From: Alkalihalobacterium alkalinitrilicum
Lineage (GTDB): Bacteria; Bacillota; Bacilli; Bacillales; Bacillaceae_F
Length of the DNA stretch: 64,000 nt
Direction: 5' to 3'
NCBI RefSeq assembly: GCF_002019605.1
Contig: NZ_KV917368.1
Coordinates: 4,106,519 to 4,170,518, forward strand
The notes beneath the pieces were generated by a model, which was not told the DNA's origin, made no database searches, and saw only the letters and a list, made by a program, of their open reading frames with translations. Shown here one piece after another: positions 1 to 64,000 of the stretch. Position numbers and translations under genes: made by a program. Numbering within the stretch: position 1 is the first letter of the stretch; every line of letters starts with the position of its first letter.

Positions 1-525
1 AATAATACCAGCAATAAATAAGTCTCCTACAGAAATTCCAGCTATAACGCCTATCAACACCATTGGAATACTTGGTGGTATAATCGACCCTGTTATCCCT
101 CCTGCCGCTTGAATTGCTGAAGCAAAGTTTCTTTCATATCCCCTTTGGACCATATGTGGTATCATAATTGAACCAATCGCAACTATAGTTGCTACAGAAG
201 AACCAGAAATAGCACCAAAAAACATACATGCGACAATGGAAACGTGTGCTAAGCCTCCTCTAATGTTCCCAACTAAACTACTAGCAAATTCAACAATCTT
301 CTGAGACAATCCACCGTATTCCATCAATTTTCCAGCCAATATGAAAAATGGAACAGCCATTAAAGGAAAGGAATCAAGAGATGAAAACATCGACTGTATC
401 AACCTTAAAAGATTTATATCTGAAATCCAAATACTAATTATCATCGTAGAAATGCCAATAGCAAAAGCAACAGGTACATTTATTAAAAAGAGTAATAACA
501 TTATAATTAAAAGCAACAATATCAA
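1..525 (-). CDS. dctM: TRAP transporter large permease DctM (partial, runs off window)
   Basis: The first 175 codons of a TRAP large membrane subunit, which forms the proton/sodium-coupled channel. The frame opens at a TTG (523-525), nine bases after an AGGAGG (535-540), and stays open to base 1. The translation has the DctM signature of hydrophobic helices: a leucine-rich first helix, then FPLMAVPFFILAGKLMEYGG, a GGLAHVSIVACMFFGAISGS block and an IIPPSIPMVLIG block. It lies four bases after the DctQ stop, as in TRAP operons. The TTG start and the window edge make it easy to miss. The C-terminal half lies outside the window. Confidence 0.9.
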   Translation of the reverse strand, partial: MILLLLIIMLLLFLINVPVAFAIGISTMIISIWISDINLLRLIQSMFSSLDSFPLMAVPFFILAGKLMEYGGLSQKIVEFASSLVGNIRGGLAHVSIVACMFFGAISGSSVATIVAIGSIMIPHMVQRGYERNFASAIQAAGGITGSIIPPSIPMVLIGVIAGISVGDLFIAGII

Positions 526-529
526 TGTC

Positions 530-1018
530 TTATTCCTCCTGAATCTCCCCATTTTTCCAAAATTTAATTGTTACATCTATTATATTTAAGATTTGTAAAA
601 TACCAGCTAGAGGAATTACACTATATATATACCCCATTGGGATTCTTAAATTTGGAGATCGCTGTCCCAGCGTTAAACTTACTAATTCAAATCCTTTGAT
701 AATAATTACTATTAAAAAAATAATACATAGCATTGCTACAACCGTTTGAAAAATTTTTTTTGAAGGATTGGATAATCTATTTGACAATAAATCTATGCTA
801 ATGTGGCTCCCATATTGAAAAGCAAGGGATGCACCTAAGAATATGATAGCGATCATTAGGTACCTAGCTAGTTCATCAGTCCATACAAAAGATGTATTGA
901 ATAACAAACGCGTCATGATTTGTAAAAAAATAAGACAGACCATTGCAATTACAAATACCATCGTAATACTTTCAGTTAAACGATTTAAATTCATAAGAAT
1001 CCTACTCCAAAATCCCAT
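530..1018 (-). CDS. dctQ: TRAP transporter small permease DctQ
   Basis: Small four-helix subunit of a TRAP transporter that bridges the DctM channel and the periplasmic-type binding protein. About 162 residues with four hydrophobic segments and the conserved TSFVWTDELARYLMIA stretch near residue 45. I prefer the ATG at 1018 because a GGAG lies eight bases upstream; a GTG at 1027 in the same frame overlaps that ribosome site and is less likely. It is the middle gene of dctP-dctQ-dctM, read leftward, with a hairpin between it and dctP. Confidence 0.9.
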   Translation of the reverse strand: MGFWSRILMNLNRLTESITMVFVIAMVCLIFLQIMTRLLFNTSFVWTDELARYLMIAIIFLGASLAFQYGSHISIDLLSNRLSNPSKKIFQTVVAMLCIIFLIVIIIKGFELVSLTLGQRSPNLRIPMGYIYSVIPLAGILQILNIIDVTIKFWKNGEIQEE

Positions 1019-1037
1019 CTTCTTCACTCCATATAAT

Positions 1038-1073
1038 TACAAGAAAGCAAGATTTCACTCTTGCTTTCTTGTA
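1038..1073 (-). promoter_or_regulatory. Hairpin between dctP and dctQ
   Basis: A perfect 15-bp inverted repeat (TACAAGAAAGCAAGA and its complement, loop of six) lies between the dctP stop and the dctQ start. No long T run follows on the leftward strand. It is therefore more likely an mRNA 3' stabiliser or partial attenuator that raises binding-protein output relative to the permease than a full terminator. Confidence 0.6.
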
Positions 1074-1127
1074 TAATTAACAAAATACAAACTTTACTTT
1101 GTATCGTTTTAATAAGTAGCTACTATT

Positions 1128-2153
1128 TTATCTATGACTATCTACAATATCAATTAAATCTCTATATGTTTCACCATACTTATCGTATACTATCTTTGTT
1201 GCATTAATAAACGATTTAATATCCACTTCTTCTAAACCAATTACTTCCATTCCGTTCTCTTGAACATATTTTTCAGCAGCCTCTTCCAATTCTTTATTTA
1301 ATTGACGTTGTAAGAGTGCATTTTTTTCTCCTATTTCTATTAATAATGCTTGTAATTCAGCGTCAAGTGAATTAAACGTGATCGGACTTATCATAAGTAC
1401 TGCCCCACCATAGGACATTGGTACTTTAGTGATATAATCTTGAACCTCATACAGTTTAAATGATTGTGCTACACCAAAAGTATCTTGCCCTGCATTAATA
1501 ACACCTTGTTGGAGTGAAGTAAACACTTCTGCAGCATCCATAGTTGTAGGGTCAGCCCCTAAGCTATTATAGGTATCTACAATAATCGGACTTTCCTGCG
1601 CTCTTATTTTCATTCCACGTATATCCTCTGCACTATATACCGGTTTTCCAGTTGTCACAAAATTCTTAAAACCAAAGTCAAGGAATCCTAGACTTTTTAG
1701 CCCTACTTCCTCCATTTTCTCTGAAAAAACTTCCCCTAAACCTCCATCTAGTGTACGATGCACATGATCTATATCTTCAAATAAAAAAGGTAAATCTAAA
1801 ACAGATAACTCGTCCACAAAGTTTGTTACTGGCCCAGAGGATACTATTGCTAAATCTAATGTTCCAACTTGAACGCCTTCAATTAATTCTCTTTGCCCTC
1901 CTAATTGTCCAGAGTCGTACACTTCAATTATTAATCTTCCATTGGATGCTTCTTCAATCTCGTTGGCAAATCCTGTTGCAGTTAGTCCATATGAATGTTG
2001 TGGTGGTGATGGATGACCTAATTTTAATGTAATTGTTTCCTTTGTATCAGTTAATTTTTCATCTGATGTACCTGTAGACTGATTTGAATTACTACAAGCA
2101 GCCACTATTAAAATAAACATAACAAATAAAATTAACATTGATCTTTTTTTCAC
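1128..2153 (-). CDS. dctP: TRAP transporter substrate-binding lipoprotein DctP
   Basis: Extracytoplasmic solute receptor of a TRAP system, about 341 residues. The N-terminus is a lipoprotein signal: lysines and arginine, then MLILFVMFILIVAACS with the lipobox cysteine, then a Ser/Thr/Gln-rich linker. The body has DctP features: LKLGHPSPPQHSY near the start of the mature domain, a YDSGQLGGQRELIEGVQVG block, and GMKIRAQESPIIVDTYNSLG carrying the arginine that in this family contacts the ligand carboxylate. I place the start at a GTG (2153) seven bases after GGAGG, not at the ATG at 2168, which lies upstream of that ribosome site. The ligand is presumably an organic acid. Confidence 0.9.
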   Translation of the reverse strand: MKKRSMLILFVMFILIVAACSNSNQSTGTSDEKLTDTKETITLKLGHPSPPQHSYGLTATGFANEIEEASNGRLIIEVYDSGQLGGQRELIEGVQVGTLDLAIVSSGPVTNFVDELSVLDLPFLFEDIDHVHRTLDGGLGEVFSEKMEEVGLKSLGFLDFGFKNFVTTGKPVYSAEDIRGMKIRAQESPIIVDTYNSLGADPTTMDAAEVFTSLQQGVINAGQDTFGVAQSFKLYEVQDYITKVPMSYGGAVLMISPITFNSLDAELQALLIEIGEKNALLQRQLNKELEEAAEKYVQENGMEVIGLEEVDIKSFINATKIVYDKYGETYRDLIDIVDSHR

Positions 2154-2321
2154 ACTAATTCCTCCCAATGTTTATCTTTCTTACCTTTTTTCACTTTTGG
2201 TTAATAATTGAAATAAACATAGAGCAGCCTTACTAGAATGTTAACACTTTTACGGTACAGTAGATTTATTATACCTTTTTAGAAATAAGGAATTTCATAG
2301 CTTATAAATTCCATTGACAAA

Positions 2322-3101
2322 TTAAATTTCACTGATTTTCTCTAATTTGTAAATTCCTTCAAGCCAAAATGCCACCTCTTCCACCAAGGCATTTAATATC
2401 ACCTCACCTGCCTCTGGATTAGCACCAACAGGATTTCCAAAAACTCCACTGGGACTAATTGCTGGTACACCATTTTCCTGCATTATCTCCATCCATCCTG
2501 GTTCACCAGTAGTGTAGCCAGCCACTGCTTCAAAAGATCGCACTCGATGTTCTCCTAAAACATGAAGCACCAAACTCGTTTCTATTGCACCTGCATGACT
2601 ATCTGTAGGTGCTAACTCAAGTCCTGTACTTAAACCAGCTTGATACATAATATTTAAAAATCTCTCAAAATCATCATAAGCCTCTATTTGAATTTCTGGG
2701 AAATCATCACCGCATTTTTTTGCATACTCTCCAAGAAAACTAAAATTCCCACCGTGAAAACTTAGCAAACAAATACGAGTTACACCCATATGCTTCAATG
2801 CAGTGATATAGGCCCTAATCTCTGCTGCTAATGTCACGGGATCAAGGGTTATAGTCCCTGGAAAATCTACGTGATGTTCTGATAATCCCGCAATAAGAGT
2901 AGGTGTTACAATGATAGGTTCCTGAAAACAATCAGAAACTTTAGCCGCCATCACTTCAACCAAAATAGAATCTGTAAATAGGGGCAGATGCGGCCCATGT
3001 TGTTCAAACGCCCCAACCGGGATTAAAGCGATTGCACTCTTATCTTGTGCAATTTCCCTAGATTCAGAAGATGTCAAGTATTTTAGATCTACAAAGCTCA
3101 T
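2322..3101 (-). CDS. Creatininase-family amidohydrolase
   Basis: 259 residues matching the creatininase/creatinine amidohydrolase family: VGAFEQHGPHLPLFTDS supplies the metal-binding Glu/His/Asp set, SFHGGNFSF the conserved HGG-N motif, and DSHAGAIETS the second HAG-ET motif. Family members are metal-dependent hydrolases acting on cyclic or linear amides, or are involved in peptide-cofactor maturation. It is the upstream gene of a leftward group with dctP-dctQ-dctM, so a role in hydrolysing an imported amide compound is reasonable (inference). A GGAG lies 12 bases before the ATG, rather far. The substrate cannot be read from the sequence. Confidence 0.85.
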   Translation of the reverse strand: MSFVDLKYLTSSESREIAQDKSAIALIPVGAFEQHGPHLPLFTDSILVEVMAAKVSDCFQEPIIVTPTLIAGLSEHHVDFPGTITLDPVTLAAEIRAYITALKHMGVTRICLLSFHGGNFSFLGEYAKKCGDDFPEIQIEAYDDFERFLNIMYQAGLSTGLELAPTDSHAGAIETSLVLHVLGEHRVRSFEAVAGYTTGEPGWMEIMQENGVPAISPSGVFGNPVGANPEAGEVILNALVEEVAFWLEGIYKLEKISEI

Positions 3102-3747
3102 AATAATTATTGTCTCCTTCTTCAGTGTTTCACTTCCAATTATAGGACGTAAAACGTTTTATAATTGGAAGTTCCAAAATACGTATTCATTTGTTTACTA
3201 ATTGTTGATCATTTAAAGATTTAGATTTTTTACCAAGGATCCTACCAAGAATCCAATTTCTTATCACCTCCCATAATTAACTGGTCTGGTTCTTGAATTT
3301 TTGATTGTCTATTGCAATTTTTACTGTATTAATATTTCTTGATTATAGTTTAACAGCATGATAATTTCTAATCTGTTCATTAGTTACATATAACAAATAA
3401 ATTTCAAAATAATTTTTCAATTCTGAATGAATGATAAGTAATTTTTAACTAATTGGTTTATACTAAATGACTATTTTAAGATAGTTAATCCATTTACTCT
3501 AACTTAATTTGATTAGTACTTAGCAGTGTTTTTTTATTTTAAATTAATCAAATTATTTGTTGTTGCTTTATTTAAATTAGATTATGATTAAATTATTAAT
3601 GTTTCAATTTAGTAGAGTTGCGTTCTTACAGATATAATATTCTTAATTAAAAACTTGAATAGAACTTTAAATTACTCCATAATTAAATCGTTTACATTTG
3701 CGTGCCATGCAACCTAGATTACGAAGGAAGGAAGTGGTCTTATCCAA
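3102..3747. other. Long AT-rich divergent intergenic region
   Basis: 646 bases between the leftward creatininase gene and the rightward Crp-type regulator. No convincing gene is seen. It holds an inverted repeat, AATTTGATTA at 3506-3515 with its complement at 3545-3554. The TTGAT/ATCAA halves resemble Fnr/Crp half-sites, so it may contain operators for the adjacent regulator (inference). Promoters for both flanking genes must lie here. Confidence 0.4.
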
Positions 3748-4416
3748 TTGCCATACGTTGTTGAAGAAGCCTTTCATCCAAGTCATTTCGGGCAACTCCC
3801 GCCAGAGGTTAATGAACTTATCAAGCGTAAGTCCTACAAAAAAGGTAGTAATATCATTTTCCAAGGAGATCCCGCAAAAAACTTTTACTATGTACATAAC
3901 GGCAAAGTAAAAGCAACAATCGTCCGCCCAGATGGTACTGAGAAAGTATTTGCCTTTTCTGAAAGTGGCCAATTTTTTGCTGATGTCCCTTTCTTCCAAC
4001 AATCCAATCACTGGTATACAGTAGTAGCAATAGAGCTCACAACAGTAAGTGAATTTTCAAAAGACGACATGGAGACAATTATCCGAATTCATCCTGAATT
4101 TGTATTTTCCTTGATGCAATCAATTTCTCAAAAAGTTTGGATGCTAAGTAATCAAATGATGACTCTAACTTTCGACCCTACCGAAGTACGTTTAGCTCGT
4201 ATTATAGTTGAAATTTTAAATCGTAAACCTGAAGGGATTCAATCGCTATCGATTACACATCAGGAGCTATCTTCTATATTAGGTACATCAAGAGTTATGG
4301 TTACGAAGATTTTAAATGATTGGCGAGTACGTGGAATTGTTGATTTGCGAAAAGGAGCTCTTTCCATCAATGACTTGCAAGCCCTTAAACAAATAACAGC
4401 TTTTAATTTGGAGTAG
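3748..4416 (+). CDS. Crp/Fnr-family transcriptional regulator
   Basis: 222 residues with an N-terminal cyclic-nucleotide-binding-type beta roll (residues about 15-125, KKGSNIIFQGDPAKNFYYV, then a GQFFADVPFF turn) and a C-terminal Crp winged helix (about 150-215, including SSILGTSRVMVTKILNDW). No cysteine cluster is present, so it is not an oxygen-sensing Fe-S Fnr. The start is a TTG at 3748 about 13 bases after GAAGGAAG; that spacing is long, so the start is moderately sure. It diverges from the creatininase/TRAP operon and is a candidate regulator of it (inference). A strong terminator follows. Confidence 0.85.
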   Translation: MPYVVEEAFHPSHFGQLPPEVNELIKRKSYKKGSNIIFQGDPAKNFYYVHNGKVKATIVRPDGTEKVFAFSESGQFFADVPFFQQSNHWYTVVAIELTTVSEFSKDDMETIIRIHPEFVFSLMQSISQKVWMLSNQMMTLTFDPTEVRLARIIVEILNRKPEGIQSLSITHQELSSILGTSRVMVTKILNDWRVRGIVDLRKGALSINDLQALKQITAFNLE

Positions 4417-4466
4417 TAAATCTACTAATGAAAGTTGTACTGACTAGGAAAAAAGTATAAATGGGA

Positions 4467-4502
4467 AAACGAAGTGAGGTTTCTTCCTCACTTCGTTTTT
4501 TT
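4467..4502 (+). terminator. Rho-independent terminator after the Crp-type gene
   Basis: Inverted repeat AACGAAGTGAGG / CCTCACTTCGTT with a short loop followed by seven T. It ends the Crp-type transcript 50 bases after its stop. Confidence 0.85.
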
Positions 4503-4621
4503 ACGTGTATAAAGGCCACCTGTTAAAGAAAATATTCTCTCTTATAAAAAAATGAATTAGCAACTCTTTTGTTAAATTACGTCTAATAAAGCTTCTAGAT
4601 ACGTTAAATACTACTTTCCTT

Positions 4622-4732
4622 TTACCGTAGAGGCTTCCAAGAAATAATTGCTCCATGAAAAGAATGTTCATATGTATACTTTCCATCTTTATATTGAACA
4701 TACTCACTTATTGCACTTTCTACATCTGACGC
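4622..4732 (-). pseudogene. 3' fragment of an unrecognised gene, cut by a repeat
   Basis: On the minus strand 36 codons are open to a TAA at 4622-4624 and read like a real C-terminus (ASDVESAISEYVQY, then EHSFHGAIISWKPLR). The open frame ends at 4733, exactly where a GGGGGGTGACAGGCACC repeat (4738-4755) begins. I read it as the tail of a gene whose front was lost at the repeat. Family unknown. Confidence 0.4.
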
Positions 4733-4737
4733 TTTAT

Positions 4738-4755
4738 CGGGGGGTGACAGGCACC
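4738..4755. repeat. GGTGACAGGCACC-type palindromic repeat unit
   Basis: GGGGGGTGACAGGCACC is a partly self-complementary GC-rich unit of the sort that forms REP elements in Bacillus. It separates two coding fragments that do not join. Confidence 0.45.
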
Positions 4756-4770
4756 ATTTTCATGAAATAG

Positions 4771-4884
4771 ATGAATACTACCCTGTTGCACACGAATTAC
4801 TTGGGAATCTGAAATACTCTATTATTAAACAGATTGTATACTCTGAAGAGCTAACTTTCAAACCTAAAATAAAGATGAGACATT
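4771..4884 (+). pseudogene. 3' fragment of an unrecognised gene
   Basis: A plus-strand frame of 37 codons (DEYYPVAHELLGNLKYSIIK and onward) closes at a TAA near 4884 with no start or ribosome site, and its front abuts the 4738 repeat. Composition is protein-like. It is a probable gene tail; family not recognised. Confidence 0.3.
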
Positions 4885-5042
4885 AAGACAAAACATTAAA
4901 AATGCTTATTATATTGACCAGCATGTTAGGCCCATAAGTGATTCAGGTGGGTTAAATCGTAAGCCCCCATTCAAACAACGCATATAAACAAGTAGCGCCT
5001 CCAGGTACGATATAAGTATCAAATATAGGAGGTGCTTTTCTT

Positions 5043-5237
5043 ATGCCACAACAAAAGTTAACGATCGTCCCCGTTACACTACACTCCGAAAATAAAGCTC
5101 CCGATACACCAATTTCTCAAACACCTCTTTCAAATAGCGTTTGCACGATCAAAACGGCAACCGCTGAAATATCCTTCTTCAACGGCATAGATGAGCGAAC
5201 CATCCAAACCGTAATGAAGGAGTTGAAACATCTATGA
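5043..5237 (+). CDS. tnpA: IS66 accessory protein TnpA (short form)
   Basis: 64 residues ending in FFNGIDERTIQTVMKELKHL, the usual C-terminal helix of small IS66 TnpA proteins in Firmicutes. A GGAGG precedes the ATG and the stop overlaps the tnpB start by four bases (ATGA). It is needed with TnpB for IS66 transposition by an unclear mechanism. Probably expressed but idle, since tnpC is truncated. Confidence 0.75.
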   Translation: MPQQKLTIVPVTLHSENKAPDTPISQTPLSNSVCTIKTATAEISFFNGIDERTIQTVMKELKHL

Positions 5238-5587
5238 GACACGATTATACTAGCGTGAAAAATATCTATATCATTTGTGGCAAAACCGATATGCGGAAGG
5301 GCATTGACGGATTGGCCACACTGATTCAGGATTCTTTCAAGCTCGATCCGTATGGTGACTCGATATTCTTATTTTCTGGATGGAGTAAAGACCGCTATAA
5401 ATGTCTATATTTCGACGGTGATGGCTTCGCCATGCTCTATAAGCGATTGGATAATGGGAAGCTCCAATGGCCAAAGAATGAAAATGAAGTACGCACTCTT
5501 TCACAAAAGCAAATTCGCTGGCTTCTCGAAGGGTTATCTATAGAGCAACCAAAAGCGATTCCACCATCTCCAAAAGGGGTGTTCTAA
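5234..5587 (+). CDS. tnpB: IS66 accessory protein TnpB
   Basis: 117 residues with the diagnostic IS66 Orf2 pattern: ICGKTDMRKGIDGLATLIQ near the start, DSIFLFSGWSKDRYKCLYFDGDGFAMLYKRL in the middle, and the RTLSQKQIRWLLEGL block. Full length for the family. Translationally coupled to tnpA. Confidence 0.92.
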   Translation: MRHDYTSVKNIYIICGKTDMRKGIDGLATLIQDSFKLDPYGDSIFLFSGWSKDRYKCLYFDGDGFAMLYKRLDNGKLQWPKNENEVRTLSQKQIRWLLEGLSIEQPKAIPPSPKGVF

Positions 5588-5665
5588 ATTTAATAAATCT
5601 ATTAATTTTATCTTTATTCCACTGTTCAAACTACTTATAATAGAAGGAACGAATCTGAACGAAAA

Positions 5666-5878
5666 GTGGTGAATGGTGTGGCGAATGTTTCTTCTAAAAA
5701 TGAAAATCAAAACGAAAAATTAATTCGGCTGCTTGAGGAGCAATTGGCTCATACGAATCAGCAAAATCAAGAGCTATCAAAAAAATTGGATCAATCGTCG
5801 AAACAAATAGAAGCGTTAACACAACAACTTCAAACACTTAACAAGGCTACTGGGGTCTGTCCCCCACTCAGCTAAAGT
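5666..5878 (+). pseudogene. tnpC: IS66 transposase TnpC, N-terminal fragment
   Basis: About 62 residues of the glutamine-rich coiled coil that begins IS66 transposases (LIRLLEEQLAHTNQQNQELS onward, heptads of L/I and Q). The reading then passes into the REP-like repeat, giving GVCPPLS and a stop. All catalytic residues (DDE) and the zinc-finger region are missing. Confidence 0.8.
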
Positions 5879-5880
5879 TT
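5852..5880. repeat. REP-like repeat copy 1
   Basis: GGGGTCTGTCCCCCACTCAG: GGGG...CCCC palindrome with conserved flank. It lies exactly at the truncation point of IS66 tnpC and upstream of the RAYT gene. Confidence 0.7.
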
Positions 5881-6066
5881 AACGCGTTAAAGAGGTAGAG
5901 GATAACGAAGATACAAGAGTAGCAAATAGTGGCTGGGTAGCTTAGTGCCATTTTTAGATAATTGAAAAAATAATATAGATAAGTGAATGTATAGGTATAA
6001 TCGATTTGACAACTACATAAAGCGGATGGGCGGTTGACCATCTCCCAAGCGAAGGGAGGTGGTAAG

Positions 6067-6171
6067 GTGACGACTTACGAAGCAATAACTGTTGCATTAC
6101 AATCAAATTTAGTTTTGATAAGTGTAATTTCATTGATTCTAATTATCGTCAAAGAAATAAGAAAAAAGTAA
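6067..6171 (+). CDS. Holin-like type I toxin (34 aa)
   Basis: GTG start behind GGGAGGTGGTAAG. The product is VTTYEAITVALQSNLVLISV followed by ISLILIIVKEIRKK: a TxxEA N-terminus, one transmembrane helix and a basic tail, the pattern of the TxpA/BsrG-like putative holin-like toxins of Bacillaceae. A TATAAT at 5996-6001 is a plausible -10. The stop codon lies in the stem of its own terminator. Such peptides depolarise or disrupt the membrane and are held off by a convergent antisense RNA, for which a candidate exists just downstream. Confidence 0.8.
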   Translation: MTTYEAITVALQSNLVLISVISLILIIVKEIRKK

Positions 6172-6212
6172 CCGTCATCCGCCCGACCAAAGGATAGAAT
6201 AGGTTACTTTTT
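6163..6212 (+). terminator. Terminator of the holin-like toxin mRNA
   Basis: AAAAAGTAACC and its complement GGTTACTTTTT enclose about 28 bases. The stop codon is within the left arm, as in txpA-type genes. A close relative lies at 62196-62244. Confidence 0.75.
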
Positions 6213-6312
6213 CATATTGGTACTTATTTACTTGGTCAGCCGCTCTTCATGCGGCATGTAGTTGTTTTTGGCTGTGTGTTTCCCGCACTTGGCCATTTTT
6301 CATTCTATGTTA
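6170..6312 (-). ncRNA. Candidate antisense antitoxin RNA
   Basis: A minus-strand TATAAT (complement 6324-6329), with TTGATT 18 bases before it, would start an RNA near 6312-6316 running back over the toxin 3' end. It would carry a strong stem GCCGC-ATGAA-GAGCGGC (6240-6258 region). The gene-terminator-hairpin arrangement repeats at 62150-62345, so the hairpin block belongs to the module. Function is inferred by analogy with RatA-type antitoxins; the exact ends are guesses. Confidence 0.5.
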
Positions 6313-6513
6313 ATTATAAGTATATTATACACTGTAGTTTAATATACAATCAATTCCTGTTTTTTCTCTTTTGATGGCTTTCTCAATCCCTTTTTCCATG
6401 CTTTTGCTACGTTTTTGTGAAATTTCTGTAAACCTTTTTCAGAATAGCAGGATTTAGACGAATGTTATAGAAAGATGTCACTGTGAAAATCTAACTGAAA
6501 GGTGGGGTGGCCA

Positions 6514-7047
6514 TTGGCACGCAAGCCTCGTGTTTGGTTTCCAGGGGCCGTGTTTCATATTACGAGTCGCGGAAACCGTCGTGCTTCTATTTTTTACGAA
6601 CCTGATGATCGATTGATGTATTTATCGATATTAGAAGAAACCCGAAAGTTTTTCCCATTTCATCTTCATGCTTACTGTCTAATGACGAATCATATTCACC
6701 TTCTCCTCGAAACAATCGATAATCCGACGAAGGATATTATCAAAAAGCTACATTCCCTCTATGCGATTTATTTCAATAAGCGGTATAAAACGAGCGGTCA
6801 TTTGTTTCAAGGGCGTTATCATGCAGAATTAATTCGTGATGATCCTCATTTCTTAGAAGTTAGTCGGTACATTCATCTCAATCCAGTGGCAGCGAAAATG
6901 GTCACACGTCCAGATAGCTATCGCTGGAGTAGTTATGCTGCTTATAATTCCTCTCGCTCTAACCCTCATATTAAAACAGAGCGAATTCTATCTTATTTTC
7001 CTCACCCTCAGAAACAAAACTACCAAAAATTCATTGAATCTAAGTAA
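6514..7047 (+). CDS. REP-associated tyrosine transposase (RAYT, Y1/IS200-like)
   Basis: 177 residues, TTG start after GAAAGGTGGGG. RAYT proteins are single-stranded-DNA nucleases of the HUH/Y1 family that process REP repeats. It shows the early GAVFHITSRGNRR block, the metal-binding HUH as MTNHIHLLLE, and the Tyr-containing helix region GHLFQGRYHAELI, then YIHLNPVAAKMV and YRWSSYAAY. REP-like units lie on both sides (5852 and 7909), the classic REPtron layout. Its 3' end is duplicated 1,048 bases downstream. Confidence 0.9.
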   Translation: MARKPRVWFPGAVFHITSRGNRRASIFYEPDDRLMYLSILEETRKFFPFHLHAYCLMTNHIHLLLETIDNPTKDIIKKLHSLYAIYFNKRYKTSGHLFQGRYHAELIRDDPHFLEVSRYIHLNPVAAKMVTRPDSYRWSSYAAYNSSRSNPHIKTERILSYFPHPQKQNYQKFIESK

Positions 7048-7132
7048 ATAAGGAGATTTACCTATTGGCTGTTTCTGTAAGTAGTATTGGGCTAAAAGGT
7101 TTAGAAGGATATGTGATACAGGTGGAGGTTCA
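6891..7132 (+). repeat. 242-bp direct repeat, copy 1 (RAYT 3' end plus comM 5' end)
   Basis: Matches 7939-8180 without indels at a constant offset of 1,048 bases, with scattered substitutions. It covers the last 52 codons of the RAYT, the spacer, and the first 22 codons of comM. Confidence 0.9.
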
Positions 7133-7134
7133 AA
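7065..7134 (+). pseudogene. comM/yifB 5' fragment
   Basis: Starts at TTG 7065 behind AAGGAG exactly like the intact gene at 8113 and reads the same first 22 residues (SVSSIGLKGLEGYVIQVEVQ), then leaves homology. It is the stump of a broken comM copy created by the local duplication. Its ribosome site may still drive a short peptide. Confidence 0.8.
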
Positions 7135-7239
7135 AATGCGAACATGGTCAGCATGATGAAAGGCACAAAACGACATATTAACAAAAATAATGGAAATCAT
7201 AAACTAAAATTTGATATACTTTAGGTGAGGTGATGTTAA

Positions 7240-7521
7240 ATGAACATGTTGAGTGAACATGCCAAACAAGAGTTATTTAATGCACTAAAAGGCAGGCAAT
7301 CTGGAGCTTTTGTAATAGATGGTAAATTAGTTTCTATCGAGATTGAAAATGATAATACGGTTTCACCTAATGATTTAGTAAATGAAGATATTGCTCAAGA
7401 GATTGAAGAGTATCCAGAGTTGAAAGAGTCCTTGTCAAGGTATTTAAATAATCCAGGTATGAAAAGGTATTCTGGAAGTGAGTTGAAAGCTAAACGAAAT
7501 GAAAAAAGAAAATCATTTTAA
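7240..7521 (+). CDS. Antitoxin of a RelE/ParE-type module
   Basis: 93 residues, ATG preceded by GAGGTGATG. Acidic middle (ENDNTVSPNDLVNEDIAQEI) and a C-terminal MKRYSGSELKAKR segment. It overlaps the downstream toxin by 23 bases, as in TA operons. Family not firmly recognised; called antitoxin from position, size, acidity and overlap. It would bind the toxin and the operon promoter. Confidence 0.65.
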   Translation: MNMLSEHAKQELFNALKGRQSGAFVIDGKLVSIEIENDNTVSPNDLVNEDIAQEIEEYPELKESLSRYLNNPGMKRYSGSELKAKRNEKRKSF

Positions 7522-7846
7522 AGTCAGTTTTACAGAAGAGTTTGACTTATGTTTAGATAATATCCAACAGTTTTTTGCTGAACAAGGTGAAGAAACACTA
7601 AACTGGTGGTATACAAAAGAAGATGAAATAATTGATCATATAGAATCGAATCTTTCTGAAAATCCCTTTATTGGTCGAGAAATTCAGAAGGGGAGCTTTA
7701 AGGGACTGAGAAGGATAACCTATGGAAAAAGTAAGCATACGATGTTAAATTATATCATTTATTATGTTGTTTATGAAAATGATGGTTACATTGATGTCAT
7801 TAATATCTTACCTTCGAGGTCAAAACGTAAAAGAATTAAAAAATAA
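7499..7846 (+). CDS. RelE/ParE-type toxin
   Basis: 115 residues with the ParE/RelE plan: an N-terminal strand KVSFTEEFDLCLDNI, helical hairpin, NPFIGREIQKGSFKGLRRI, then the strand pair YIIYYVVYENDGYIDVINIL ending in a basic tail. The frame is intact, unlike the other RelE-type toxins in this window. It sits, with its antitoxin, in the insert between the two 242-bp repeats, so it may stabilise that duplication. Confidence 0.75.
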   Translation: MKKENHFKVSFTEEFDLCLDNIQQFFAEQGEETLNWWYTKEDEIIDHIESNLSENPFIGREIQKGSFKGLRRITYGKSKHTMLNYIIYYVVYENDGYIDVINILPSRSKRKRIKK

Positions 7847-7908
7847 ACAATGCAATTCCAAAGGACGTTGTTTCTCACTAGACAACTTCTTTTATTATAC
7901 GGAAGATT

Positions 7909-7934
7909 TGGAGTCTGTCCCCCACTCAGCTCAG
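7909..7934. repeat. REP-like repeat copy 2
   Basis: GAGTCTGTCCCCCACTCAGC, one change from copy 1 in the core. It lies at the 5' break of the RAYT 3' fragment. Confidence 0.7.
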
Positions 7935-8095
7935 TAGAAGCGAAAATGGTTACACGACCTGAAAGCTACCCTTGGAGTAGTTATGCTGCTTATATTTCCT
8001 CTCGCTCTAATCCTCATATAAAAACAGAGCGAATTCTATCTTATTTTCCTCACCCTCAAAAACAAAACTACCAAAAATTCATTGAATCTAAGTAA
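7935..8095 (+). pseudogene. RAYT 3' fragment
   Basis: The last 53 codons of a RAYT (AKMVTRPESYPWSSYAAYIS onward) in frame with the REP-derived prefix and without a catalytic HUH. Nearly identical to residues 126-177 of the RAYT at 6514. A remnant, not a functional gene. Confidence 0.85.
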
Positions 8096-8180
8096 ATAAG
8101 GAGGTTTACCTATTGTCTGTTTCTGTAAGTAGTATCGGGCTAAAAGGGTTAGAAGGGTATGTGATACAGGTGGAAGTTCA
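7939..8180 (+). repeat. 242-bp direct repeat, copy 2
   Basis: Downstream partner of 6891-7132. This copy continues into the intact comM gene, so it is the ancestral RAYT-comM junction, or the one that kept comM. Confidence 0.9.
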
Positions 8181-9594
8181 TTTGTTACCTGGAATGGAGT
8201 CCATGCATATTGTCGGTCTTCCTGATGCATCCGTAAAGGAATCAAGGGAACGAGTAATGGCGGCACTTCATTCATTAGGAATCAGCCTTCCTGAAAAGAA
8301 AATCATTGTTAATTTATCTCCGTCTGAGCAGAAAAAGAATGGTCCTTTTTTTGATTTGGCGATGGCCGTTGGGATTTTAAAGTCGATTGGAAAAATTGAA
8401 GCTAGTATCCCGCGTCATGCGGCTTTTCTAGGTGCATTGTCACTTGATGGGTCTGTACGCTCGGTCACAGGAATTCTACCTGCTGTGTTAGCGGCTAAAA
8501 AGGAGAACATCCAAACGGTTTATTTAGCCTATGATCCTACTTTACCTTTATCGCTCATTGATGGAATTGAATTACGTTTTGTTGAGCATTTATCAGAAGT
8601 GTTAGATTCGCTAGCGGGTCATGGTACCCTTATGGCCCCAACGCGAGTTGCAGAGAAAGCGACTGAAATGGTGTATGAGCAAGACTTTTCATATATTACG
8701 GGACATAAGGGTGCAAAACGTGCCTTAGAAATTGCGGCTGCTGGAGGGCATAATGTTCTTATGTCAGGGCCACCTGGGTGTGGAAAAAGCCTACTTGCTG
8801 ATACTTTTCCTACGATTTTCCCGCCATTATCGAAAGAAGCCCAGCTTGAAGTCATTAGCTTATACCAATTAGCAGGGAGCAGCTACGTTTCTTCTTCAAT
8901 ACCGCCGTATCGACATCCCCATCATTCTTCCTCAGCCGTTGCCATTATTGGAGGAGGAACTAACCCTAAGCCAGGTGAAATTTCCTTAGCTCATCGCGGT
9001 ATTCTTTTTCTTGATGAATTAGCAGAGTTTTCGCGGAAAACGCTCGATATGTTACGTCAGCCACTAGAAACGGGGAAAGTAACGATTAGTCGTGTTCACT
9101 CGACGGTTACGTATCCCGCCGACTTTTTATTTATCGGTGCGATGAACCCTTGTCCATGTGGTTATTTAGGTTCAAAAACTCATTATTGTACGTGTACACC
9201 AAAGCAAGTAAAAGCTTATCAAACTCGCGTATCTGGTCCAATTAAAGATCGAATGGATATCTTACTCGCATTACAGCCTGTTGATCTGCACAGAAGGGAG
9301 GAAGAAGAGACATCGGCTGTGATAAGAGATCGTGTCATCATGGCAAGACAAAGTCAGTATGAAAGGTACGATAAGGAGATGACAAATGCAAACGTAACGA
9401 TGGAGTTACTGAATAAAGTGAGTCCACTTACTACGCGCCAGCAGCTTTTATTACAAGAAGGGATTTCAACCCATCACTGGAGCAACCGTGTTCAAATCAA
9501 GATCATTCGCTTAGCACGAACGATTGCTGATTTAGAAGGGGAGATGTCGATTACTGATGAGGCACTGGTCGAAGCAATGACGTATCGACGCTGA
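8113..9594 (+). CDS. comM: ComM/YifB family Mg-chelatase-like AAA+ ATPase
   Basis: 493 residues, TTG start behind AAGGAGG. The N-terminal ChlI-like domain (residues 20-170, MHIVGLPDASVKESRERV; VNLSPSEQKKNGPFFDLAMA) precedes an AAA+ core: Walker A GPPGCGKS at 219-226, Walker B GILFLDELAEF near 297, then MNPCPCGYLG with a cysteine cluster and an arginine-finger region. ComM is a hexameric branch-migration helicase that promotes integration of transforming DNA in Gram-negative bacteria; the role in Bacillus is less clear. Full length. It converges with a cassette that carries a ComK-like gene, an interesting neighbour for a competence-linked ATPase. Confidence 0.93.
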   Translation: MSVSVSSIGLKGLEGYVIQVEVHLLPGMESMHIVGLPDASVKESRERVMAALHSLGISLPEKKIIVNLSPSEQKKNGPFFDLAMAVGILKSIGKIEASIPRHAAFLGALSLDGSVRSVTGILPAVLAAKKENIQTVYLAYDPTLPLSLIDGIELRFVEHLSEVLDSLAGHGTLMAPTRVAEKATEMVYEQDFSYITGHKGAKRALEIAAAGGHNVLMSGPPGCGKSLLADTFPTIFPPLSKEAQLEVISLYQLAGSSYVSSSIPPYRHPHHSSSAVAIIGGGTNPKPGEISLAHRGILFLDELAEFSRKTLDMLRQPLETGKVTISRVHSTVTYPADFLFIGAMNPCPCGYLGSKTHYCTCTPKQVKAYQTRVSGPIKDRMDILLALQPVDLHRREEEETSAVIRDRVIMARQSQYERYDKEMTNANVTMELLNKVSPLTTRQQLLLQEGISTHHWSNRVQIKIIRLARTIADLEGEMSITDEALVEAMTYRR

Positions 9595-9624
9595 TGTTTA
9601 TTAAGGAATCGTCCTAGAGCTTTC

Positions 9625-10470
9625 TTACCTCACTAACCACTGCCCCCAAGATTTTTCTTCAGCTGTCCTCTTTCTTTTTTCCACCGCTAGTTTCCCAACT
9701 ACTGTTCCGTAAAAATACTGAATGAAACTCGTTTTTATGAAATTTTGCTTATACTTATAGATCGTTTCCTTGAAGGCTTGTATGATTGGCGGGAGTAAGG
9801 TCTCGATCGGTTGTGCAAACTTCATGGAACGGTAAGCCATTGTGATTCGATCCCATAGGGAACAAATGTCCTTAGCTCGATTAAAGAAGGGCTTGACGGT
9901 TTTGACGAATGGTTCAGGGACATAAGACGGGACAAACGTATGGTTAAGTGCTTCAAGTGTGATTTCTGAATTTAGTTTTGATGATTGACGAAGATCTTTA
10001 TCTTTATGCTCTTTAGTTTTAAATAAAGGAGCTTTCGGTGCTTTTTCCAGTGTTGGATTGCTTGGTGTATCTGGTCTTTTAGCTCCTTGACGGTCTGTCA
10101 ATTGTTGGTCGTGTGCTCCGTCAAAGTGGTGAAAGACATAAACGTTATGAGAGTAACCACCGTTTTGCCTGGTGGTGTGATGAATGCTAATAATACCAAG
10201 TTTTTTTGCTTTTCGCAGCATACGCTCAAAGGTCGAGCGAGAGATCACGCCATTATTGGTTTGAGCGGCTTGAACGAGTTTGCAAATTCTTGCGTTACAG
10301 ATGCCAGGTATTTTTACGCTGTATTGAATTAACGTTAATAGAGCCACCCGTTCTCCTTTTGTGAAGCGGTCCTCGTACTGTTTCCTTACTTTTTTCATTG
10401 TTTCATTGAATTGTTTGACGGAGCGGAATTTGCTTAAGTGAGCGAATTGATCGATATGGCCAGATTTCAC
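9625..10470 (-). CDS. Winged-helix protein of unknown function (cassette copy 1)
   Basis: 281 residues, GTG start seven bases after AAGGAGG. Residues about 30-115 look like a replication-initiator-type winged helix (TKGERVALLTLIQYSVKIPG; GVISRSTFERMLRKAKKLGI; SIHHTTRQNGGYSHNVYVFH). A charged Pro/Lys linker follows, then a second conserved helical block (FVKTVKPFFNRAKDICSLWD; AFKETIYKYKQNFIKTSFIQ). No enzymatic motif is seen. It is the third gene of an Xre-ComK-like-HTH cassette and has a close paralogue at 17344. Candidate DNA-binding effector or replication-type protein; true role unknown. Confidence 0.75.
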   Translation of the reverse strand: MKSGHIDQFAHLSKFRSVKQFNETMKKVRKQYEDRFTKGERVALLTLIQYSVKIPGICNARICKLVQAAQTNNGVISRSTFERMLRKAKKLGIISIHHTTRQNGGYSHNVYVFHHFDGAHDQQLTDRQGAKRPDTPSNPTLEKAPKAPLFKTKEHKDKDLRQSSKLNSEITLEALNHTFVPSYVPEPFVKTVKPFFNRAKDICSLWDRITMAYRSMKFAQPIETLLPPIIQAFKETIYKYKQNFIKTSFIQYFYGTVVGKLAVEKRKRTAEEKSWGQWLVR

Positions 10471-10578
10471 GGGGGTGCCTCCTTGTTTCGATTGAAGTGG
10501 ATTGGTTGGTTAGGATTAATTGGCTGGTGCTGTTCTTTGATATGAGGTGATTGATTAAGCTGATGACATGATGACAGA

Positions 10579-10615
10579 GTTAGCTTGTTCAATGAAAAAA
10601 GATGGACAAGCTAAC
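10579..10615. promoter_or_regulatory. Inverted repeat between ComK-like and winged-helix genes
   Basis: GTTAGCTTGT at 10579-10588 and its exact complement at 10606-10615 around a 17-base loop. It lies in the gap of cassette copy 1 and is absent from copy 2. It occupies the place where the longer ComK C-terminus is encoded in copy 2. Confidence 0.5.
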
Positions 10616-10641
10616 CCATTTTAGGTTGTTCACGCGTAAAG

Positions 10642-11121
10642 TTAGCTAAAGCTCGGATAATGCGTAAAACGTGTCATGCAGTATGAGGTGCGCTGGAGTT
10701 GTTTTTCTATCGTATAGTAAGAGACATGAAGTAATAGTTCTTTACTGTCTATAAAAGTGATAATGGTGTGGGATGGGGCATCGGGATGGCGGTGGATCGA
10801 CTTGATGTGATGATAGAAAAGCCAGTGGCATTCATACAACTTCGGGGAATGGGTCGGAAACGCATAAATTTGTTCGTGTGGAAGCACGGGAATCGGAACT
10901 TTACTGTTGACCCCTGTTTTATGAGTAACAGCTGCGCGTCTACCGTTGTAGTCGGCACCGCCTTCTAAACAAGCTTCTTTGATCAGCTGCAGCGGCGTCT
11001 TTTTTACATAATAGCGTTGATCTTCTTCCCAGACGGTCGTTTGATAGTCGTTGTGGTAAGCAGGGAGGAGGGCAGACGTGGCTTTGTTGATTTCGTAGTG
11101 ATCGAGGATGATTTCAGTCAT
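10642..11121 (-). CDS. ComK-like competence transcription factor, C-terminally short (copy 1)
   Basis: 159 residues, ATG seven bases after AAAGGAG. The ComK pattern is clear: YEINKAT near the start, TPLQLIKEACLEGGADYNGRRAA (ComK: PLQIVDRSC...GR-A), VPIPVLPHEQIYAFPTHSP, then HHIKSIHRHPDAPSHTIITF and VSYYTIEKQLQRTSYCMTRF. ComK binds A/T-rich K-boxes as a tetramer and switches on DNA-uptake genes. The protein stops about 39 residues before the end of the paralogue at 18233 and of typical ComK (about 190 residues), so activity is uncertain. Confidence 0.85.
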   Translation of the reverse strand: MTEIILDHYEINKATSALLPAYHNDYQTTVWEEDQRYYVKKTPLQLIKEACLEGGADYNGRRAAVTHKTGVNSKVPIPVLPHEQIYAFPTHSPKLYECHWLFYHHIKSIHRHPDAPSHTIITFIDSKELLLHVSYYTIEKQLQRTSYCMTRFTHYPSFS

Positions 11122-11161
11122 TTTGGGGGCTCCTTTATGGGGGGAATTTTTTGAAGGATAA

Positions 11162-11225
11162 AAACTGAAAAGGGGACGAATGAAAATGAGTAATATTACG
11201 TCACTTAATCCCCGTTTTTCAGTTA
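11162..11225 (-). terminator. Hairpin downstream of the Xre gene
   Basis: AACTGAAAAGGGGA near 11164 pairs with TCCCCGTTTTTCAGTT at 11209-11224. Read leftward the stem is followed by TTTTTATCC, so it can terminate the Xre transcript before the ComK-like gene. Confidence 0.55.
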
Positions 11226-11272
11226 GAATGAATAACTCGAAGGAAAACGAGAGTAGAAGGTAGATATCCTTT

Positions 11273-11539
11273 CTACTCCTCTTTCTTCATTCTGTCGATA
11301 TCTTCTATTACTTTGTCTTCTACTTCCTTACAAAGGACGGAAGAATACGTATCAAGCGCTCTTGCTATACTAAAGAGTACATCGAAAGTAGGGTTTCTTA
11401 GTCCTCTTTCAATATCGCTAATGTAAGTATCGTCCAGATTAGCTTCTTCAGCTAATTTTTTTTGTTTCATTCCTTTATGTAACCTTCTTAATTTAATAAC
11501 TTCCCCTAACGCATTATAAAGAATCGGATTTTTCTTCAA
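11273..11539 (-). CDS. Xre-family helix-turn-helix regulator (cassette copy 1)
   Basis: 88 residues, TTG start after AAGGAG. A single HTH_3 domain fills residues 14-70 (KLRRLHKGMKQKKLAEEANL; DDTYISDIERGLRNPTFDVL), with a charged tail. It resembles small SinR/Xre repressors. It is the first gene of the leftward Xre-ComK-like-HTH cassette and the natural candidate for controlling it. Confidence 0.85.
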   Translation of the reverse strand: MKKNPILYNALGEVIKLRRLHKGMKQKKLAEEANLDDTYISDIERGLRNPTFDVLFSIARALDTYSSVLCKEVEDKVIEDIDRMKKEE

Positions 11540-11989
11540 TGGAAAGCTCCTTTTTAAACAAATTATTGAATTTGCTTAATAGGAGATGAATAGATGATAG
11601 TCGAAGTAGAGGGAGAAAATGTAAAATACAGAAAGTTAGTTCAAAAGTAATGAAGCTATTTTCCTTTATTATTATGTAATAATCGAACATCGAGGAACAT
11701 AGACGATAGTCGAAGTTTGATTAAGAGATTGTAAAGATGGAAGAAGTCTCCTAGTTTGTAAAGTCACAGTGACAACACGAAATTTGGCTAATGTTAATAG
11801 GTTGGAAAATCTCTTGAAAAAACGAATTAATAGGCAACTAGTAAAGAAGCAACTGCATTCCTCTTAGATTGAAAAGATTAAACAGAAGAACTCCATATCA
11901 CAATGACGACTCGGAGATTGACTCAGTAGTCTAGTCGACTAAAATATAAGTGATAGACCAAATATGAAAAAAGCGTAGGTGCAAAAGGA
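11540..11989. other. Intergenic region with repeat fragments
   Basis: 450 bases with no convincing gene. It contains a degenerate TCACAGTGAC repeat (11763-11789). The segment GATAGTCGAAGT occurs twice (11597 and 11706), so it may be built of decayed repeats. Confidence 0.4.
11763..11789. repeat. TCACTGTGAC-family repeat, copy C1
   Basis: GTCACAGTGACAACACGAAATTTGG: palindromic TCAC-A-GTGA followed by the degenerate CCCCGAA-TTTG tail typical of this family. Confidence 0.55.
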
Positions 11990-12553
11990 ATGTCCATCTG
12001 TGATCATTGCAAGGAACTAGAAGCGAAGATAATACTTACTTATGAGCAGGGAACAGAACACTTATGTTTTCGTTGTTATAATAAGATGATGGAAGAAGAG
12101 CTTGGGATGGAACTCGAGTCTCACCCTGACTCGTTTTCTGTAACTGATTTTGCAGGGGTTAGTAGGTCCTTTGTTATAACTTCCCGGCTTAATCCTATGG
12201 GGATCTACCTTGAAGCTGAGGAAAATACAGAAGATGGTTACAAGTTTGCTGTATATGGTGAAATAGACTGCAATCAATCTGGATTACTTAATCAACTGCT
12301 GGATAAAGTAATGCGTGGAGTGAGTACATCCTATCTTACAACCACTACTTTTCCGAGCGGACGACATATAGAGTCCATTGCAGAAGGTAAACTCATTGGC
12401 AGATTAGATTATGACGAAACCAATGAAGATACACCTTTGGTTATCGTTGATGGAAAAGCTTATACATGGGAGCAACTCGGTAGAATGGTTAGAGCATTTG
12501 AAGGTTTTCAATTTCAACTAAAAATGGTTGATATGACGGATGATGTGGAATGA
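11990..12553 (+). CDS. Hypothetical protein with N-terminal CxxC pair
   Basis: 187 residues. It starts MSICDHCKELEAK with a second CFRC near residue 26, a likely four-cysteine zinc ribbon. The rest is an acidic alpha/beta domain with no motif I recognise (SFVITSRLNPMGIYLEAEEN; GKAYTWEQLGRMVRAFEGFQ). Weak ribosome site. Proteins of this layout (short zinc ribbon plus DUF domain) occur in Bacillaceae accessory DNA. No function assigned. A REP-like unit follows its stop. Confidence 0.6.
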   Translation: MSICDHCKELEAKIILTYEQGTEHLCFRCYNKMMEEELGMELESHPDSFSVTDFAGVSRSFVITSRLNPMGIYLEAEENTEDGYKFAVYGEIDCNQSGLLNQLLDKVMRGVSTSYLTTTTFPSGRHIESIAEGKLIGRLDYDETNEDTPLVIVDGKAYTWEQLGRMVRAFEGFQFQLKMVDMTDDVE

Positions 12554-12570
12554 GGGATTCGGAGGGATTC

Positions 12571-12600
12571 GGGGTCTGTCTCCCACTAGAGTAAAGGGTT
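12571..12600. repeat. REP-like repeat copy 3
   Basis: GGGGTCTGTCTCCCACTAGA followed by GTAAAGGGTT, the REP core plus the GTAAAG tail seen at 29220 and 30054. Confidence 0.6.
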
Positions 12601-12642
12601 AAAGTAGCATAGTTTAAAAGGAAAAGTAAAATGTAAAAATAT

Positions 12643-12684
12643 ACAAACAAGGGATTGGTTTAATAATTCCAACCCCTTGTTTGT
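12643..12684. terminator. Strong hairpin followed by AT-rich run
   Basis: ACAAACAAGGG-ATTGG pairs with CCAA-CCCCTTGTTTGT. Likely the terminator of the 11990 gene and possibly bidirectional. Confidence 0.65.
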
Positions 12685-12701
12685 ATTCTTAAAAAATTTT
12701 T

Positions 12702-12800
12702 TTATTTGTAAATATCCCACGAGGGCCAAGGTCTAATACTATAATAATAAGCTCATCATTATGTATTCGATATAGTAAACGAAGAGAGTGGGTTTGAAGT
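12702..12800 (-). pseudogene. RelE-type toxin C-terminal remnant
   Basis: Minus strand reads a degraded RelE tail: YRIHNDELIIIVLDLGPRG followed by a frameshifted DIYK end. It is clearly homologous to the tail of the toxin at 15163-15415, whose version is PIHNNELIIIILDLGPRGDI. No intact front and no antitoxin nearby. Confidence 0.65.
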
Positions 12801-12990
12801 ATTTGTAGAATACTGGAGTGCTAAGCTATCATAAGTTTATCATTTCGCTTCTCTCCATAATTAAAAATAGAGCTATTTGTTATGTACGGATAACCAATCA
12901 ATTCATCTTCAATCATCGGATTCGTACAAGAGGAACTCAAAAAGAATATCTAACCTGTATGTGGGAAAATTAAAATCAGGAGGGATTGAA

Positions 12991-13395
12991 TTGGAACATA
13001 GAGCAGGGTTTTGGATTCGATTTGTGGCTTTACTTATAGATAGTTTTATTTTAGGTATCGTTCAATTGATTATAACTTTTATTTTTAATGCATTTCTTGA
13101 CCCTGATACTGGAGATGTAATAACCTCAATCATAAGCTTATTCATTACATTTGCATATTTCGTTTGGTTTCAAGCCAAAAATAATGGACAAACATTCGGT
13201 AAAAAGCTAACGGGTATCCGTGTTGCTAATTTAGATGGCGAACAAGTGACAATAGGGAAAATGGCATTAAGAGAAATCATCGGTAAGACCGTTTCTACTT
13301 TAATACTTTTAATTGGTTTTTTAATGGCAGCGGGAAGACAAAAAAGAGCATTGCACGACTATATTGGTAAGACGGTTGTCATAAGAGCTGAATAA
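12991..13395 (+). CDS. RDD-family membrane protein
   Basis: 134 residues. The start is a TTG (12991) seven bases after CAGGAGGG; an in-frame ATG further up lacks a ribosome site. RDD pattern: HRAGFWIRFVALLIDSFILG with Arg-Asp in the first helix, a second helix with FVWFQAKNNGQTFGKKLTGI, and RALHDYIGKTVVI at the end. RDD proteins are small polytopic membrane proteins, some linked to ion transport. A terminator follows, then the M48-ankyrin gene. Confidence 0.85.
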   Translation: MEHRAGFWIRFVALLIDSFILGIVQLIITFIFNAFLDPDTGDVITSIISLFITFAYFVWFQAKNNGQTFGKKLTGIRVANLDGEQVTIGKMALREIIGKTVSTLILLIGFLMAAGRQKRALHDYIGKTVVIRAE

Positions 13396-13397
13396 AA

Positions 13398-13432
13398 AAT
13401 AACCTTTCCTCATCGTCAGGAAAGGTTATTTT
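13398..13432 (+). terminator. Terminator after RDD gene
   Basis: AATAACCTTTCCT and complement AGGAAAGGTTATT, loop CATCGTC, then TT. It starts three bases after the stop. Confidence 0.8.
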
Positions 13433-13449
13433 AAAAGGAGGATTGTATC

Positions 13450-14727
13450 ATGGACAAACCACTTCTTGTACATAAACATGAGAATTTAATGTATGGTGTC
13501 TGTGTCTTAATTAGTATAACTTTGGTTATATATTTACTTCTCTCAATTATTGGTGCCCTCATTTTATTCATTGTCGGTCTTGTTTCATTTTTTTCCCATG
13601 CAATTTCTATGTCTCATATCCAAGTAAACGGTGTTAGGTTAAAAGTAAATCAATTTCCTGAATTATATAACAGAGTTGAAGAAATCAGTAGCAAAATGGA
13701 ATTATCCAAACTTCCAGAAGTTTATATTGTTGAGTCTGGTGGTTTGTTAAACGCCTTCGCAACAAAGGTATTTAGTTTTTTAGGTAAAAATATAGTTGTT
13801 CTTTACTCCGATTTTGTTGATATTTGCCTTAAATCTAATGGAAATGAAATTGATTATGTCATTGCTCACGAACTTGCTCATATAAAAAGAAATCATATTA
13901 GAAAATTTTTCTTTATTTTTCCTGCTTTATGGATTCCATTTATCGGGACAAGCTATTCAAGAATGGCTGAATATACTTGTGACCGAATGGCAGCATATTA
14001 TACCGAGAAACCTGAAGATGCTATTAAAGGGTTGTTAGTTTTAGCAGCTGGAAGACGATTATATAAAGGAGTTAATTTAAAGGAATACCTAGAACAATAC
14101 AACGATAAAAAAGGTCTATTTGTAACACTAATGGAATTACTCTCTACTCATCCCCCTATTCCTAAAAGGATACAAGAAATTGAAAATTTAATGTATGGAA
14201 AGCCAAGCGTTTCCCTAATCAACAGAAAGAAACAAACTTTCGCTATTTTATTTTTAGTATTTTTTTTACTTCCAATAATAGTAGGCGGAGTTGCTTTTGC
14301 TGGATTTATGGCAATGGAACATTTTAATACCTTTGATGACTTTCTATTTGAATACACCCCTTTAATGGAAGCGACAGGGGATGGGGACACCGAAAGAGTA
14401 ATTGAACTAATACATGCTGGAGAAGATCCAAATGAGATGAATGAGTTTGGAGAAAGCCCTCTTTTTATAGCAGTAATGCATGAAGATATAGAAATCATTA
14501 AAATTTTATTGGAGAATGGAGCTGATCCTAATATACAAGATCCAGAGGGGTGGGCTCCTCTTATGTCAGCAGTTTATACTGAGAATATTGAAGTAAGTAC
14601 AATCTTACTGGAAGCAGGAGCTGACCCACTAATAATGGATGATTATGGAATGACGGCGATTGATTATGCAAAAGAAATCGGCAATAATGATTTTATCCGT
14701 CTGACCAATTCTTTTATAAGTGATTAG
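13450..14727 (+). CDS. M48-type membrane metallopeptidase fused to ankyrin repeats
   Basis: 425 residues, ATG behind AAGGAGG. Two N-terminal helices (18-50) precede an M48/Ste24-HtpX-like peptidase with the zinc motif HELAH at 140-144 and the downstream glutamate segment RMAEYTCDRMAAYY. A further transmembrane helix (about 262-288) is followed by three ankyrin repeats (about 308-420: TPLMEATGDGDTERVIELI; SPLFIAVMHEDIEIIKILL; APLMSAVYTENIEVSTILLE). Depending on topology, the ankyrins could select or regulate substrates. This fusion is uncommon. Probably monocistronic, with a REP-like unit just after the stop. Confidence 0.9.
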   Translation: MDKPLLVHKHENLMYGVCVLISITLVIYLLLSIIGALILFIVGLVSFFSHAISMSHIQVNGVRLKVNQFPELYNRVEEISSKMELSKLPEVYIVESGGLLNAFATKVFSFLGKNIVVLYSDFVDICLKSNGNEIDYVIAHELAHIKRNHIRKFFFIFPALWIPFIGTSYSRMAEYTCDRMAAYYTEKPEDAIKGLLVLAAGRRLYKGVNLKEYLEQYNDKKGLFVTLMELLSTHPPIPKRIQEIENLMYGKPSVSLINRKKQTFAILFLVFFLLPIIVGGVAFAGFMAMEHFNTFDDFLFEYTPLMEATGDGDTERVIELIHAGEDPNEMNEFGESPLFIAVMHEDIEIIKILLENGADPNIQDPEGWAPLMSAVYTENIEVSTILLEAGADPLIMDDYGMTAIDYAKEIGNNDFIRLTNSFISD

Positions 14728-14743
14728 AGCGGATTCGCGGATT

Positions 14744-14768
14744 CGGGGTCTGTGACCCCTACTCAACT
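14744..14768. repeat. REP-like repeat copy 4
   Basis: GGGGTCTGTGACCCCTACTC, a variant palindrome 17 bases after the M48 stop. Confidence 0.6.
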
Positions 14769-14843
14769 AATAATTACCATTAATGATTTTGATAATGGTA
14801 ACTCATCTTAAAAAATGAAGTCTTAAGAAAAAGGATGGGACAA

Positions 14844-15002
14844 ATGAAGGAAAAAGAAAAGATGGACAACACTGAACCGACGATTGCAACTGGAATTGAC
14901 GACGATGAGGAGTTAAGTAGAGAGGCTACAAAGGAAGATGTTGAAAAAGGAGATTATACAAAAGTTGTAACACTCTCTTGGGATGAAGATCCGCAAGACT
15001 AA
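14844..15002 (+). CDS. Small acidic protein (52 aa), unknown
   Basis: ATG ten bases after AAGGATGGG. The product is MKEKEKMDNTEPTIATGIDD followed by DEELSREATKEDVEKGDYTK and VVTLSWDEDPQD. Very acidic with no membrane segment. A clean terminator lies 19 bases after the stop, which supports a real gene. No family recognised. Confidence 0.6.
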   Translation: MKEKEKMDNTEPTIATGIDDDEELSREATKEDVEKGDYTKVVTLSWDEDPQD

Positions 15003-15020
15003 TTTAATTCAATAACATTA

Positions 15021-15059
15021 AAAAAGAGCCGAACAGTTTATTAATCTGTAGGCTCTTTA
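15021..15059 (+). terminator. Terminator after small acidic gene
   Basis: AAAAAGAGCC and GGCTCTTTAG around a 20-base loop containing its own weak pairing. Confidence 0.7.
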
Positions 15060-15066
15060 GAATCTG

Positions 15067-15113
15067 TTACTGTGACACCCCGAAAAATCTTGTTTCACGA
15101 AATGTTTCACGAA
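15067..15113. repeat. TCACTGTGAC-family repeat, copy C2
   Basis: TTACTGTGACACCCCGAAAA then ATCTTGTTTCACGAAA with a second TGTTTCACGAA half. A full member with the TTGTTTCAC tail. Confidence 0.7.
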
Positions 15114-15162
15114 AAAAATCAGTCCATACTCACCAGTTTAGTGAAATGGTCTGATTTATACA

Positions 15163-15415
15163 TCATTTATAAATATCTCCACGAGGTCCAAGATCGAGAA
15201 TAATGATAATCAATTCGTTATTATGTATCGGTACGAATTCGATAATCATCATGATCGGATCCTTCTAAAGGTTTTACATTTTGTATAGCGAAAGGGTTTT
15301 CGCAAAGTTGACTAATAACTTCATTGACCCTTGTTTTTAATTTAGGGGGTAATTTTTCATAATACTTTGCAGCTGGTTTCCTAATTTTCACTCTAAATTT
15401 AGGCACGTACGTCAT
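15163..15415 (-). pseudogene. RelE-type toxin with internal deletion and frameshift
   Basis: ATG at 15415 opens MTYVPKFRVKIRKPAAKYYE, a standard RelE start, and reads to SDHDDYRIRTDT then a stop. The expected C-terminus continues in another frame as IIEFVPIHNNELIIIILDLG ending GDIYK at 15163. The join shows loss of about seven codons with a frame change at GATTATCGAATTC, probably a deletion between short repeats. The last strand and its catalytic-side residues are therefore not made. The upstream antitoxin remains intact. Confidence 0.8.
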
Positions 15416-15629
15416 CCCAATCAACGAGATCATCGTTTTCAATATCAATATTTGATTGCTTTAATATTTCCTTCTCTCGATCTGTTAATGGAGAATTATC
15501 TGCTTCAATCGTAGTTTCCTTTTCATGGTCTTTTTCAATAACAACCTTAATAAGGTCATAAACCAACTTTGTGTCACGTTCATTTACAAGGTCTATCAGT
15601 GTATGAAGGTCTTCTTTTCGAATACTCAT
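15399..15629 (-). CDS. Antitoxin partner of the broken RelE toxin
   Basis: 76 residues, acidic, MSIRKEDLHTLIDLVNERDT onward, ending DLVDWDDVRA. It overlaps the toxin start by 17 bases, the normal coupling of such pairs, and a GGAG precedes the ATG. The frame is fully open while the toxin is broken. Likely neutralises related RelE toxins or now has no partner. Confidence 0.7.
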   Translation of the reverse strand: MSIRKEDLHTLIDLVNERDTKLVYDLIKVVIEKDHEKETTIEADNSPLTDREKEILKQSNIDIENDDLVDWDDVRA

Positions 15630-15710
15630 TAGACCACTCCTTAAACAGGTTTATTTATCATTATTATAAACAATAAAGCTTTTATTTGGAATACATCATT
15701 GGATCTCCCC

Positions 15711-15877
15711 CCTCCGAAAAATCTTGTTTCACAGAATGATTCACGCTGGTGTAAGGAATTTCAACTAGGCGTAGTGAGTTCTGCCCTTACTGTTTAGATG
15801 AATAATGAGAGTGGGGGGAATGTGAACTTTAACTCCCTACCAGGTAAGGCAACCTTGTTGTGAATCCAGGACGAAGT
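15711..15877. repeat. Composite non-coding repeat, copy A
   Basis: Begins with a decapitated TCACTGTGAC-family unit (CTCCGAAAAATCTTGTTTCA) and continues from 15741 in a 136-bp block (GCTGGTGTAAGGAATTT, TAGATGAATAATGAGAG, GGAATGTGAACTTTA, CAGGACGAAGT). The same block recurs at 19457-19596 with blocks conserved and spacers diverged. No open frame covers it. Conserved blocks between variable spacers suggest a structured RNA or a non-autonomous element. Confidence 0.65.
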
Positions 15878-15888
15878 TTAATGTCCCC

Positions 15889-15935
15889 CCAAAACGTAAA
15901 CAAGGTTCAAATCAGGCCTAGGTAAGCTGATTTTG
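15889..15935. repeat. AAAACGTAAA-GGTTCAAATCAGG repeat, copy 1
   Basis: CCAAAACGTAAACAAGG then TTCAAATCAGGCC and a TAAGCTGATT arm. It recurs at 62357-62403. AATCAG...CTGATT can fold. Here it directly abuts a 5'-truncated RAYT, so it may derive from RAYT-mobilised DNA. Confidence 0.6.
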
Positions 15936-15942
15936 GATTAAA

Positions 15943-16392
15943 TTGTATATGTTAGAAAAAATCTATGAAAAAATCCCCTATGAACTGGTCGCTTACTGTT
16001 TCATGACCAACCACTTCCACCTCCAATTACGCTCCAAAGAAGCATCCATCTCAAAAGTCATGGCCCTGTTGAATAAACGGTATGCGAACTACTACAATAC
16101 AAAGTATCGTTTAACCGGTCACGTGTTGGAAAAGCGGTTTTTTTCAGAGGTCATCGAAGATGCGACAGGCATGCTTGAAGTGGCTCGTTATATTTTTTTA
16201 AATCCTGTGAAAGCACGGATGGTACGCTTCCCTGGACATTATCCATGGAGTAGCTTTCAGTTATACACCAACTCCAACATCCTTCCACCCTTATATATGG
16301 ATACTGAGCGTCTTTTAAACTATTTTCCTGGGCCTGCTGAAGAGAAAAGACGGCAGATAGTGGATTTTGTAAAGTCAGCAATTCGTTTCTGA
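15943..16392 (+). pseudogene. 5'-truncated RAYT transposase
   Basis: 149 residues begin inside the RAYT fold: KIPYELVAYCFMTNHFHLQL holds the HUH motif (HFH), then LTGHVLEKRFFSEVIEDATG, YIFLNPVKARMV and YPWSSFQLY. The first strand with the RGN motif is absent and upstream codons hit a TGA at 15928. Divergent from the RAYT at 6514, so it is a second lineage. A REP-like unit follows. Confidence 0.8.
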
Positions 16393-16393
16393 A

Positions 16394-16429
16394 GGATCTG
16401 ACCCCCACTGCGTTAAGGGGGACAGACCG
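16394..16429. repeat. REP-like repeat copy 5
   Basis: GGATCTGACCCCCACTGCG then TTAAGGGGGACAGACC: two opposed units forming a larger hairpin, located between convergent genes. Confidence 0.65.
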
Positions 16430-16435
16430 CTAACT

Positions 16436-17233
16436 CTAATTCACCGAATTTCCATCAATGACCGTTAATGTACCTTTGATATTTTCGTTATGAAAGCCGT
16501 GGTGTTCTTTGCACTCATAACTATACGTCCCTGGCTCTGGATTAATAATGATGAGTCCAGATCTCCCTCGTTCCATATGGACACTGGCGTTTAAATCAGG
16601 AAAGCTGAGTATATGACATTTGTTGTCGGACTGATTTTGTATGTGAAAAACAATAGGTTCCCCTGCCTTAACTTCCAATGTTGCTGGCTCCACCGAATCA
16701 GGTTTCATTACAATGGTTGGTAGTTGCTCTATTGTATTTCCGTTAATTCCAGAAACCCAATGAAGCTGGGAGTAAAAACTTATGAAAAGGCCCATAACTG
16801 TTGCTCCATAAAATAGTCCCTTGACCTTGGGGAGCCATGTAGGTGGCTCGTGACTGTCACGCAGATTAGAAATTAAACCTGTTAAAGAAAAAATGAATAT
16901 CCCTAAAACAAATATTGCACTTAGGAAACTAACACCCATATAAGGGTTGCTGGCTTCCATCATCGCATTGTATTCTGGGTCAATATTCCTGAACATAGAT
17001 ATTATCAAGGAAGGTACAGTAAGAATGCTAAATATAAATCCGTAAAGAATACCTATCGCTGGTATCCACTTCCCTTTTAATCGGAATAGCAGAAAAGCAA
17101 TAATGAGGCAAATTATTCCATTTATTACGTGAATAGGTGGAAAATGCCGTAAAACAATGGAACCTGCGAATAATATGGTAATAACTTGTAACAAAAGTAA
17201 TGTGGAAGCGAATTTTGTGTAACTATTGATCAT
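16436..17233 (-). CDS. Membrane protein with C-terminal cupredoxin-like domain
   Basis: 265 residues. Five or six hydrophobic segments fill the first 165 residues; the last 95 form a cupredoxin-like beta domain: EPATLEVKAGEPIVFHIQNQ, CHILSFPDLN supplying one histidine, and YECKEHHGFHNENIKG supplying Cys and His copper ligands. Related proteins sit near copper oxidases or heme-copper complexes; none is adjacent here. Probable copper-binding electron carrier or copper sensor on the outer face. A REP-like hairpin lies after its stop. Confidence 0.75.
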   Translation of the reverse strand: MINSYTKFASTLLLLQVITILFAGSIVLRHFPPIHVINGIICLIIAFLLFRLKGKWIPAIGILYGFIFSILTVPSLIISMFRNIDPEYNAMMEASNPYMGVSFLSAIFVLGIFIFSLTGLISNLRDSHEPPTWLPKVKGLFYGATVMGLFISFYSQLHWVSGINGNTIEQLPTIVMKPDSVEPATLEVKAGEPIVFHIQNQSDNKCHILSFPDLNASVHMERGRSGLIIINPEPGTYSYECKEHHGFHNENIKGTLTVIDGNSVN

Positions 17234-17300
17234 AAGCTTTCCTCCTCAATCGTTCCTTTTATATCATTTCTATATGCAAATGTATGGGAATATTCATTAC

Positions 17301-17327
17301 GTCACAGTGACAACCTGAAATTTGTCG
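17301..17327. repeat. TCACTGTGAC-family repeat, copy C4
   Basis: GTCACAGTGACAACCTGAAA then TTTGTCG: the TTTGTCGAA-tailed subtype. Confidence 0.55.
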
Positions 17328-17343
17328 TAGTCCTACTCTCCCA

Positions 17344-18192
17344 TCACCGTTTCTCCAACCACCGCCCCCAAGCTTTTCCTTCGAAAGTCATCCTGCGTTT
17401 TTCTATCGCTAATTTCCCAGCAACCGTCCCGTAAAAATACTGAATGAAACTCGTTTTTATGTAATTTTGCTTATACTTATAGATCGTTTCCTTGAACGCT
17501 TGGATGATTGGCGGGAGTAAGGTCTCGATCGGTTGTGCAAACTTCATGGAACGGTAAGCCATTGTGATTCGATCCCATAGGGAACAAATGTCTTTGGAGC
17601 GGTTAAAGAATGGCTTGACTGTTTTGACGAATGGTGTCGGGACATAGGACGGGACAAACGTATGATCAAGTTGTTCAAGTGTGGTTTCTGAATCTAGTTT
17701 TGATGATTGACGAAGATCTTTATCTTTATGTTCTTTAGTTTTTAATAGAGAAGCTTCCAGTGCCTTTTCGGGTGCTGGATGGCTTGGTGTATCTGGTTTT
17801 TTAGCTGCACGACGGTCTGTCAATTGTTGGTCCTGTGCTCTGTCAAAGGGGTGAAAGACATAGATGTTATGGGAAAATCCGCCTTGTTGACGAGTGGTAT
17901 GATGAATGCTAAGGATACCGAGTGTTTTTGCTTTTCTAAGCATGCGTTCAAAGGTAGAACGAGAGATGACGCCGTTATGAGTTTGGGCGGCTTGTACGAG
18001 TTTACAAATTCTCGCATTGCAGATCCCAGGTATTTTGACGCTGTATTGGATTAAGGTTAAAAGAGCGATCTTTTCTCCTTTTGTGAAGTGGTGTTCATAT
18101 TGTTTTCTTACAACTTTCATCGTTTCATTGAATAGTTTGACGGATTGGAACTTACTTAAGTGTACGAATTGGTCGATGTGGCCTGGTTTCAC
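17344..18192 (-). CDS. Winged-helix protein of unknown function (cassette copy 2)
   Basis: 282 residues, GTG start after AAGGAGG, closely similar to the protein at 9625 over its whole length. The winged helix (about 30-115) and the C-terminal helical block (SLWDRITMAYRSMKFAQPIE; AFKETIYKYKQNYIKTSFIQ) are nearly unchanged. Differences gather in the proline/charged linker (about 125-175). That pattern indicates selection on both domains. Third gene of the second Xre-ComK-like-HTH cassette. Confidence 0.75.
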   Translation of the reverse strand: MKPGHIDQFVHLSKFQSVKLFNETMKVVRKQYEHHFTKGEKIALLTLIQYSVKIPGICNARICKLVQAAQTHNGVISRSTFERMLRKAKTLGILSIHHTTRQQGGFSHNIYVFHPFDRAQDQQLTDRRAAKKPDTPSHPAPEKALEASLLKTKEHKDKDLRQSSKLDSETTLEQLDHTFVPSYVPTPFVKTVKPFFNRSKDICSLWDRITMAYRSMKFAQPIETLLPPIIQAFKETIYKYKQNYIKTSFIQYFYGTVAGKLAIEKRRMTFEGKAWGRWLEKR

Positions 18193-18232
18193 GGGGATGC
18201 CTCCTTGTTTCGATTGAAGTTGGAATGTTGGA

Positions 18233-18829
18233 TTAATAGGTAATATATGTTAGGGGTACAGGGTAGTGTTTTCTTTGGAGGTGTTGGATTGTCTTGTGGA
18301 TAAATTGTAGACAGAAAGACTTGCACCATTGGTTTATCGGTAGTGAGTTAGTTTTATGGATTGAATATTGTGGGAAGCGAGTAATGCAATACGACGTGCG
18401 CTGAAGTTGTTTTTCGATCGTATAGTAGGAGACGTGAAGTAATAGTTCTTTATTGTCTTTAAAGGTGATAATGGTGTGGGATGGAGCGTCGGGATGGCGT
18501 TGAATCGACTTGACGTGATAATAGAAAAGCCAGTGACATTCGTGCAGCTTCGGGGAATGAGTCGGAAACGCATAAATTTGTTTGTGTGGAATCACAGGGA
18601 TGGGAACTTTATTGTTGACCCCTGTTTTATGGGAAACTGCTGCACGTCTCCCGTTGAAGTCCGCACCGCCTTCTAAACAAGCTTCTTTAATGAGCTGGAG
18701 CGGAGTCTTTCTGACATAAAAGCGTTGGTCTTTTTCCCAGACGATCGTTTGGTAGTCGGTGTGATAAGCGGGGATAAGGGCAGCGGTGGCTTTGTTGATT
18801 TCGTAATGATCGAGGATGATATCATTCAT
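18233..18829 (-). CDS. ComK-like competence transcription factor, full length (copy 2)
   Basis: 198 residues, matching the length of classical ComK (about 190). The same motifs as copy 1 are present: TPLQLIKEACLEGGADFNGR, VPIPVIPHKQIYAFPTHSP and VSYYTIEKQLQRTSYCITRF. It adds a C-terminal stretch CKSFCLQFIHKTIQHLQRKH absent from copy 1. In B. subtilis the C-terminal part of ComK supports multimer formation and activation, so this copy is the better candidate for an active regulator. The gap to the winged-helix gene is only 40 bases, consistent with an operon. Confidence 0.87.
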   Translation of the reverse strand: MNDIILDHYEINKATAALIPAYHTDYQTIVWEKDQRFYVRKTPLQLIKEACLEGGADFNGRRAAVSHKTGVNNKVPIPVIPHKQIYAFPTHSPKLHECHWLFYYHVKSIQRHPDAPSHTIITFKDNKELLLHVSYYTIEKQLQRTSYCITRFPQYSIHKTNSLPINQWCKSFCLQFIHKTIQHLQRKHYPVPLTYITY

Positions 18830-18962
18830 TTTTAGTGGGCTCCTTTATTAGAGGGATTTTATGGAACTGATTTCATTCGTGCAAGTGAGGGTTTTTTTGA
18901 GGGACTGTTGTAGAGAAGGAACAAGAAGGGTTATTTTAGTTTATTAAGGTATTGTGGTCCAT

Positions 18963-19259
18963 CTAGTGATCTGGTAAATTTTTTTGTAAATACTCATCTA
19001 CTTTTTCTTCAGTATCTTTATATAAGGAGTTCATATCGAGGCCGAGCGCTCGAGAGACCTTGAACAAAATAAAGTGAGACGCTGTGACTTCAGGACGTTC
19101 AATGCGACCGTAATAGGCACGAGTGATATTAGCTCTAAAAGCTATTTCAGCGGCTGAAAGTTTAAGTTTCTTTCGTTGAGCCCTAATTGTCTCTCCTATG
19201 ATTTTGTTTACATTCGTCTCTAGCGTTACATCTTCTGGCGATTTTTTTCCTTCTTTCAA
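18963..19259 (-). CDS. Xre-family regulator (cassette copy 2)
   Basis: 98 residues, TTG start after AAGGGG, one HTH_3 domain (about 18-75: GETIRAQRKKLKLSAAEIAF; RANITRAYYGRIERPEVTAS). It holds the same place as the Xre at 11273 but is clearly divergent in sequence, so each cassette may have its own switch. Confidence 0.85.
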   Translation of the reverse strand: MKEGKKSPEDVTLETNVNKIIGETIRAQRKKLKLSAAEIAFRANITRAYYGRIERPEVTASHFILFKVSRALGLDMNSLYKDTEEKVDEYLQKNLPDH

Positions 19260-19429
19260 CGTTCATGCCCCTTTTTACCTACTATAATCAGGTATAACAA
19301 AGGGCTTTACGACGTACGATCGATAGCAAAATGGAAAAATAGAATTTTTTTAAGCAGCCGATATCTCAAATCATTGCAGCTAAAGAAATAATGTCGGTTT
19401 CTATCAGGCTTTATGCAAATGAGAATCGG

Positions 19430-19462
19430 TCACTGTGACACCTCGAATAATATTGTTTCACG
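19430..19462. repeat. TCACTGTGAC-family repeat, copy C5
   Basis: TCACTGTGACACCTCGAATA then ATATTGTTTCACG, joined directly to composite repeat copy B. Confidence 0.7.
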
Positions 19463-19596
19463 TTGGTGTAAGGAATTTTTATCTAGGTGAAGTGAGGTCT
19501 GTCCTTACTGTGTAGATGAATAATGAGAGTGGGTGGAATGTGAACTTTATCTCCCTACAAGGTAATGGCGACTAGGGTTTGAATTCAGGACGAAGT
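19457..19596. repeat. Composite non-coding repeat, copy B
   Basis: Second copy of the block at 15741-15877: GTTGGTGTAAGGAATTT, CCTTACTGTGTAGATGAATA, GGAATGTGAACTTTA, TCAGGACGAAGT. Bounded on both sides by TCACTGTGAC-family units (19430 and 19606), so this may be the complete element. Confidence 0.65.
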
Positions 19597-19605
19597 AAGT
19601 TGAGT

Positions 19606-19720
19606 GTCACTGTGTGACTACCCGAAGTTTGTCGAAATAGTTTGGGTATCTCATTCTGGTAGGACAATTCAAAGGGCAAATTCTATTCATAGTTTACGAA
19701 AGCCCGCACCTTTTACTGCA
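19606..19720. repeat. TCACTGTGAC-family unit plus CAATTCAAAGG block
   Basis: GTCACTGTGTGACTACCCG then AAGTTTGTCGAAATAG, followed by GACAATTCAAAGGGCAAATT and CTATTCATAGTTTA. The second part recurs at 62639-62690, also downstream of a TTTGTCGAA unit, so the family may be fragments of a larger element. Confidence 0.6.
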
Positions 19721-19844
19721 TTCTCGTTAGTTTTTATTTAAGTTTAAGGAAAGGAAATTTACTAAGAAATATCCTACCTGAAACCCCAAACCAATTTATC
19801 CTTCCTAACATAAGATGAAATAATACTAAAACCAAGGTGATTAA

Positions 19845-20579
19845 ATGAAGTGTAGATGCCATGATTATACTAATCAAATCATTAATTTAGAGAAGATACT
19901 AGATAGTATTGAGATTTCATTAAAAAACAAAAGTGGTTTGTCTTTGGTGAGATTTGGACATGGGGAAATTTCATACCTTAGTTGGCCGTTTAATCGAGAA
20001 CTTGTCCAACATTTTCATTATTGGAGTCAATATGCTGGCTTTCGTGAACCACCAAAAAAGATTTATCCAAAATTACTCGAAGCGCTAAGACAAACTGACA
20101 TTGCTGGACTTCCTCCAGAGGATGATTGGGATAACCCTATTTGGGATGACCGAATGTGTAAAGTTCTACACTATTTTAATATTTCACCGAAAAAAGTTTG
20201 TTCATCCTGGCTTCCGCAGGAGTTGATTCCAGTTGAGAGATTTTGGGAGATTTTAAGAGGGTATAAAATTAGTATAGTCGGCCGTCGAGCCAAAGAAGGA
20301 GTTAAAGCTTTTAATAAACAAGGTGTTGAGGTTACTAACACTATTAGTCTTGAGCCAGGTGAAGAAAAGAAAGTTCATTCCTATCTTTGCAGCAAAAATA
20401 ATTGGGATATTACTCTTGTATCAGCAGGATTCCCTGGGAAGCTAGTTACGCCGAAATTATCAAAATCATCAAAACGAATTGTGATAGATTTTGGCCATGC
20501 CTTAGATCAACTAATTGAAGGTGATGAAGTTGATTGGAAACTAATCATATCTATATGGAAAAAAGATAATTTAAAGTAA
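19845..20579 (+). CDS. GT-D-fold glycosyltransferase-like protein
   Basis: 244 residues. GLSLVRFGHGEISYLSW near residue 30 matches the (S/V)RFGDGE signature of the GT-D fold (formerly DUF1792), and YKISIVGRRAKEGVKAFNKQ plus the DFGHALDQL end fit the Rossmann-like core. Such transferases modify surface polysaccharides or glycoproteins. Here the usual D in RFGDGE is H. It is the first gene of a glycan island that continues with an FkbM methyltransferase and two transferases on the other strand. Confidence 0.75.
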   Translation: MKCRCHDYTNQIINLEKILDSIEISLKNKSGLSLVRFGHGEISYLSWPFNRELVQHFHYWSQYAGFREPPKKIYPKLLEALRQTDIAGLPPEDDWDNPIWDDRMCKVLHYFNISPKKVCSSWLPQELIPVERFWEILRGYKISIVGRRAKEGVKAFNKQGVEVTNTISLEPGEEKKVHSYLCSKNNWDITLVSAGFPGKLVTPKLSKSSKRIVIDFGHALDQLIEGDEVDWKLIISIWKKDNLK

Positions 20580-20905
20580 ACCACTAATATTAAATTAGGG
20601 ACTGGAGCGTATTAATATTACCCTTTTTAACTTTTCGATTCCCTTATTCGATAATCATTCCTGTATTGACTAAGCATTATTACACACTGAAAAGTTGATT
20701 ATTTATCTATGTCAGACAAACATGCTCTGAATATAATATCTCAAGAAAATTGTAATTTCATAACTCGGTTTATTGAGAATGCATTATACCGTTTTATTAA
20801 GAAGGAACTTAGTGGGATGTCAAGTAAAACTATTATTATATATCTAACTCTTCCTCATTTCTTATCCTTAAGAAACTTGTTAAGAGTATACAAGGAGTGA
20901 ACTTG
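20580..20905. other. Gap between GT-D and FkbM genes
   Basis: 326 bases. A 63-codon frame (20709-20900) is present but has no ribosome site and no recognised family. I see no terminator, and the AAGGAG for the FkbM gene lies at its end. Confidence 0.35.
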
Positions 20906-21679
20906 GTGAAAAAAAAGATTGCAAAGCAAGTCAAAGTATCCCTTGTCAACTCCAAAGGGGATACTTTTCGAATGACTCTGCAAAGACCTGGGTATATTGA
21001 GGATATGATTCACAAGCACGGATCATGGGAACCTCATCTTTCAGATTTTCTTAGTAAATTTATTTCAGATGGTAGCGTATTTTTGGATATCGGTGCTAAC
21101 ATAGGATATCACAGTCTTTACTTGGCAAGTCTTTATTCAAATGCAACGGTTATGAGCTTCGAACCGCACCCTAAAATCTATCAACAGTTGAGTCGAAATG
21201 TAGAGATTAATAAATTTAAAAATGTGCTTGTTTATAACAAGGCAGTGGGTGATACAAAAGGGAGCGTAGATTTTTATATGCAAGATATTTTCAACTATAA
21301 CCGAGGCTTATCATGCATTAATTATGATTCAAGTATCGGAAATAAAATTAAGAAGATTAAAGTTGATATTGTTGCATTGGACGAATTTTTAAATGAGGAC
21401 ATTAAAAAGAAAGTTCGTGTACTAAAAATTGATACACAAGGTTATGAATATCATGTTCTTCAAGGTGCATTGAATTTATTACAAAAGTCTCAACCCGTCA
21501 TTGCATTTGAACTTCATCATAACACTGGACCTCAACTTGAAGATATTTTGAAACTTATTCCTAATTACAACGTTTATAAAATTGAGCCATGGAGCGGAGA
21601 AGTCCGTAAGGTAAAAGAGCCAGATCCCCCTAATTTTGCAAACGATTATATATGTGTTCCTCATACTTTGGATGTTTAG
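20906..21679 (+). CDS. FkbM-family SAM methyltransferase
   Basis: About 257 residues. Motif I VFLDIGANIGYHSLYLA (SAM loop), SFEPHPKIYQQLSRNVEIN for the ribose-binding acidic residue, and RVLKIDTQGYEYHVLQGALN define the FkbM type, which O-methylates sugars or glycan-like substrates. I choose GTG 20906, eight bases after AAGGAG; the GTG at 20897 overlaps that site. The partner sugar is unknown; the flanking glycosyltransferases suggest a surface or spore glycan. Confidence 0.88.
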   Translation: MKKKIAKQVKVSLVNSKGDTFRMTLQRPGYIEDMIHKHGSWEPHLSDFLSKFISDGSVFLDIGANIGYHSLYLASLYSNATVMSFEPHPKIYQQLSRNVEINKFKNVLVYNKAVGDTKGSVDFYMQDIFNYNRGLSCINYDSSIGNKIKKIKVDIVALDEFLNEDIKKKVRVLKIDTQGYEYHVLQGALNLLQKSQPVIAFELHHNTGPQLEDILKLIPNYNVYKIEPWSGEVRKVKEPDPPNFANDYICVPHTLDV

Positions 21680-21810
21680 CCAAAGCCCATTATGAGAATA
21701 TAATAAAAGGCTAGGGGGTGAGACCCGCTTTGTTATCTACGACAGTTGTCTAGAGTTTCAAACGTAGACAATTCCTCTAATAGTGGGGTGGGCAGAACCC
21801 ATTATCAAAG

Positions 21811-21887
21811 CCGCAGAAATTAAATAGAAAAATAGCGGGATCAGACCTCTTAATTATTAGAAATCTGTCCCGCTATTTTTCATGAGG
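21811..21887. repeat. AAATAGCGGGA hairpin repeat, copy 1
   Basis: CCGCAGAAATTAAATAG then AAAAATAGCGGGATCAGA pairing with TCTGTCCCGCTATTTTT. It recurs at 40564-40638. The stem with T run could also end the FkbM transcript. Confidence 0.65.
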
Positions 21888-22144
21888 AGATTCGGGGTGA
21901 GATCCACTCTTGGAAATCCGATATCCAAATCCTCTTCCCTGTTGCAATATTTTTTGGTTTTCTTTATCAAACTTTGTCCCGATTAAATCTTTTTCTCTTT
22001 AAGAAATTACATGGTCAACGCTGAATTGCAGGGCTGCTTTTTTAAATTGTTATTGAGCCTTATAGAAACTTGGACTTAGTACTGCTGACTAAATAAATCA
22101 GAAACTTGATCTCCCTTCTTAAATTTAATATTTATATAATTACT

Positions 22145-23560
22145 CACTAGTGTTGCATTAAAAGAAACGAAATATTTAAAATACTATAAATCTTCAATTA
22201 TTGATTGATTTGGATACAAAAAAATCCTTTACAATGGAAGTACAGGTGGTTCCTGTCCAAATCCAAAAGTAAAGGATATCAGCTATGGACAAGAATACAC
22301 GATTATCTTCATTTGGTAAATGGGTTGCGCCCATAAATATAAAACTTTTTGATGAACAAGTTGAAAAGTATCAACTTGATAAGTACACAAAGAAGCTAAA
22401 AACACTCTCTTTTACTAAGCTTTTTCTTTATGCTCACTTAAATCAAATGGAAAGTCTCCATGATCTTAATACAGCACTGGCTGATGAGAAGTTACAGAAA
22501 GAACTTGGATTTAAATCAATCAGTGTCTCTCAGCTTTCTCGTAAGAATAGAGCGATAGACCCTGAGTTTTTATCAACTATCTTTCTTGAACTTGTACGTC
22601 TGATTCACCTCAAGACAGAAAAACGAAAAGCCATCCGACCGATTAAAATCATTGACTCTAGTACGATGCCACTCAATCTTACTCGTTGTCAGTGGGCCAA
22701 ATTTCGAAAGACTAAAGCTGGCGTAAAACTTCACCTTAGGTTAGTTTACGTGGATCAGGAATTGGCATACCCAGAAAAAGCCATTATCACAGATGCTTCG
22801 GAACACGACCGAAACCAACTTGAAATACTCGTTGATGATAAAGACGCCATGTACGTGTTTGACCGCGGGTATGTTGATTATGAACGATTTGATCGTTATA
22901 CAGATGATGGTATCTTTTTCCTATCCAGACTAAAGAAAAACGCAGTTATTCGAGAGATTGAAACGTTTAACATTCCAGAAGGTAGCCCAGTAACATCAGA
23001 CAAAATGGCCTATATCGGCACAACACAAAAGCGATGTGAAAATGTGTTTCGTATTATTGAAACCGTTGATTCAAAAGGACAATTACTACGCTTGATTACC
23101 AATCGCTTCGATTTAACAGCTGAAGAAATTGGAGATCTATACCGTTCAAGGTGGGCAATTGAGCTCTTTTTCAAATGGTTAAAACAGCACGTAAAAATTA
23201 AAACTTTTTTTGGTTATAGTGAAGAAGCAGTTCACAATCAACTGTTTTTAGGACTGATTACGTACTGCCTTAGTGTACTTATCCAACTAGAAATCAAAAG
23301 TAAGCAAACACTTTTACAGATCACTCGATGGTTGAAGAGAACTTTATGGCGGCCAGTCCATGTATGGTTCAGTTATATTAGTCCCAAAGGGATTCCGTAA
23401 GAACTTTACTAGCTGACCGTCACTTAAGAACTAAATGTATAATTTTACCAAATGGACAGTACCACCTTTCGCTTGGTGTTGTCTTTTTAGCTCATTTGCC
23501 ACGAAGTGCAAAATACAGAATATTCTAACTTATAGAATGCAGTTTTATGCAACACTAGTG
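22145..23560 (+). mobile_element. Intact IS4-family insertion sequence with 9-bp target duplication
   Basis: Ends CACTAGTGTTGCATTAAAA and the complement of CACTAGTGTTGCATAAAAC are the terminal inverted repeats. The host sequence ATAATTACT flanks both sides (22136-22144 and 23561-23569), a 9-bp target duplication. Length 1,416. It contains one full transposase gene. It landed between the FkbM gene and the GT4 gene and looks recent. Confidence 0.93.
22285..23400 (+). CDS. IS4-family DDE transposase
   Basis: 371 residues. IIDSSTMPLNL gives the first catalytic Asp, YVFDRGYVDYERFD the second (DRGY motif), and YRSRWAIELFFKWLKQHVKI the Y-(2)-R-(3)-E-(6)-K signature of IS4 elements. The KAGVKLHLRLVY segment is typical. 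No frameshift seen, so the element is probably active. Confidence 0.95.
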   Translation: MDKNTRLSSFGKWVAPINIKLFDEQVEKYQLDKYTKKLKTLSFTKLFLYAHLNQMESLHDLNTALADEKLQKELGFKSISVSQLSRKNRAIDPEFLSTIFLELVRLIHLKTEKRKAIRPIKIIDSSTMPLNLTRCQWAKFRKTKAGVKLHLRLVYVDQELAYPEKAIITDASEHDRNQLEILVDDKDAMYVFDRGYVDYERFDRYTDDGIFFLSRLKKNAVIREIETFNIPEGSPVTSDKMAYIGTTQKRCENVFRIIETVDSKGQLLRLITNRFDLTAEEIGDLYRSRWAIELFFKWLKQHVKIKTFFGYSEEAVHNQLFLGLITYCLSVLIQLEIKSKQTLLQITRWLKRTLWRPVHVWFSYISPKGIP

Positions 23561-23633
23561 ATAATTACTATAATGGTGATTTCTAGGTTATTTATTTAAA
23601 TTAGTTCTTAATGGTTTTTACAATTTTAGTTTC

Positions 23634-24599
23634 CTAAAAATTAGTTCGATTTTCAGTTATAATTTTTTCATAAATCTCGATATAACGATCAGCCATCAAT
23701 TTCCTACTAAAATTACTGATGGCGTAATCCCTCATTTGTTTAGGTGTTGGTAGATTTTCGTACTTAACTTTTTCAACCATTTCTTCAATGGTTTTGCAAA
23801 CTAAATCTGGAAAACCAGCCAGAACTTCTTTGACTGCACCATTATCCAATGCAATTACAGGTGTTCCACAAACCATAGCTTCAATCATAACAAGACCAAA
23901 AGCCTCATATAATGTTGGAAAAATGAGACATCTTGCATTTTTTAATAAATCGATTCTGTCTCTTCCTCCAACTTCTCCAACATAACTAATATTTCGATTA
24001 TTTTTAATATATGGTTCGACATTTTTTATAAAATACTCACTATCGTCAATTGGACCTGCAATTATTAACTTTTGTTTTGAAAGTTCTGCTATCTTAAGAG
24101 CATGGTGTACGCCCTTATCTTTACAAACTCGACCTAGAAAAAGTAAGAAATCCTGTTTATGATCACAAAATTCAAAATCTGTTGGATTAATTCCGTTATG
24201 AATATAAGTTCCTTTCCCTTTTCCTAGTAAATCAAGCATAGTGTTACTAACAAAGATGGGATATTTAACGACTTCAGTATACCACCAAACATGGATGGTA
24301 CTTACAGTAGGGATAGGCAAATTTAACTTGCTTATTACAGAATCATGGGTATGATCATGTATTAAGTCAATATCACCTGGTAATGTATTTTTTACAAATT
24401 CTACTATTTTCCTTGGATTTCCAATATGATTGTATGGTAAAATCTTTGCGCTACTATGACTCCCTTTAAGAGCATAGAGAATTACATCATGACCTCTTTC
24501 CATAAGCTCTTCACTAAGGTCATAGACAACTCTTTCTATTCCCCCATATTTTTGAGGTGGAGTGGTGAGGTAATCAGGGGCAACCTGAACTATTTTCAT
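23634..24599 (-). CDS. GT4-family glycosyltransferase
   Basis: 321 residues of GT-B architecture. N-terminal MKIVQVAPDYLTTPPQKYGG with the acceptor-side GGIERVVYDLSEEL, then LLFLGRVCKDKGVHHALKIA opening the nucleotide-sugar domain, and the EX7E motif in FPTLYEAFGLVMIEAMVCGT. Slightly short for GT4 but complete. It lies 67 bases after the gene at 24667 on the same strand, so a two-gene operon. Confidence 0.9.
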   Translation of the reverse strand: MKIVQVAPDYLTTPPQKYGGIERVVYDLSEELMERGHDVILYALKGSHSSAKILPYNHIGNPRKIVEFVKNTLPGDIDLIHDHTHDSVISKLNLPIPTVSTIHVWWYTEVVKYPIFVSNTMLDLLGKGKGTYIHNGINPTDFEFCDHKQDFLLFLGRVCKDKGVHHALKIAELSKQKLIIAGPIDDSEYFIKNVEPYIKNNRNISYVGEVGGRDRIDLLKNARCLIFPTLYEAFGLVMIEAMVCGTPVIALDNGAVKEVLAGFPDLVCKTIEEMVEKVKYENLPTPKQMRDYAISNFSRKLMADRYIEIYEKIITENRTNF

Positions 24600-24666
24600 G
24601 GATTCTACTTCCTTTCAAAAATTACTAAACAAACTACAAAATCGAAAACACTTCAAGTTTTTATGA

Positions 24667-25524
24667 TTACTTACCACTAGCAACTAGACTTCTAATATAC
24701 TTTCTTGCTTCATCTTGCATGGTTCGATAAATAGGATGGAAGATAAAGCTATGAAAATGGTTACTATCTTTTAAACACTGTTGGATTTCTTTTTTGGTAT
24801 AATGTGGGCGATAGCGAATAGACATCGCGTAAAATGGATCTTTTTTCTGTCTTGCCACAAATTCAGCCTCAGCCGTTCTTGGATAAGGCTTCATTTTACT
24901 TCCTAGCCTTTTGGCTAAATTTGCGAATACAATTTCGTCAGTTCCCCAGGCTTTTGTATCTAGTATATTTTTTTCAAAGAGTTCAAACTTTTCGTAACTT
25001 AGAATTTGATCAACTAGCCCCTTACTATATGTTTGACCAACATTGAATGCACCTAAATATTGATATTTATCTAATTGAAAAATAGGTTTCCATTTTTCCC
25101 ATTCAGCCTGAATTTCTGGTGCTCCTCCCCAGTTGAAATATTGTCCAAGAAGAACACCCATATAATCAACATTTTGCATTTCTTTTTGGATAAATTCCTC
25201 AAAACCTCTCCTAGCAAACAAAGCATCAGAATCAAGATTAATTAAATAATCATAATTAAATTGTTCCTCTTGTAACCACTTCATTACTTCGAGCATATAA
25301 ATTGTGGTAAAACCGTAATTCAACTTTTTACTAGATGGACACACAGGGTATCCTAAACCTTCACATAGACCTGGATCTCCAGACCCATTATATAAAACAA
25401 TAAAACTATTCGGACAAAAGTAACGAATGTTTTCTAGCATATTTATTATGATTTCTTTTTTATTATGAACAAGTATAGCAAAACAAATTTTTTTACTGGC
25501 TTTTCTCGAATTATTTATGGTCAA
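24667..25524 (-). CDS. Glycosyltransferase-like protein (GT-A type)
   Basis: 285 residues. FAILVHNKKEIIINMLENIR opens a GT-A-like fold and YLINLDSDALFAR provides a DxD-like motif for metal and sugar nucleotide. WGTDEIVFANLAKR resembles the acceptor-side segment of core-2/GT14-like enzymes. The exact family is uncertain. First gene of the leftward pair with the GT4 gene, presumably building the same glycan. Confidence 0.7.
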   Translation of the reverse strand: MTINNSRKASKKICFAILVHNKKEIIINMLENIRYFCPNSFIVLYNGSGDPGLCEGLGYPVCPSSKKLNYGFTTIYMLEVMKWLQEEQFNYDYLINLDSDALFARRGFEEFIQKEMQNVDYMGVLLGQYFNWGGAPEIQAEWEKWKPIFQLDKYQYLGAFNVGQTYSKGLVDQILSYEKFELFEKNILDTKAWGTDEIVFANLAKRLGSKMKPYPRTAEAEFVARQKKDPFYAMSIRYRPHYTKKEIQQCLKDSNHFHSFIFHPIYRTMQDEARKYIRSLVASGK

Positions 25525-25754
25525 GACTATGATCCCTCCTTAATAATTTAAGAATTATTATATTTATATTCATATATTTATTAATCGAAAAGACGTTTAT
25601 CTAGAAATCGATCAAAATATTTGAGTGCCTGGAGTGCCTGGGGTCTGACCCAATGTCATCAAGATAAGTTTCCAATTAGTTCCCAATTAGTAACTCTCAT
25701 GAACCACACAGTATTAAAATGAAAAATTCCAAACTATGATACTGAAAACAACTA

Positions 25755-25821
25755 AAAAAAGACAATAGGATGCCCGGGAGATGTTTTACATTTTTTTACA
25801 TCACCCTAAGGCATCCTATTT
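25755..25821 (-). terminator. Terminator of the IS4 transposase
   Basis: AATAGGATGCC / GGCATCCTATT stem, followed leftward by GTCTTTTTTTAG. Inside the element, downstream of the transposase stop. Confidence 0.7.
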
Positions 25822-25835
25822 TACTTCGTTAAATG

Positions 25836-27107
25836 CTATAATGCAGACTTCTGAACTAGCCCGTTTCTATTAGCTCGCAACCCCTTAGTACGTTTGAAAC
25901 TTCTACCTGGTCTTATGGGAGTACGATTCCTTTTGATTTCGTCAAGCATTTGCTTATATAGCTTTTTACGTCGTCTTGGACTTTCCTCTAATATAATACG
26001 GACTAGATTAGCTTTCAGCTTACCGGTCAAAACGTTGGCGTTAGCTGTGTATTCATATTTTAGATCCTTTCCTTCTTGCTCTTTGGCAATCATTTCGTCA
26101 GCCTCTTGTTTAACTAGCGAAGCCATGTTTGCTAGAAACATGGTCGCATAAAAATCTTGTTCAACTGAAAGAGGAGTATCACCTGTAAACTTTTGAAGTT
26201 GAAGTTTATTTTTTAATTCATCATATTTTGTTTCAATTCTCCACCGCTTAAAATAGAGTGTTTTAAAATCCTGTATCCCAAATGTTTCATCTTCTATATT
26301 TGTGATGAGCAACTCATCTTCACCCGATGGCAGTGTAAACCGTATAGCCCTTAAGCGCATCACGCTCCCTTTTCTTTTAAGCTCAATTATTTGGTCAGGC
26401 ACCGAAGATTTAATACTAGATTTATAATAATTGACAGGTGTTCTAATCATAAATTTTACATTTAATTCTATTAGATAAGCGAAAAAATCTAATGATGGAT
26501 ATCCTCGATCAAAAAGAAAAAGGTCGTTATTGTTCAAGTGATCTTTAAAGCTGTTCATCAGTTTGATAGCGACAGACCGTTCTCCATCTGTACATTTTGT
26601 AATCAAAGCCTTTACAATTAGATTATTTTCGGTATCATAGATACAGGATGCCATTGCGCGAGCCAGTTCTAAAGAACTGCCTTTCGAAACGCCAAAGGCA
26701 TCCCTTAATCTTATGGAATTATTTATTTCCAAGATGGATGCATCGATAGCGAAAATACGAAACCCCATAAATTTTTTATAAGGATTTTCCTTGTAGTACC
26801 AATCCACAATGGTATCAAATAATTTTATAAATGCTTCCGGTTTAATCTTCTTTCTAGCCTCAGAAAACGCCTGTTTACTAATACTTTCCGTCCTATTTCC
26901 AAGAAGCTTAAAATAGTCATCCAGCTCAATCTGAAAGCTTTTTTTCACGAAATTGAGCATAAAAAGAATAGTGCTAATAAAATTTAATTTGTTTCTCCCT
27001 TCACGAGTAAAATAGGTTGGTTTGGAACGTGATTCACACTTAAAAACATAGTCATGTAGGACGTTCTGGGTTACCTCTACAGCTTCTAAAAACAGGCTTT
27101 TTGCCAC
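25836..27107 (-). CDS. IS4-family DDE transposase (second type)
   Basis: 423 residues. Catalytic landmarks: FRIFAIDASILEINNS (first Asp), NNDLFLFDRGYPSLDFFAYL (second Asp, DRGY) and YFKRWRIETKYDELKNKLQL (Y-R-E-K). A different IS4 subgroup from the element at 22145, with a C-terminal basic tail (RTPIRPGRSFKRTKG). Frame intact. Confidence 0.93.
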   Translation of the reverse strand: MAKSLFLEAVEVTQNVLHDYVFKCESRSKPTYFTREGRNKLNFISTILFMLNFVKKSFQIELDDYFKLLGNRTESISKQAFSEARKKIKPEAFIKLFDTIVDWYYKENPYKKFMGFRIFAIDASILEINNSIRLRDAFGVSKGSSLELARAMASCIYDTENNLIVKALITKCTDGERSVAIKLMNSFKDHLNNNDLFLFDRGYPSLDFFAYLIELNVKFMIRTPVNYYKSSIKSSVPDQIIELKRKGSVMRLRAIRFTLPSGEDELLITNIEDETFGIQDFKTLYFKRWRIETKYDELKNKLQLQKFTGDTPLSVEQDFYATMFLANMASLVKQEADEMIAKEQEGKDLKYEYTANANVLTGKLKANLVRIILEESPRRRKKLYKQMLDEIKRNRTPIRPGRSFKRTKGLRANRNGLVQKSAL

Positions 27108-27374
27108 AAAAAATCACCACTTCATCGTTGATATACCAAAAAATGGTATTCAGGTCGATTATTGTGGTGATTTTGAAAAGTCAAGTGGTTTTTCGTGCTG
27201 TTAATAATATTTTTATGACAATCTTATCCATTTACATATTTTGTAATCTTAAGTTGATGACATTGGGGTCTAGTATAGAAAATAGTTCAAGGAAATAAAA
27301 AAGGCCACCGTTTTCATTGTAAAATAGAAGGACCTACCACAGTACTTCCAGTTACAACACCTTTACTAAAGGAG

Positions 27375-28793
27375 ATGAAAACGATGACTTATACATTATT
27401 GAACCATATTCAAGGGAAAAACGGAAGTCAGTGGGCAAAGTTTATAAGAGAAACTGGGACTGAAAACCTATTAATGGTGGCAATTGATGCGGCTAAGTAT
27501 ACACATAAAGCAATGATTTGTACGTTCTATGGGGATATATTAGTTAAACCGTTTGAGTTTGATGCGTCTCTAACAGGGTTAGACATAGTTAAAAAGCATA
27601 TTCGGGAGGAAAGAGAAAAGTATGGTATGAAAGAGGTTGTGGTAGGAATTGAAACCACTGGGCATTATTACGAAGATCTTGTTCGTCGATGTCATAAAGA
27701 AGGATACCGTGTCCGAATCATAAATGCAGCGACAACGGACCAAGAAAGGCAAGCTCTCTTAAATTGGTCTAAAACAGATAATATTGATCTCATGGCTATT
27801 ATACAGTCATTGATCCACGGGAGAGGAACATCTAGTGAGCTACGTTCAGGCAGTATAGGTTCTTTACAAAAATTAACTCGCGCACGCCGTGAATTAGTTG
27901 ATGACCGGACTTCTACACAGAACTTAATTCGGATGCATATAGACCATGTATTTCGTGAATTCCAAGGAAAAAGTATTTGGGATAATGGAAAGCGAAAACA
28001 TGTCCAACCCTTCTCTAAATTGTTTGGTAAAGCCCCGCGCTATATGATGAGACATTACCCACACCCTAACGATATTCTAGAACTGGGTAAAGAAGGGTTA
28101 CGTGAGTTATCTATTCGTGAAAATTTGAAACTGCGTGATAGTACGATTGAATGTTTACTAGATTTTGCACAAAGCTCTATTTCTCAGCCTAAGGAGAATG
28201 TAGAGGTTGATATCTATCTTCTTGCTCAAAAATTAGACCGGTTAGAATTATTAGATAATCAAATTAAACGGTTAGAGAAGAAAATTGAAGACCTGTTTAT
28301 CGAGACCCCTGGCGCTATTATTTTAGCTGTACCTGGAATAGGAGTTGTTACGGGTGCTGAATTCTATGCAGAAATGGGGGATATCACCGATTTTGACCAT
28401 GCAGGACAACTAATAAAGCTAGCTGGTACAAATCCGATAGTCAAACAATCTGGAGGCCATAAACCTAGTTATTACGGCATTTCTAAACAAGGAAGGCGCC
28501 CGTTCAGAAACATTGTGTACCAGGTAGGAAAATCTTTAGCTGTCAATAACCCTGAGATGAGACAGAGATATTTGGCCCTGAAAGAGCGTGGGAAACACAC
28601 TCGCCAAGCTTACGTTGCTTTAGGAAACCGTATGATACGTCTAGCCTTTTCAATGATTCGACATCAGTCATTATACCGTACTGATCAAGAAAACTATGTG
28701 TTAGTAGAAGTCATAAGAAATAAACTGCGAAGTCCCAATGTAGAAAAATTCTTTGAAAACTTTGTCTCACCAGGACTTACTCAATCTGCTTAA
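27375..28793 (+). CDS. IS110-family DEDD transposase
   Basis: 472 residues, ATG behind AAGGAG. RuvC-like N-terminal domain: LMVAIDAAKYTHKAMICTFY with the first Asp, EVVVGIETTGHYYEDLVRRC with the Glu, and KTDNIDLMAI with the late Asp. The C-terminal Tnp_20 domain holds VPGIGVVTGAEFYAEMGDIT and the serine region AGTNPIVKQSGGHK. These enzymes are guided by a structured RNA made from the element's own non-coding end. Confidence 0.95.
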   Translation: MKTMTYTLLNHIQGKNGSQWAKFIRETGTENLLMVAIDAAKYTHKAMICTFYGDILVKPFEFDASLTGLDIVKKHIREEREKYGMKEVVVGIETTGHYYEDLVRRCHKEGYRVRIINAATTDQERQALLNWSKTDNIDLMAIIQSLIHGRGTSSELRSGSIGSLQKLTRARRELVDDRTSTQNLIRMHIDHVFREFQGKSIWDNGKRKHVQPFSKLFGKAPRYMMRHYPHPNDILELGKEGLRELSIRENLKLRDSTIECLLDFAQSSISQPKENVEVDIYLLAQKLDRLELLDNQIKRLEKKIEDLFIETPGAIILAVPGIGVVTGAEFYAEMGDITDFDHAGQLIKLAGTNPIVKQSGGHKPSYYGISKQGRRPFRNIVYQVGKSLAVNNPEMRQRYLALKERGKHTRQAYVALGNRMIRLAFSMIRHQSLYRTDQENYVLVEVIRNKLRSPNVEKFFENFVSPGLTQSA

Positions 28794-28902
28794 AAAAAGT
28801 ATTAATACTCAACTTGAATGTATTAACGTTGGATATGTTAAATTCTCGTAGGTATAACTGAGGTCCTTTATAGCGATTTTTGTAAGACATTATCTTTGTC
28901 AA

Positions 28903-29094
28903 AATAAAACTCCCCTAGGACGTTAGATCACATTGTTATTGGTGTCTGAGGCAAAAGACCTCGTGGGTCAGCAGTATGGATCTTGTCCTACAAGTACGAA
29001 TAATACGTGAAAAAATCTAAGTTTATATTTGCTAGGTGGTATCCTCTGTAGGATGAAAAAGCAAGATCCTTTCACGTTCTAGAGGAGTTTTATT
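28903..29094 (+). ncRNA. Candidate bridge/seek RNA of the IS110 element
   Basis: The 3' non-coding end folds strongly. AATAAAACTCC (28903-28913) pairs with GGAGTTTTATT (29084-29094), closing a domain of about 170 bases. Inside, GGATCTTG (28978-28985) pairs with CAAGATCC (29062-29069) and CCTAC with GTAGG (28987 and 29048), and CTGAGG...CCTC forms a small hairpin. Position and size match the guide RNA of IS1111-type elements. Loop contents that would pair with target and donor were not assigned. Confidence 0.65.
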
Positions 29095-29206
29095 ATAAAG
29101 TTCTGTAGGTAGATGAATTCTATTACCGTATAATGGGAAAATAGAGTTTTACTTAAGGTCGGTCCTTTTTAGAGAAAATAACCACTTGACTTATTTACCA
29201 TTATAC

Positions 29207-29250
29207 GCTGACCCCCACTAGGGTAAAGCAATGCGTGGAGGGGGCTAGTG
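29207..29250. repeat. REP-like repeat copy 7
   Basis: GCTGACCCCCACTAGGGTAA then AGCAATGCGTGGAGGGGGCT: two opposed units with the GTAAAGCAAT spacer also seen at 30054. Confidence 0.6.
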
Positions 29251-29304
29251 AACTACCCTCCAGCCAAGTGGACAGAACTCTTTTTAGGGGCATGGTGAGT
29301 GAAT

Positions 29305-29674
29305 TTATTTGGAGCTATGACTCTGAATAATTTCTATTATCTCTTGACCAAACTGGTCAGCTTTCTTTGGCCCAATGCCATCAATTTCTAATAGGTCCTT
29401 CATTGTAACGGGTCTTTTTTGCAAGAGATTTTCTAGCGTGTTATTCGTGAATATGTAAAATGGCTTCACATTGAGTTCTTTTGCACGCCTCGCTCGAAAA
29501 TCTGTTAGCTTTACCTTTAATTCTTCCAGGTTAGTATCTGCAGACTGAACCTTCTTCGACTTCCTTTGAGGGATAGTCTCTTTATGTTCAGAGCTTAATT
29601 GAACTTCGCTATCATTACCGTTCGTAGATGATGTTTCTGGCATTATAGTGCTTTGAATAACCGATAACAGAACT
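29305..29674 (-). pseudogene. HRDC-domain fragment (RecQ-like C-terminus)
   Basis: Residues LEELKVKLTDFRARRAKELN, YIFTNNTLENLLQKRPVTMK and LLEIDGIGPKKADQFGQEII form a complete HRDC domain, the nucleic-acid-binding tail of RecQ helicases and related proteins. The frame runs upstream into a TCACTGTGAC-family repeat at 29675 and there is no helicase domain. So this is a gene tail, or a rewired small HRDC protein starting at an internal ATG (MPETSSTNGN). I favour a truncated gene. Confidence 0.65.
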
Positions 29675-29706
29675 GTCACTGTGACTCCCCGAAGGTTTGT
29701 CGAAAG
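29675..29706. repeat. TCACTGTGAC-family repeat, copy C7
   Basis: GTCACTGTGACTCCCCGAAG then GTTTGTCGAAAG, at the 5' break of the HRDC fragment. Confidence 0.7.
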
Positions 29707-29892
29707 CTCCGAACAGAAAGGGTGCTGGCTCCCCAAGGTTTAAAGGTGATACTGTAAATTGCAAGAAAAAGCGGCCTCTCAGGCCGCTAAAACAGAAAAG
29801 CCATATTCCGCAGGCCCAGCATAGAAAATGAGGAAGCAGGAAGAACCGTCCCCAAGCTTCTCTCTTTGTCTAGAAATCGATAAATGAATAGA

Positions 29893-29969
29893 AGTTGAAA
29901 ATAAATTGAGCAAAGTTGAAAATAAATTGAGCAAAGTTGAAAATAAATTGAGCAAAGTTGAAAATAAAT
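29893..29969. repeat. 21-bp tandem repeat, 3.7 copies
   Basis: Unit AGTTGAAAATAAATTGAGCA plus A, repeated at 29893, 29914, 29935 and 29956 (last partial) with no mismatch. A further AAGTTGAAAATAAA lies near 29997. Iteron-like or minisatellite. The identity of units implies recent expansion. Confidence 0.85.
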
Positions 29970-30039
29970 CCCCATTACTTAAAAATAAAAACATCAAAGT
30001 TGAAAATAAACGCTTCTAAATCACAAAAGGGGGGGCAGT

Positions 30040-30100
30040 TCAAAATCCCCCACCAGAGTAAAGCAATACCGCAGTGGGGAACCCCGCTAATCCCAGGGGG
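30040..30100. repeat. REP-like repeat cluster copy 8
   Basis: CCCCCACCAGAGTAAAGCAAT, CCGCAGTGGGGAACCCCGC and CCCAGGGGGCAG are successive GC-rich palindromic pieces next to the 3' end of the haloperoxidase gene. Likely transcript end and REP site. Confidence 0.55.
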
Positions 30101-30108
30101 CAGTGCTT

Positions 30109-31647
30109 TTAATCGATTGTTATTTTGGTACCGTCAAACTTTGTTAACGTAAATCCATCAAAATGTTCATTATAGGTTTTGCTGAAGTCACGAAGGACCT
30201 CAATGGCTACGGCTTCACCGAGTTTGATGCCCTCAATTCCGTCAGAACGCCAATGCACACCTGCTGTATCTCTGCCAAGGGCAATATTAGATGCGAGTTT
30301 ATTCAATTCTCCGCCTATTGTTAACGGAAAGTCTGAGTATGGAACTAATGAAAGTCCGTCTTCGCTAGCTGTAACGGGGTTAGGAATTTCATATGCTTCA
30401 TTAAAAAATGCCTTGAGGACGGTGACACCAGCACCTGCCAAGCAGGCGTGCCCAGCTGGATAAGCAGGGTGTGTTGGACATCCTTCTGGGTAGGACATCG
30501 GGAGAAGGTAAGTCCCATACTTGTTGAACACTTTAGATATCACTTGAGAGTTAAGTAGTTCGTTATGGATCGGGTAATTAGCGGAACCTGTTAAATGATT
30601 GTGAACTCGCCCTCCAAATTCTTCAGGTCGTAGACGACGATGAACTAAAAACTTATGAAACCATGCAGCCTCTAACGCTACACGAGATACTTTACTTACT
30701 AAATCTAGAATATGCGGTCCGCCGAATGTAATAAAGCCGCCTTGAGTTGCTGATTTCAAATAAGGATTATTGGGGCTGAGTGCGTCTCTTCCCAAATTAT
30801 TTAAAATCAAACAAGCCGATAGCGAGGGTTGGTAGGAGAAGTCAAAATGAACGTATTCTCCTAAGTCGCGGCCGTTTCGGATATATCGAGGGGTTGGGTC
30901 TTTAATAGGTGAAACAGGGGTTCCGCCGTTTTGGATATTCAACCATTCCTCATAGTCCGTCATGTGGTCAGCGCTAGCTAATGTTGTTTGATAACGTTGA
31001 GGGATTGTCGTTGAACCAAAGGGAATGTCTTTCAGCAAAAATTGTGAAACAAAAGGTCCCTCAAGATCTCCTCGGGTGTCCCCACGAAATAATGTACTAG
31101 TTGTAACACATCCATTCATCTTCGGCCCGCGAAAATCGGAAAATCGCGATAGCTCTGATGCCGCTTCAATGGTAGGCGCGTTGATATCATATTCTTCGAA
31201 GTGTACATCGCGAGTTAATGCTCGCCAGTATACTTCGGCCATTTCACTTGCTTCCCGCGCACTACTGAAGGCTGGAGCTGGAGGTAAATCTGTCTGATGA
31301 CAATCAGCTCCAATAAGATCATAAACATAAGCAGCTTGTGGGTTGGCTAATTTCGTTACTCCCCCCATTGGGATCGCTTCAAATTCCTCTGGCTTCCCGC
31401 TTTTTAATGCCTTTATTAGAGAGTCATAGGCATTAACATCAACTTCACCAAGGGAGTTATGGGGCAATGTTTTTGTGAAGTTTGCTATTTTTTTCGAATA
31501 ACTCTGTTCATCCCCGTTACATCGATGATCGATGAGGTCAAGCTCCCTGTAGTATCGTCCCATATCTTTACGTAAATGATAGGCCTTTTTTCTTCGTTCT
31601 TTGCCAGTCAAAGGACCAAGTACACATTTCTTTTTATCTTTCCCCAT
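30109..31647 (-). CDS. Vanadium-dependent haloperoxidase family protein
   Basis: 512 residues. The C-terminal half has the three vanadate-binding blocks: KFLVHRRLRPEEFGG (Lys and Arg), PAYPAGHACLAGAG (P-x-x-P-x-G-H), and GRDTAGVHWRSDG (R-x-x-x-x-H-W-x-S-D, with the axial His). These enzymes oxidise halides with peroxide or act as related acid phosphatases. No signal peptide or Tat motif is visible, so it is probably cytoplasmic. The N-terminal 180 residues are typical of bacterial members. No partner genes. Horizontal origin possible. Confidence 0.88.
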   Translation of the reverse strand: MGKDKKKCVLGPLTGKERRKKAYHLRKDMGRYYRELDLIDHRCNGDEQSYSKKIANFTKTLPHNSLGEVDVNAYDSLIKALKSGKPEEFEAIPMGGVTKLANPQAAYVYDLIGADCHQTDLPPAPAFSSAREASEMAEVYWRALTRDVHFEEYDINAPTIEAASELSRFSDFRGPKMNGCVTTSTLFRGDTRGDLEGPFVSQFLLKDIPFGSTTIPQRYQTTLASADHMTDYEEWLNIQNGGTPVSPIKDPTPRYIRNGRDLGEYVHFDFSYQPSLSACLILNNLGRDALSPNNPYLKSATQGGFITFGGPHILDLVSKVSRVALEAAWFHKFLVHRRLRPEEFGGRVHNHLTGSANYPIHNELLNSQVISKVFNKYGTYLLPMSYPEGCPTHPAYPAGHACLAGAGVTVLKAFFNEAYEIPNPVTASEDGLSLVPYSDFPLTIGGELNKLASNIALGRDTAGVHWRSDGIEGIKLGEAVAIEVLRDFSKTYNEHFDGFTLTKFDGTKITID

Positions 31648-31744
31648 GCGTTTTCAACACCTTTCACACGGTATACTTTATTTTATAGTAAAAGTGAAAA
31701 AAGCTATTTTATTAAAAATATCCTTTTATTATATGCATAGGGGA

Positions 31745-31774
31745 GTCACTGTGACGCCCCGAAGTTTGTCGAAT
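31745..31774. repeat. TCACTGTGAC-family repeat, copy C8
   Basis: GTCACTGTGACGCCCCGAAG then TTTGTCGAATAA, in the divergent gap between haloperoxidase and PucR-type genes. Confidence 0.7.
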
Positions 31775-31891
31775 AATGAGGGGAATCAGGCATTATTTAT
31801 TTCCAATAAGTTCCACTCGGTTTCTTATCTAATCATAATCCGATATACTAGATTTATCGATTCATGAAAATACATCTAGGTTGGTGTAAGG

Positions 31892-33508
31892 ATGGGGCAG
31901 ATTAAACAAAGCGATAAAGTAAACAAGCTGTTTGAGATTAATCATTTACTAACAACATCATTGGATATTGGTGTTGTTTTACGCACATTAGTGGAAGAAG
32001 CTAGGAATCTATTGGAAGTATCGGATACGGTGATCCTCTATTTATACGACCGTGAGGATAATGTTCTTCGGGTAGCTGAAGGGGTTGGCATTGATATTGA
32101 AGTCATGCGCCAAATCGCCTTTGTGCCTGGGGAGTCGTTAACGGGGAAAGCCTATGCGGAGCGGAAATCATATTTATTTGCTGAAGAAGATATTTTAAAA
32201 CAAAACATGGCCAATATGTCACCAGAAAATTATCAAGCTTACTTTGAAGGAGTCTATCGAAGGCATATCAAGAGTGCCTTTTCGGTTCCGCTTCTTTATC
32301 AGGATGAGTGTTTAGGTGTACTCATTGTTGATAATTTTGAAAATGATGGTCAGTTTACCGATGATGACATTCGTATTATTGAAATTATTGCGAACCAAAG
32401 TGCCATTGCAATCGTTCACTCGAATTTATTTGAAGATCTGAAGAAAAAGAATGATCAACTCATGCAATCGATTGATATTCATGAGAAATTCACAAAGGCG
32501 ATCTTAGATGGTGGCGGTATCGATACCATTTTAGCGTTATTAAGTAGAATATTAGCTGTTCAAGTGAAATTTCAAGATGAGAACTTGGAGTCTACTTCAA
32601 CAGAGTATCCTATTATTCGTGGAAGAGAGACCCTGGGTTCGATTTATATTGGAAAAGACATTAACACGTTGTCTCCTTTAGAAGTGGTTGCTGTGGAACA
32701 TGCATCAACAGCATTAGCCCTTGAGTTAGTTAAAATTAATGCATTGTATGAAAAAGAGTTACACTTTCGTGAAGAAGTGTTTCAGCAAATGATTGAAGGC
32801 ATTTCTTATGGGGAATTCAAAAGAGTGCAAAATTATGTGAATTGGAACAGCGACTCGGAATTAGTATGTGTGGTGCTCGAGGGGAAACACAACCCGTTAT
32901 GGAAATCGGATTCCTTATTAGATAAAGAGAAGTTTATCCGCTCACTTGAAAACATTTGTCAAAATATTAGTAATTCGACCTTCATTTTGTCAAGAACCTA
33001 TCAAGCTATTTTAATTATCCCAGTAACAAGTGAGAAAGTCGTTGATTTGATTGTCCATAAAATCTCGGATCAGTGGAAGAAGCAAAAGGATATGATTTTT
33101 GGAATGGGCAGAAAGGTGACGGTAGGGAAGCTAGGTGATTCGTATCGGGAAGCATTAGATGCCGTCCGATTTGGAAAAACGAGTGGAGATCGATTCGTCG
33201 ATTACTCGAACTTGGGCTTTGAACGTTTGCTGCAAAACGTGGATCCATCGACGTTAAGTCTGTTTGTTGATGACAAAATGGGACCACTCCTTTCAATGGA
33301 ACCGATTTATATAGAAACACTAGGAGTCTTCATTCGTTTGAATAAAAATCACAAACGGACAGCCGAACATTTACATGTCCATCCGAACACGCTGTATCAA
33401 CGAATTAAAAAGATGGAAAGGCTAATGAATATCTCCTTTGATCGTGAAGTCGATTGGATCAATTTAATGATTGCATACAACCTATATGTGACAAGCCACA
33501 ATGCATAA
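31892..33508 (+). CDS. GAF-domain PucR-type transcriptional regulator
   Basis: 538 residues. A GAF sensor domain fills about 25-180 (TSLDIGVVLRTLVEEARNLL; SAFSVPLLYQDECLGVLIVD), then a linker region, and a C-terminal PucR HTH_30 (about 475-530: NKNHKRTAEHLHVHPNTLYQ; RIKKMERL). PucR-type proteins activate catabolic operons on binding a pathway metabolite. It is the first gene before a five-gene operon but has its own strong terminator overlapping its 3' end, so the operon is likely driven from a separate promoter under its control. Confidence 0.9.
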   Translation: MGQIKQSDKVNKLFEINHLLTTSLDIGVVLRTLVEEARNLLEVSDTVILYLYDREDNVLRVAEGVGIDIEVMRQIAFVPGESLTGKAYAERKSYLFAEEDILKQNMANMSPENYQAYFEGVYRRHIKSAFSVPLLYQDECLGVLIVDNFENDGQFTDDDIRIIEIIANQSAIAIVHSNLFEDLKKKNDQLMQSIDIHEKFTKAILDGGGIDTILALLSRILAVQVKFQDENLESTSTEYPIIRGRETLGSIYIGKDINTLSPLEVVAVEHASTALALELVKINALYEKELHFREEVFQQMIEGISYGEFKRVQNYVNWNSDSELVCVVLEGKHNPLWKSDSLLDKEKFIRSLENICQNISNSTFILSRTYQAILIIPVTSEKVVDLIVHKISDQWKKQKDMIFGMGRKVTVGKLGDSYREALDAVRFGKTSGDRFVDYSNLGFERLLQNVDPSTLSLFVDDKMGPLLSMEPIYIETLGVFIRLNKNHKRTAEHLHVHPNTLYQRIKKMERLMNISFDREVDWINLMIAYNLYVTSHNA

Positions 33509-33545
33509 ATGAAAACATTGTGGCTTGTCACATTTCATTTTATTT
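33488..33545 (+). terminator. Strong terminator overlapping the PucR-type 3' end
   Basis: A 16-bp perfect stem: GTGACAAGCCACAATG at 33488-33503 with its complement at 33516-33531, then a T-rich run. The stop codon is in the loop side. It separates regulator and operon transcripts. Confidence 0.9.
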
Positions 33546-33601
33546 TTCTGAATATTATAATTACTCAAAAGTATAACAATACAAAAAGGAGTAGTGATCG
33601 G

Positions 33602-34807
33602 TTGGTACAAGTAAAAGTAAGTAATCAAGAAAATTTGCTTAATCGATTGATTGACATTAGACAAGAGTTACATCAATACCCAGAAGTAAGCTCAAAAGAG
33701 TTTCAAACGACCAAACGATTAAAGGATTGGTTAACGGAAGCAGGATATACGATACTGCCGTTGGAAGTGGAAACGGGGTTAGTTGCTGAACTTCGCGGGG
33801 GTTTACCAGGGCCAACTGTTGCCTATCGAACGGATATTGATGCTTTACCGATCCTGGAGCAAACAGGTCTTCCTTACGCTTCAAAAGTCGATGGAGTGTC
33901 ACATGCCTGTGGTCATGACTTCCATATGACAATTGCTCTTGGCGCAGCCTTTACTATAGCGGAAAAAAGGGAACAGCTTCGAGGAACGGTCCGGTTTATT
34001 TTTCAGCCTGCAGAGGAAACGACCCAGGGGGCAAGACAGTTCATAGAAGCTGGTTTGTTTGAGGATGGACAAATTCAGGCGATTTTTGGCGTTCACAATC
34101 AGCCTGGCATTCGTGCAGGTCACGTTGGAGTCACTGATCAACGCTTAATGGGAGCAGTCGATACGATTAAAATCAAGGTGAAAGGTCATAGTGGACACGG
34201 TGCGATCCCGCAGCACGCAATTGATTCAGTTGTCGCAGGTTCTGCGATCGTGATGGGATTGCAGTCCGCTGTGAGCCGGAACATCGATCCATTCGAACCT
34301 GTGGTCATTACGATCGGTTCCTTTCAATCTGGGACAACACATAACGTGATTGCGGAATCAGCCGAGCTTTTTGGAACGGTACGTAGTTTTAATCCGAATG
34401 TTCGCGCACAGCTTCCACATTTAATCGAAAGAATTGCTAGAGATATCGCAAAAGGCTATGGTGCTGAAGCAGAATTAGAGTTTATTCCCCAAGTTCCTGC
34501 GATTGATAATGATCAGACGATGACGCAATTGGTCAAAGAAGCAGTGGAAGAAGTGTTTGGAGAAGGTACAGTTGTTCAACCGGAGCCGACACTTGGTGGA
34601 GAAGATTTTTCCCTGTATCAACAGTATGTTCCTGGATGCTTTTTCTGGGTCGGTACAGGTGATGAGGAAAAAGGTGTGAACAAACAGTGGCACGATTCAA
34701 CTTTTTTAGTAAACGATGAAGTCATTCCAGATGCCGTGACGACGGTTGTCCGCACACTGGAAAAAGCGTTAGAACATTTCCGATTGAATATGAAGGAGGA
34801 AAAATAA
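33602..34807 (+). CDS. M20-family metal-dependent amidohydrolase
   Basis: About 401 residues. Start TTG 33602 nine bases after AGGAG; the frame extends upstream through the terminator and those codons are not used. M20D/HipO features: YRTDIDALPILEQTGLPYAS, HACGHDFHMTIALGAA (His and Asp metal ligands), FIFQPAEETTQGARQFIEAG (Glu pair), FGVHNQPGIRAG, and WHDSTFLVNDEVIP at the end. Such enzymes hydrolyse N-acyl or N-aroyl amino acids. It probably releases an acid and an amino compound for the next enzymes. Confidence 0.9.
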   Translation: MVQVKVSNQENLLNRLIDIRQELHQYPEVSSKEFQTTKRLKDWLTEAGYTILPLEVETGLVAELRGGLPGPTVAYRTDIDALPILEQTGLPYASKVDGVSHACGHDFHMTIALGAAFTIAEKREQLRGTVRFIFQPAEETTQGARQFIEAGLFEDGQIQAIFGVHNQPGIRAGHVGVTDQRLMGAVDTIKIKVKGHSGHGAIPQHAIDSVVAGSAIVMGLQSAVSRNIDPFEPVVITIGSFQSGTTHNVIAESAELFGTVRSFNPNVRAQLPHLIERIARDIAKGYGAEAELEFIPQVPAIDNDQTMTQLVKEAVEEVFGEGTVVQPEPTLGGEDFSLYQQYVPGCFFWVGTGDEEKGVNKQWHDSTFLVNDEVIPDAVTTVVRTLEKALEHFRLNMKEEK

Positions 34808-34809
34808 AG

Positions 34810-36267
34810 ATGACTGCGACTTATCAGAATTACATTAACGGTGAATGGGTCAATTCAAAATCAGGGAAAACGTATGCGAGTATTAATCCAGCAAATACAG
34901 AAGAAGTATTGGGTTATTTTCAAAGCTCAACGGTTGACGATGTAGATCAAGCGGTTGCAGCGGCGAGTGAAGCCTTTCCAGCTTGGGCAAAAACAGCGGT
35001 TCCTACCCGAGGCGATGTGTTATTCCGCTTAATTCAAGAGTTGGAGCAGGAAAGAGAAACCCTTGCTGAAATTATTACGAAGGAAGTTGGTAAGTCACTA
35101 CGGGAAGCGTTGGGAGAAGTAGAAAAAACGATTCAAGCGATGAAGCAATTTAGCGGTGAAGCGACTCGATTAACGGGCGAAACGATTCCTTCCTATGACC
35201 CAGATATCTTCGGCTATACTGTGCGTGAGCCACTAGGAGTTGTCGGGTTGATTGCGCCCTATAATTTCCCGCTGGGGATTGGGATTTGGAAAATTGCTCC
35301 CGCGATTGTCGCTGGAAATACAGTGGTGTTTAAACCAGCAAGTAACACGTCGTTAATTAGCATTAAAATCATTGAGTTATTTGAAAAGTCTGGGGTACCA
35401 AAAGGAGTCCTCAATATGGTCACGGGGTCTGGTTCTGTAGTGGGAAAAGCGTTTGGAGAAAACCCAACTCTTAAGGCGGTCTCTTTTACAGGTTCTTCGG
35501 ATGTTGGGATTGCTCTCGGTAAAGCTGTCACAGCTCGTGGTGGAAAAATGCAAGCAGAAATGGGCGGGAAAAATCCTTCGATTGTGCTAGAGGATGCCGA
35601 TCTCGATAAAGTAGCAGCGAGTTTGGTTGTTAGTGGTTTTTTAGATAATGGACAACGCTGCACAGGTACAAGTCGATTAATTGTTTTAAGATCGATTGCC
35701 AAACCATTAACGGAAAAACTCGTCGAAAAGGCGAAAGAACTCAAAATCGGCGATGGATTTGCTGAAGGGGTAGACAATGGTCCCGTCATTGATGAGTCAC
35801 AGCTCAATGTGTATTTACATTATGTGAAAACAGCGATTGACGAAGGCGGGAAACTCGAGTTTGGTGGCAAACGGTTGACTGAGAATGGATTAGATAAAGG
35901 CTATTTCGTTGCACCGACGGTATTTAGCAATATTACAGAAGACATGACGATAGCGAAAGAAGAAATCTTCGGACCCGTGATTGCGGTCATGGAGGTCGAC
36001 TCGTATGAGGAAGCCATCCGAGTCGCCAATAATACGGAATTTGGCTTGTCGTCATCGATCTACACGAAGGATTTAGAAAAAGCCTTCCACTTTGTCCGCA
36101 ATATTGAATCAGGTGTGACCCATGTTAATGTTCCATCGAATTATTTTGAAAATCAGTACCCGTTTGGTGGCAAGAAAACATCTAGTATTGGCCCGAGAGA
36201 GCAAGGAAGCACGGCGCTAGATTTCTGGACAGATCACAAAACGGTTTATATCAACCCAAATTATTAA
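34810..36267 (+). CDS. NAD(P)-dependent aldehyde dehydrogenase
   Basis: 485 residues of the standard ALDH superfamily: APYNFPLGIGIWKIAPAIVA, VVFKPASNTS (cofactor Lys), FTGSSDVG, EMGGKNPSIVLEDAD (general base Glu), NGQRCTGTSRLIV (catalytic Cys) and KEEIFGPVIAVM. Two bases after the amidohydrolase stop with AAGGAGG before it. Oxidises an aldehyde to the acid; the set with the dehydrogenase at 36305 suggests a semialdehyde intermediate. Confidence 0.95.
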   Translation: MTATYQNYINGEWVNSKSGKTYASINPANTEEVLGYFQSSTVDDVDQAVAAASEAFPAWAKTAVPTRGDVLFRLIQELEQERETLAEIITKEVGKSLREALGEVEKTIQAMKQFSGEATRLTGETIPSYDPDIFGYTVREPLGVVGLIAPYNFPLGIGIWKIAPAIVAGNTVVFKPASNTSLISIKIIELFEKSGVPKGVLNMVTGSGSVVGKAFGENPTLKAVSFTGSSDVGIALGKAVTARGGKMQAEMGGKNPSIVLEDADLDKVAASLVVSGFLDNGQRCTGTSRLIVLRSIAKPLTEKLVEKAKELKIGDGFAEGVDNGPVIDESQLNVYLHYVKTAIDEGGKLEFGGKRLTENGLDKGYFVAPTVFSNITEDMTIAKEEIFGPVIAVMEVDSYEEAIRVANNTEFGLSSSIYTKDLEKAFHFVRNIESGVTHVNVPSNYFENQYPFGGKKTSSIGPREQGSTALDFWTDHKTVYINPNY

Positions 36268-36304
36268 GGTGAAAAATTTTACTGAAAAAATAGAGGCGAT
36301 TGAA

Positions 36305-37204
36305 ATGGAACCAGTAAAAGTCGGTGTCATTGGCTGTGGAGCGATGGGAAGAGGAATTATTAAAAACCTCGTTAAGGGTGGTTATGAAGTTTATGCGTAT
36401 GACGTGAATGAACAAGCACTGCATTCGGTGGCAGAGCTTGGAGCGCAAACGACCTTTGAAAAAGAACACGTATATAGCCAAGTTCACTATTTGATTACTT
36501 CATTACCAACGACTCAGCTAGTCGAAGAAACGATTGTAGGAGAAAATGGTGCCCTTTACTCAATGAGGAAGGGTACCTCTATTCTAGATGTTAGTACGAC
36601 AGACGTGGAAGTTACACGACAGATTTTTGAGCAAGCGAAACAAAAAGGAATTTCCTTTTTTGATTGTCCATTAAGTGGGGGTCCCGATGGAGCAGAACGA
36701 GGGGAACTAACGATCGTTGTTGGTGGTGATGCCGTTCAATTTGAACAAATCTCACCGGTGCTTCGAGTGATTGGGAAAGAGATTGAGTACATCGGGGAGT
36801 CAGGATCTGGTCAGGTCATCAAGCTGTGTAACAATATCGTGGTAGCAGGCATTGTCACTTTGCTTAGCGAGTCGCTGTTAACTGGGGTGAAAGCAGGTGT
36901 CCCAGCTGAAAAAATCGCAAGCATGCTTCAAAAAGGCTCTGCGCAAACAAAGGTGATGTCTGTATTTGGCCCTAATTTAATCGATGGGGACCATGAAAAT
37001 GTAAAGTTTATGTTGCAGCACATGTCTAAGGACATAAAATTATATTTGGATCTAGCTACACAAGAAAAGATCCCAACCTTTTTCAGTGCGATGATTGATC
37101 ACTTTTACACCATTGCAAAAAATAACGGGAAAGGAGCGTTAGATACGTCGGCTGTTAGTCAAGTGTTAGAAGAATTGGCCAACGCCACCATTGTGTCAAA
37201 ATAA
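36305..37204 (+). CDS. 3-hydroxyisobutyrate-dehydrogenase-like oxidoreductase
   Basis: About 299 residues. I take the ATG at 36305 after AGAGG; the GTG at 36269 lacks a ribosome site. Rossmann motif VGVIGCGAMGRGIIKNLVKG, substrate loop DCPLSGGPDGAERGELTIVV, and catalytic Lys in GSGQVIKLCNNIVVAG. The family interconverts beta-hydroxyacids and semialdehydes with NAD(P). Works naturally with the preceding ALDH. Confidence 0.92.
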   Translation: MEPVKVGVIGCGAMGRGIIKNLVKGGYEVYAYDVNEQALHSVAELGAQTTFEKEHVYSQVHYLITSLPTTQLVEETIVGENGALYSMRKGTSILDVSTTDVEVTRQIFEQAKQKGISFFDCPLSGGPDGAERGELTIVVGGDAVQFEQISPVLRVIGKEIEYIGESGSGQVIKLCNNIVVAGIVTLLSESLLTGVKAGVPAEKIASMLQKGSAQTKVMSVFGPNLIDGDHENVKFMLQHMSKDIKLYLDLATQEKIPTFFSAMIDHFYTIAKNNGKGALDTSAVSQVLEELANATIVSK

Positions 37205-37223
37205 TAATTGAGGAGGAATGGAT

Positions 37224-38042
37224 ATGTCGAAAGAAAGGAAAAATCTTTGGAAAGACTGGCGGTTACATGCGATCGTTCTTGGTATTGTGTTATTAACAGA
37301 GCTTATTGGAACTCACCAGTTTTCGGTTGGACCTGGAGTCATTTTATTATTACCTATGCTTTATGCTATTATTATCGGTCTTGCTTTATACTTCACGCCA
37401 ATCGTTAAAGAAAAACAATCGAAGAATGCAGAACCGTTAATCGTCTTGGGGGTCACACTATTAATCGCGAAAATTGGGGTTATTATTGGTCCAGCATTAC
37501 CTCAAATTATTGCGGCAGGTCCCGCGTTATTATTGCAGGAATTTGGAAATTTAGGGACGATCTTTTTAGCATTACCAATTGCGGTTTTCTTAGGGCTAAA
37601 GAGAGAAAGTATTGGGATGACCCACTCGGTTGCCCGTGAACCCAACGTTGGTCTGATTATGGATAAGTTTGGTTTTGACTCACCTGAAGGCCGCGGGGTC
37701 ATGTCGATTTATATTTTCGGTACCGTATTTGGTGCTGTATTTATGGGACTGATTTCTGGATTTTTAGCCACGCTTACCCCTCTTCATCCGTTATCCTTTG
37801 CGATGGCATCGGGTATTGGTAGTGGAAGTATGATGGCAGCTGCGAGTGGATCGCTCGTTGCGGCATTCCCTGGCATGGAAGCGGATATTGTTGCATTTGC
37901 CGGTGCTAGTAACCTATTATCACTTTCCACTGGTCTTTATATGAGTATCTTTATTGGACTTCCTCTCACAGAAAAGTTATATAACGTATTGACGAAAAGG
38001 AAGCAGGCAAAAGAAGATATTCAATCAGGGAAGGGGGCGTAA
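37224..38042 (+). CDS. DUF3100 membrane protein (putative transporter subunit)
   Basis: About 272 residues, ATG 37224 seven bases after GGAGG (the ATG at 37218 is too close). Seven to eight hydrophobic segments with glycine-rich stretches (VGLIMDKFGFDSPEGRGVMS; ASGIGSGSMMAAASGSLVAA). DUF3100 proteins occur beside amidohydrolases and a small partner like the next gene; the pair is believed to be a transporter. Transport of the operon's substrate is an inference. Confidence 0.8.
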   Translation: MSKERKNLWKDWRLHAIVLGIVLLTELIGTHQFSVGPGVILLLPMLYAIIIGLALYFTPIVKEKQSKNAEPLIVLGVTLLIAKIGVIIGPALPQIIAAGPALLLQEFGNLGTIFLALPIAVFLGLKRESIGMTHSVAREPNVGLIMDKFGFDSPEGRGVMSIYIFGTVFGAVFMGLISGFLATLTPLHPLSFAMASGIGSGSMMAAASGSLVAAFPGMEADIVAFAGASNLLSLSTGLYMSIFIGLPLTEKLYNVLTKRKQAKEDIQSGKGA

Positions 38043-38046
38043 TACT

Positions 38047-38499
38047 ATGCTGAAAAATATTCAAGAGTGGACGTTATTGCTTACTATATTTGGCGTTGTT
38101 GCCCTACTTGGAAACTGGGTAGGTTATGATGTATTGCCAATGACTGCAATCCCTGGGATGATTGTTCTTGTTCTCATCTGCCTTGCTGGTTTAATTATCC
38201 AAAAGCTAATACCTGGAAATATCCCTAGTGTGGCTTATGTTGCCATTGTTGGTGTTCTCGTTTCGATGCCATGGATGCCAGGATCTGAGAAAGTGATCGA
38301 GTGGACAAGTAGTGTCAACTTATTAGCCTTAGCGACACCGATTTTAGCTTATGCTGGGATCGCTATTGGGCGCTCATGGACAGACTTCGTCAAACTCGGA
38401 TGGAGAGTTGTAGTTGTTGCTATGTGCGTTATGTTAGGAACGTTCATCGGGTCCGCACTCATCGCTGAAATAGTCTTGAGGATCCAGGGAATTATTTAA
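38047..38499 (+). CDS. Small membrane partner of the DUF3100 protein
   Basis: 150 residues, four to five transmembrane helices (LLLTIFGVVALLGNWVGYDV; IAIGRSWTDFVKLGWRVVVV). Starts four bases after the DUF3100 stop with GGAAGGGGG before it. Last gene of the operon; a terminator follows. Unknown alone; almost certainly acts in complex with DUF3100. Confidence 0.75.
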   Translation: MLKNIQEWTLLLTIFGVVALLGNWVGYDVLPMTAIPGMIVLVLICLAGLIIQKLIPGNIPSVAYVAIVGVLVSMPWMPGSEKVIEWTSSVNLLALATPILAYAGIAIGRSWTDFVKLGWRVVVVAMCVMLGTFIGSALIAEIVLRIQGII

Positions 38500-38530
38500 G
38501 TGTAACCGTATCACCTAGAAATGGATCAAG

Positions 38531-38560
38531 AAGAGTAGACTATGAGTCTGCTCTTTTTTT
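38531..38560 (+). terminator. Operon terminator
   Basis: AAGAGTAGACT / AGTCTGCTCTT stem with ATG loop, then seven T. Confidence 0.85.
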
Positions 38561-38719
38561 GGTGCGACGGGCAATTCACATTAACGATCCGTGTTTCTAA
38601 GGAAGCAGAAAAAGTAAATTTCACTTATTTACACCCAACCATGAAAGATCTGCGTTCCTTAAAAAGAGCCATGACAATATATTAAAGAAAGTTTTAAAAA
38701 ATCCACTACTTGTGGTTCA
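38561..38719. other. Short spacer without recognised gene
   Basis: About 160 bases between the operon terminator and the TA operator repeats; nothing recognised. Confidence 0.4.
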
Positions 38720-38776
38720 TAATAATGCTATAATTAAGACGTAATAATGGTATAATTAAGGCATAATAATGATATG
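38720..38776 (+). promoter_or_regulatory. 22-bp direct repeats over the TA promoter
   Basis: TAATAATGCTATAATTAAGA-CG at 38720, the same with two changes at 38742, and a partial third at 38764. Each full unit contains TATAAT, a -10-like box. This is the place and form of a Phd/YefM autoregulatory operator. Confidence 0.7.
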
Positions 38777-38789
38777 AGGAGATGGGATT

Positions 38790-39056
38790 ATGCCTGAAAT
38801 TCGTCCAATAAAGGATTTAAGAAATACAACAGAAATCTCTGAATTGTGTCATAAAATCAAGGAACCACTTTTTATTACGAAGAATGGTTATGGAGATTTA
38901 GTTGTTATGAGTATGGAAACATACGAAAAGTCTTTAGGGAAATTGGAATTATATCAAAAGTTAGCTGAAGCAGAGGCACAAATTAAAAACGGGGAAGAAC
39001 TATTAGATGGGGAAGAAGTTTTTAAAGATCTAAAGAAAAAGCATGGTAGAAGATAA
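38790..39056 (+). CDS. Phd/YefM-family antitoxin
   Basis: 88 residues. MPEIRPIKDLRNTTEISELC and EPLFITKNGYGDLVVMSMET are the conserved Phd/YefM N-terminal DNA-binding domain; the acidic C-terminus would wrap the toxin. GGAG precedes the ATG. Overlaps the toxin by 14 bases. Confidence 0.9.
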   Translation: MPEIRPIKDLRNTTEISELCHKIKEPLFITKNGYGDLVVMSMETYEKSLGKLELYQKLAEAEAQIKNGEELLDGEEVFKDLKKKHGRR

Positions 39057-39357
39057 ATACAAAATTAAACTTACACCAATATCATATGAAGATCTTGATG
39101 AGATTTATGATTATATAGTTAATGACCTTCACAATGAAGTTGCAGCTGATAACCTTTTAGATAATATTGAAACAAATATCATGAGGCTCAGGGATTTCCC
39201 GTTTTCCTGTAGTTTTGTAAGAAATGAAATATTAAAAGACAAAGGTTATCGAAAGTTAATCGTTGATAATTACATTGTTTTTCATCAAGTCAGAGAAGCT
39301 GAAAAAGAAGTTGTTATCATGGTGTACTGTACGGTAAACAAAAGTACCAAAACCTAA
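39043..39357 (+). CDS. RelE/ParE-type toxin, C-terminus frameshifted
   Basis: 104 residues. KIKLTPISYEDLDEIYDYIV and the YRKLIVDNYIVFHQVREAEK block are typical. After VVIM the encoded end is VYCTVNKSTKT, while the next frame reads GVLYGKQKYQNLI, the normal RelE tail with its conserved Tyr. A one-base slip near 39320 thus replaces the last strand and catalytic tyrosine. The toxin is likely weak or dead unless this is a sequencing slip. Confidence 0.8.
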   Translation: MVEDKYKIKLTPISYEDLDEIYDYIVNDLHNEVAADNLLDNIETNIMRLRDFPFSCSFVRNEILKDKGYRKLIVDNYIVFHQVREAEKEVVIMVYCTVNKSTKT

Positions 39358-39451
39358 TTTAGTACAGCACCCCTCGGGGGATCACATCTTACAAAAATTT
39401 TTGAATCGACAACCGCACCAGGTTTCATGTAATAATTCGCAAAAATCGTAA

Positions 39452-39529
39452 GGGGCGTATCTAAGCAGGTTTGAAGCTATTCGTACTGCTAGAGAAATGA
39501 GTGGAAAACCTTATGAAAACAAGGAATAA
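39452..39529 (+). pseudogene. 3' remnant of a phage-like gene
   Basis: A frame reading GAYLSRFEAIRTAREMSGKP then YENKE and stop, without a start. It lies just before a ParB-like remnant, as in phage terminase regions. Family not certain. Confidence 0.35.
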
Positions 39530-39680
39530 AGCATTTATAATTTTGTATTAATGGTTGAAATTGATGTTGAATATAAAGTGAAAAAAGGCTGCTTTTAAAG
39601 CTGTTTTAACTACGCTCGAAGACCAAGTCTCGGGCTTTTTTGCTGTTAATTAAACGATTGATTAAAAGGAGGCTGAGAAA
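39530..39680. other. Spacer between phage-like remnants
   Basis: About 150 bases with no gene, ending in AAAAGGAGG, a good ribosome site for the next remnant. Confidence 0.35.
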
Positions 39681-39833
39681 ATGAGCGAAGCAATGAATAT
39701 CCAGAGGGTCCAAATATCCAGGATTAAACCGTCTAAGTACAATACTTCTTAAAGACTTAAAGCTGGGGGGTCCAGCTTATGAAAAGCTGAAACGTTCGAT
39801 TTCGAGTTCGGCTATGTTCAGATTCCGACACTG
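39681..39833 (+). pseudogene. ParB-N-like phage protein, 5' remnant
   Basis: ATG behind AAGGAGG starts MSEAMNIQRVQISRIKPSKY-N, the beginning of ParB-nuclease-like proteins found upstream of phage terminase. After a stop the homology goes on in shifted frames (KDLK.GGPAYEKLKRSI...FGYVQIP), and it ends at a TCACTGTGAC-family repeat at 39828. Decayed prophage scrap. Confidence 0.6.
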
Positions 39834-39859
39834 TGACGCCCCGAAAAATCTCGTTTCAC
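39828..39859. repeat. TCACTGTGAC-family repeat, copy C9
   Basis: ACACTGTGACGCCCCGAAAA then ATCTCGTTTCAC; truncates the ParB-like remnant. Confidence 0.7.
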
Positions 39860-40106
39860 AACAATATGTTTAACGGAATGAATGATAGGGGAATGGGGAT
39901 GATCCAATACAAAAATCATAGAATTAATAAAGAGAATTGCTGTCTCAAGCCAAAAGTACTAACTCATTCTATTGTTAATAAGCATTTCAGGGCTTAAACA
40001 ATTTAATACTTGATTTAAATTGTATGAAGACATGGTAACATAGGAATAATGAACCACCAATCTCCATAAAAGTAATTAAAAGCATATATGGTGGGAGGTT
40101 TATGTC

Positions 40107-40547
40107 ATGTCCCAAAAATATCATCTTGAATCTGGTTATATGACTGTACCTGATGCAAATCGAATGGTCCTAAATATGTTAAGAATTACAAATTTAAATG
40201 AAAAATCGCATTATAAAAAGATACTTGCGGGAGCAAAAAAGGGTTTATTTGGTGGAAAGAAGCATGGGACGAGGATGTATCAAGTTCGTAAGGATGATAT
40301 TAATGAGTATGTACTCAAATGCTTACAAGAAGAACAATTAAAGTTGTTTAATATTGAAGTTGTAAAAAGGTTGGATGAAGTTGAAGCCGAAAACAGATTC
40401 CCTTTGATTGATAATAGTACGGCAAAGAACATTCAATATTATTTAAAGTACTTAAAATTCTACGGAATCATTTCGGATGAAACTTTCCAATTAAGTGAAA
40501 AGAAGTTGGTGTTACGGGTAAACCTAAAGGAATTAAGGGGAAAGTAA
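40107..40547 (+). CDS. Hypothetical protein with excisionase-like N-terminus
   Basis: 146 residues, ATG eight bases after GGGAGG. Residues 10-70 (YMTVPDANRMVLNMLRITNL; GTRMYQVRKDDINEYVLKCL) have the look of a MerR/excisionase-type DNA-binding fold in which a short HTH is followed by R-x-x-x-D-I/L-x-x-Y. The C-terminal half is helical and charged. It may be a recombination directionality factor or a small regulator left from the nearby phage remnant. Assignment tentative. Confidence 0.55.
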   Translation: MSQKYHLESGYMTVPDANRMVLNMLRITNLNEKSHYKKILAGAKKGLFGGKKHGTRMYQVRKDDINEYVLKCLQEEQLKLFNIEVVKRLDEVEAENRFPLIDNSTAKNIQYYLKYLKFYGIISDETFQLSEKKLVLRVNLKELRGK

Positions 40548-40552
40548 GAAAA

Positions 40553-40638
40553 TCACTGTGACGCCGCGAAAAATTAAATATAAAAAATAGCGGGACCAGA
40601 CTTCTTCATCATTAAAAATCTCTCCCGCTATTCATCAT
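40553..40638. repeat. TCACTGTGAC unit C10 joined to AAATAGCGGGA hairpin copy 2
   Basis: TCACTGTGACGCCGCGAAAA then ATTAAATATAAAAAATAGCG with complementary CCCGCTATT at 40624-40632. The hairpin part repeats 21811-21887. Two repeat families are fused here. Confidence 0.65.
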
Positions 40639-40639
40639 G

Positions 40640-40839
40640 GGAAAGGAAATACCTTTTGGCTCGCCATTCTTCTTTGGTTCATAGACAAGTATTTCTGGTT
40701 CTAAAGGGTTTAGAATATCATCAACTAGTGATCCTTTTACTAAGTGAACACCCATTTCTGGAACACAATGCGGTTTGGGTCCAGGGTCATATCCATCCTT
40801 TAGAGCTGCCTCGATATTGTTGTACTTCGCAGTGGCTTG
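40640..40839 (-). pseudogene. Internal fragment of a conserved hypothetical protein
   Basis: Minus strand reads ATAKYNNIEAALKDGYDPGP, VPEMGVHLVKGSLVDDILNP and LEPEILVYEPKKNGEPKGIS: the pattern of a widespread small secreted-type hypothetical family (A-T-A-K-Y-x-N...VPxMGxHY...P-x-I-L-V-Y). Both ends run into repeats (40638 and 40851); no start or stop of its own. Confidence 0.6.
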
Positions 40840-40850
40840 AAGTGGGGTGC

Positions 40851-40874
40851 AGGGGTCTGTCCTCCACTAAACAA
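40851..40874. repeat. REP-like repeat copy 9
   Basis: AGGGGTCTGTCCTCCACTAA at the break of the hypothetical fragment. Confidence 0.6.
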
Positions 40875-41016
40875 TCTATGTATTCTGAAAAATAATGAAT
40901 ATTTTAGCAAAGTAGGATATGAAAGAATTAACAATATTCAAGTTGTTAGACATCACATTGTTATCTATGTACTAACGGGGCAAAAGGAGCAAGAGAACCG
41001 CCCCCTTGCTTCCCCT

Positions 41017-41262
41017 CTATCCGACACACGCTGCTAACCGCGAGACAGCTTCTTTGATATCTTGATCCCTTAAGGGAGCAAAGCCGATGACGAGGCAAGT
41101 GCCGCCTTGTTCTTGTTCAGAAAGATCATCTAATAAAAAGCGATGGATCGTATAAATTTTTAGCTTGAGCTGGTTCGCCCGTGCGGTCACATCTTCATAG
41201 GTCCGTTCCGTTTTAAAATAAGAGAGAAAGTGAAGGCTGGCAGGAATATCTTGGATCGACAT
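41017..41262 (-). pseudogene. C-terminal fragment of a MocR-type regulator
   Basis: 81 codons: LHFLSYFKTERTYEDVTARA, LKIYTIHRFLLDDLSEQEQG and LVIGFAPLRDQDIKEAVSRL match the end of the aminotransferase-like domain of GntR/MocR (PdxR-like) regulators. The front is absent and the frame joins a DUF2281-like gene upstream. No PLP lysine is present. Confidence 0.65.
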
Positions 41263-41428
41263 CTTATCCCAAAAGTCAAGACTACTTTCACTTGCCTTAG
41301 TTAAGTCCTCGGAAAGAATATTCTCCTTCTTCGCTTTTAAATATTCTGCAAAGTCAAAGATTTTTTACTACTTCATTTTCAGGGATTTGATCGATTATTT
41401 TTAGTAAGCGTTCCTTTGCCGTTTTCAT
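41263..41428 (-). pseudogene. DUF2281-like antitoxin gene, frameshifted and fused
   Basis: ATG 41428 gives MKTAKERLLKIIDQIPENEV-VK, then one extra A in an A run shifts the frame; corrected reading continues IFDFAEYLKAKKENILSEDL and SLDFWDK, the DUF2281 pattern. It then runs into the MocR fragment. A deletion chimera. Confidence 0.6.
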
Positions 41429-41510
41429 GTTTTAAACACACCTCTTCCATGAATATTTTCCTTATTATAACACTTAGTATTAACCTATTGAGAAGACAAG
41501 TGCTGAGTGC

Positions 41511-41533
41511 TAGGGTCAGTCACTCACTGGGGT
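41511..41533. repeat. REP-like repeat copy 10
   Basis: AGGGTCAGTCACTCACTGGGG, a degenerate REP core upstream of the SEC-C gene. Confidence 0.4.
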
Positions 41534-41629
41534 ATTTTTTTAGATATTGTTGGTAACACTAAATTTAATAGATTCTTAAAGTATGTTACATTTTATATAT
41601 GAATAAAAAGTTTACGAGGATGGGATCGG

Positions 41630-43600
41630 ATGATAAAGATTAGTAGGAATGATGTGTGTCCTTGTGGTAGTGGGAAAAAATACAAAAAATGTTGTGGTGG
41701 AAACAATGTTGTCTCGGTTGGTCATTTACTAGATAAAGAAATAGAAGCAGTTCAGGAAGACATAATACATTATGCTATGAGTAATTATGAAGCTGTCATA
41801 GGAGAGTATATTGAAGAAAGCTATGACAAGTTTGATTTGCCTGATGAAGCAATGGATATCTTTCACTTCTTCTCCCTATTGTGGGTTATTACTTCAGTGG
41901 AAATTGCAAATGGAAAAACGATTTTAGTAGAGTACATCGAACGTAATTTGTATAAACATAAAAGGCAAAAAACAAAGGAAATTGTTCGATCATGGACAAA
42001 GGCCAAACCTTCAATCTCGATTATTGTTGATAATGACCAAAATAATTATATTCGTTTAAAAGATTTTTTTACTAGTGAGACCATGACGGTAAAAGCACCA
42101 GACGAAGAAAGTGACTTCCGTATTGGCGGACTCATGTTAAGTATTATCTTACCTGAAGGCAATACGAGGAGGTTCTTTATCCATGGAATGGATTTACCAC
42201 CTGAAAGAACAGAAAAAATGTCTGTAAAAATCCTGAACTTATATAAAGAAAGCGGCATGGAAGCAACTGAATTTGTAGCGAACCATTACTTAGAATTGAT
42301 TAGTCTTTTTATTTTTGGAGAAGTTGAATTTGGTGCAGAAGAGCTTGAATGGAATACACCTGCTCAGTTAGAAGTGGCAAAACAATTAGAAGAAGAGATA
42401 TTGGATTATTGGCAAGAAGAAATGGTTAGTCTTGGACTTGTTTTATGGAAAAAGTTTTGTGACAGAAAAAATCCAAGAATTCAAAAACCAGTTCTGTATG
42501 TAGTGGGGATGATTTATTTACTAGATAAGTTAGTGCCGTTTGGAAATATGCTCACACAAACCGAGTTAGCAGAGGAATTTAAGATTTCTAGCAGCAGTGT
42601 TTCGACAAAGTATAAAGAATTAGAGAATGTACTTTGGGAAGATATTATGGAATTACAACAAAATCTTCTCGATTTTGATAGAGAAGATCTAGTTGATGAA
42701 GACGAGATGTTCGAGCAAGGGGGGATCTTTGAAGATGATTTCTTAAGTTCCAAAATGTCATTAGAACGTGAGATGGCTAAAGTCACTCAACTAATACAGG
42801 ATAAGGACTTGGATTCGATAGAAGAAGTGAACGCATTTTTAACGGAATATTTGGACGGTGGCAGCACCCGACCTAATAGCAATCTCTCCAACAAAGATAA
42901 AGCACAAGACTTAATATACGAAGCCTATGAAGCAAAGGGAATGAAGCGAAAAAGGCTTGCAGAGCAGACGTTGAAGTTATATCCAAATAGTCCTGATGCG
43001 TACAATATTTTAGCTATGTATGAAGATGATCCAGAAGAACTCTTTTTCGAGGGAATGAAAGCTGGGGAGAAAGAGTTAGGAAAAGCGTATTTCAATGAAA
43101 ATAAAGGACACTTTTGGGGTCTAGTTGAAACTCGTCCATATATGCGAATAAAGTTGAATTATGCTTGCTATTTACTAGATACTGGTCGTGGGGAAAAAGC
43201 GATTAAACATTTCAAAGAATTACTCGAACTAAATCCAAATGATAATCAAGGTGTTCGTTTTGAGTTATTTGTTACATATGTAGAAGAGAAAATGTATGAA
43301 GAAGCGAAAGGCTTACTCGAAGAATATAAAGATACGTTATCGGCGAGTGCTACTTATAATCGTGCGTTGATCGAGTATTTACAAAATGGTCCGACCAAAA
43401 GAGCAAAGCAATTACTAAATAGGGCAAAAGAAAGTAACCCCTATGTGATCGACTATTTATCTATGAAGAAACGGTTACCTGCCGCTATTCCTAATGCCTA
43501 TAGTCTAGGTGATGAGAATGAGGCAATCATTTATGCAGATCAACATTTACACCTATGGCATGAGGCTGAGGAGATCATTGAATGGTTAACTCGTAAATGA
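41630..43600 (+). CDS. SEC-C zinc motif and TPR protein
   Basis: 656 residues, ATG after GAGGATGGG. The N-terminus is a SEC-C metal-binding motif (NDVCPCGSGKKYKKCCGGNN, residues 8-27) as at the end of SecA. The middle has a long unrecognised helical domain and an acidic section (residues 350-420). TPR-like helix pairs occur at about 430-640 (YLLDTGRGEKAIKHFKELLE). Such proteins may attach to the Sec translocon or ribosome through the zinc motif, but no activity is shown. Monocistronic. Confidence 0.8.
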   Translation: MIKISRNDVCPCGSGKKYKKCCGGNNVVSVGHLLDKEIEAVQEDIIHYAMSNYEAVIGEYIEESYDKFDLPDEAMDIFHFFSLLWVITSVEIANGKTILVEYIERNLYKHKRQKTKEIVRSWTKAKPSISIIVDNDQNNYIRLKDFFTSETMTVKAPDEESDFRIGGLMLSIILPEGNTRRFFIHGMDLPPERTEKMSVKILNLYKESGMEATEFVANHYLELISLFIFGEVEFGAEELEWNTPAQLEVAKQLEEEILDYWQEEMVSLGLVLWKKFCDRKNPRIQKPVLYVVGMIYLLDKLVPFGNMLTQTELAEEFKISSSSVSTKYKELENVLWEDIMELQQNLLDFDREDLVDEDEMFEQGGIFEDDFLSSKMSLEREMAKVTQLIQDKDLDSIEEVNAFLTEYLDGGSTRPNSNLSNKDKAQDLIYEAYEAKGMKRKRLAEQTLKLYPNSPDAYNILAMYEDDPEELFFEGMKAGEKELGKAYFNENKGHFWGLVETRPYMRIKLNYACYLLDTGRGEKAIKHFKELLELNPNDNQGVRFELFVTYVEEKMYEEAKGLLEEYKDTLSASATYNRALIEYLQNGPTKRAKQLLNRAKESNPYVIDYLSMKKRLPAAIPNAYSLGDENEAIIYADQHLHLWHEAEEIIEWLTRK

Positions 43601-43667
43601 AAGGGAATAATTAATGGTGGAGAATAAGCAATATAGGATTATGTTTATCAGGGGAGGAATGTCCTGA

Positions 43668-44069
43668 ATGGAACCATTAAAAGAAATACGCTGGAAACAA
43701 AGATTTGAGAACTTCGAAAAAACCTATACACTATTAAATAAGTTTTCTCAATAGGAGCTTAAAACAGACTTAGAGAGAGCTGGTATTATCTAATTTTTTG
43801 AAATTACTTTTGAACTAGCATGGAAAGTGTTGAAGGATTACCTTGAGGCAGAAGGATTTCTCGTGAAAAGTCCTATAGAAACAATTAAACAGGCCTTTCA
43901 AATTGGCTTAATTGAAGAAGGGCATGTATGGATGGATGCCCTAGCCAAACGTAATTTAACTACTCATACTTATGATGAAGAATTAGCCAGAAAGTTTGTC
44001 AGTGAAATCACTGAGAAATTCTTACCTGTCTTTAAGAAAATGTACGAAAAACTGTCAGAGGAACGATAA
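43668..44069 (+). pseudogene. HI0074-like HEPN partner of an MNT module, two nonsense mutations
   Basis: ATG 43668 begins MEPLKEIRWKQRFENFEKTY, the nucleotidyltransferase substrate-binding (HI0074/HEPN-like) family. The same frame has TAG at 43752-43754 and TAA at 43791-43793, then reads FFEITFELAWKVLKDYLEAE and on to the normal end KMYEKLSEER. Both stops are one C-to-T change from Gln (CAG, CAA). No frameshift. The partner nucleotidyltransferase overlaps the stop and is intact. Confidence 0.88.
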
Positions 44070-44380
44070 TGATGTTTGGATTGTTAGAAAGGGACATTAA
44101 TTATATCATTAAAGGATTATGTAAATTTACTGAAATCGACCAAGCTAAAATTTTTGGAAGCCGCGCTTTAGGTAACTACAAAAGTGGATCAGATGTTGAT
44201 ATAGCATTATTAGGACAAGAAATAACGGATAGAACGATAGATGAATTAAGTGAATTGCTGAATGAAGTATACCCACTTCCTTATTTTTTTGATATTCTAC
44301 ACTACTCAGCCTTAAACAATCAAAAACTTAAGGAACATATAGATACTGTAGGAATTGAATTTTACCGACGAAATTCGTAA
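44069..44380 (+). CDS. MNT-type minimal nucleotidyltransferase (antitoxin-like)
   Basis: 103 residues. AKIFGSRALGNYKSGSDVDI carries the G-S-x(9-10)-D-x-D catalytic pattern. In MNT/HEPN modules this enzyme modifies and silences the HEPN toxin. Here it survives with a dead partner. One-base overlap with the upstream frame indicates former translational coupling. Confidence 0.88.
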   Translation: MMFGLLERDINYIIKGLCKFTEIDQAKIFGSRALGNYKSGSDVDIALLGQEITDRTIDELSELLNEVYPLPYFFDILHYSALNNQKLKEHIDTVGIEFYRRNS

Positions 44381-44522
44381 GAGAATAATAGGGCTTGTTC
44401 TATCATTGATAAAGTGAGGGCAGGCTCTTTTTTGATTAAGGAAGGGAAAGGTATAATCAATTGGAAGAAGAATAAAAGGGATTAATCTCTAATCTCTAGA
44501 TGTATGGTATGTCAACACTAAA

Positions 44523-45403
44523 TCAAACAACTTTTTTAAGGGCTAAGTTTCGATATCTTACTGGACTTAAATACCCAAGTGCACTGTGCGAACGGATATT
44601 ATTGTACCAATTGATATAATCAAAAAGTTCAAGTTCGAGGTGGTTAAGGGAATGGAAATGCTCTTCATTAATTAGTTCTGTTTTTAATATCTTAAATGTC
44701 GCTTCTGCCACCGCATTATCATAAGGGTTTCCTTTATCGCTCAATGAACGTTCAATCTCATTTTCACTTAATAATTCATCAATAGCTACGTTTTAAACTC
44801 AGATCCGCGATCTGTATGAAAGAGTTTTACATTCTCTAATGGCCGATTAATGGTTGCGAAGGCGCGTTGAACTAAAGCTGCGTCTTTGCGTTTTCCAACG
44901 CTATAACCAACTATTTCTCTATTATATAAATCAATTAAAAAACAGACGTAGCTCCAATAATGTCCTACTTTGACGTACGTTAAATCACTAACCAGTACGG
45001 ACATTTCTTCATTCACTTGGAATTCCTGATCTAATATGTTTCGAACGGATTCTTCATTTGGCTGAGAGCTCATTGGTTTGTAGGAAGGTTGTGCATACTT
45101 CGATTGGATTCCGAGCTCTTTCATCAACCTTCCTATGCGACGTCTGGAAACCTTGTGACCCGCTTTTAAAAGCTCTCGTTTTATTTTACGAGTTCCATAT
45201 ACTTTACGGTTTTCATTAAAGATTTTTAGTATTTTTTCTTTTAATTCTTGTTCTTCTGTAGCCTTTTCCTTTTCTTTTTGAGCAGCTACTTCTGTTTCAT
45301 AATAAAAGGTGCTTCGAGCTATTTGTAGGACTTTGCACATTGCTGATACCGAATAGAAGTGCCGATTTTTCTCAATGACTTCTATTTTCGCCCCATGATC
45401 AGC
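44523..45403 (-). pseudogene. IS3 transposase orfB, frameshifted
   Basis: rve-type integrase. VLQIARSTFYYETEVAAQKE, VYGTRKIKRELLKAGHKVSR, VLVSDLTYVKVGHYWSYVCF (first Asp) and LFHTDRGSEFK (second Asp), then an A-run deletion near 44790 gives a stop. The other frame resumes with NEIERSLSDKGNPYDNAVAE, FKILKTELI (Glu) and the YNNIRSHSALGYLSP end. One base restores the frame. Confidence 0.88.
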
Positions 45404-45664
45404 GCGGCTTGCTTTAAAATGTCGACTTCCATTTCTAGCTGTTTATTTCTTTTTCTTAACTCAATCAATTCTTGTTCCTCTGGACTTCGATTGTCTTTCT
45501 CTTTGAAGGAACTAGACTGTTGAAACTGAGTAATCCACCTGTCTAAAGCAGACGGAGTTAATTCATATTCACGGACAATATCTTGACGACTTTTTCCACC
45601 TTCATATAAAGCAACCACTTGCTTCTTGAATTCTGTGGTAAACGTTCTTCTTTTTTTTGGACAT
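45382..45664 (-). pseudogene. IS3 orfA, frameshift near the start
   Basis: HTH protein VALYEGGKSRQDIVREYELT, LDRWITQF and a leucine zipper (QELIELRKRNKQLEMEVDIL). The true ATG at 45664 is followed by eight A instead of the seven needed for KKRRTFTTEF, so the first codons are out of frame. orfA and orfB overlap in the -1 frame at GCGAAAATAG, the usual programmed site. Confidence 0.8.
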
Positions 45665-45742
45665 AGTAGATTCGCTCCTCACTCGTTATATGTTATTCTA
45701 CTAGCCCTTATTTTTATTGTCCAACTAAGTGTAGCCTATCCA

Positions 45743-45836
45743 GATAACCTTCTATTTATACAGAGGGTTATCCACCTTTTACGAGTTACACACAGGGGTC
45801 GAAAGGATTATGGTATTAATGTATAGATATCCACAT
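45743..45836. repeat. DnaA-box-like hairpin element, copy 1
   Basis: GATAACC-TTCTATTTATACAGA-GGGTTATCCACC, then GAGTTACACACAGGG and AGATATCCACA. TTATCCAC and TTACACACA resemble DnaA boxes (TTATCCACA). Near-identical to 62441-62540, but the outer left arm (GGTG) is missing, replaced by the IS3 border. Confidence 0.75.
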
Positions 45837-45866
45837 CTAGTGTCGAGGATTTGTCCCTGGGAATCC

Positions 45867-45896
45867 GTCACTGTGACTATCCGAAATTTGTCGACC
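45867..45896. repeat. TCACTGTGAC-family repeat, copy C11
   Basis: GTCACTGTGACTATCCGAAA then TTTGTCGACC, just after the DnaA-box-like element, as at 62549. Confidence 0.65.
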
Positions 45897-45977
45897 AGAA
45901 TGTGAATTTAGTTGATGGTGATTTTGGCGGACATCATGTAAATAATGTCCCTAAAAAAGAGATAGTAATCCCTTGAC

Positions 45978-46009
45978 GGGGCTGACACGTAGAAGTCAGC
46001 CTCCTTTTT
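45978..46009 (+). terminator. Terminator-like hairpin, orphan
   Basis: GGGGCTGAC / GTCAGCCTC stem with ACGTAGAA loop, then CTTTTTG. No gene now precedes it, so it marks a lost gene. Confidence 0.6.
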
Positions 46010-46128
46010 GATTCGGGAAAAGGTGATTTTTTGTGCTTAATACCCCAAAAAATCCCAATACTCAAACCTAATGACAGATTTTTTAACAAACTTATTTGAT
46101 TAAAAAATTATGATAAATTAATGGATAA

Positions 46129-46136
46129 TGTATACA
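46129..46136 (+). promoter_or_regulatory. Candidate GntR operator TGTATACA upstream of the TAXI gene
   Basis: Palindrome TGTATACA 87 bases before the TAXI-type start, within AATGTATACATAATAC. The same octamer lies in the promoter at 49474-49481. FCD-type GntR proteins, of which two are encoded downstream, bind GTATAC-centred sites. Confidence 0.45.
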
Positions 46137-46222
46137 TAATACAGAATAATTTAATAAGGGGGGCAAATACCACTGTTCGTTTTTGTTGGTGTTATTGTAA
46201 TAACTTTTAAGGAGGTTGAATT

Positions 46223-47293
46223 ATGAAAAAGAATAGTTCTTTTGTTTCATTGGCGTTAAAGATGTTTGCGATAGTAATGATGCTCGTTATCGTTGGGTGT
46301 AATAGTTCAAATACTTCTCAGTCAGAAGGTGACACAAGTTCATCTACAGAGGCTCCTGCTCAGTCGCCGGGGCCAATTGAATTAAAGGTAGCATCGAATA
46401 ATACGCAAACCTCTTGGTATCAATTTAGTGTGGCTTTAAGCGAAGTATTAAAAGGGAGTTCGCCCGCAATGAATGTTGAGGTGTTACCTCTTGCAGGTGG
46501 TACGGGGAATGTACAAATTCTTGATCAAGGAGAGGCTGATTTTGCCGTACTTTTTAATGTGACCTCGAAATGGGCTATGGATGGAACGGTTGCATATGAG
46601 GAGAAATACGAAGACCTTCGTGGGATTGCTGGGGGTCTAAATGATTATTTTATTGGGATTATTGCTCGCGCTGACTTTTTAGAAAGTAACAACATTGAGT
46701 CTATTTCAGATATTAAAGAGCAAGAAATACCAGTTCGAGTCATTACAAATCCAGTTGGAACGTTAGCTGAGTACAGCACTCGACTAACTTTAGAAGCGTA
46801 CGGATTAGATTATGACATGGTTGAGAGCTTTGGAGGGAATGTTGAGCTTACTTCTAATGATGTTATCAAATCTGCTTTCCAAAATGGGCAAGCTGATTTG
46901 CATATTTTAGCGATGTCAAAGGGACATCCTGTTATTACAGAAATGGCTTTATCCACAGACCTTACAGTCATGGCTATGGAGGATGAAATCTTAAATTACC
47001 TTGGCGAGTATGGCTTTTCTAACTCGGTTTTCCCAGCGGACGAGTTTAATGGACAAGATTATGATGTCAATACAGCTGGAATGCTAGCTGGATATGTTAC
47101 TCATAAAGATTTGGACGAGGAAATTGCCTATGCGATTACAAAAGCGATCATTGAAAATAAAGAAGCTCTAGTGAATGGACATAGTTCAGTAGCAGACTTC
47201 GATCCGAGCCAGGCAGGGAACGAAGAGGTGATTGGAGTTCCATTGCATCCTGGAGCACAGCGTTATTATGAAGAAGCAGGTTTGCTAGAATAA
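46223..47293 (+). CDS. TAXI-family TRAP transporter solute-binding lipoprotein
   Basis: 356 residues, ATG after AAGGAGG. Lipoprotein signal LKMFAIVMMLVIVGC with lipobox Cys, then a Ser/Thr linker. TAXI pattern: LKVASNNTQTSWYQFSVALS, VLPLAGGTGNVQILDQGEAD, and YVTHKDLDEEIAYAITKAII near the end. TAXI receptors serve single fused permeases of the type in the next gene. The ligand is presumably a dicarboxylate or aromatic acid (inference). Confidence 0.88.
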   Translation: MKKNSSFVSLALKMFAIVMMLVIVGCNSSNTSQSEGDTSSSTEAPAQSPGPIELKVASNNTQTSWYQFSVALSEVLKGSSPAMNVEVLPLAGGTGNVQILDQGEADFAVLFNVTSKWAMDGTVAYEEKYEDLRGIAGGLNDYFIGIIARADFLESNNIESISDIKEQEIPVRVITNPVGTLAEYSTRLTLEAYGLDYDMVESFGGNVELTSNDVIKSAFQNGQADLHILAMSKGHPVITEMALSTDLTVMAMEDEILNYLGEYGFSNSVFPADEFNGQDYDVNTAGMLAGYVTHKDLDEEIAYAITKAIIENKEALVNGHSSVADFDPSQAGNEEVIGVPLHPGAQRYYEEAGLLE

Positions 47294-47310
47294 TAGTCTT
47301 TCTAGTAATG

Positions 47311-47370
47311 GGTGTTAGGAAATTAAGAATCATATTTTTGGATGACTTCTTTTTTCCTAACACCTTTTTT
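47311..47370 (+). promoter_or_regulatory. Attenuator-like hairpin between TAXI gene and permease
   Basis: GGTGTTAGGAA pairs with TTTCCTAACACC across a 30-base loop, followed by six T. It would stop most transcripts after the receptor gene, leaving less permease. Confidence 0.7.
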
Positions 47371-47403
47371 AAAGTACAAAATTATTAACAAGGAGAGGGA
47401 AAC

Positions 47404-48714
47404 GTGCTGAAAAAATATCTTGGCTTTGCTTCAATTATTGCTGTGTTTTGGTCGCTGTTTCAATTATACCAAGCTGGTGTTGATCCTCTATCAGCACAGG
47501 TGCAACGTGCGATTCACGTTTCCTTTGCATTAGCATTAACATTTGCATTAGTGCGAAGAGGTGAAAATTCTAGAATACTATTTGTTCGTTATTTTGATTA
47601 TCTTCTCGTCTTTTTTGCTCTATTTAGCGGGGCTTATGTTTATAAGGAAGCAGAGAGAATTCAATCGAGAATTGCCTTTGTAAGTGAACTCACGATGATT
47701 GATTACACGGTCTGTATTGTCATCGTCTTGATGGTACTAGAGGCTTCTCGTCGAACCGTTGGGAAAGCAATGACGTTACTAGCAGCGTTTTTCCTTATCT
47801 ATGCTTTTGCAGGACCTTATTTTCCAGGCATGCTGCAACATTCAGGCTTAAGCTTAAAACGAATGATAGAAACGATGTATTTCTCAGTTGAAGGTGTTTT
47901 AGGGGTACCGATTGGGGTCGCCACTGATTATGTCTTTTATTTTGTTCTTTTTGCAGCCTTTTTAGAGTTGTCAGGGGGAGGAAAGCTGTTTATCGATCTT
48001 TCTCTAAAAGCAACGAATCGATTGAGAGGTGGCTCCTCTAAAGCTGCTATCTTTGCGAGTGGTGGAATGGGTACGATCAGTGGTAGTGCTGTCGCCAACG
48101 TCGCTAGTACGGGAGTATTTACGATCCCTTTAATGAAAAAAGGAGGATACTCCCCAAAATTCTCTGCATCTATTGAAGCATTGGCTTCAACGGGTGGACA
48201 GCTTCTTCCACCGATTATGGGAGCTGCAGCCTTTATCATGGCTGATACGCTTGGGATCCCTTACACGCAAATTGCGTTAGCTGCATTAATTCCAGCTATT
48301 CTTTATTACGCAGGTTTGTATGTCATGGTAGATTTACAAGCGAAAAAGCTTGGAATAACGGCAAACAAGGAACTGGATGCTAAAAAAGAAAGCATTGTGA
48401 ATAAATTACATCTTCTGCTTCCTCTTGTTCTTCTACTATTCTTGATTTTTAGTGGGAAAACACTACAGCTATCAGCGTTTTGGGCGATAGTTGCAGTTGT
48501 TGCCGTGAGTTATTTCCGTAAGTCGACAAGAATGGGACCGACGGCTGTTTTAGATGCCTTAATCAGCGTTGCAAAACAAGCAATCCAAGTGTCAATTCCA
48601 TGTGCCGTCGCAGGAATCGTTGTTGGGGTGATCACCCATTCTGGATTAGGTTTAAAGTTGAGTAGTTTAATTGTTAGCTTGTCATTAGGCATTAGTTTAC
48701 TTGCGGTCATTTGA
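47404..48714 (+). pseudogene. TRAP 4TM/12TM fused permease, C-terminally truncated
   Basis: GTG start after AAGGAGAGGG. 436 residues with the fused DctQM layout: four early helices, then the DctM blocks GGSSKAAIFASGGMGTISGS, ALASTGGQLLPPIMGAAAFI and so on. Family members have about 640 residues; this stops at ISLLAVI directly at a junction with a UbiD-like tail. The missing third contains the second half of the transport domain, so it is probably inactive. Confidence 0.85.
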
Positions 48715-48799
48715 AAATATTCCCTTCGATGAAAATATTACTTATGACACGAACAAGCTCAACAAAATTTATTTAGAAAAGGAAGGGCAACCATCATGA
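48713..48799 (+). pseudogene. C-terminal tail of a UbiD-like decarboxylase
   Basis: A start-less frame reads SFENIPFDENITYDTNKLNK then IYLEKEGQPS and TGA, whose last bases overlap the ubiX ATG (ATGA). Position directly before ubiX and that coupling fit a ubiD gene. Only 28 codons remain; the deletion that removed the rest also removed the permease C-terminus. Family assignment rests mainly on context. Confidence 0.5.
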
Positions 48800-49366
48800 C
48801 TAAAAAAATTGTAGTAGCTATTACCGGGGGGTCTGGAGCTATTTATGGGATCAGAATGTTGGAAGCTCTCAAAGAGTTAGAAGCAAACGCATTTAATTGT
48901 TAGTGACTGGGGAAAAAAGACGATTGCGATGGAAACGGACTACTCATTTCAACAAGTAAAAGAGCTAGCGACGGTCTATCATACCGTAAATAATCAAGCA
49001 GCAGCCGTATCATCGGGCTCGTTTCGTGTCGATGGAATGGTGATTGCGCCTTGTAGCATGAAAACGTTAGGGGGAATCGCTTCAGGGTTAGCCTCAGAAT
49101 TAATTTCACGTACAGCCGACGTCATGTTAAAAGAGCAGAAAAAGCTCATTTTATTAACAAGGGAAGCTCCATTGAATTTAATTCATGTGAGAAATATGGA
49201 AACGGCTATTTTAGCTGGTGCGATGATTTTTCCACCAGTACCTGCCTTTTACACGAAACCAGAGACGATTGATGATCTCGTTAATCATACGATTGGACGG
49301 GTTCTAGATCAGTTTGGATTTGAACCTACTTGGCTCAAAAGATGGGGCGGACAAAAAGAATCGTAG
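48796..49366 (+). pseudogene. ubiX: UbiX-like flavin prenyltransferase, frameshifted
   Basis: MTKKIVVAITGGSGAIYGIR is the UbiX FMN-binding start. At 48880-48895 the frame shifts (EANAFNC stop); the other frame continues HLIVSDWGKKTIAMETDY, APCSMKTLGGIASGLASELI, LILLTREAPLNLIHVRNMET and GRVLDQFGFE. All conserved blocks are present, so one indel kills it. UbiX makes prenyl-FMN for UbiD decarboxylases, whose gene is also lost here. Confidence 0.88.
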
Positions 49367-49438
49367 ACGTAAAAAGAATAGCGAAGAAGTTTGTAAGAAA
49401 ATATGACAGATAATTCTATAAAGATAGAATTATCTATA

Positions 49439-49481
49439 TTGACACATAATACTGAATAATGTATTATGTTTAGTGTATACA
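49439..49481 (+). promoter_or_regulatory. Consensus promoter with TGTATACA operator
   Basis: TTGACA (49439-49444), 17-base spacer, TATTAT (49462-49467), then TGTATACA at 49474-49481 across the probable start site. It heads the long catabolic cluster. A palindrome overlapping the start fits repression by a GntR-type regulator. Confidence 0.7.
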
Positions 49482-49508
49482 GTATCCATAATACCAGGGG
49501 GTAGAAAC

Positions 49509-49964
49509 ATGAAAAAAGGAGTAGCAGAGCGTCTTCATTCTGAAATAATGGAAGATTTAAATGGAAAATCACTAGTGAATGTTCAAGCCTATGATAAAGA
49601 GGAGGATACGATCATTTCGTCAGCCGTATCTTGGGTTTATGCAATTGATGATCAAACGATTAGGTTTGCAATTGATCATAAGTCGGTACTAGCTAGATTA
49701 GCAGAAGCTGAAACAGAAATGGTTCTTAGCCTTGTAAGTGGGGAAGCTGCTTATTCAATCTATGGTAAACCGAAGTTAAAGGTTGCAAAAACAGAAGGCC
49801 TTTCTTTAAAACTAGCGTTAATCGAAGTTGAAGTGGCAGATGTTCGTAATACTACATTCTACGGTGCAAAAATTGTCCAAAAGCCAGCATTTGTTAAAAC
49901 CTATGATGAAAAGCTAGTCATAAAGCTGGATACAGAGGTAAGTGAAGCGATTAAAAGCTTATAA
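49509..49964 (+). CDS. PNPOx-like split-barrel flavin-binding protein
   Basis: 151 residues, ATG after AGGGGG. The fold pattern is that of pyridoxamine-phosphate-oxidase-like FMN-binding split barrels (TIISSAVSWVYAIDDQTIRF; VLSLVSGEAAYSIYGKPKLK). HpaC-type flavin reductases have the same fold, and the next gene is an HpaB-type monooxygenase that needs reduced flavin. So flavin reductase or flavin carrier for HpaB is the best guess (inference). Confidence 0.7.
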   Translation: MKKGVAERLHSEIMEDLNGKSLVNVQAYDKEEDTIISSAVSWVYAIDDQTIRFAIDHKSVLARLAEAETEMVLSLVSGEAAYSIYGKPKLKVAKTEGLSLKLALIEVEVADVRNTTFYGAKIVQKPAFVKTYDEKLVIKLDTEVSEAIKSL

Positions 49965-49988
49965 ATATTTATTACTAGGGGGTAAATG

Positions 49989-51449
49989 ATGAGAACTGGA
50001 AAACAGTACTTAGAGGCGTTAAGAGATAATCGTTGTGTTTATATGAATGGAGAAAAAGTAGATGATGTTACGACACATCCAGCATTCAAAGGAATCAGTG
50101 AAACGTTGGCTAAGCTATACGATTTTTCTAATGACGAAAATAATGACATGACATATATAACTGAGGACGGGACGACTGCTAATAAGATTTTCATGATCCC
50201 TCGTTCAAGAGAAGACTTAGCCATTCGTCGTGAAGCCATTACAAAATGGGCGGAAACGACTTATGGCATGGTTGGTAGAAGCCCAGACCATGTAGCAAGC
50301 TTCCTTGCAGGATTTTCAAGCTGGGGAGAAATTTTTGAAAAAGAAGAAAGAAACTACCGTGAAAACGTTGATAATTTTTATAAATACGTAAGAGATAATG
50401 ACTTGTACTTATCTTATGCTATCATCCCACCGCAAATTGACCGAAGTAAATCGAGTCATGAGTTAGATGAAAAATTCTTAGCAATGGGAGTCTATGAGGA
50501 AAGAGAAGACGGCATTGTTATTCGGGGCTCGCAAATGCTAGGAACGGCCGCAGCAGTAGCAGATTATATGTTTATCAGCTGTATCACACCACTTCGACCT
50601 GGTGATGAGGACTATGCTGTATCATTTGCCGTCCCTTGTAATGCGCCAGGGTTAAAGTTTTATACTAGACCAAGTTATGCAATGGGCAAATCTAGTACTT
50701 ACGATTATCCTTTGTCTACGCAATATGATGAAAGTGATGCTTTATTAGTGTTTGATGATGTCTTTATTCCTTGGGATCAAGTATTTGTCTATAAAGATAT
50801 TGACCTAGCACGTTCTCAGTTTTTTGAAAGTCCAGCTCATGTTTTGGGAAATACACAAGCTCAAACTCGTTTAATGACGAAGCTAAAATTCATTATTGGG
50901 TTGGCTAAGAAAATTACCGAGATGAATGGAGTTGCTAAACTCCCACCGGTCCAAGAAAAATTAGGTGAATTGGCCACATTAGTAGCAACTACGGAAGGCT
51001 TACTTCTTGCAGCTGAATACAATTGTGAGATTGATAAAAATGGAGTGGCAAGGCCACATCCACGTTACTTATATGGAGCGATGGGACAACAAAATACGCT
51101 GTATCCAAAGGTGATTCAAATTGTCAGAGAATTAGTGGGTGGAGGCGTATTACAAGTACCGTCATCCTTCCATGAATTAGTAAATGATGAAACAAAAGGA
51201 GACGTTGAGAAATACATTCGTTCTTCATCTGTAGATGCGGTTGAAAAAGTAAAATTATATAAACTAGCTTGGGATATTATCGGAACAGAATTTGGCGGAA
51301 GACATTTACAATATGAATTATTCTATGGTGGTGCACCATTTGTAGTAAAAGGCTATGCCTACAGAAACTATGGCTTTAACGAAGCGGAAGCGTTAGTAGA
51401 TAATTGCTTACAAAGCTATGGCTTACCAGTTGCAGAACTTAATAAATAG
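49989..51449 (+). CDS. hpaB: HpaB-family FADH2-dependent aromatic monooxygenase
   Basis: About 486 residues; the ATG at 49989 has better spacing to the G-rich ribosome site than that at 49986. 4-hydroxyphenylacetate 3-hydroxylase family: MRTGKQYLEALRDNRCVYMN, then RSPDHVASFLAGFSSWG, YAIIPPQIDRSKSSHE, GIVIRGSQMLGTAAAVADYM, VFDDVFIPWDQVFVY, and GGRHLQYELFYGG near the end. These enzymes hydroxylate phenolic or heteroaromatic rings with reduced FAD. The substrate here is not known; the remaining cluster is not the usual hpa meta-cleavage set. Confidence 0.92.
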   Translation: MRTGKQYLEALRDNRCVYMNGEKVDDVTTHPAFKGISETLAKLYDFSNDENNDMTYITEDGTTANKIFMIPRSREDLAIRREAITKWAETTYGMVGRSPDHVASFLAGFSSWGEIFEKEERNYRENVDNFYKYVRDNDLYLSYAIIPPQIDRSKSSHELDEKFLAMGVYEEREDGIVIRGSQMLGTAAAVADYMFISCITPLRPGDEDYAVSFAVPCNAPGLKFYTRPSYAMGKSSTYDYPLSTQYDESDALLVFDDVFIPWDQVFVYKDIDLARSQFFESPAHVLGNTQAQTRLMTKLKFIIGLAKKITEMNGVAKLPPVQEKLGELATLVATTEGLLLAAEYNCEIDKNGVARPHPRYLYGAMGQQNTLYPKVIQIVRELVGGGVLQVPSSFHELVNDETKGDVEKYIRSSSVDAVEKVKLYKLAWDIIGTEFGGRHLQYELFYGGAPFVVKGYAYRNYGFNEAEALVDNCLQSYGLPVAELNK

Positions 51450-51472
51450 AATAGAGAGAATGGAGTGGTACG

Positions 51473-52150
51473 ATGCAGTTTAAAGTTGAGGATCAGTTAA
51501 TTGAGTGGACCCCGCAAAAAGTAGTCATTGCGGGATATACATCGAAGGATCAAGAATCGTTAAAAAAACATATCGACGAATTAAAAGAACAGTTAGGTGT
51601 TGAGCCCCCTAAAAGAGTACCAATGTTATATGAAGTTTCTAATCATTTATTGCAAACAAACTCCGTTCTAACAGAAGTAGGCAATGGCGGAAGCGGTGAA
51701 GCAGAAGTCGTGTTATGTGACATTAATGGGAAATGGTATGTCGGTTTAGGTAGTGATCATACCGATCGTTCTCTAGAGGCTGTATCCGTTCAAAAATCGA
51801 AGCAAGTAACGGCTAAACCAATAACCGATCAATTATGGCCTTTAGAAACGATTGAACCTTATTGGGATGAACTGGTGCTAGAAAGCTGGGTCGAGGTGAA
51901 TGGAAAAGAGCAACTCTATCAGCAAGGTAAATTATCAGAATTTATGGAACCGAAACAATTATTAGAAATCATTCAAGAACGTGGTTATTTTAGCTCGGAA
52001 ATCGTCATCTTTTGTGGAACGCTTCCAATCGTCGATGGAGAGTTTGTGTCAAGTAGAAAGTTTAAAGCTCGTCTATACGATCCTATAAAAAATCGTGAAC
52101 TCACACTTGCTTATGAAGTTGAATACTTGAAAGATGCTGAGGAGGTATAA
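51473..52150 (+). CDS. DUF2848 family protein
   Basis: 225 residues, starting behind AGAATGGAG. The match is to DUF2848: PPKRVPMLYEVSNHLLQTNS, GNGGSGEAEVVLCDINGKWY, and GLGSDHTDRSLEAVSV, with metal-site-like Glu and His/Asp. DUF2848 is distantly like fumarylacetoacetate-hydrolase-type enzymes, so hydrolysis of a C-C or amide bond after ring oxidation is possible. No direct evidence. Confidence 0.75.
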   Translation: MQFKVEDQLIEWTPQKVVIAGYTSKDQESLKKHIDELKEQLGVEPPKRVPMLYEVSNHLLQTNSVLTEVGNGGSGEAEVVLCDINGKWYVGLGSDHTDRSLEAVSVQKSKQVTAKPITDQLWPLETIEPYWDELVLESWVEVNGKEQLYQQGKLSEFMEPKQLLEIIQERGYFSSEIVIFCGTLPIVDGEFVSSRKFKARLYDPIKNRELTLAYEVEYLKDAEEV

Positions 52151-52152
52151 CG

Positions 52153-52500
52153 ATGGCAGTCAAACCAGAATTGGAATTTTTAGATTATAAAACGTTTGAG
52201 TTAAAGCCATTTACGAATGTAAAGGGATTGTCTGAGAGAATCATAGCGCAGGTGCCAGGCACCAGTGTAGCAACAAGAATTTTAGAATTTGAACCAGGGA
52301 CAGATACGTCACCAAATGGTGTGCAAATTCACGATTTTTGGGAAGAACTTTACATTATCGAAGGGTCCATTATTGACTTGGAACTCGATGAAGAGTTTAC
52401 AAGTGGGATGGTAGCTTGCAGACCACCAGGGATGAGACATGGACCGTGGAAAGCACCAAATGGATGTAAAATATTTGAAGTTCGTTATTACTCAAAATAG
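52153..52500 (+). CDS. Cupin-domain protein 1
   Basis: 115 residues, two bases after the DUF2848 stop. A small ChrR-like cupin: TRILEFEPGTDTSPNGVQIH, DFWEELYIIEGSIIDLELDE and ACRPPGMRHGPWKAPNGCKI provide His/Glu ligands for a single metal. May be a dioxygenase, isomerase or decarboxylase subunit. Nearly identical over its C-terminal two thirds to the next gene. Confidence 0.85.
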   Translation: MAVKPELEFLDYKTFELKPFTNVKGLSERIIAQVPGTSVATRILEFEPGTDTSPNGVQIHDFWEELYIIEGSIIDLELDEEFTSGMVACRPPGMRHGPWKAPNGCKIFEVRYYSK

Positions 52501-52562
52501 TAATCAATGTAACGATAGCTAGACAGAAGAAAATTTTAAGGAACTAAAAAGGAGCAGTTAAA

Positions 52563-52910
52563 ATGGCAGCAAAACCAGAATTGGAATTTTTGGACTATAA
52601 AAAATTTGAGTCACAACCGATTGAGCCAGTAAAAGGATTATCACAAAGAATCATCGCGAAAATTCCAGGCTCAGAAGTAGCAACAAGAATTTTAGAATTT
52701 GAACCAGGGACAGATACGTCACCAAATGGTGTGCAAATTCACGATTTTTGGGAAGAACTTTACATTATCGAAGGGTCCATTATTGACTTGGAACTCGATG
52801 AAGAGTTTACAAGTGGGATGGTAGCTTGCAGACCACCAGGAATGAGACATGGCCCATGGAAAGCACCAAATGGATGTAAAATATATGAAGTTCGATATTA
52901 CGCGAAGTAA
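52563..52910 (+). CDS. Cupin-domain protein 2 (tandem duplicate)
   Basis: 115 residues, same metal motifs as cupin 1. Bases 52677-52845 match 52267-52435 almost perfectly, while the first 35 codons differ at many sites. This points to gene conversion or to selection on the N-terminal part. The two may form a hetero-oligomer. Confidence 0.85.
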   Translation: MAAKPELEFLDYKKFESQPIEPVKGLSQRIIAKIPGSEVATRILEFEPGTDTSPNGVQIHDFWEELYIIEGSIIDLELDEEFTSGMVACRPPGMRHGPWKAPNGCKIYEVRYYAK

Positions 52911-52992
52911 CGAAACGTTTAGTATGGATTGGAGAAACGAATACTAATCTATTACAAGCTGCTTGTCTAGATTAGGTGTGGGGAGGATAGGA

Positions 52993-53664
52993 GTGACAGG
53001 ATTTAATTTGAAACCAATAGAGAAAGAAGATACGACGAAAGACAAAATATACAATCAAGTAAAATATGCCATACTCAATGGTAAAATTGATATCCAAGAT
53101 AGCTTTACTGAGGTGCAATTGGCTGCATCTTTAAATACTTCTAGAACTCCAGTAAGAGCAGCATTACAAGATTTGGTTAAAGAACGTCTAATTGTTAGTA
53201 TTCCCCGTAAAGGCTTTGAAGTACGGGAGATTACTGTTGATGAACAGAAGCAAATCTTTCTCTTAAGGGCTGCTATGGAAGCAGAAGTCGTTAAAAAGGT
53301 AGCACCGAACATCAAAGATCATGAAATAGACTTGCTTAAAAGTATCAATAAAGAGCAACAGCTTGCCATTCAAAACAATAATAGTGTTCGCTTTATTGAG
53401 TTAGATCAACATTTTCATTTAAACTTGGTTAGGTTTTCAGGAATGACAATCATCGAAGAGATCCTTCAAAATCTTCTAAACTTGTCCCAGTTAATAGGTT
53501 TAAGAGCGGTTCAAAAACAAGGAAGATTTTACGATGTACTTAAGGAGCATGAAAACATTATTCTCAGTTTAAAGAAGAGAGATCCAAATTTGGCATATCA
53601 AGAAATGATTCAACATTTGCAAAACACCAATGAAATTTTGCTGCAGTTGGATCATTCCCGTTAA
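52993..53664 (+). CDS. GntR-family regulator (FCD type) 1
   Basis: About 223 residues, GTG six bases after GGGAGG. Winged helix at 10-75 (TKDKIYNQVKYAILNGKIDI; LAASLNTSRTPVRAALQDLV) and helical FCD ligand domain (90-215, with LDQHFHLNLVRFSG for the metal/ligand site). Paralogous to the regulator at 58432. Lies inside the catabolic cluster and likely represses it through the TGTATACA sites. Confidence 0.9.
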   Translation: MTGFNLKPIEKEDTTKDKIYNQVKYAILNGKIDIQDSFTEVQLAASLNTSRTPVRAALQDLVKERLIVSIPRKGFEVREITVDEQKQIFLLRAAMEAEVVKKVAPNIKDHEIDLLKSINKEQQLAIQNNNSVRFIELDQHFHLNLVRFSGMTIIEEILQNLLNLSQLIGLRAVQKQGRFYDVLKEHENIILSLKKRDPNLAYQEMIQHLQNTNEILLQLDHSR

Positions 53665-53712
53665 CTGTCGATTAATTCCATAGCAAGTGAAACGAATGAA
53701 GGGAGATAACCC

Positions 53713-54492
53713 ATGAAAATTGCATCAGTCCAACTTGAAATTAAAGACACTGAGACGAAACAACAGAGAATGGACAGAGTTTTGTCTATGATAGATGAAT
53801 TACGAGATTATGATTTAATTACTTTACCAGAAGTTTGGGCAACAGGTTATTTTACTTTTGACAAGTATAAAGAAGAAGCAGAGGAATTAGGCGGTTCTTT
53901 TATACAAACTTTTTCCGAAAAAGCGAAAGAATTAAACGTGTTGTTGTTTGCTGGTAGTTTCATAGAAAAAAAGGAAGACCGTTACTATAATACGAGTATT
54001 TTATTTGGTAATGATGGTTCGATCTTAGCGACGTATCGCAAAGTTCATTTATTTCGTTATGGCTCAAAAGAAGGTGAGATCCTCACTCGCGGTGAGGAAC
54101 CCGTTGTCGTTGAAACGGAATTTGGGAAGGTAGGCCTCACCACTTGCTATGATCTGAGATTTCCTGAATTATATCGCAAACAAGTTGAAATGGGGGCTGA
54201 AATTCTACTCGTTACTTCAGCATGGCCGCACCAACGGTTAGCGCATTGGAATTTGTTTAATCAGGTGAGAGCTTTAGAAAATCAGTGCTTTTTAATTTCT
54301 TGTAATTGTGTTGGGAAAACAAAAGGGGTAGAGCTTGCTGGCAATAGCAAGGTCGTTGATCCTTGGGGTGTCGTATTAGCTTCGGCATCCACAAAAGAGG
54401 CAATATTAACAGCAGAAATTGATACTAGTGTCATTACGCAAGTAAGAGATGATTTTCCACAATTGAAACATCGTGTTTTCTGTGAAAGTTGA
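53713..54492 (+). CDS. Nitrilase-superfamily carbon-nitrogen hydrolase
   Basis: 259 residues, ATG after AAGGGAGAT. Catalytic triad visible: Glu40 (TLPEVWATGYF), Lys110 (TYRKVHLF) and Cys145 (GLTTCYDLRFPELYR). Closest in pattern to omega-amidase/NIT-like C-N hydrolases that cleave small amides. It probably converts an imported amide to its acid for the oxidative steps. Confidence 0.9.
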   Translation: MKIASVQLEIKDTETKQQRMDRVLSMIDELRDYDLITLPEVWATGYFTFDKYKEEAEELGGSFIQTFSEKAKELNVLLFAGSFIEKKEDRYYNTSILFGNDGSILATYRKVHLFRYGSKEGEILTRGEEPVVVETEFGKVGLTTCYDLRFPELYRKQVEMGAEILLVTSAWPHQRLAHWNLFNQVRALENQCFLISCNCVGKTKGVELAGNSKVVDPWGVVLASASTKEAILTAEIDTSVITQVRDDFPQLKHRVFCES

Positions 54493-54522
54493 TAGTGAAG
54501 ATACAAAAGGGGGTATATTAAA

Positions 54523-55581
54523 ATGGCTAAAAAACTATGGTTTCTTTCAGTAATTATTGTGTCGATGCTTCTTGCGGCGTGTGGTGGTGGAAACAGTGAA
54601 AGCGCCAATACAACAGAGACTAACACGGAAACAGCAAACACTGGGACAGGTTCAAGTGAAGAAACGATTAATTTAAAGATTGCTAATATTACACAACCTG
54701 TACATTCATGGAATCAATCTTTGGAAGTCTTTGAAGAAAGCTTACAAGAACAAGCCGATGGAAAGTTTAATCTCGAATTGTTTCCTGGTGGACAGTTAGG
54801 AAATGAAGCAGATATGCTACAACAGTTAGATCAAGGGAATATCGATATGATGGTCATTACAACTGCTCAATTAAGTGAAGTATCTGAATCCTTTGCCTCA
54901 TGGTTAATGCCATTTATCGTCGATACCCATGAACAAGCCTATGATTTGTGGATGAGTGAAGAATCTATGAATTTATTTGATAGTCTTTCGAGCTATAACG
55001 TTAAAGGGCTAGGATATTTATCTTCTGGGTTTAGATGGTACTTAATGAGAGACGAAGCCATCAAGTTACCAGATGATCTGGATCGAAAGAGTTTAAGAAT
55101 TACACCAAGTCCTGCAAAGGTTGAATACTATCGCGCTTTAAACGTAAGTCCAACACCTATGCCGTTAACAGAAGTGTATACATCATTGCAACAAGGTGTT
55201 ATTGATGGTGTAGACATTGACTCCGAGTCTATCATCCCAGAAAGACTATATGAAACAGGTAAACACTTAACGCCAAGTAACCACATTTATTGGCAGGGAG
55301 CTATCCTAATTAATTCTGAGTTGTGGGAAACGTTGACTGAAGAAGATCAAGAAGTCATTAACAGCGCTGTCACAGCAGCTATGAATCATAATGTTGAATA
55401 CCTAGCAACGAGTGAAGCAGAAAACTTAGAGAAGCTAACGAATGAACCAGGAATGTCTTTATATGAGCTAGACAGAGAGGCGTTTCAACCATTTGTTGAT
55501 GCCATTCATGAAAATTATGCAGGTAAAAATTCTGATATAGCAGCTTTTCTTGAAAAAGCAGCAGAAATTAGAGGTCAATAA
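54523..55581 (+). CDS. dctP: TRAP transporter substrate-binding lipoprotein DctP
   Basis: 352 residues. Lipoprotein signal (KLWFLSVIIVSMLLAACGGG), Thr/Glu linker, then the DctP domain: LKIANITQPVHSWNQSLEVF, LFPGGQLGNEADMLQQLDQG, and KSLRITPSPAKVEYYRALNV with the ligand-binding Arg. Delivers the cluster's substrate to the DctQM permease. Differs clearly from the receptors at 1128 and 46223. Confidence 0.92.
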   Translation: MAKKLWFLSVIIVSMLLAACGGGNSESANTTETNTETANTGTGSSEETINLKIANITQPVHSWNQSLEVFEESLQEQADGKFNLELFPGGQLGNEADMLQQLDQGNIDMMVITTAQLSEVSESFASWLMPFIVDTHEQAYDLWMSEESMNLFDSLSSYNVKGLGYLSSGFRWYLMRDEAIKLPDDLDRKSLRITPSPAKVEYYRALNVSPTPMPLTEVYTSLQQGVIDGVDIDSESIIPERLYETGKHLTPSNHIYWQGAILINSELWETLTEEDQEVINSAVTAAMNHNVEYLATSEAENLEKLTNEPGMSLYELDREAFQPFVDAIHENYAGKNSDIAAFLEKAAEIRGQ

Positions 55582-55594
55582 GAACGATCGAATT

Positions 55595-55616
55595 GCGGCT
55601 ACTGTATGGTAGCTGC
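55595..55616 (+). promoter_or_regulatory. Hairpin between dctP and dctQ
   Basis: GCGGCTAC / GTAGCTGC (one G-U pair) with TGTATG loop, then TATTCTCC. The third receptor-permease gap in the window with a hairpin. Confidence 0.55.
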
Positions 55617-55651
55617 TATTCTCCCATTATTAAACATAAGGGGTTTAGCAC

Positions 55652-56161
55652 ATGATGAATTTTCTAGGAAAAATATTAAACCATATGAGTAACTATACAG
55701 AAAAGGTCGTTGTGGGATTAAGTTTAATCGGAATCATAGCTCTTACAATAAACTTAATTGTTGCCGTCGTTTTTCGTTATATTTTCAAAGCGCCCATATA
55801 CTTTGCTAATGAGTTATCGTTGTTTTTATTTGGAATGATTACTTTTTTAGGTGGAAGTTTAGGGGTGAAGAGATCGACTTTAGCATCCGTTACTTTTATT
55901 GTAGATAAACTCAAAGGAGTTTCGAAAAATATCGTAGTGCTATTTATTCAATTCAATATTCTAGCATTTGGTATATTAATCTTTTACTTCAGCTATTTCT
56001 GGATTACAGATAAAAATATTCTTAATCAGATGGCTTCAACGATGGCTATTCCCTTATGGGTTCCTTATTCGATCATTCCTGTTTCGATGATTTTTATTAT
56101 TATTTTTAGCCTCGATAATATTTATAAAGGTCTAGCTGGAAGGGAGAAGACTCATGTTTAA
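55652..56161 (+). CDS. dctQ: TRAP small permease DctQ
   Basis: 169 residues, four helices, with PIYFANELSLFLFGMITFLG near residue 50. AAGGGG before the ATG. Overlaps dctM by eight bases. Confidence 0.92.
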   Translation: MMNFLGKILNHMSNYTEKVVVGLSLIGIIALTINLIVAVVFRYIFKAPIYFANELSLFLFGMITFLGGSLGVKRSTLASVTFIVDKLKGVSKNIVVLFIQFNILAFGILIFYFSYFWITDKNILNQMASTMAIPLWVPYSIIPVSMIFIIIFSLDNIYKGLAGREKTHV

Positions 56162-57416
56162 CACGGCTTTGTTTTTTATACTACTTTTCTTAGGTGTGCC
56201 GATTGCATTTGTTTTAGGTATTAGTTCCATTATCTATATCGTGACAACAGGCAATGTCGGTATTTTAAATTCTCTTCCACAAAGAATGTTTAACGGGGTA
56301 CAAAATTTTGGGTTGTTAGCTATCCCTATGTTCGTACTTGTTGGTGAACTCATGAATTCAGGTGGGATTACGAAACGTTTAATCAACTTTGCCTCTGTAA
56401 CGATCGGTTCCATTCGAGGAGGGTTAGCCTATGTCAACGTAGCGGCTAACATGTTTTTAGCATCGATTGTTGGATCGGCAAACGCGCAAACAGCGATTAT
56501 GAGTCGAACGATCGTTCCTGAGATGGAGAAGAAAGGGTATTCAAGGGATTTCAGTTCAGCTTTAACAGCCGCTTCATCGATTGTTGGCCCTTTAATTCCG
56601 CCGAGTATGCCATTTATTATTTATGGGGTTGTCGCAGGACAATCGATAGGAAGTTTATTCATCGCTGGTATTATTCCAGGTCTCTTGTTTGCATTGGCGT
56701 TTTCTATCCTTATTTATTTCATTTCCATCAAGAGAGATTTTCCAAAAGAAGAACGGGCCGGTTATGGGACGATTCTGAAAACCTTTGGGTCGGTCATTCC
56801 CGCGCTAAGTATCCCAATTCTAGTCATTTGGGGAATACTTGCAGGCGTTTTTACACCAACAGAATCTGCTGCATTCGCTGTATTAATTGCCTTAATATCT
56901 GGGATGTTTATTTATAAAGAGTTAAAGATTAAAGATCTCCCTAAAATACTGATCAATACTGTATTAACATCAGCAACGGTGACGTTTCTTGTGGCAACAT
57001 CTAATATTTTCGGTTGGGTTCTTACGTTTGAACAAGTTCCACAAATGATTGCTAGTGCTATTTTAGGCTTTGCAGAAAGTCCACTTGTATTTTTATTATT
57101 AGTAAACGTTATTTTACTCGTTGTAGGGATGTTCATTGATGGGCTTGCGGCTCTTATTCTTTTAGTTCCTATCTTGTTACCGATCGCCTTGCAATATGGC
57201 ATAGATCCAATCCATTTCGGTTTAATCATGGTTATCAATTTAACACTAGGGTTAATGACTCCACCAGTTGGTACTGTGTTATTTATTACTTCATCCCTAG
57301 CAGATGTTAAATATGAAAAACTATTAAAAGCGTTAGTTCCATTTTTAGTTGTATCTTTTATCGTGTTACTAATTATCACGTATTTCCCGCAAATTTCAAT
57401 GTTTTTAATTAATTAA
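56154..57416 (+). CDS. dctM: TRAP large permease DctM
   Basis: 420 residues, 11-12 helices, family-length. Conserved blocks: LLAIPMFVLVGELMNSGGIT, GGLAYVNVAANMFLASIVGS, SSIVGPLIPPSMPFIIYGVV, GLMTPPVGTVLFITSS. Intact. Forms the channel with DctQ for the receptor at 54523. Confidence 0.95.
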   Translation: MFNTALFFILLFLGVPIAFVLGISSIIYIVTTGNVGILNSLPQRMFNGVQNFGLLAIPMFVLVGELMNSGGITKRLINFASVTIGSIRGGLAYVNVAANMFLASIVGSANAQTAIMSRTIVPEMEKKGYSRDFSSALTAASSIVGPLIPPSMPFIIYGVVAGQSIGSLFIAGIIPGLLFALAFSILIYFISIKRDFPKEERAGYGTILKTFGSVIPALSIPILVIWGILAGVFTPTESAAFAVLIALISGMFIYKELKIKDLPKILINTVLTSATVTFLVATSNIFGWVLTFEQVPQMIASAILGFAESPLVFLLLVNVILLVVGMFIDGLAALILLVPILLPIALQYGIDPIHFGLIMVINLTLGLMTPPVGTVLFITSSLADVKYEKLLKALVPFLVVSFIVLLIITYFPQISMFLIN

Positions 57417-57454
57417 AATGGGATCTATTATTTAATCAAAGGAGGGGAGCAGTC

Positions 57455-58372
57455 GTGAAAGTAACATACCTTTCTTACCCATTCAAAAATCCTATTCATT
57501 TTGTTGAGTCTTCCATTGCGATCGGAAATTTTGATGGAATTCACAAAGGTCACCAAAAGGTCATAAAAACGGCCATCGAAAAATCGAAGAAATATCAGCT
57601 TCAGTCGGGGGTTATGACGTTTTATCCGCATCCAAAAGAAGTTTTGGGTAAAACGGGTGTCACAAGCATTACTCCACTAGAAGACAAACTAAGAATTTTT
57701 GGAGAACTAGGAGTCGATGTTTGTTATGTTGTGGAATTCAATGAAGCTTTCGCAAAAATTACAAAAGATATGTTTATTCATGATTTCTTAATTCCCCTTA
57801 AGGTCTTAGCGGTAACTGTAGGATTTGACTTTCATTTTGGAAGGTTTGGACAAGGAAATCCAGAAGATTTTATTACGGCTAAGCGCTTTTTGTCAGTAGA
57901 TATTATTGAATCGATTGATGCAAATCATGAAAAAATATCGAGCACTAATATAAGGAGCTTGATAAAAAGTGGCGGAATTGAACACGCAAATTTTATGTTA
58001 GGAAGGAATCACAAAATTAGATGTGAGCCCGTTGAAGTTTATGAGAGAAATCGATTGATGAATATTAGTCACTATTCGTTAAAATGCAAAGTAAGTCAAG
58101 GGTTTGCCTTCCCGAAATCAGGTAGTTATACGACAATTATTAAGAAGTCAAATGAAATCCTTTGGGGAATTGCATCATTTTCAAATGTTGAAAATGAAAG
58201 TGACCAGTCTGATTTGGAAATGATGGAGTTGGATATTGTAGGAGATTTGGACTTCACTAAACCTTATTTAGAGGTATATCTATTACAAAGAGTAAATGTA
58301 TCGGTTGATACTGAAATCAAGCAGCGCTATATCAATTTTGTCTATGAAGAGCATTTAAGTATGCGTGTATAG
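57455..58372 (+). CDS. RibF-like FAD synthetase domain protein with diverged C-terminus
   Basis: 305 residues, GTG after AAAGGAGGGG. The N-terminal adenylyltransferase half is RibF-like: SIAIGNFDGIHKGHQKVIKT (nucleotide-binding), FYPHPKEVLGK, VGFDFHFGRFGQGN, and SSTNIRSLIKSGGIEHANFM. The C-terminal half, where RibF has the riboflavin kinase, lacks the usual G-x-A-N-x-G and P-T-A-N-x-x kinase motifs. It is probably FMN adenylyltransferase only, or a regulator. Being in an operon with HpaB, it may boost FAD supply. Confidence 0.8.
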   Translation: MKVTYLSYPFKNPIHFVESSIAIGNFDGIHKGHQKVIKTAIEKSKKYQLQSGVMTFYPHPKEVLGKTGVTSITPLEDKLRIFGELGVDVCYVVEFNEAFAKITKDMFIHDFLIPLKVLAVTVGFDFHFGRFGQGNPEDFITAKRFLSVDIIESIDANHEKISSTNIRSLIKSGGIEHANFMLGRNHKIRCEPVEVYERNRLMNISHYSLKCKVSQGFAFPKSGSYTTIIKKSNEILWGIASFSNVENESDQSDLEMMELDIVGDLDFTKPYLEVYLLQRVNVSVDTEIKQRYINFVYEEHLSMRV

Positions 58373-58431
58373 GAGGCTTACAATCATCTATGGCACTAAA
58401 ATGCTCTTTGATACGATAAAAGGAAAAGGCA

Positions 58432-59100
58432 CTATTCGGCAATAATCTCATCTAAAGATTCCCCAGTGGCGGTAAGATGCTCATACATTAAATTAGCCGC
58501 TAATGTGGCTTCGCCTTGTTCTAATGCAGAAATAATTTTGCGATGTTCTTCTATTACCTCATCCATTCTTCCGTATTTTTTAATCGCTTTCAACCCTATT
58601 AATCGCGTAAGTTCATGTAAGTTAAGTAAAATCTCTTCAATTAATTGATAGCCAATAAAGCGAACGATGGATAAGTGAAATTCTTGATCGATTTCAATGA
58701 AGGTTAAATTATCATTGGCCTTCATTGCTTTGATTTGCTTGGCTCTTAGTTCTTTAAAGTAGGCTAATTGTTCTTCCGTAATTTGCCTTGCCAATTGTTC
58801 GATGGTTTTCGTTTCAATCGACTTTCGAAGCAGTAATATTTCTTCCTGCTCTTTTGGCGTGATGGTTTTCACTTTAAAACCTTTTCGAGGCGTTGATACA
58901 ATTAAACTTTCTTTCATTAAATTTTGTAGTGCTTCCCGTACAGGAGTCCGAGAAATATTTAGGGAATCAGCCAACTGCGTTTCAGTAAAAAACTGATTAT
59001 CCGTAATATCGCCCTTTAAAATAGCCTCTTTGATTTGCCTATACACTCTCTCTTTGGTTGTTTCTTCTTTATGAATGGGTCTTAAATTAAATTCGCTCAT
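58432..59100 (-). CDS. GntR-family regulator (FCD type) 2
   Basis: 222 residues, MSEFNLRPIHKEETTKERVY, winged helix LADSLNISRTPVREALQNLM, FCD domain with IDQEFHLSIVRFIG. Strongly similar to the regulator at 52993, including the N-terminus before the HTH. Reads toward the end of the cluster. Two paralogous repressors may recognise related inducers. Confidence 0.9.
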   Translation of the reverse strand: MSEFNLRPIHKEETTKERVYRQIKEAILKGDITDNQFFTETQLADSLNISRTPVREALQNLMKESLIVSTPRKGFKVKTITPKEQEEILLLRKSIETKTIEQLARQITEEQLAYFKELRAKQIKAMKANDNLTFIEIDQEFHLSIVRFIGYQLIEEILLNLHELTRLIGLKAIKKYGRMDEVIEEHRKIISALEQGEATLAANLMYEHLTATGESLDEIIAE

Positions 59101-59209
59101 ATACTCACCTATTTTTAGAAAACTCTAAAGAGTTAAGAGTTGTGTAATGACTTTTACATATTCCTTATAATGGTACTTTTTATTTGGTGTAATGTCAATG
59201 TGGCGCAAT

Positions 59210-59275
59210 TCACTGTGACTCCCCGAAAAATATTGTTTCACTTAAAAATCCGTCACTATCTGAAATTTGTCAAAG
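59210..59275. repeat. TCACTGTGAC-family repeat, double copy C12
   Basis: TCACTGTGACTCCCCGAAAA then ATATTGTTTCAC (59210-59241), followed by GTCACTATCTGAAATTTGTC (59252-59271): one unit of each subtype in tandem. Confidence 0.7.
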
Positions 59276-59291
59276 ATAGAGAAACGGGATA

Positions 59292-59325
59292 AGTGCCCCC
59301 TACTAGAAGCAGTGGGGGGCAGATT
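59292..59325. repeat. REP-like repeat copy 11
   Basis: AGTGCCCCCTACTAGAAGC then AGTGGGGGGCAG, an inverted pair just after the TPR gene stop; may serve as terminator. Confidence 0.6.
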
Positions 59326-59338
59326 CGCATTGTTAGAA

Positions 59339-60703
59339 TTAAAAATACAATAAAGGGATCATTGTTCCTGTATTTAGCGGTAAGTAAAGTGAGTATCCGT
59401 GTAACGTTTCTTCATGAATACTGAACTCAATTTCAACATAAGCCCAATCGCCACTCATCAGTGTTAACCCGATATAATTGCCTGTATCGTTTTGGATAGT
59501 CCCGCCAACTGGCCAAACCGTATTTCCGTTATGCTTTTTCAACGCTACCATTCCATTAGTAATTTCTTGAGGCCAATTACTTTCATTATAAACATAGAAG
59601 CTGACAACATGACGGTCACCTCGGAAGAAGCCACTTGTTTGGCTCACACTAAAGTAGGAAAATACCAGTCCAAGTTCTGTATAGACGGGAGGTACATTGT
59701 ATATATATTCTCTGCCATCATAGTCATCGCTTTTTACTGAATAGTATTCCTCGTTGACTTCAGACGCATCTGATTTTTGTTCTTGTTGTTTTTGGCTTGC
59801 TGCTTTTTCTTGTGCCTTCTTTTCTTCCGCTCTTTTTTTCTCTAGTTCTTTTTCTTTTTCTTGTTCTTTTTCTTTTTTGAGTTGGGCTTGTCTCTCTTTT
59901 TCTTCTTTTCGCTCTTCTTCTCTCGCTCTTTTTTCTTCCACCGCTTTTTTTGCCTCTTCTTCTTTTGCCTCTTCTGTAGCTTTGATGTCAGCGATTTTGG
60001 CAAGTAATTGATGCGCTTCTTCAATTTGGTCATTTTCTTCTAGTACGGTCTGTAATAATTGTTCAGCTTCATTATACTTCTTGCTTTTTATTTTACTTTC
60101 TGCTTCTTTGACGAGCTCTTTCAGTGCGTTTTCTACCTGAAGTTTATTTTCTTTCTCGATATATTGGTGAACTTCAGCGATTAACGAAATGACTTTTTCC
60201 TCTTCAGGATGATTTTCTAAGATCAGTTCTAGTTCGGTTAGAGCTTCTCCATATTTTTTATCTTTTATGTAGCGCTCAACTTCTTTTAATTGGTTTTTAA
60301 ATTCCTCTTCTGCAAGTTGTAATTGTTCTTGTTCTTCGATCAATGTATGAAGATTTGAGAGGAGTTCTTCTGCTTCTTTAAGTTCCAGGTTATAGGAGAG
60401 CGCTCGTTCTAAGCTCCTGACTGCCCTTTCATATTTATTCTCCTCCATTTGCGTCTGTGCACTTGCTAGCAGTTCAAATGATCGCTCTAGCTTTTGCTCT
60501 TCTGTTAATTCTGGAGCGGTAAACCCTACTAAGAAAAGGAGGACTATTGCTGAAATACTGTATGTTATTAAAACTTTTTTTCTAGTTTTCCGCTGTTGGT
60601 CCCCCCAACGAATAACCCACCTGGGGCGAATTAAACCAATGACAATAGCGACGATTGAGAGTAGGAATAGTAATGCAAAAATAGCTGTCCACACAAATAA
60701 CAC
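59339..60703 (-). CDS. Membrane protein with TPR-like repeats and KE-rich coiled coil
   Basis: 454 residues. Two N-terminal helices flank the motif VIGLIRPRWVIRWG. Residues 70-245 hold repeated helix pairs (MEENKYERAVRSLERALSYN; IKDKKYGEALTELELILENH; IKSKKYNEAEQLLQTVLEEN). A Lys/Glu-rich coiled coil (245-310) follows, then a C-terminal beta-type domain (320-454, FSYFSVSQTSGFFRGDRHVV) of unknown family. The N-terminal module is shared with the divergent MORN gene. Probably an envelope scaffold or sensor. Confidence 0.75.
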   Translation of the reverse strand: MLFVWTAIFALLFLLSIVAIVIGLIRPRWVIRWGDQQRKTRKKVLITYSISAIVLLFLVGFTAPELTEEQKLERSFELLASAQTQMEENKYERAVRSLERALSYNLELKEAEELLSNLHTLIEEQEQLQLAEEEFKNQLKEVERYIKDKKYGEALTELELILENHPEEEKVISLIAEVHQYIEKENKLQVENALKELVKEAESKIKSKKYNEAEQLLQTVLEENDQIEEAHQLLAKIADIKATEEAKEEEAKKAVEEKRAREEERKEEKERQAQLKKEKEQEKEKELEKKRAEEKKAQEKAASQKQQEQKSDASEVNEEYYSVKSDDYDGREYIYNVPPVYTELGLVFSYFSVSQTSGFFRGDRHVVSFYVYNESNWPQEITNGMVALKKHNGNTVWPVGGTIQNDTGNYIGLTLMSGDWAYVEIEFSIHEETLHGYSLYLPLNTGTMIPLLYF

Positions 60704-60979
60704 CTTCCATATAAGTAGTATAATAGTCTTGAAGTCTTTAGTGTTACTATTACATATCTAGGAATTTTATACAATAGATCATAATAAATATGTCTAAAAA
60801 AGACAAAAATTAAAGTTTATTACAGTATTATGTAAATATTTGTTAGTTTTATAGATTTATGGTAGTGTAGGCTTTGTGGTTGTGGTCCTTAATACCTATA
60901 ACACAGGTCTTGTATGATAGTCAGTTTTAAATGATTTATGTCGGACTATTAAAAATCTCGTTAGAAAGGAAGAGACTGA
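60704..60979. promoter_or_regulatory. Divergent promoter region
   Basis: 276 bases between the divergent TPR and MORN genes, very AT-rich, with several TATAAT-like boxes but no unambiguous pair. Shared control of the two genes is likely from the arrangement. Confidence 0.4.
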
Positions 60980-61873
60980 ATGATTTCTATCCTATTTGTT
61001 CTTACTATTCTTACTTTAATCCTTCTTATCGTCGGTCAGATTAAGCCGAAACTTATTTTCAGACAATCTGTTGGTACAAGCAAATACCCAAGATTACGAG
61101 TATTACTTTTGGTTGGATCGACGTTTATCTTACTATTACTCGCTACGATAACGTTTGGAATACATTGGAGTATTTTTATTTTGGCGGTCTCCTTATGTAC
61201 GTCTCTTATATTTTTCTTATTTTTGCTGTTAGGATTAGTTTCACCTTCACTGGTGCTAAGAAAGGCGCTAAAAAAAACGCGCTGGGCGGTTATTAAAATT
61301 CATGGTTTATCCTTTGTTGTTTCTATTATTCTATTTGTTTTTGCTGGCCTCGTTATGGATCGCGTAGAGGAAAGTAATTCTCCGATATCAATGGCTAGCT
61401 ATGTAGGAGAAAGAGTAAATGGAGAAAAACACGGGCAAGGCGTACTAGCAAATTCTTTTGAGAGTTATACAGGCGAATGGAAAAACGATTTGAGAGACGG
61501 AACGGGTACTGAGAGTTTTAAATTAGGTTCTCTGCTCCAAGGCTTTTATGATGGGGAATGGAAAGACGATCAAAAAGAAGGTTATGGTGTAGAAAGCACT
61601 CAAGTTTTATGGATGACGAGTAAATACGAAGGGGACTGGAAAAACGGTAAACGACATGGCGCTGGTGAGTTCACCGATAGAAACGGTAATATCTACTCTG
61701 GTCAATGGAAGGAAGGGCAGCCTTCTGGTGAAGGAGAATTCATACTAACGAATGGAGAACGGTATGTTTGCGAAGTCGAAGGTTTTAAACGACATGGCTA
61801 TGGGACGTTAACGAATAAAGATGGTTCAATTGAAGAAGGGCAGTGGGAAAATGATCGACTGGTTGAAGAATAA
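60980..61873 (+). CDS. Membrane protein with MORN repeats
   Basis: 297 residues, ATG after AGAAAGGAAGAG. Four hydrophobic segments in the first 130 residues, in two copies of a helix-(G-x-I/V-x-P)-basic-helix unit (LIVGQIKPKLIF; LLGLVSPSLVLR) also found once in the TPR protein. The outer part is six to seven MORN repeats (YTGEWKNDLRDGTG; YDGEWKDDQKEGYG; YEGDWKNGKRHGAG; YSGQWKEGQPSGEG). MORN proteins bind lipids or act as rigid rods. Confidence 0.85.
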   Translation: MISILFVLTILTLILLIVGQIKPKLIFRQSVGTSKYPRLRVLLLVGSTFILLLLATITFGIHWSIFILAVSLCTSLIFFLFLLLGLVSPSLVLRKALKKTRWAVIKIHGLSFVVSIILFVFAGLVMDRVEESNSPISMASYVGERVNGEKHGQGVLANSFESYTGEWKNDLRDGTGTESFKLGSLLQGFYDGEWKDDQKEGYGVESTQVLWMTSKYEGDWKNGKRHGAGEFTDRNGNIYSGQWKEGQPSGEGEFILTNGERYVCEVEGFKRHGYGTLTNKDGSIEEGQWENDRLVEE

Positions 61874-61891
61874 ATCAATAGGAGTGAGTTG

Positions 61892-62047
61892 ATGCAATTT
61901 ATAAAATCATTACTTTTATTACCTTTTAAAATTCTATTGTTTTTCCTAAAAGTGTGCTGGTGGCTAATCAAGTTGCCGTTTATTATTGCATGGGCAGTGC
62001 TGAAAAGCATTTATGTCGTCGTGTTTATTCCGTTGGACAGGGATTAG
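61892..62047 (+). CDS. Small membrane protein (51 aa)
   Basis: ATG nine bases after AGGAG, 18 bases past the MORN stop. MQFIKSLLLLPFKILLFFLK then VCWWLIKLPFIIAWAVLKSI and a short end with PLDRD. One or two amphipathic/transmembrane helices. Likely co-transcribed with the MORN gene and followed by a terminator at 62102. No family recognised. Confidence 0.65.
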   Translation: MQFIKSLLLLPFKILLFFLKVCWWLIKLPFIIAWAVLKSIYVVVFIPLDRD

Positions 62048-62050
62048 GGA

Positions 62051-62083
62051 AGCAAGGGGACGGTTCTTACAGGGGTAAAGTGA
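62051..62083. repeat. AAGCAAGGGGACGGTTCT repeat fragment
   Basis: A REP-like unit also seen, in opposite orientation, at 29840-29862 and 40986-41012 (ACCGTCCCC / ACCGCCCCC with AAGC flank). Confidence 0.5.
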
Positions 62084-62101
62084 AAATAAAAGATTAGATG
62101 T

Positions 62102-62141
62102 AAAAACTCTATACTAGATTAAATTCTAGATAGAGTTTTTT
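62102..62141 (+). terminator. Terminator after the MORN operon
   Basis: AAAAACTCTATACTAGA / TCTAGATAGAGTTTTTT stem, then TGTTTTT. Confidence 0.8.
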
Positions 62142-62154
62142 GTTTTTGAGTTGA

Positions 62155-62344
62155 AATAATAAGAACTATTATTGCACTTGTCTCCAACAAAAAGAAAAAG
62201 TAACTACCCACCGATCTGACCAAAGAGTAAGGTAGTTACTTTTTCTAAGTATATTATTTGAAATTTCAGGTCAGCCGCTCTTCATGCGGCATGTCGTTGC
62301 ATTGGCTGAGTGTTTACCGCACTCGGCCATTCTTTATTCTATGA
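62155..62344 (+). pseudogene. Type I toxin remnant with antitoxin-RNA block
   Basis: Codons IRTIIALVSNKKKK and stop (ending at 62203) are the tail of a holin-like toxin whose start is lost. The AAAAAGTAACTACC / GGTAGTTACTTTTT terminator (62196-62244) and the GCCGCTCTTCATGCGGC hairpin block follow exactly as at 6163-6345. So the antisense-RNA half survives while the toxin is decapitated. Confidence 0.7.
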
Positions 62345-62356
62345 GAATTATGAGCC

Positions 62357-62403
62357 CACCAAAACGTAAAAAAGGTTCAAATCAGGCCCTGGTCAGCTGA
62401 TTG
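62357..62403. repeat. AAAACGTAAA-GGTTCAAATCAGG repeat, copy 2
   Basis: CACCAAAACGTAAAAAAGG then TTCAAATCAGGCCCTGG and TCAGCTGATT. Same as 15889-15935, here without a RAYT next to it. Confidence 0.6.
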
Positions 62404-62440
62404 TAGATTAGATCCTAGAAAAAACATGTTATCACCAAAA

Positions 62441-62540
62441 AGGTGGATAACCTTCTATTTATACAGAGGGTTATCCACCTTTTACGAGTTACACACAGGG
62501 GACGAAAGGATTATTGGTACTAATGTATAGATATCCACAG
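62441..62540. repeat. DnaA-box-like hairpin element, copy 2 (complete)
   Basis: AGGTGGATAACC / GGTTATCCACCT forms a perfect 12-bp stem around TTCTATTTATACAGAG. It is followed by GAGTTACACACAGGGG and AGATATCCACAGGG. Four TTATCCACA-like sites in 100 bases. Full version of 45743-45836. Confidence 0.78.
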
Positions 62541-62548
62541 GGAATCCA

Positions 62549-62690
62549 TCACTGTGACACCCCGAATTATATAGGCGAAATGCCCTGTGTCGACCGGAAA
62601 TTTGTCGAAGTAGTGGATATGGAGGAATTTGGAATTGACGAACAATTCAAAGGACAAATTCTATTCATAGTTTATGTAAGCACGCATCTT
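62549..62690. repeat. TCACTGTGAC-family repeat C13 plus CAATTCAAAGG block
   Basis: TCACTGTGACACCCCGAATT, then CGGAAATTTGTCGAAGTAG, then GAACAATTCAAAGGACAAAT and CTATTCATAGTTTA as at 19661-19696. Several repeat blocks keep the same order as at 19606-19720. Confidence 0.6.
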
Positions 62691-62802
62691 ATAAGGTGCG
62701 GGTTACTCGACGTCTATTTTACTGCATTGTCGTGTGTTTTGGTTTCTGCGGACATTTTTGTTACTAATACGCAGGATAGAGGGTGTTGTCTCTACTACTG
62801 AA

Positions 62803-62852
62803 AAAAAGCCATTGTGTTGTGAGTAGGTGTGTACCATTATAATGGCTTTTTT
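62803..62852. terminator. Bidirectional terminator-like hairpin
   Basis: AAAAAGCCATT / AATGGCTTTTTT around a 27-base loop. No clear gene ends beside it. Confidence 0.6.
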
Positions 62853-63194
62853 AGTTGTTGCTTCTTACTCGGTAACGGGGAGTTTGAAGGTTAGTGTTTG
62901 ATATCATCGAATAATTCACTTTCTAGTTCTATTAAGCATTTCTCTTCTTTATTTCATCCTCATTTCTTCATCATTTTTCAGTATAAACCTCATATTTGTT
63001 CATTCTATCTTTTACAACAGGGTAGAAAACACCTTCAGAGGGGTATACTTACGGGCGGGTTCTGTGAACTGCTCCCAAATCTGAAAGGAAGGGAAGGCAA
63101 AGGAATATGAAAGCTAACTTTACCTGCCCTGGTTTTTTTTAGTTCTTTGGTAACACGTGTACCATGAATGGGTTATGTTCGAGAGAAGTGTTAT
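62853..63194. other. Intergenic region, no gene recognised
   Basis: About 340 bases; short frames lack ribosome sites. Nothing else seen. Confidence 0.4.
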
Positions 63195-63317
63195 TTAGTC
63201 ATGTTTGTTTGATTTTTTCATTTTGTCCTTTTTTGATGCATTTGGTTTGCCTCCAGAACGAGAAGAGGGGTTTGTTTCGTTAGCATGTTCAACAGCTTGT
63301 TCAAGTGCTTTTTTCAT
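63195..63317 (-). CDS. Small basic protein (40 aa)
   Basis: Leftward ATG (63317) behind GGGAGG: MKKALEQAVEHANETNPSSR then SGGKPNASKKDKMKKSNKHD. Hydrophilic with a lysine-rich disordered tail. A good ribosome site and clean start support it; no family recognised. Confidence 0.5.
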   Translation of the reverse strand: MKKALEQAVEHANETNPSSRSGGKPNASKKDKMKKSNKHD

Positions 63318-63392
63318 TTTTATTTCCTCCCAATTCTTATTAATCTGTTACGGTTATATGCTTACCCAAAAAGTGGTTTTAATTCATCGGGG

Positions 63393-63441
63393 TGTCACAG
63401 TGATACCCCGAAAAATCTTGTTTCACACGATGTTCCACGGT
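63393..63441. repeat. TCACTGTGAC-family repeat, copy C14
   Basis: TGTCACAGTGATACCCCGAA then AAATCTTGTTTCACACGATG and TTCCACGG; next to the EAL gene 3' end. Confidence 0.7.
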
Positions 63442-63474
63442 AGGTGGTGCTTCGGCAAATATTTTACAACCTAT

Positions 63475-64000
63475 CTACAAAAACGCTTTCTTTAGCAATT
63501 CCCCTGCCTCAGATGCAGGCAGAGGGGGGCTGTAGTAATAACCTTGTCCATATTTACATCCGTTTTCAATTAAAAATTCGGCCTGTTTTTCATGTTCAAT
63601 TCCTTCCGCTATTAAATCAAAGTCCAGCGTTTTTCCCATTTCGATCATGGTTTTGACCAACGCGGCTGTACAGGAATTGGATGTAACCTCGCTTACAAAT
63701 GATTTGTCCAGCTTCACTAAGTCAATCGGTAAATTTCCTAAAATACTAAAAGAAGAGTACCCTGTTCCAAAATCATCAATCGAAATTTTGATACCGAGGT
63801 TTTTCAATTCTTGAAAAATCGCGGCCGATTGCTTAGGATTTTGCATAACACTCTCCGTTATTTCGAGTCCTAAATATTCAGGCGATAACTTACTTTCTTC
63901 TAGAACTTCTTTAACGGAATCTATAAAATATTGATCTTGAAATTGGCTGACAGACACATTGACGGCTACCATAATTCGAATATCAAAAGTTTGCTGCCAC
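63475..64000 (-). CDS. EAL-domain c-di-GMP phosphodiesterase (partial)
   Basis: The last 175 residues of an EAL domain, open to the window edge. Motifs: VAVNVSVSQFQDQYF, GLEITESVMQ (metal Glu), ISIDDFGTGYSSFSILGNLP (DDFGTGYSS), VKLDKSFVSEV (catalytic-site Lys), IAEGIEHEKQAEFLIENGCK, and YGQGYYYSPPLPASE. All catalytic residues of the visible part are kept, so an active enzyme degrading c-di-GMP is likely. Upstream sensor or GGDEF domains lie outside the window. Confidence 0.92.
   Translation of the reverse strand, partial: WQQTFDIRIMVAVNVSVSQFQDQYFIDSVKEVLEESKLSPEYLGLEITESVMQNPKQSAAIFQELKNLGIKISIDDFGTGYSSFSILGNLPIDLVKLDKSFVSEVTSNSCTAALVKTMIEMGKTLDFDLIAEGIEHEKQAEFLIENGCKYGQGYYYSPPLPASEAGELLKKAFL

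Follow-up and report, generated by a model that had tools for sequence, protein, structure and literature searches.

The window analyzed here is a stretch of 64,000 nucleotides (G000:C1:4106519-4170518) from a genome of 5.5 Mb. Between positions 5851 and 9594 it carries, in this order, a half palindrome, about 630 bp of sequence, an intact RAYT gene, a 17-bp gap, a stump of comM, an antitoxin-like open reading frame (ORF), a toxin gene, a second half palindrome, the tail of a RAYT gene, another 17-bp gap, and a complete comM gene. The features of this locus and of its surroundings are collected in Table 1. The intact RAYT scores 84.5 bits against the cut-off of 80 for NF047646, and no Pfam or NCBIfam family was found for orf281.

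Table 1. Features at and around the duplicated RAYT-comM junction (positions in the window)
Feature	Position	Strand	Evidence or remark
TIR/REP-like half palindrome where, as proposed, the copied unit starts on its left; truncates IS66 tnpC	5851..5873	+	22 of 23 bases as in 7909-7931
Intact RAYT (TnpAREP-like HUH transposase), 181 aa	6502..7047	+	PF01797 Y1_Tnp; NF047646 REP_Tyr_transpos; HIH and YIHLNP in the translation
Direct repeat copy 1: RAYT 3' end, 17-bp gap, comM codons 1-23	6891..7132	+	225/242 identical to copy 2
comM stump, codons 1-23	7065..7133	+	tblastn, 91% to comM residues 1-23
Putative antitoxin, 93 aa, 23-bp overlap with the toxin gene	7240..7521	+	Homologous ORF 5' of the toxin in other genomes
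ParE/RelE-type toxin, 115 aa	7499..7846	+	PF05016 ParE_toxin, 24.3 bits (cut-off, 23)
Half palindrome, fused directly to the RAYT tail	7909..7931	+	Self-comparison, BLASTN
Direct repeat copy 2: RAYT codons 131-181, 17-bp gap, comM codons 1-23	7939..8180	+	Match reaches left to 7932 (RAYT codon 128)
RAYT tail	7932-8095	+	Sequence match to the intact RAYT
Intact comM (YifB AAA+ ATPase), 493 aa, TTG start	8113..9594	+	TIGR00368, 482.6 bits (cut-off, 362.4)
orf281, comK neighbor	9625..10470	-	Homologues near comM or comK in G001, G002, and L029
comK (competence regulator)	10642..11121	-	PF06338, 147.7 bits
Truncated RAYT-B	15943..16392	+	PF01797; 82% to the RAYT directly 3' of comM in G002
Second orf281-comK copy	17344..18829	-	17357-18863 82.5% to 9635-11153; PF06338 for 18233-18829

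A sequence-only reading of the window had proposed that 242 bp spanning the RAYT-comM junction are duplicated without gaps, the copies being offset by 1,048, and this is borne out, with 17 mismatches between the copies. When copy 1 was slid over the whole window, the second-best site was identical at only 94 of 242 positions, which rules out a chance repeat. By BLASTN the match runs further left, to 6884 and 7932 (249 bp, 92.4%), and another self-comparison returned the same repeat pair as 256 nucleotides at 91%. Both truncated genes that had been described, a RAYT tail and a comM stump, were recovered as well: copy 1 belongs to a complete RAYT followed by a comM stump of 23 codons, while copy 2 joins a RAYT tail, starting at codon 128, to a complete comM. 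The mismatches are spread unevenly, with 7 of the 17 falling within the first 34 bases of the repeat (hypergeometric P = 0.004), a clustering that is compatible with partial gene conversion between the copies. Since DNA identity is higher between the copies (92 to 93%) than with the relatives compared (67 to 82% in matches longer than 55 bp; short pieces of 50 to 53 bp are 76 to 87% identical), the copying appears to be recent relative to the divergence of those genomes. Recombination between the repeats would excise the toxin-antitoxin (TA) pair and leave 17 bp between RAYT and comM, which is nearly the layout in other genomes. An unduplicated state of this exact site was not found in relatives, and the three other genomes of the genus lack the arrangement; full-length comM is present in only one of the three (G002), and another (G003) has decayed comM pieces only. 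In G003, the RAYT match ends before the tail, and a RAYT tail and a comM start lie some 24 kb off (L109 4850-4972; L110 4813-5268).

The sequence-only reading missed two features: the half palindrome at 5851-5873, sister to the one that abuts copy 2, and the larger orf281-comK duplication, the second copy of which lies behind the truncated RAYT-B. The two half palindromes differ at a single base and have the same orientation, the second lying beyond the comM stump and the TA pair. The genome sites listed for the 12-base core, with 1 mismatch allowed, number 23, and only these two share the continuation CTCAGCT; we infer that the half palindrome at 7909 is a copy of the one at 5851. On the minus strand the window palindrome reads GGGGACAG, with matches to the published motif GGGGWSAS at 5857 and 7915. 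A full copy of the palindrome folds as a strong hairpin (-16.2 kcal/mol, z = -6.6), and folding found no full hairpin in either of the half copies in the window; by eye, no GT[AG]G tag was found outside the stem, and GTGG lies at the junction of the inner stem end and the loop. The palindromes form a modest family, occur singly or in pairs, and look to have spread locally rather than genome-wide. In G002, palindromes flank the match to a RAYT of the window type, at distances of 17 bp from one end and 170 bp from the other. As to their distribution, the core GTCTGWCCCCCA is found 59 times in G002, with 42 of these sites in C12:1834-18662 and C28:21415-45545 (L276, L277, and L111); on C12 it sits in or at the edge of nearly all intergenic gaps as far as comK, and C28 carries the RAYT. 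In the window genome itself, where 23 sites were listed with 1 mismatch allowed, 7 are no more than about 43 kb away from the locus described here.

Pairing of RAYT with comM extends well beyond the window. Across the order of the window genome, a RAYT gene or RAYT fragment lies on the same strand within 1.5 kb of 29 of the 31 comM genes that were matched over more than 350 residues in 30 regions, the exceptions being G092, with its RAYT 2.1 kb away, and G105, with none. The gap, measured between matched stretches rather than gene ends, is at most 125 bp for 25 of the 31 comM genes, and the RAYT lies downstream in 18 cases and upstream in 11. These 30 regions are the best 30 comM loci, one per genome, among 150 genomes, further long comM matches having been left aside; a RAYT profile matched in 29 of them, partly by construction, as the profile was built from the same regions (stretches of up to 120 residues excluded). 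Independent of the profile are the 29 control regions (22 centered on comK genes of the same genomes, the other 7 placed arbitrarily), none of which matched, and 80 comM loci drawn from many phyla, of which 4 did: loci of Bacillus, Geobacillus, and Anoxybacillus, each with the match beside comM, and a weak match in a Bacteroidales genome. The outside comM loci of Neobacillus and Metabacillus gave no match. Distances between comM genes correlate with those between their RAYT partners (Mantel r = 0.50; 0 of 2,000 permutations), with the qualification that several partners are fragments, the 56-residue tail in the window included, and that shared genome ancestry alone could produce such a correlation. 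A match to comK was present in 145 of the 150 sampled genomes of the order; of the 14 named control genomes, Bacillus subtilis was the only one with such a match, and the window genome has four ComK matches. ComM is described in a passage of PMC11612176, with reference to the Gram-negative protein, as a branch-migration helicase acting in transformation, and the open-access papers listed in literature searches included none on a link between RAYT genes and comM.

Partial copies of RAYT and comM with an edge at a palindrome were found elsewhere in the order. In G008, a genome of another family, a 955-bp duplication (95%) starts in both copies at ATTCAGGGGTCTGACCCCC, takes in an entire RAYT, and breaks off at comM codon 9, with a full comM after the second copy. 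The duplication in G127 (1,753 bp, 93.5%) starts at TGGNGCCTGACCCCC and ends within comM, at about residue 236, and five further genomes (G106, G068, G100, G092, and G001) each have a partial RAYT or comM copy with a related motif no more than 18 bp from an edge. In G100, moreover, a comM fragment (residues 1 to 147) lies between near-identical palindromic repeats in direct orientation (L174, 5864-6518).

The association was quantified for 11 duplications hand-picked from a self-comparison of 25 loci and the window, some of these loci having been chosen for their several comM pieces. A motif fitted after the edges had been viewed lies within 25 bp of 14 of the 44 edges and at 9 of the 11 duplications (8 genomes), whereas shifted positions gave 0.92 edges (none of 3,000 shifts reached the observed value); the left edges in the window had been set at the palindromes themselves. 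For the published GGGGWSAS, the counts were 8 of 44 edges and 5 of 11 duplications, which none of 5,000 shifts reached; without the window, they were 6 of 40 edges (0 of 5,000 shifts) and 4 of 10 duplications (6 of 5,000). By the fitted motif, 2 of the 11 duplications have no palindrome at any edge, and there is none at the right edge of copy 1 in the window (7132). The set leaves out matches shorter than 200 bp or below 80% and those touching neither comM nor RAYT, and two matches within these limits were also excluded, namely, a 457-bp match nested in another duplication of L176 (palindrome 13 bp from its edge) and a 227-bp tandem repeat within comM of L177 (no palindrome). The link to a REP-like unit suggested by the sequence-only reading is thereby upheld, as a palindrome abuts the edge of the duplication in the window and similar palindromes occur at the edges of other comM/RAYT duplications. 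Of the 30 comM regions, 14 contained a direct repeat no shorter than 200 bp and at least 80% identical, versus 6 of the 29 control regions (one-sided Fisher P = 0.033); such repeats overlap comM or RAYT genes in only 4 of the 30 comM regions, and many others lie apart. Inverted repeats within the same limits were absent from all 59 regions, by a filter validated on a made-up inverted repeat.

On the basis of these observations, we consider it fairly probable that the window locus arose by a partial local duplication anchored at a palindrome, followed by deletions. The ancestral locus would have been a palindrome-RAYT-comM unit, in which the segment from the palindrome to early comM was copied locally and in direct orientation; the position of the sister half palindrome (22 of 23 bases), ahead of the intact RAYT, makes it probable that what was copied comprised the palindrome, RAYT, and the 5' end of comM. 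Copy 1 would then have lost everything past comM codon 23, so that it now runs into the ParE-type TA pair, and copy 2 would have lost about 1 kb between its half palindrome and RAYT codon 128, leaving one intact RAYT, one intact comM, and the TA pair. The order of these events is one that we infer from the anatomy. The copying may have been triggered by breakage of a hairpin, either by the RAYT or by fork stalling, and the RAYT would in the former case have had a part in it. A plain tandem duplication would make copy 1 abut the palindrome of copy 2; since 776 bp lie between them, the anatomy calls for an additional insertion or for another kind of event. Hairpin-anchored copying combined with deletion is most likely to account for the anatomy by events that are seen elsewhere in the order.

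Elements of the IS91/ISCR type move by one-ended transposition, with one fixed end and one variable end, and the constant and variable ends seen in three genomes (window, G008, and G127) resemble this, although IS91/ISCR belong to a separate HUH family. By such HUH-type copying, the RAYT would have nicked the palindrome and copied outward into comM up to a variable stop, in which case the truncated upstream copy would be newly inserted and the palindrome-RAYT-comM downstream of it would be original. This alternative, which we hold to be rather unlikely, would explain why the left edge is fixed at a palindrome in all three genomes, why the right edge falls at different places in comM (codon 23 in the window, codon 9 in G008, and about residue 236 in G127), and why the truncated copy is upstream each time. 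It also predicts, as strand-specific single-strand insertion, that the large repeats in the 30 comM regions should all be direct, which they are; however, the 29 control regions are likewise without inverted repeats. Moreover, no interrupted gene surrounds the supposed new copy in the window, IS66 tnpC is not resumed at 7133, and a search of the window's own genome matched only this place. Autonomous mobility of RAYT genes is, in the terms of a passage in PMC6006769, not established.

The sequence-only reading had also placed an intact RelE/ParE-type TA pair and a REP-like unit between the copies. This stands for the toxin, with a marginal PF05016 call, and for the REP-like unit, which is a half palindrome, whereas the antitoxin is no more than putative, as no Pfam or NCBIfam family was found for the ORF at 7240-7521; the toxin has no NCBIfam match. 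We refer to the two ORFs as a predicted, putative type II TA pair of the ParE/RelE kind. Among toxin homologues, that of G312 scores 25.7 bits against PF05016 and that of G030 has no match. A homologue of the antitoxin-like ORF lies 5' of the toxin in six other genomes, with fragments in a seventh. Of 397 genomes of the order, 11 have a match to the toxin, the window genome included, and in 8 of these the match covers at least 84 residues; the toxin is absent from the three other genomes of the genus. Neither the plasmid nor the phage collection contained a match to it, for which reason a TA pair carried in as plasmid or phage cargo was rejected.

That a duplication or REP-mediated event captured the TA pair between the copies, with the pair then retained because its loss by recombination would be penalized, had been the interpretation offered by that reading. 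The TA pair does lie between direct repeats whose recombination would remove it, with a palindrome at the edge, but TA genes were also found beside or near comM in G094 and G312, which, together with the window genome, are the three among the eight genomes matched over at least 84 residues that have comM within 2.2 kb of the toxin. G094 has RAYT, comM, antitoxin, and a truncated toxin, with comK facing; its TA genes are 67 to 74% identical to those of the window, start no more than about 200 bp from where an intact comM ends, and include a toxin cut at residue 84. G312 has comM, RAYT-B, and then the TA pair (74 to 77% identical, 2.1 kb past comM), again with comK facing. No duplicated RAYT-comM junction was found in the stretch read of either genome, and since the TA pair thus recurs near comM without the duplication, capture by duplication is not required. 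Conversely, the comM duplications of G008 and G127 have no such TA pair in the searched stretches. Relatives with the TA genes and without the duplication, which the sequence-only reading had named as speaking against capture, therefore do exist near comM, outside the genus and in distant families; they weaken the proposal without disproving it here, and we regard it as improbable. Other toxin loci include G159, with a weak comK remnant (E = 2.5e-4) within 1.2 kb of the toxin; G010, G319, and G030, with neither comM nor comK in the 9 to 13 kb read; and G278, where the toxin (42%) has stops inside, 3.3 kb contained no comM or comK, and the only comM-like match is weak.

Import by natural transformation, in which the TA pair and RAYT tail-comM of a diverged relative recombined in, at one end illegitimately, so that the repeat is 93% rather than 100% identical, would suit the presence of both comK and comM in the locus and the uneven 7% divergence, yet it seems very improbable given that each copy resembles the other more closely than it does the relatives compared and that the divergence is accounted for just as well by an old local copy.

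Returning to palindrome-anchored duplication, a broader proposal is that RAYT and ComM form a working pair in the comK-bearing bacteria of this order, a HUH single-strand nuclease alongside a branch-migration helicase. The RAYT would cut its own palindromes and copy adjoining DNA into nearby single-stranded sites; comM and RAYT would thus be part-copied repeatedly with one end at a palindrome, palindromes would pile up around RAYT and comK-comM, and the window would be a frozen product of this activity. We put this forward as speculation with a small chance of being right.

Several known systems resemble the locus in part. TIRtrons, or TIRYTs, are presented in passages of Di Nocera et al. 2013 (PMC3733652) as RAYT-like genes between terminal inverted repeats, some of them with GGGGWSAS; the window likewise has a RAYT-like gene with HUH and catalytic-Y motifs and a palindrome that fits GGGGWSAS and occurs in single and paired copies. 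It differs in that the gene is tied to comM, the palindrome on the 3' side lies past a comM stump and a TA pair, and the two half copies have the same orientation. The window RAYT, with its Y---NP (YIHLNP) and HUH motifs and an NF047646 score over the cut-off, is also like the RAYT/TnpAREP class 2 as characterized in part of Quentin et al. 2018 (PMC6006769). Finally, mobile elements inserted in comM or comK figure in passages of Croucher et al. 2016 (PMC4774983), and the likeness consists in competence genes being sites of mobile-element activity; in the window, however, comM is partly copied, one copy is intact, and no integrase was seen between the copies.

As a single locus, the duplication is modest; greater interest lies in the pairing of RAYT with comM and in the copies edged by palindromes. 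What RAYTs, which look like domesticated transposases, do in the cell is poorly known, and a recombination ATPase as an almost constant neighbor on the same strand offers a concrete hypothesis for it. Partial gene copies edged by palindromes would preserve a physical mark of what RAYTs do beyond the spreading of REPs. If RAYT and ComM cooperate, palindrome dispersal and transformation become testable through one gene pair; if they do not, the locus remains a clear case of hairpin-edged duplication and decay.

Some further observations concern the surrounding sequence. IS66 homology ends at 5848, beside the half palindrome at 5851. The IS66 element is split, with its front half at 5043-5848 of the window and its back half about 8 kb upstream (G000:C1, about 4104032-4105514; L213); the halves overlap by some 60 bp, palindromes lie at both broken ends, and a palindrome pair immediately precedes the back half. 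That IS66 tnpC was split by one simple insertion was rejected, as the back half lies upstream of the front half and the order does not fit. Upstream of the RAYT, a short ORF (6067-6171) resembles holin-like toxins (PF16935; its score of 19.7 bits falls short of the cut-off, 23.3), and 6163-6320 matches 62195-62354 at 77%. No RNA family was found in the window at gathering thresholds. Defense-system models gave no match for RAYT, the TA pair, orf281, or comK; comM has weak matches to RtcR-type defense models, and the neighbors at 12877-14727 match PD-T4-6 and ankyrin/PDC-M72A models.
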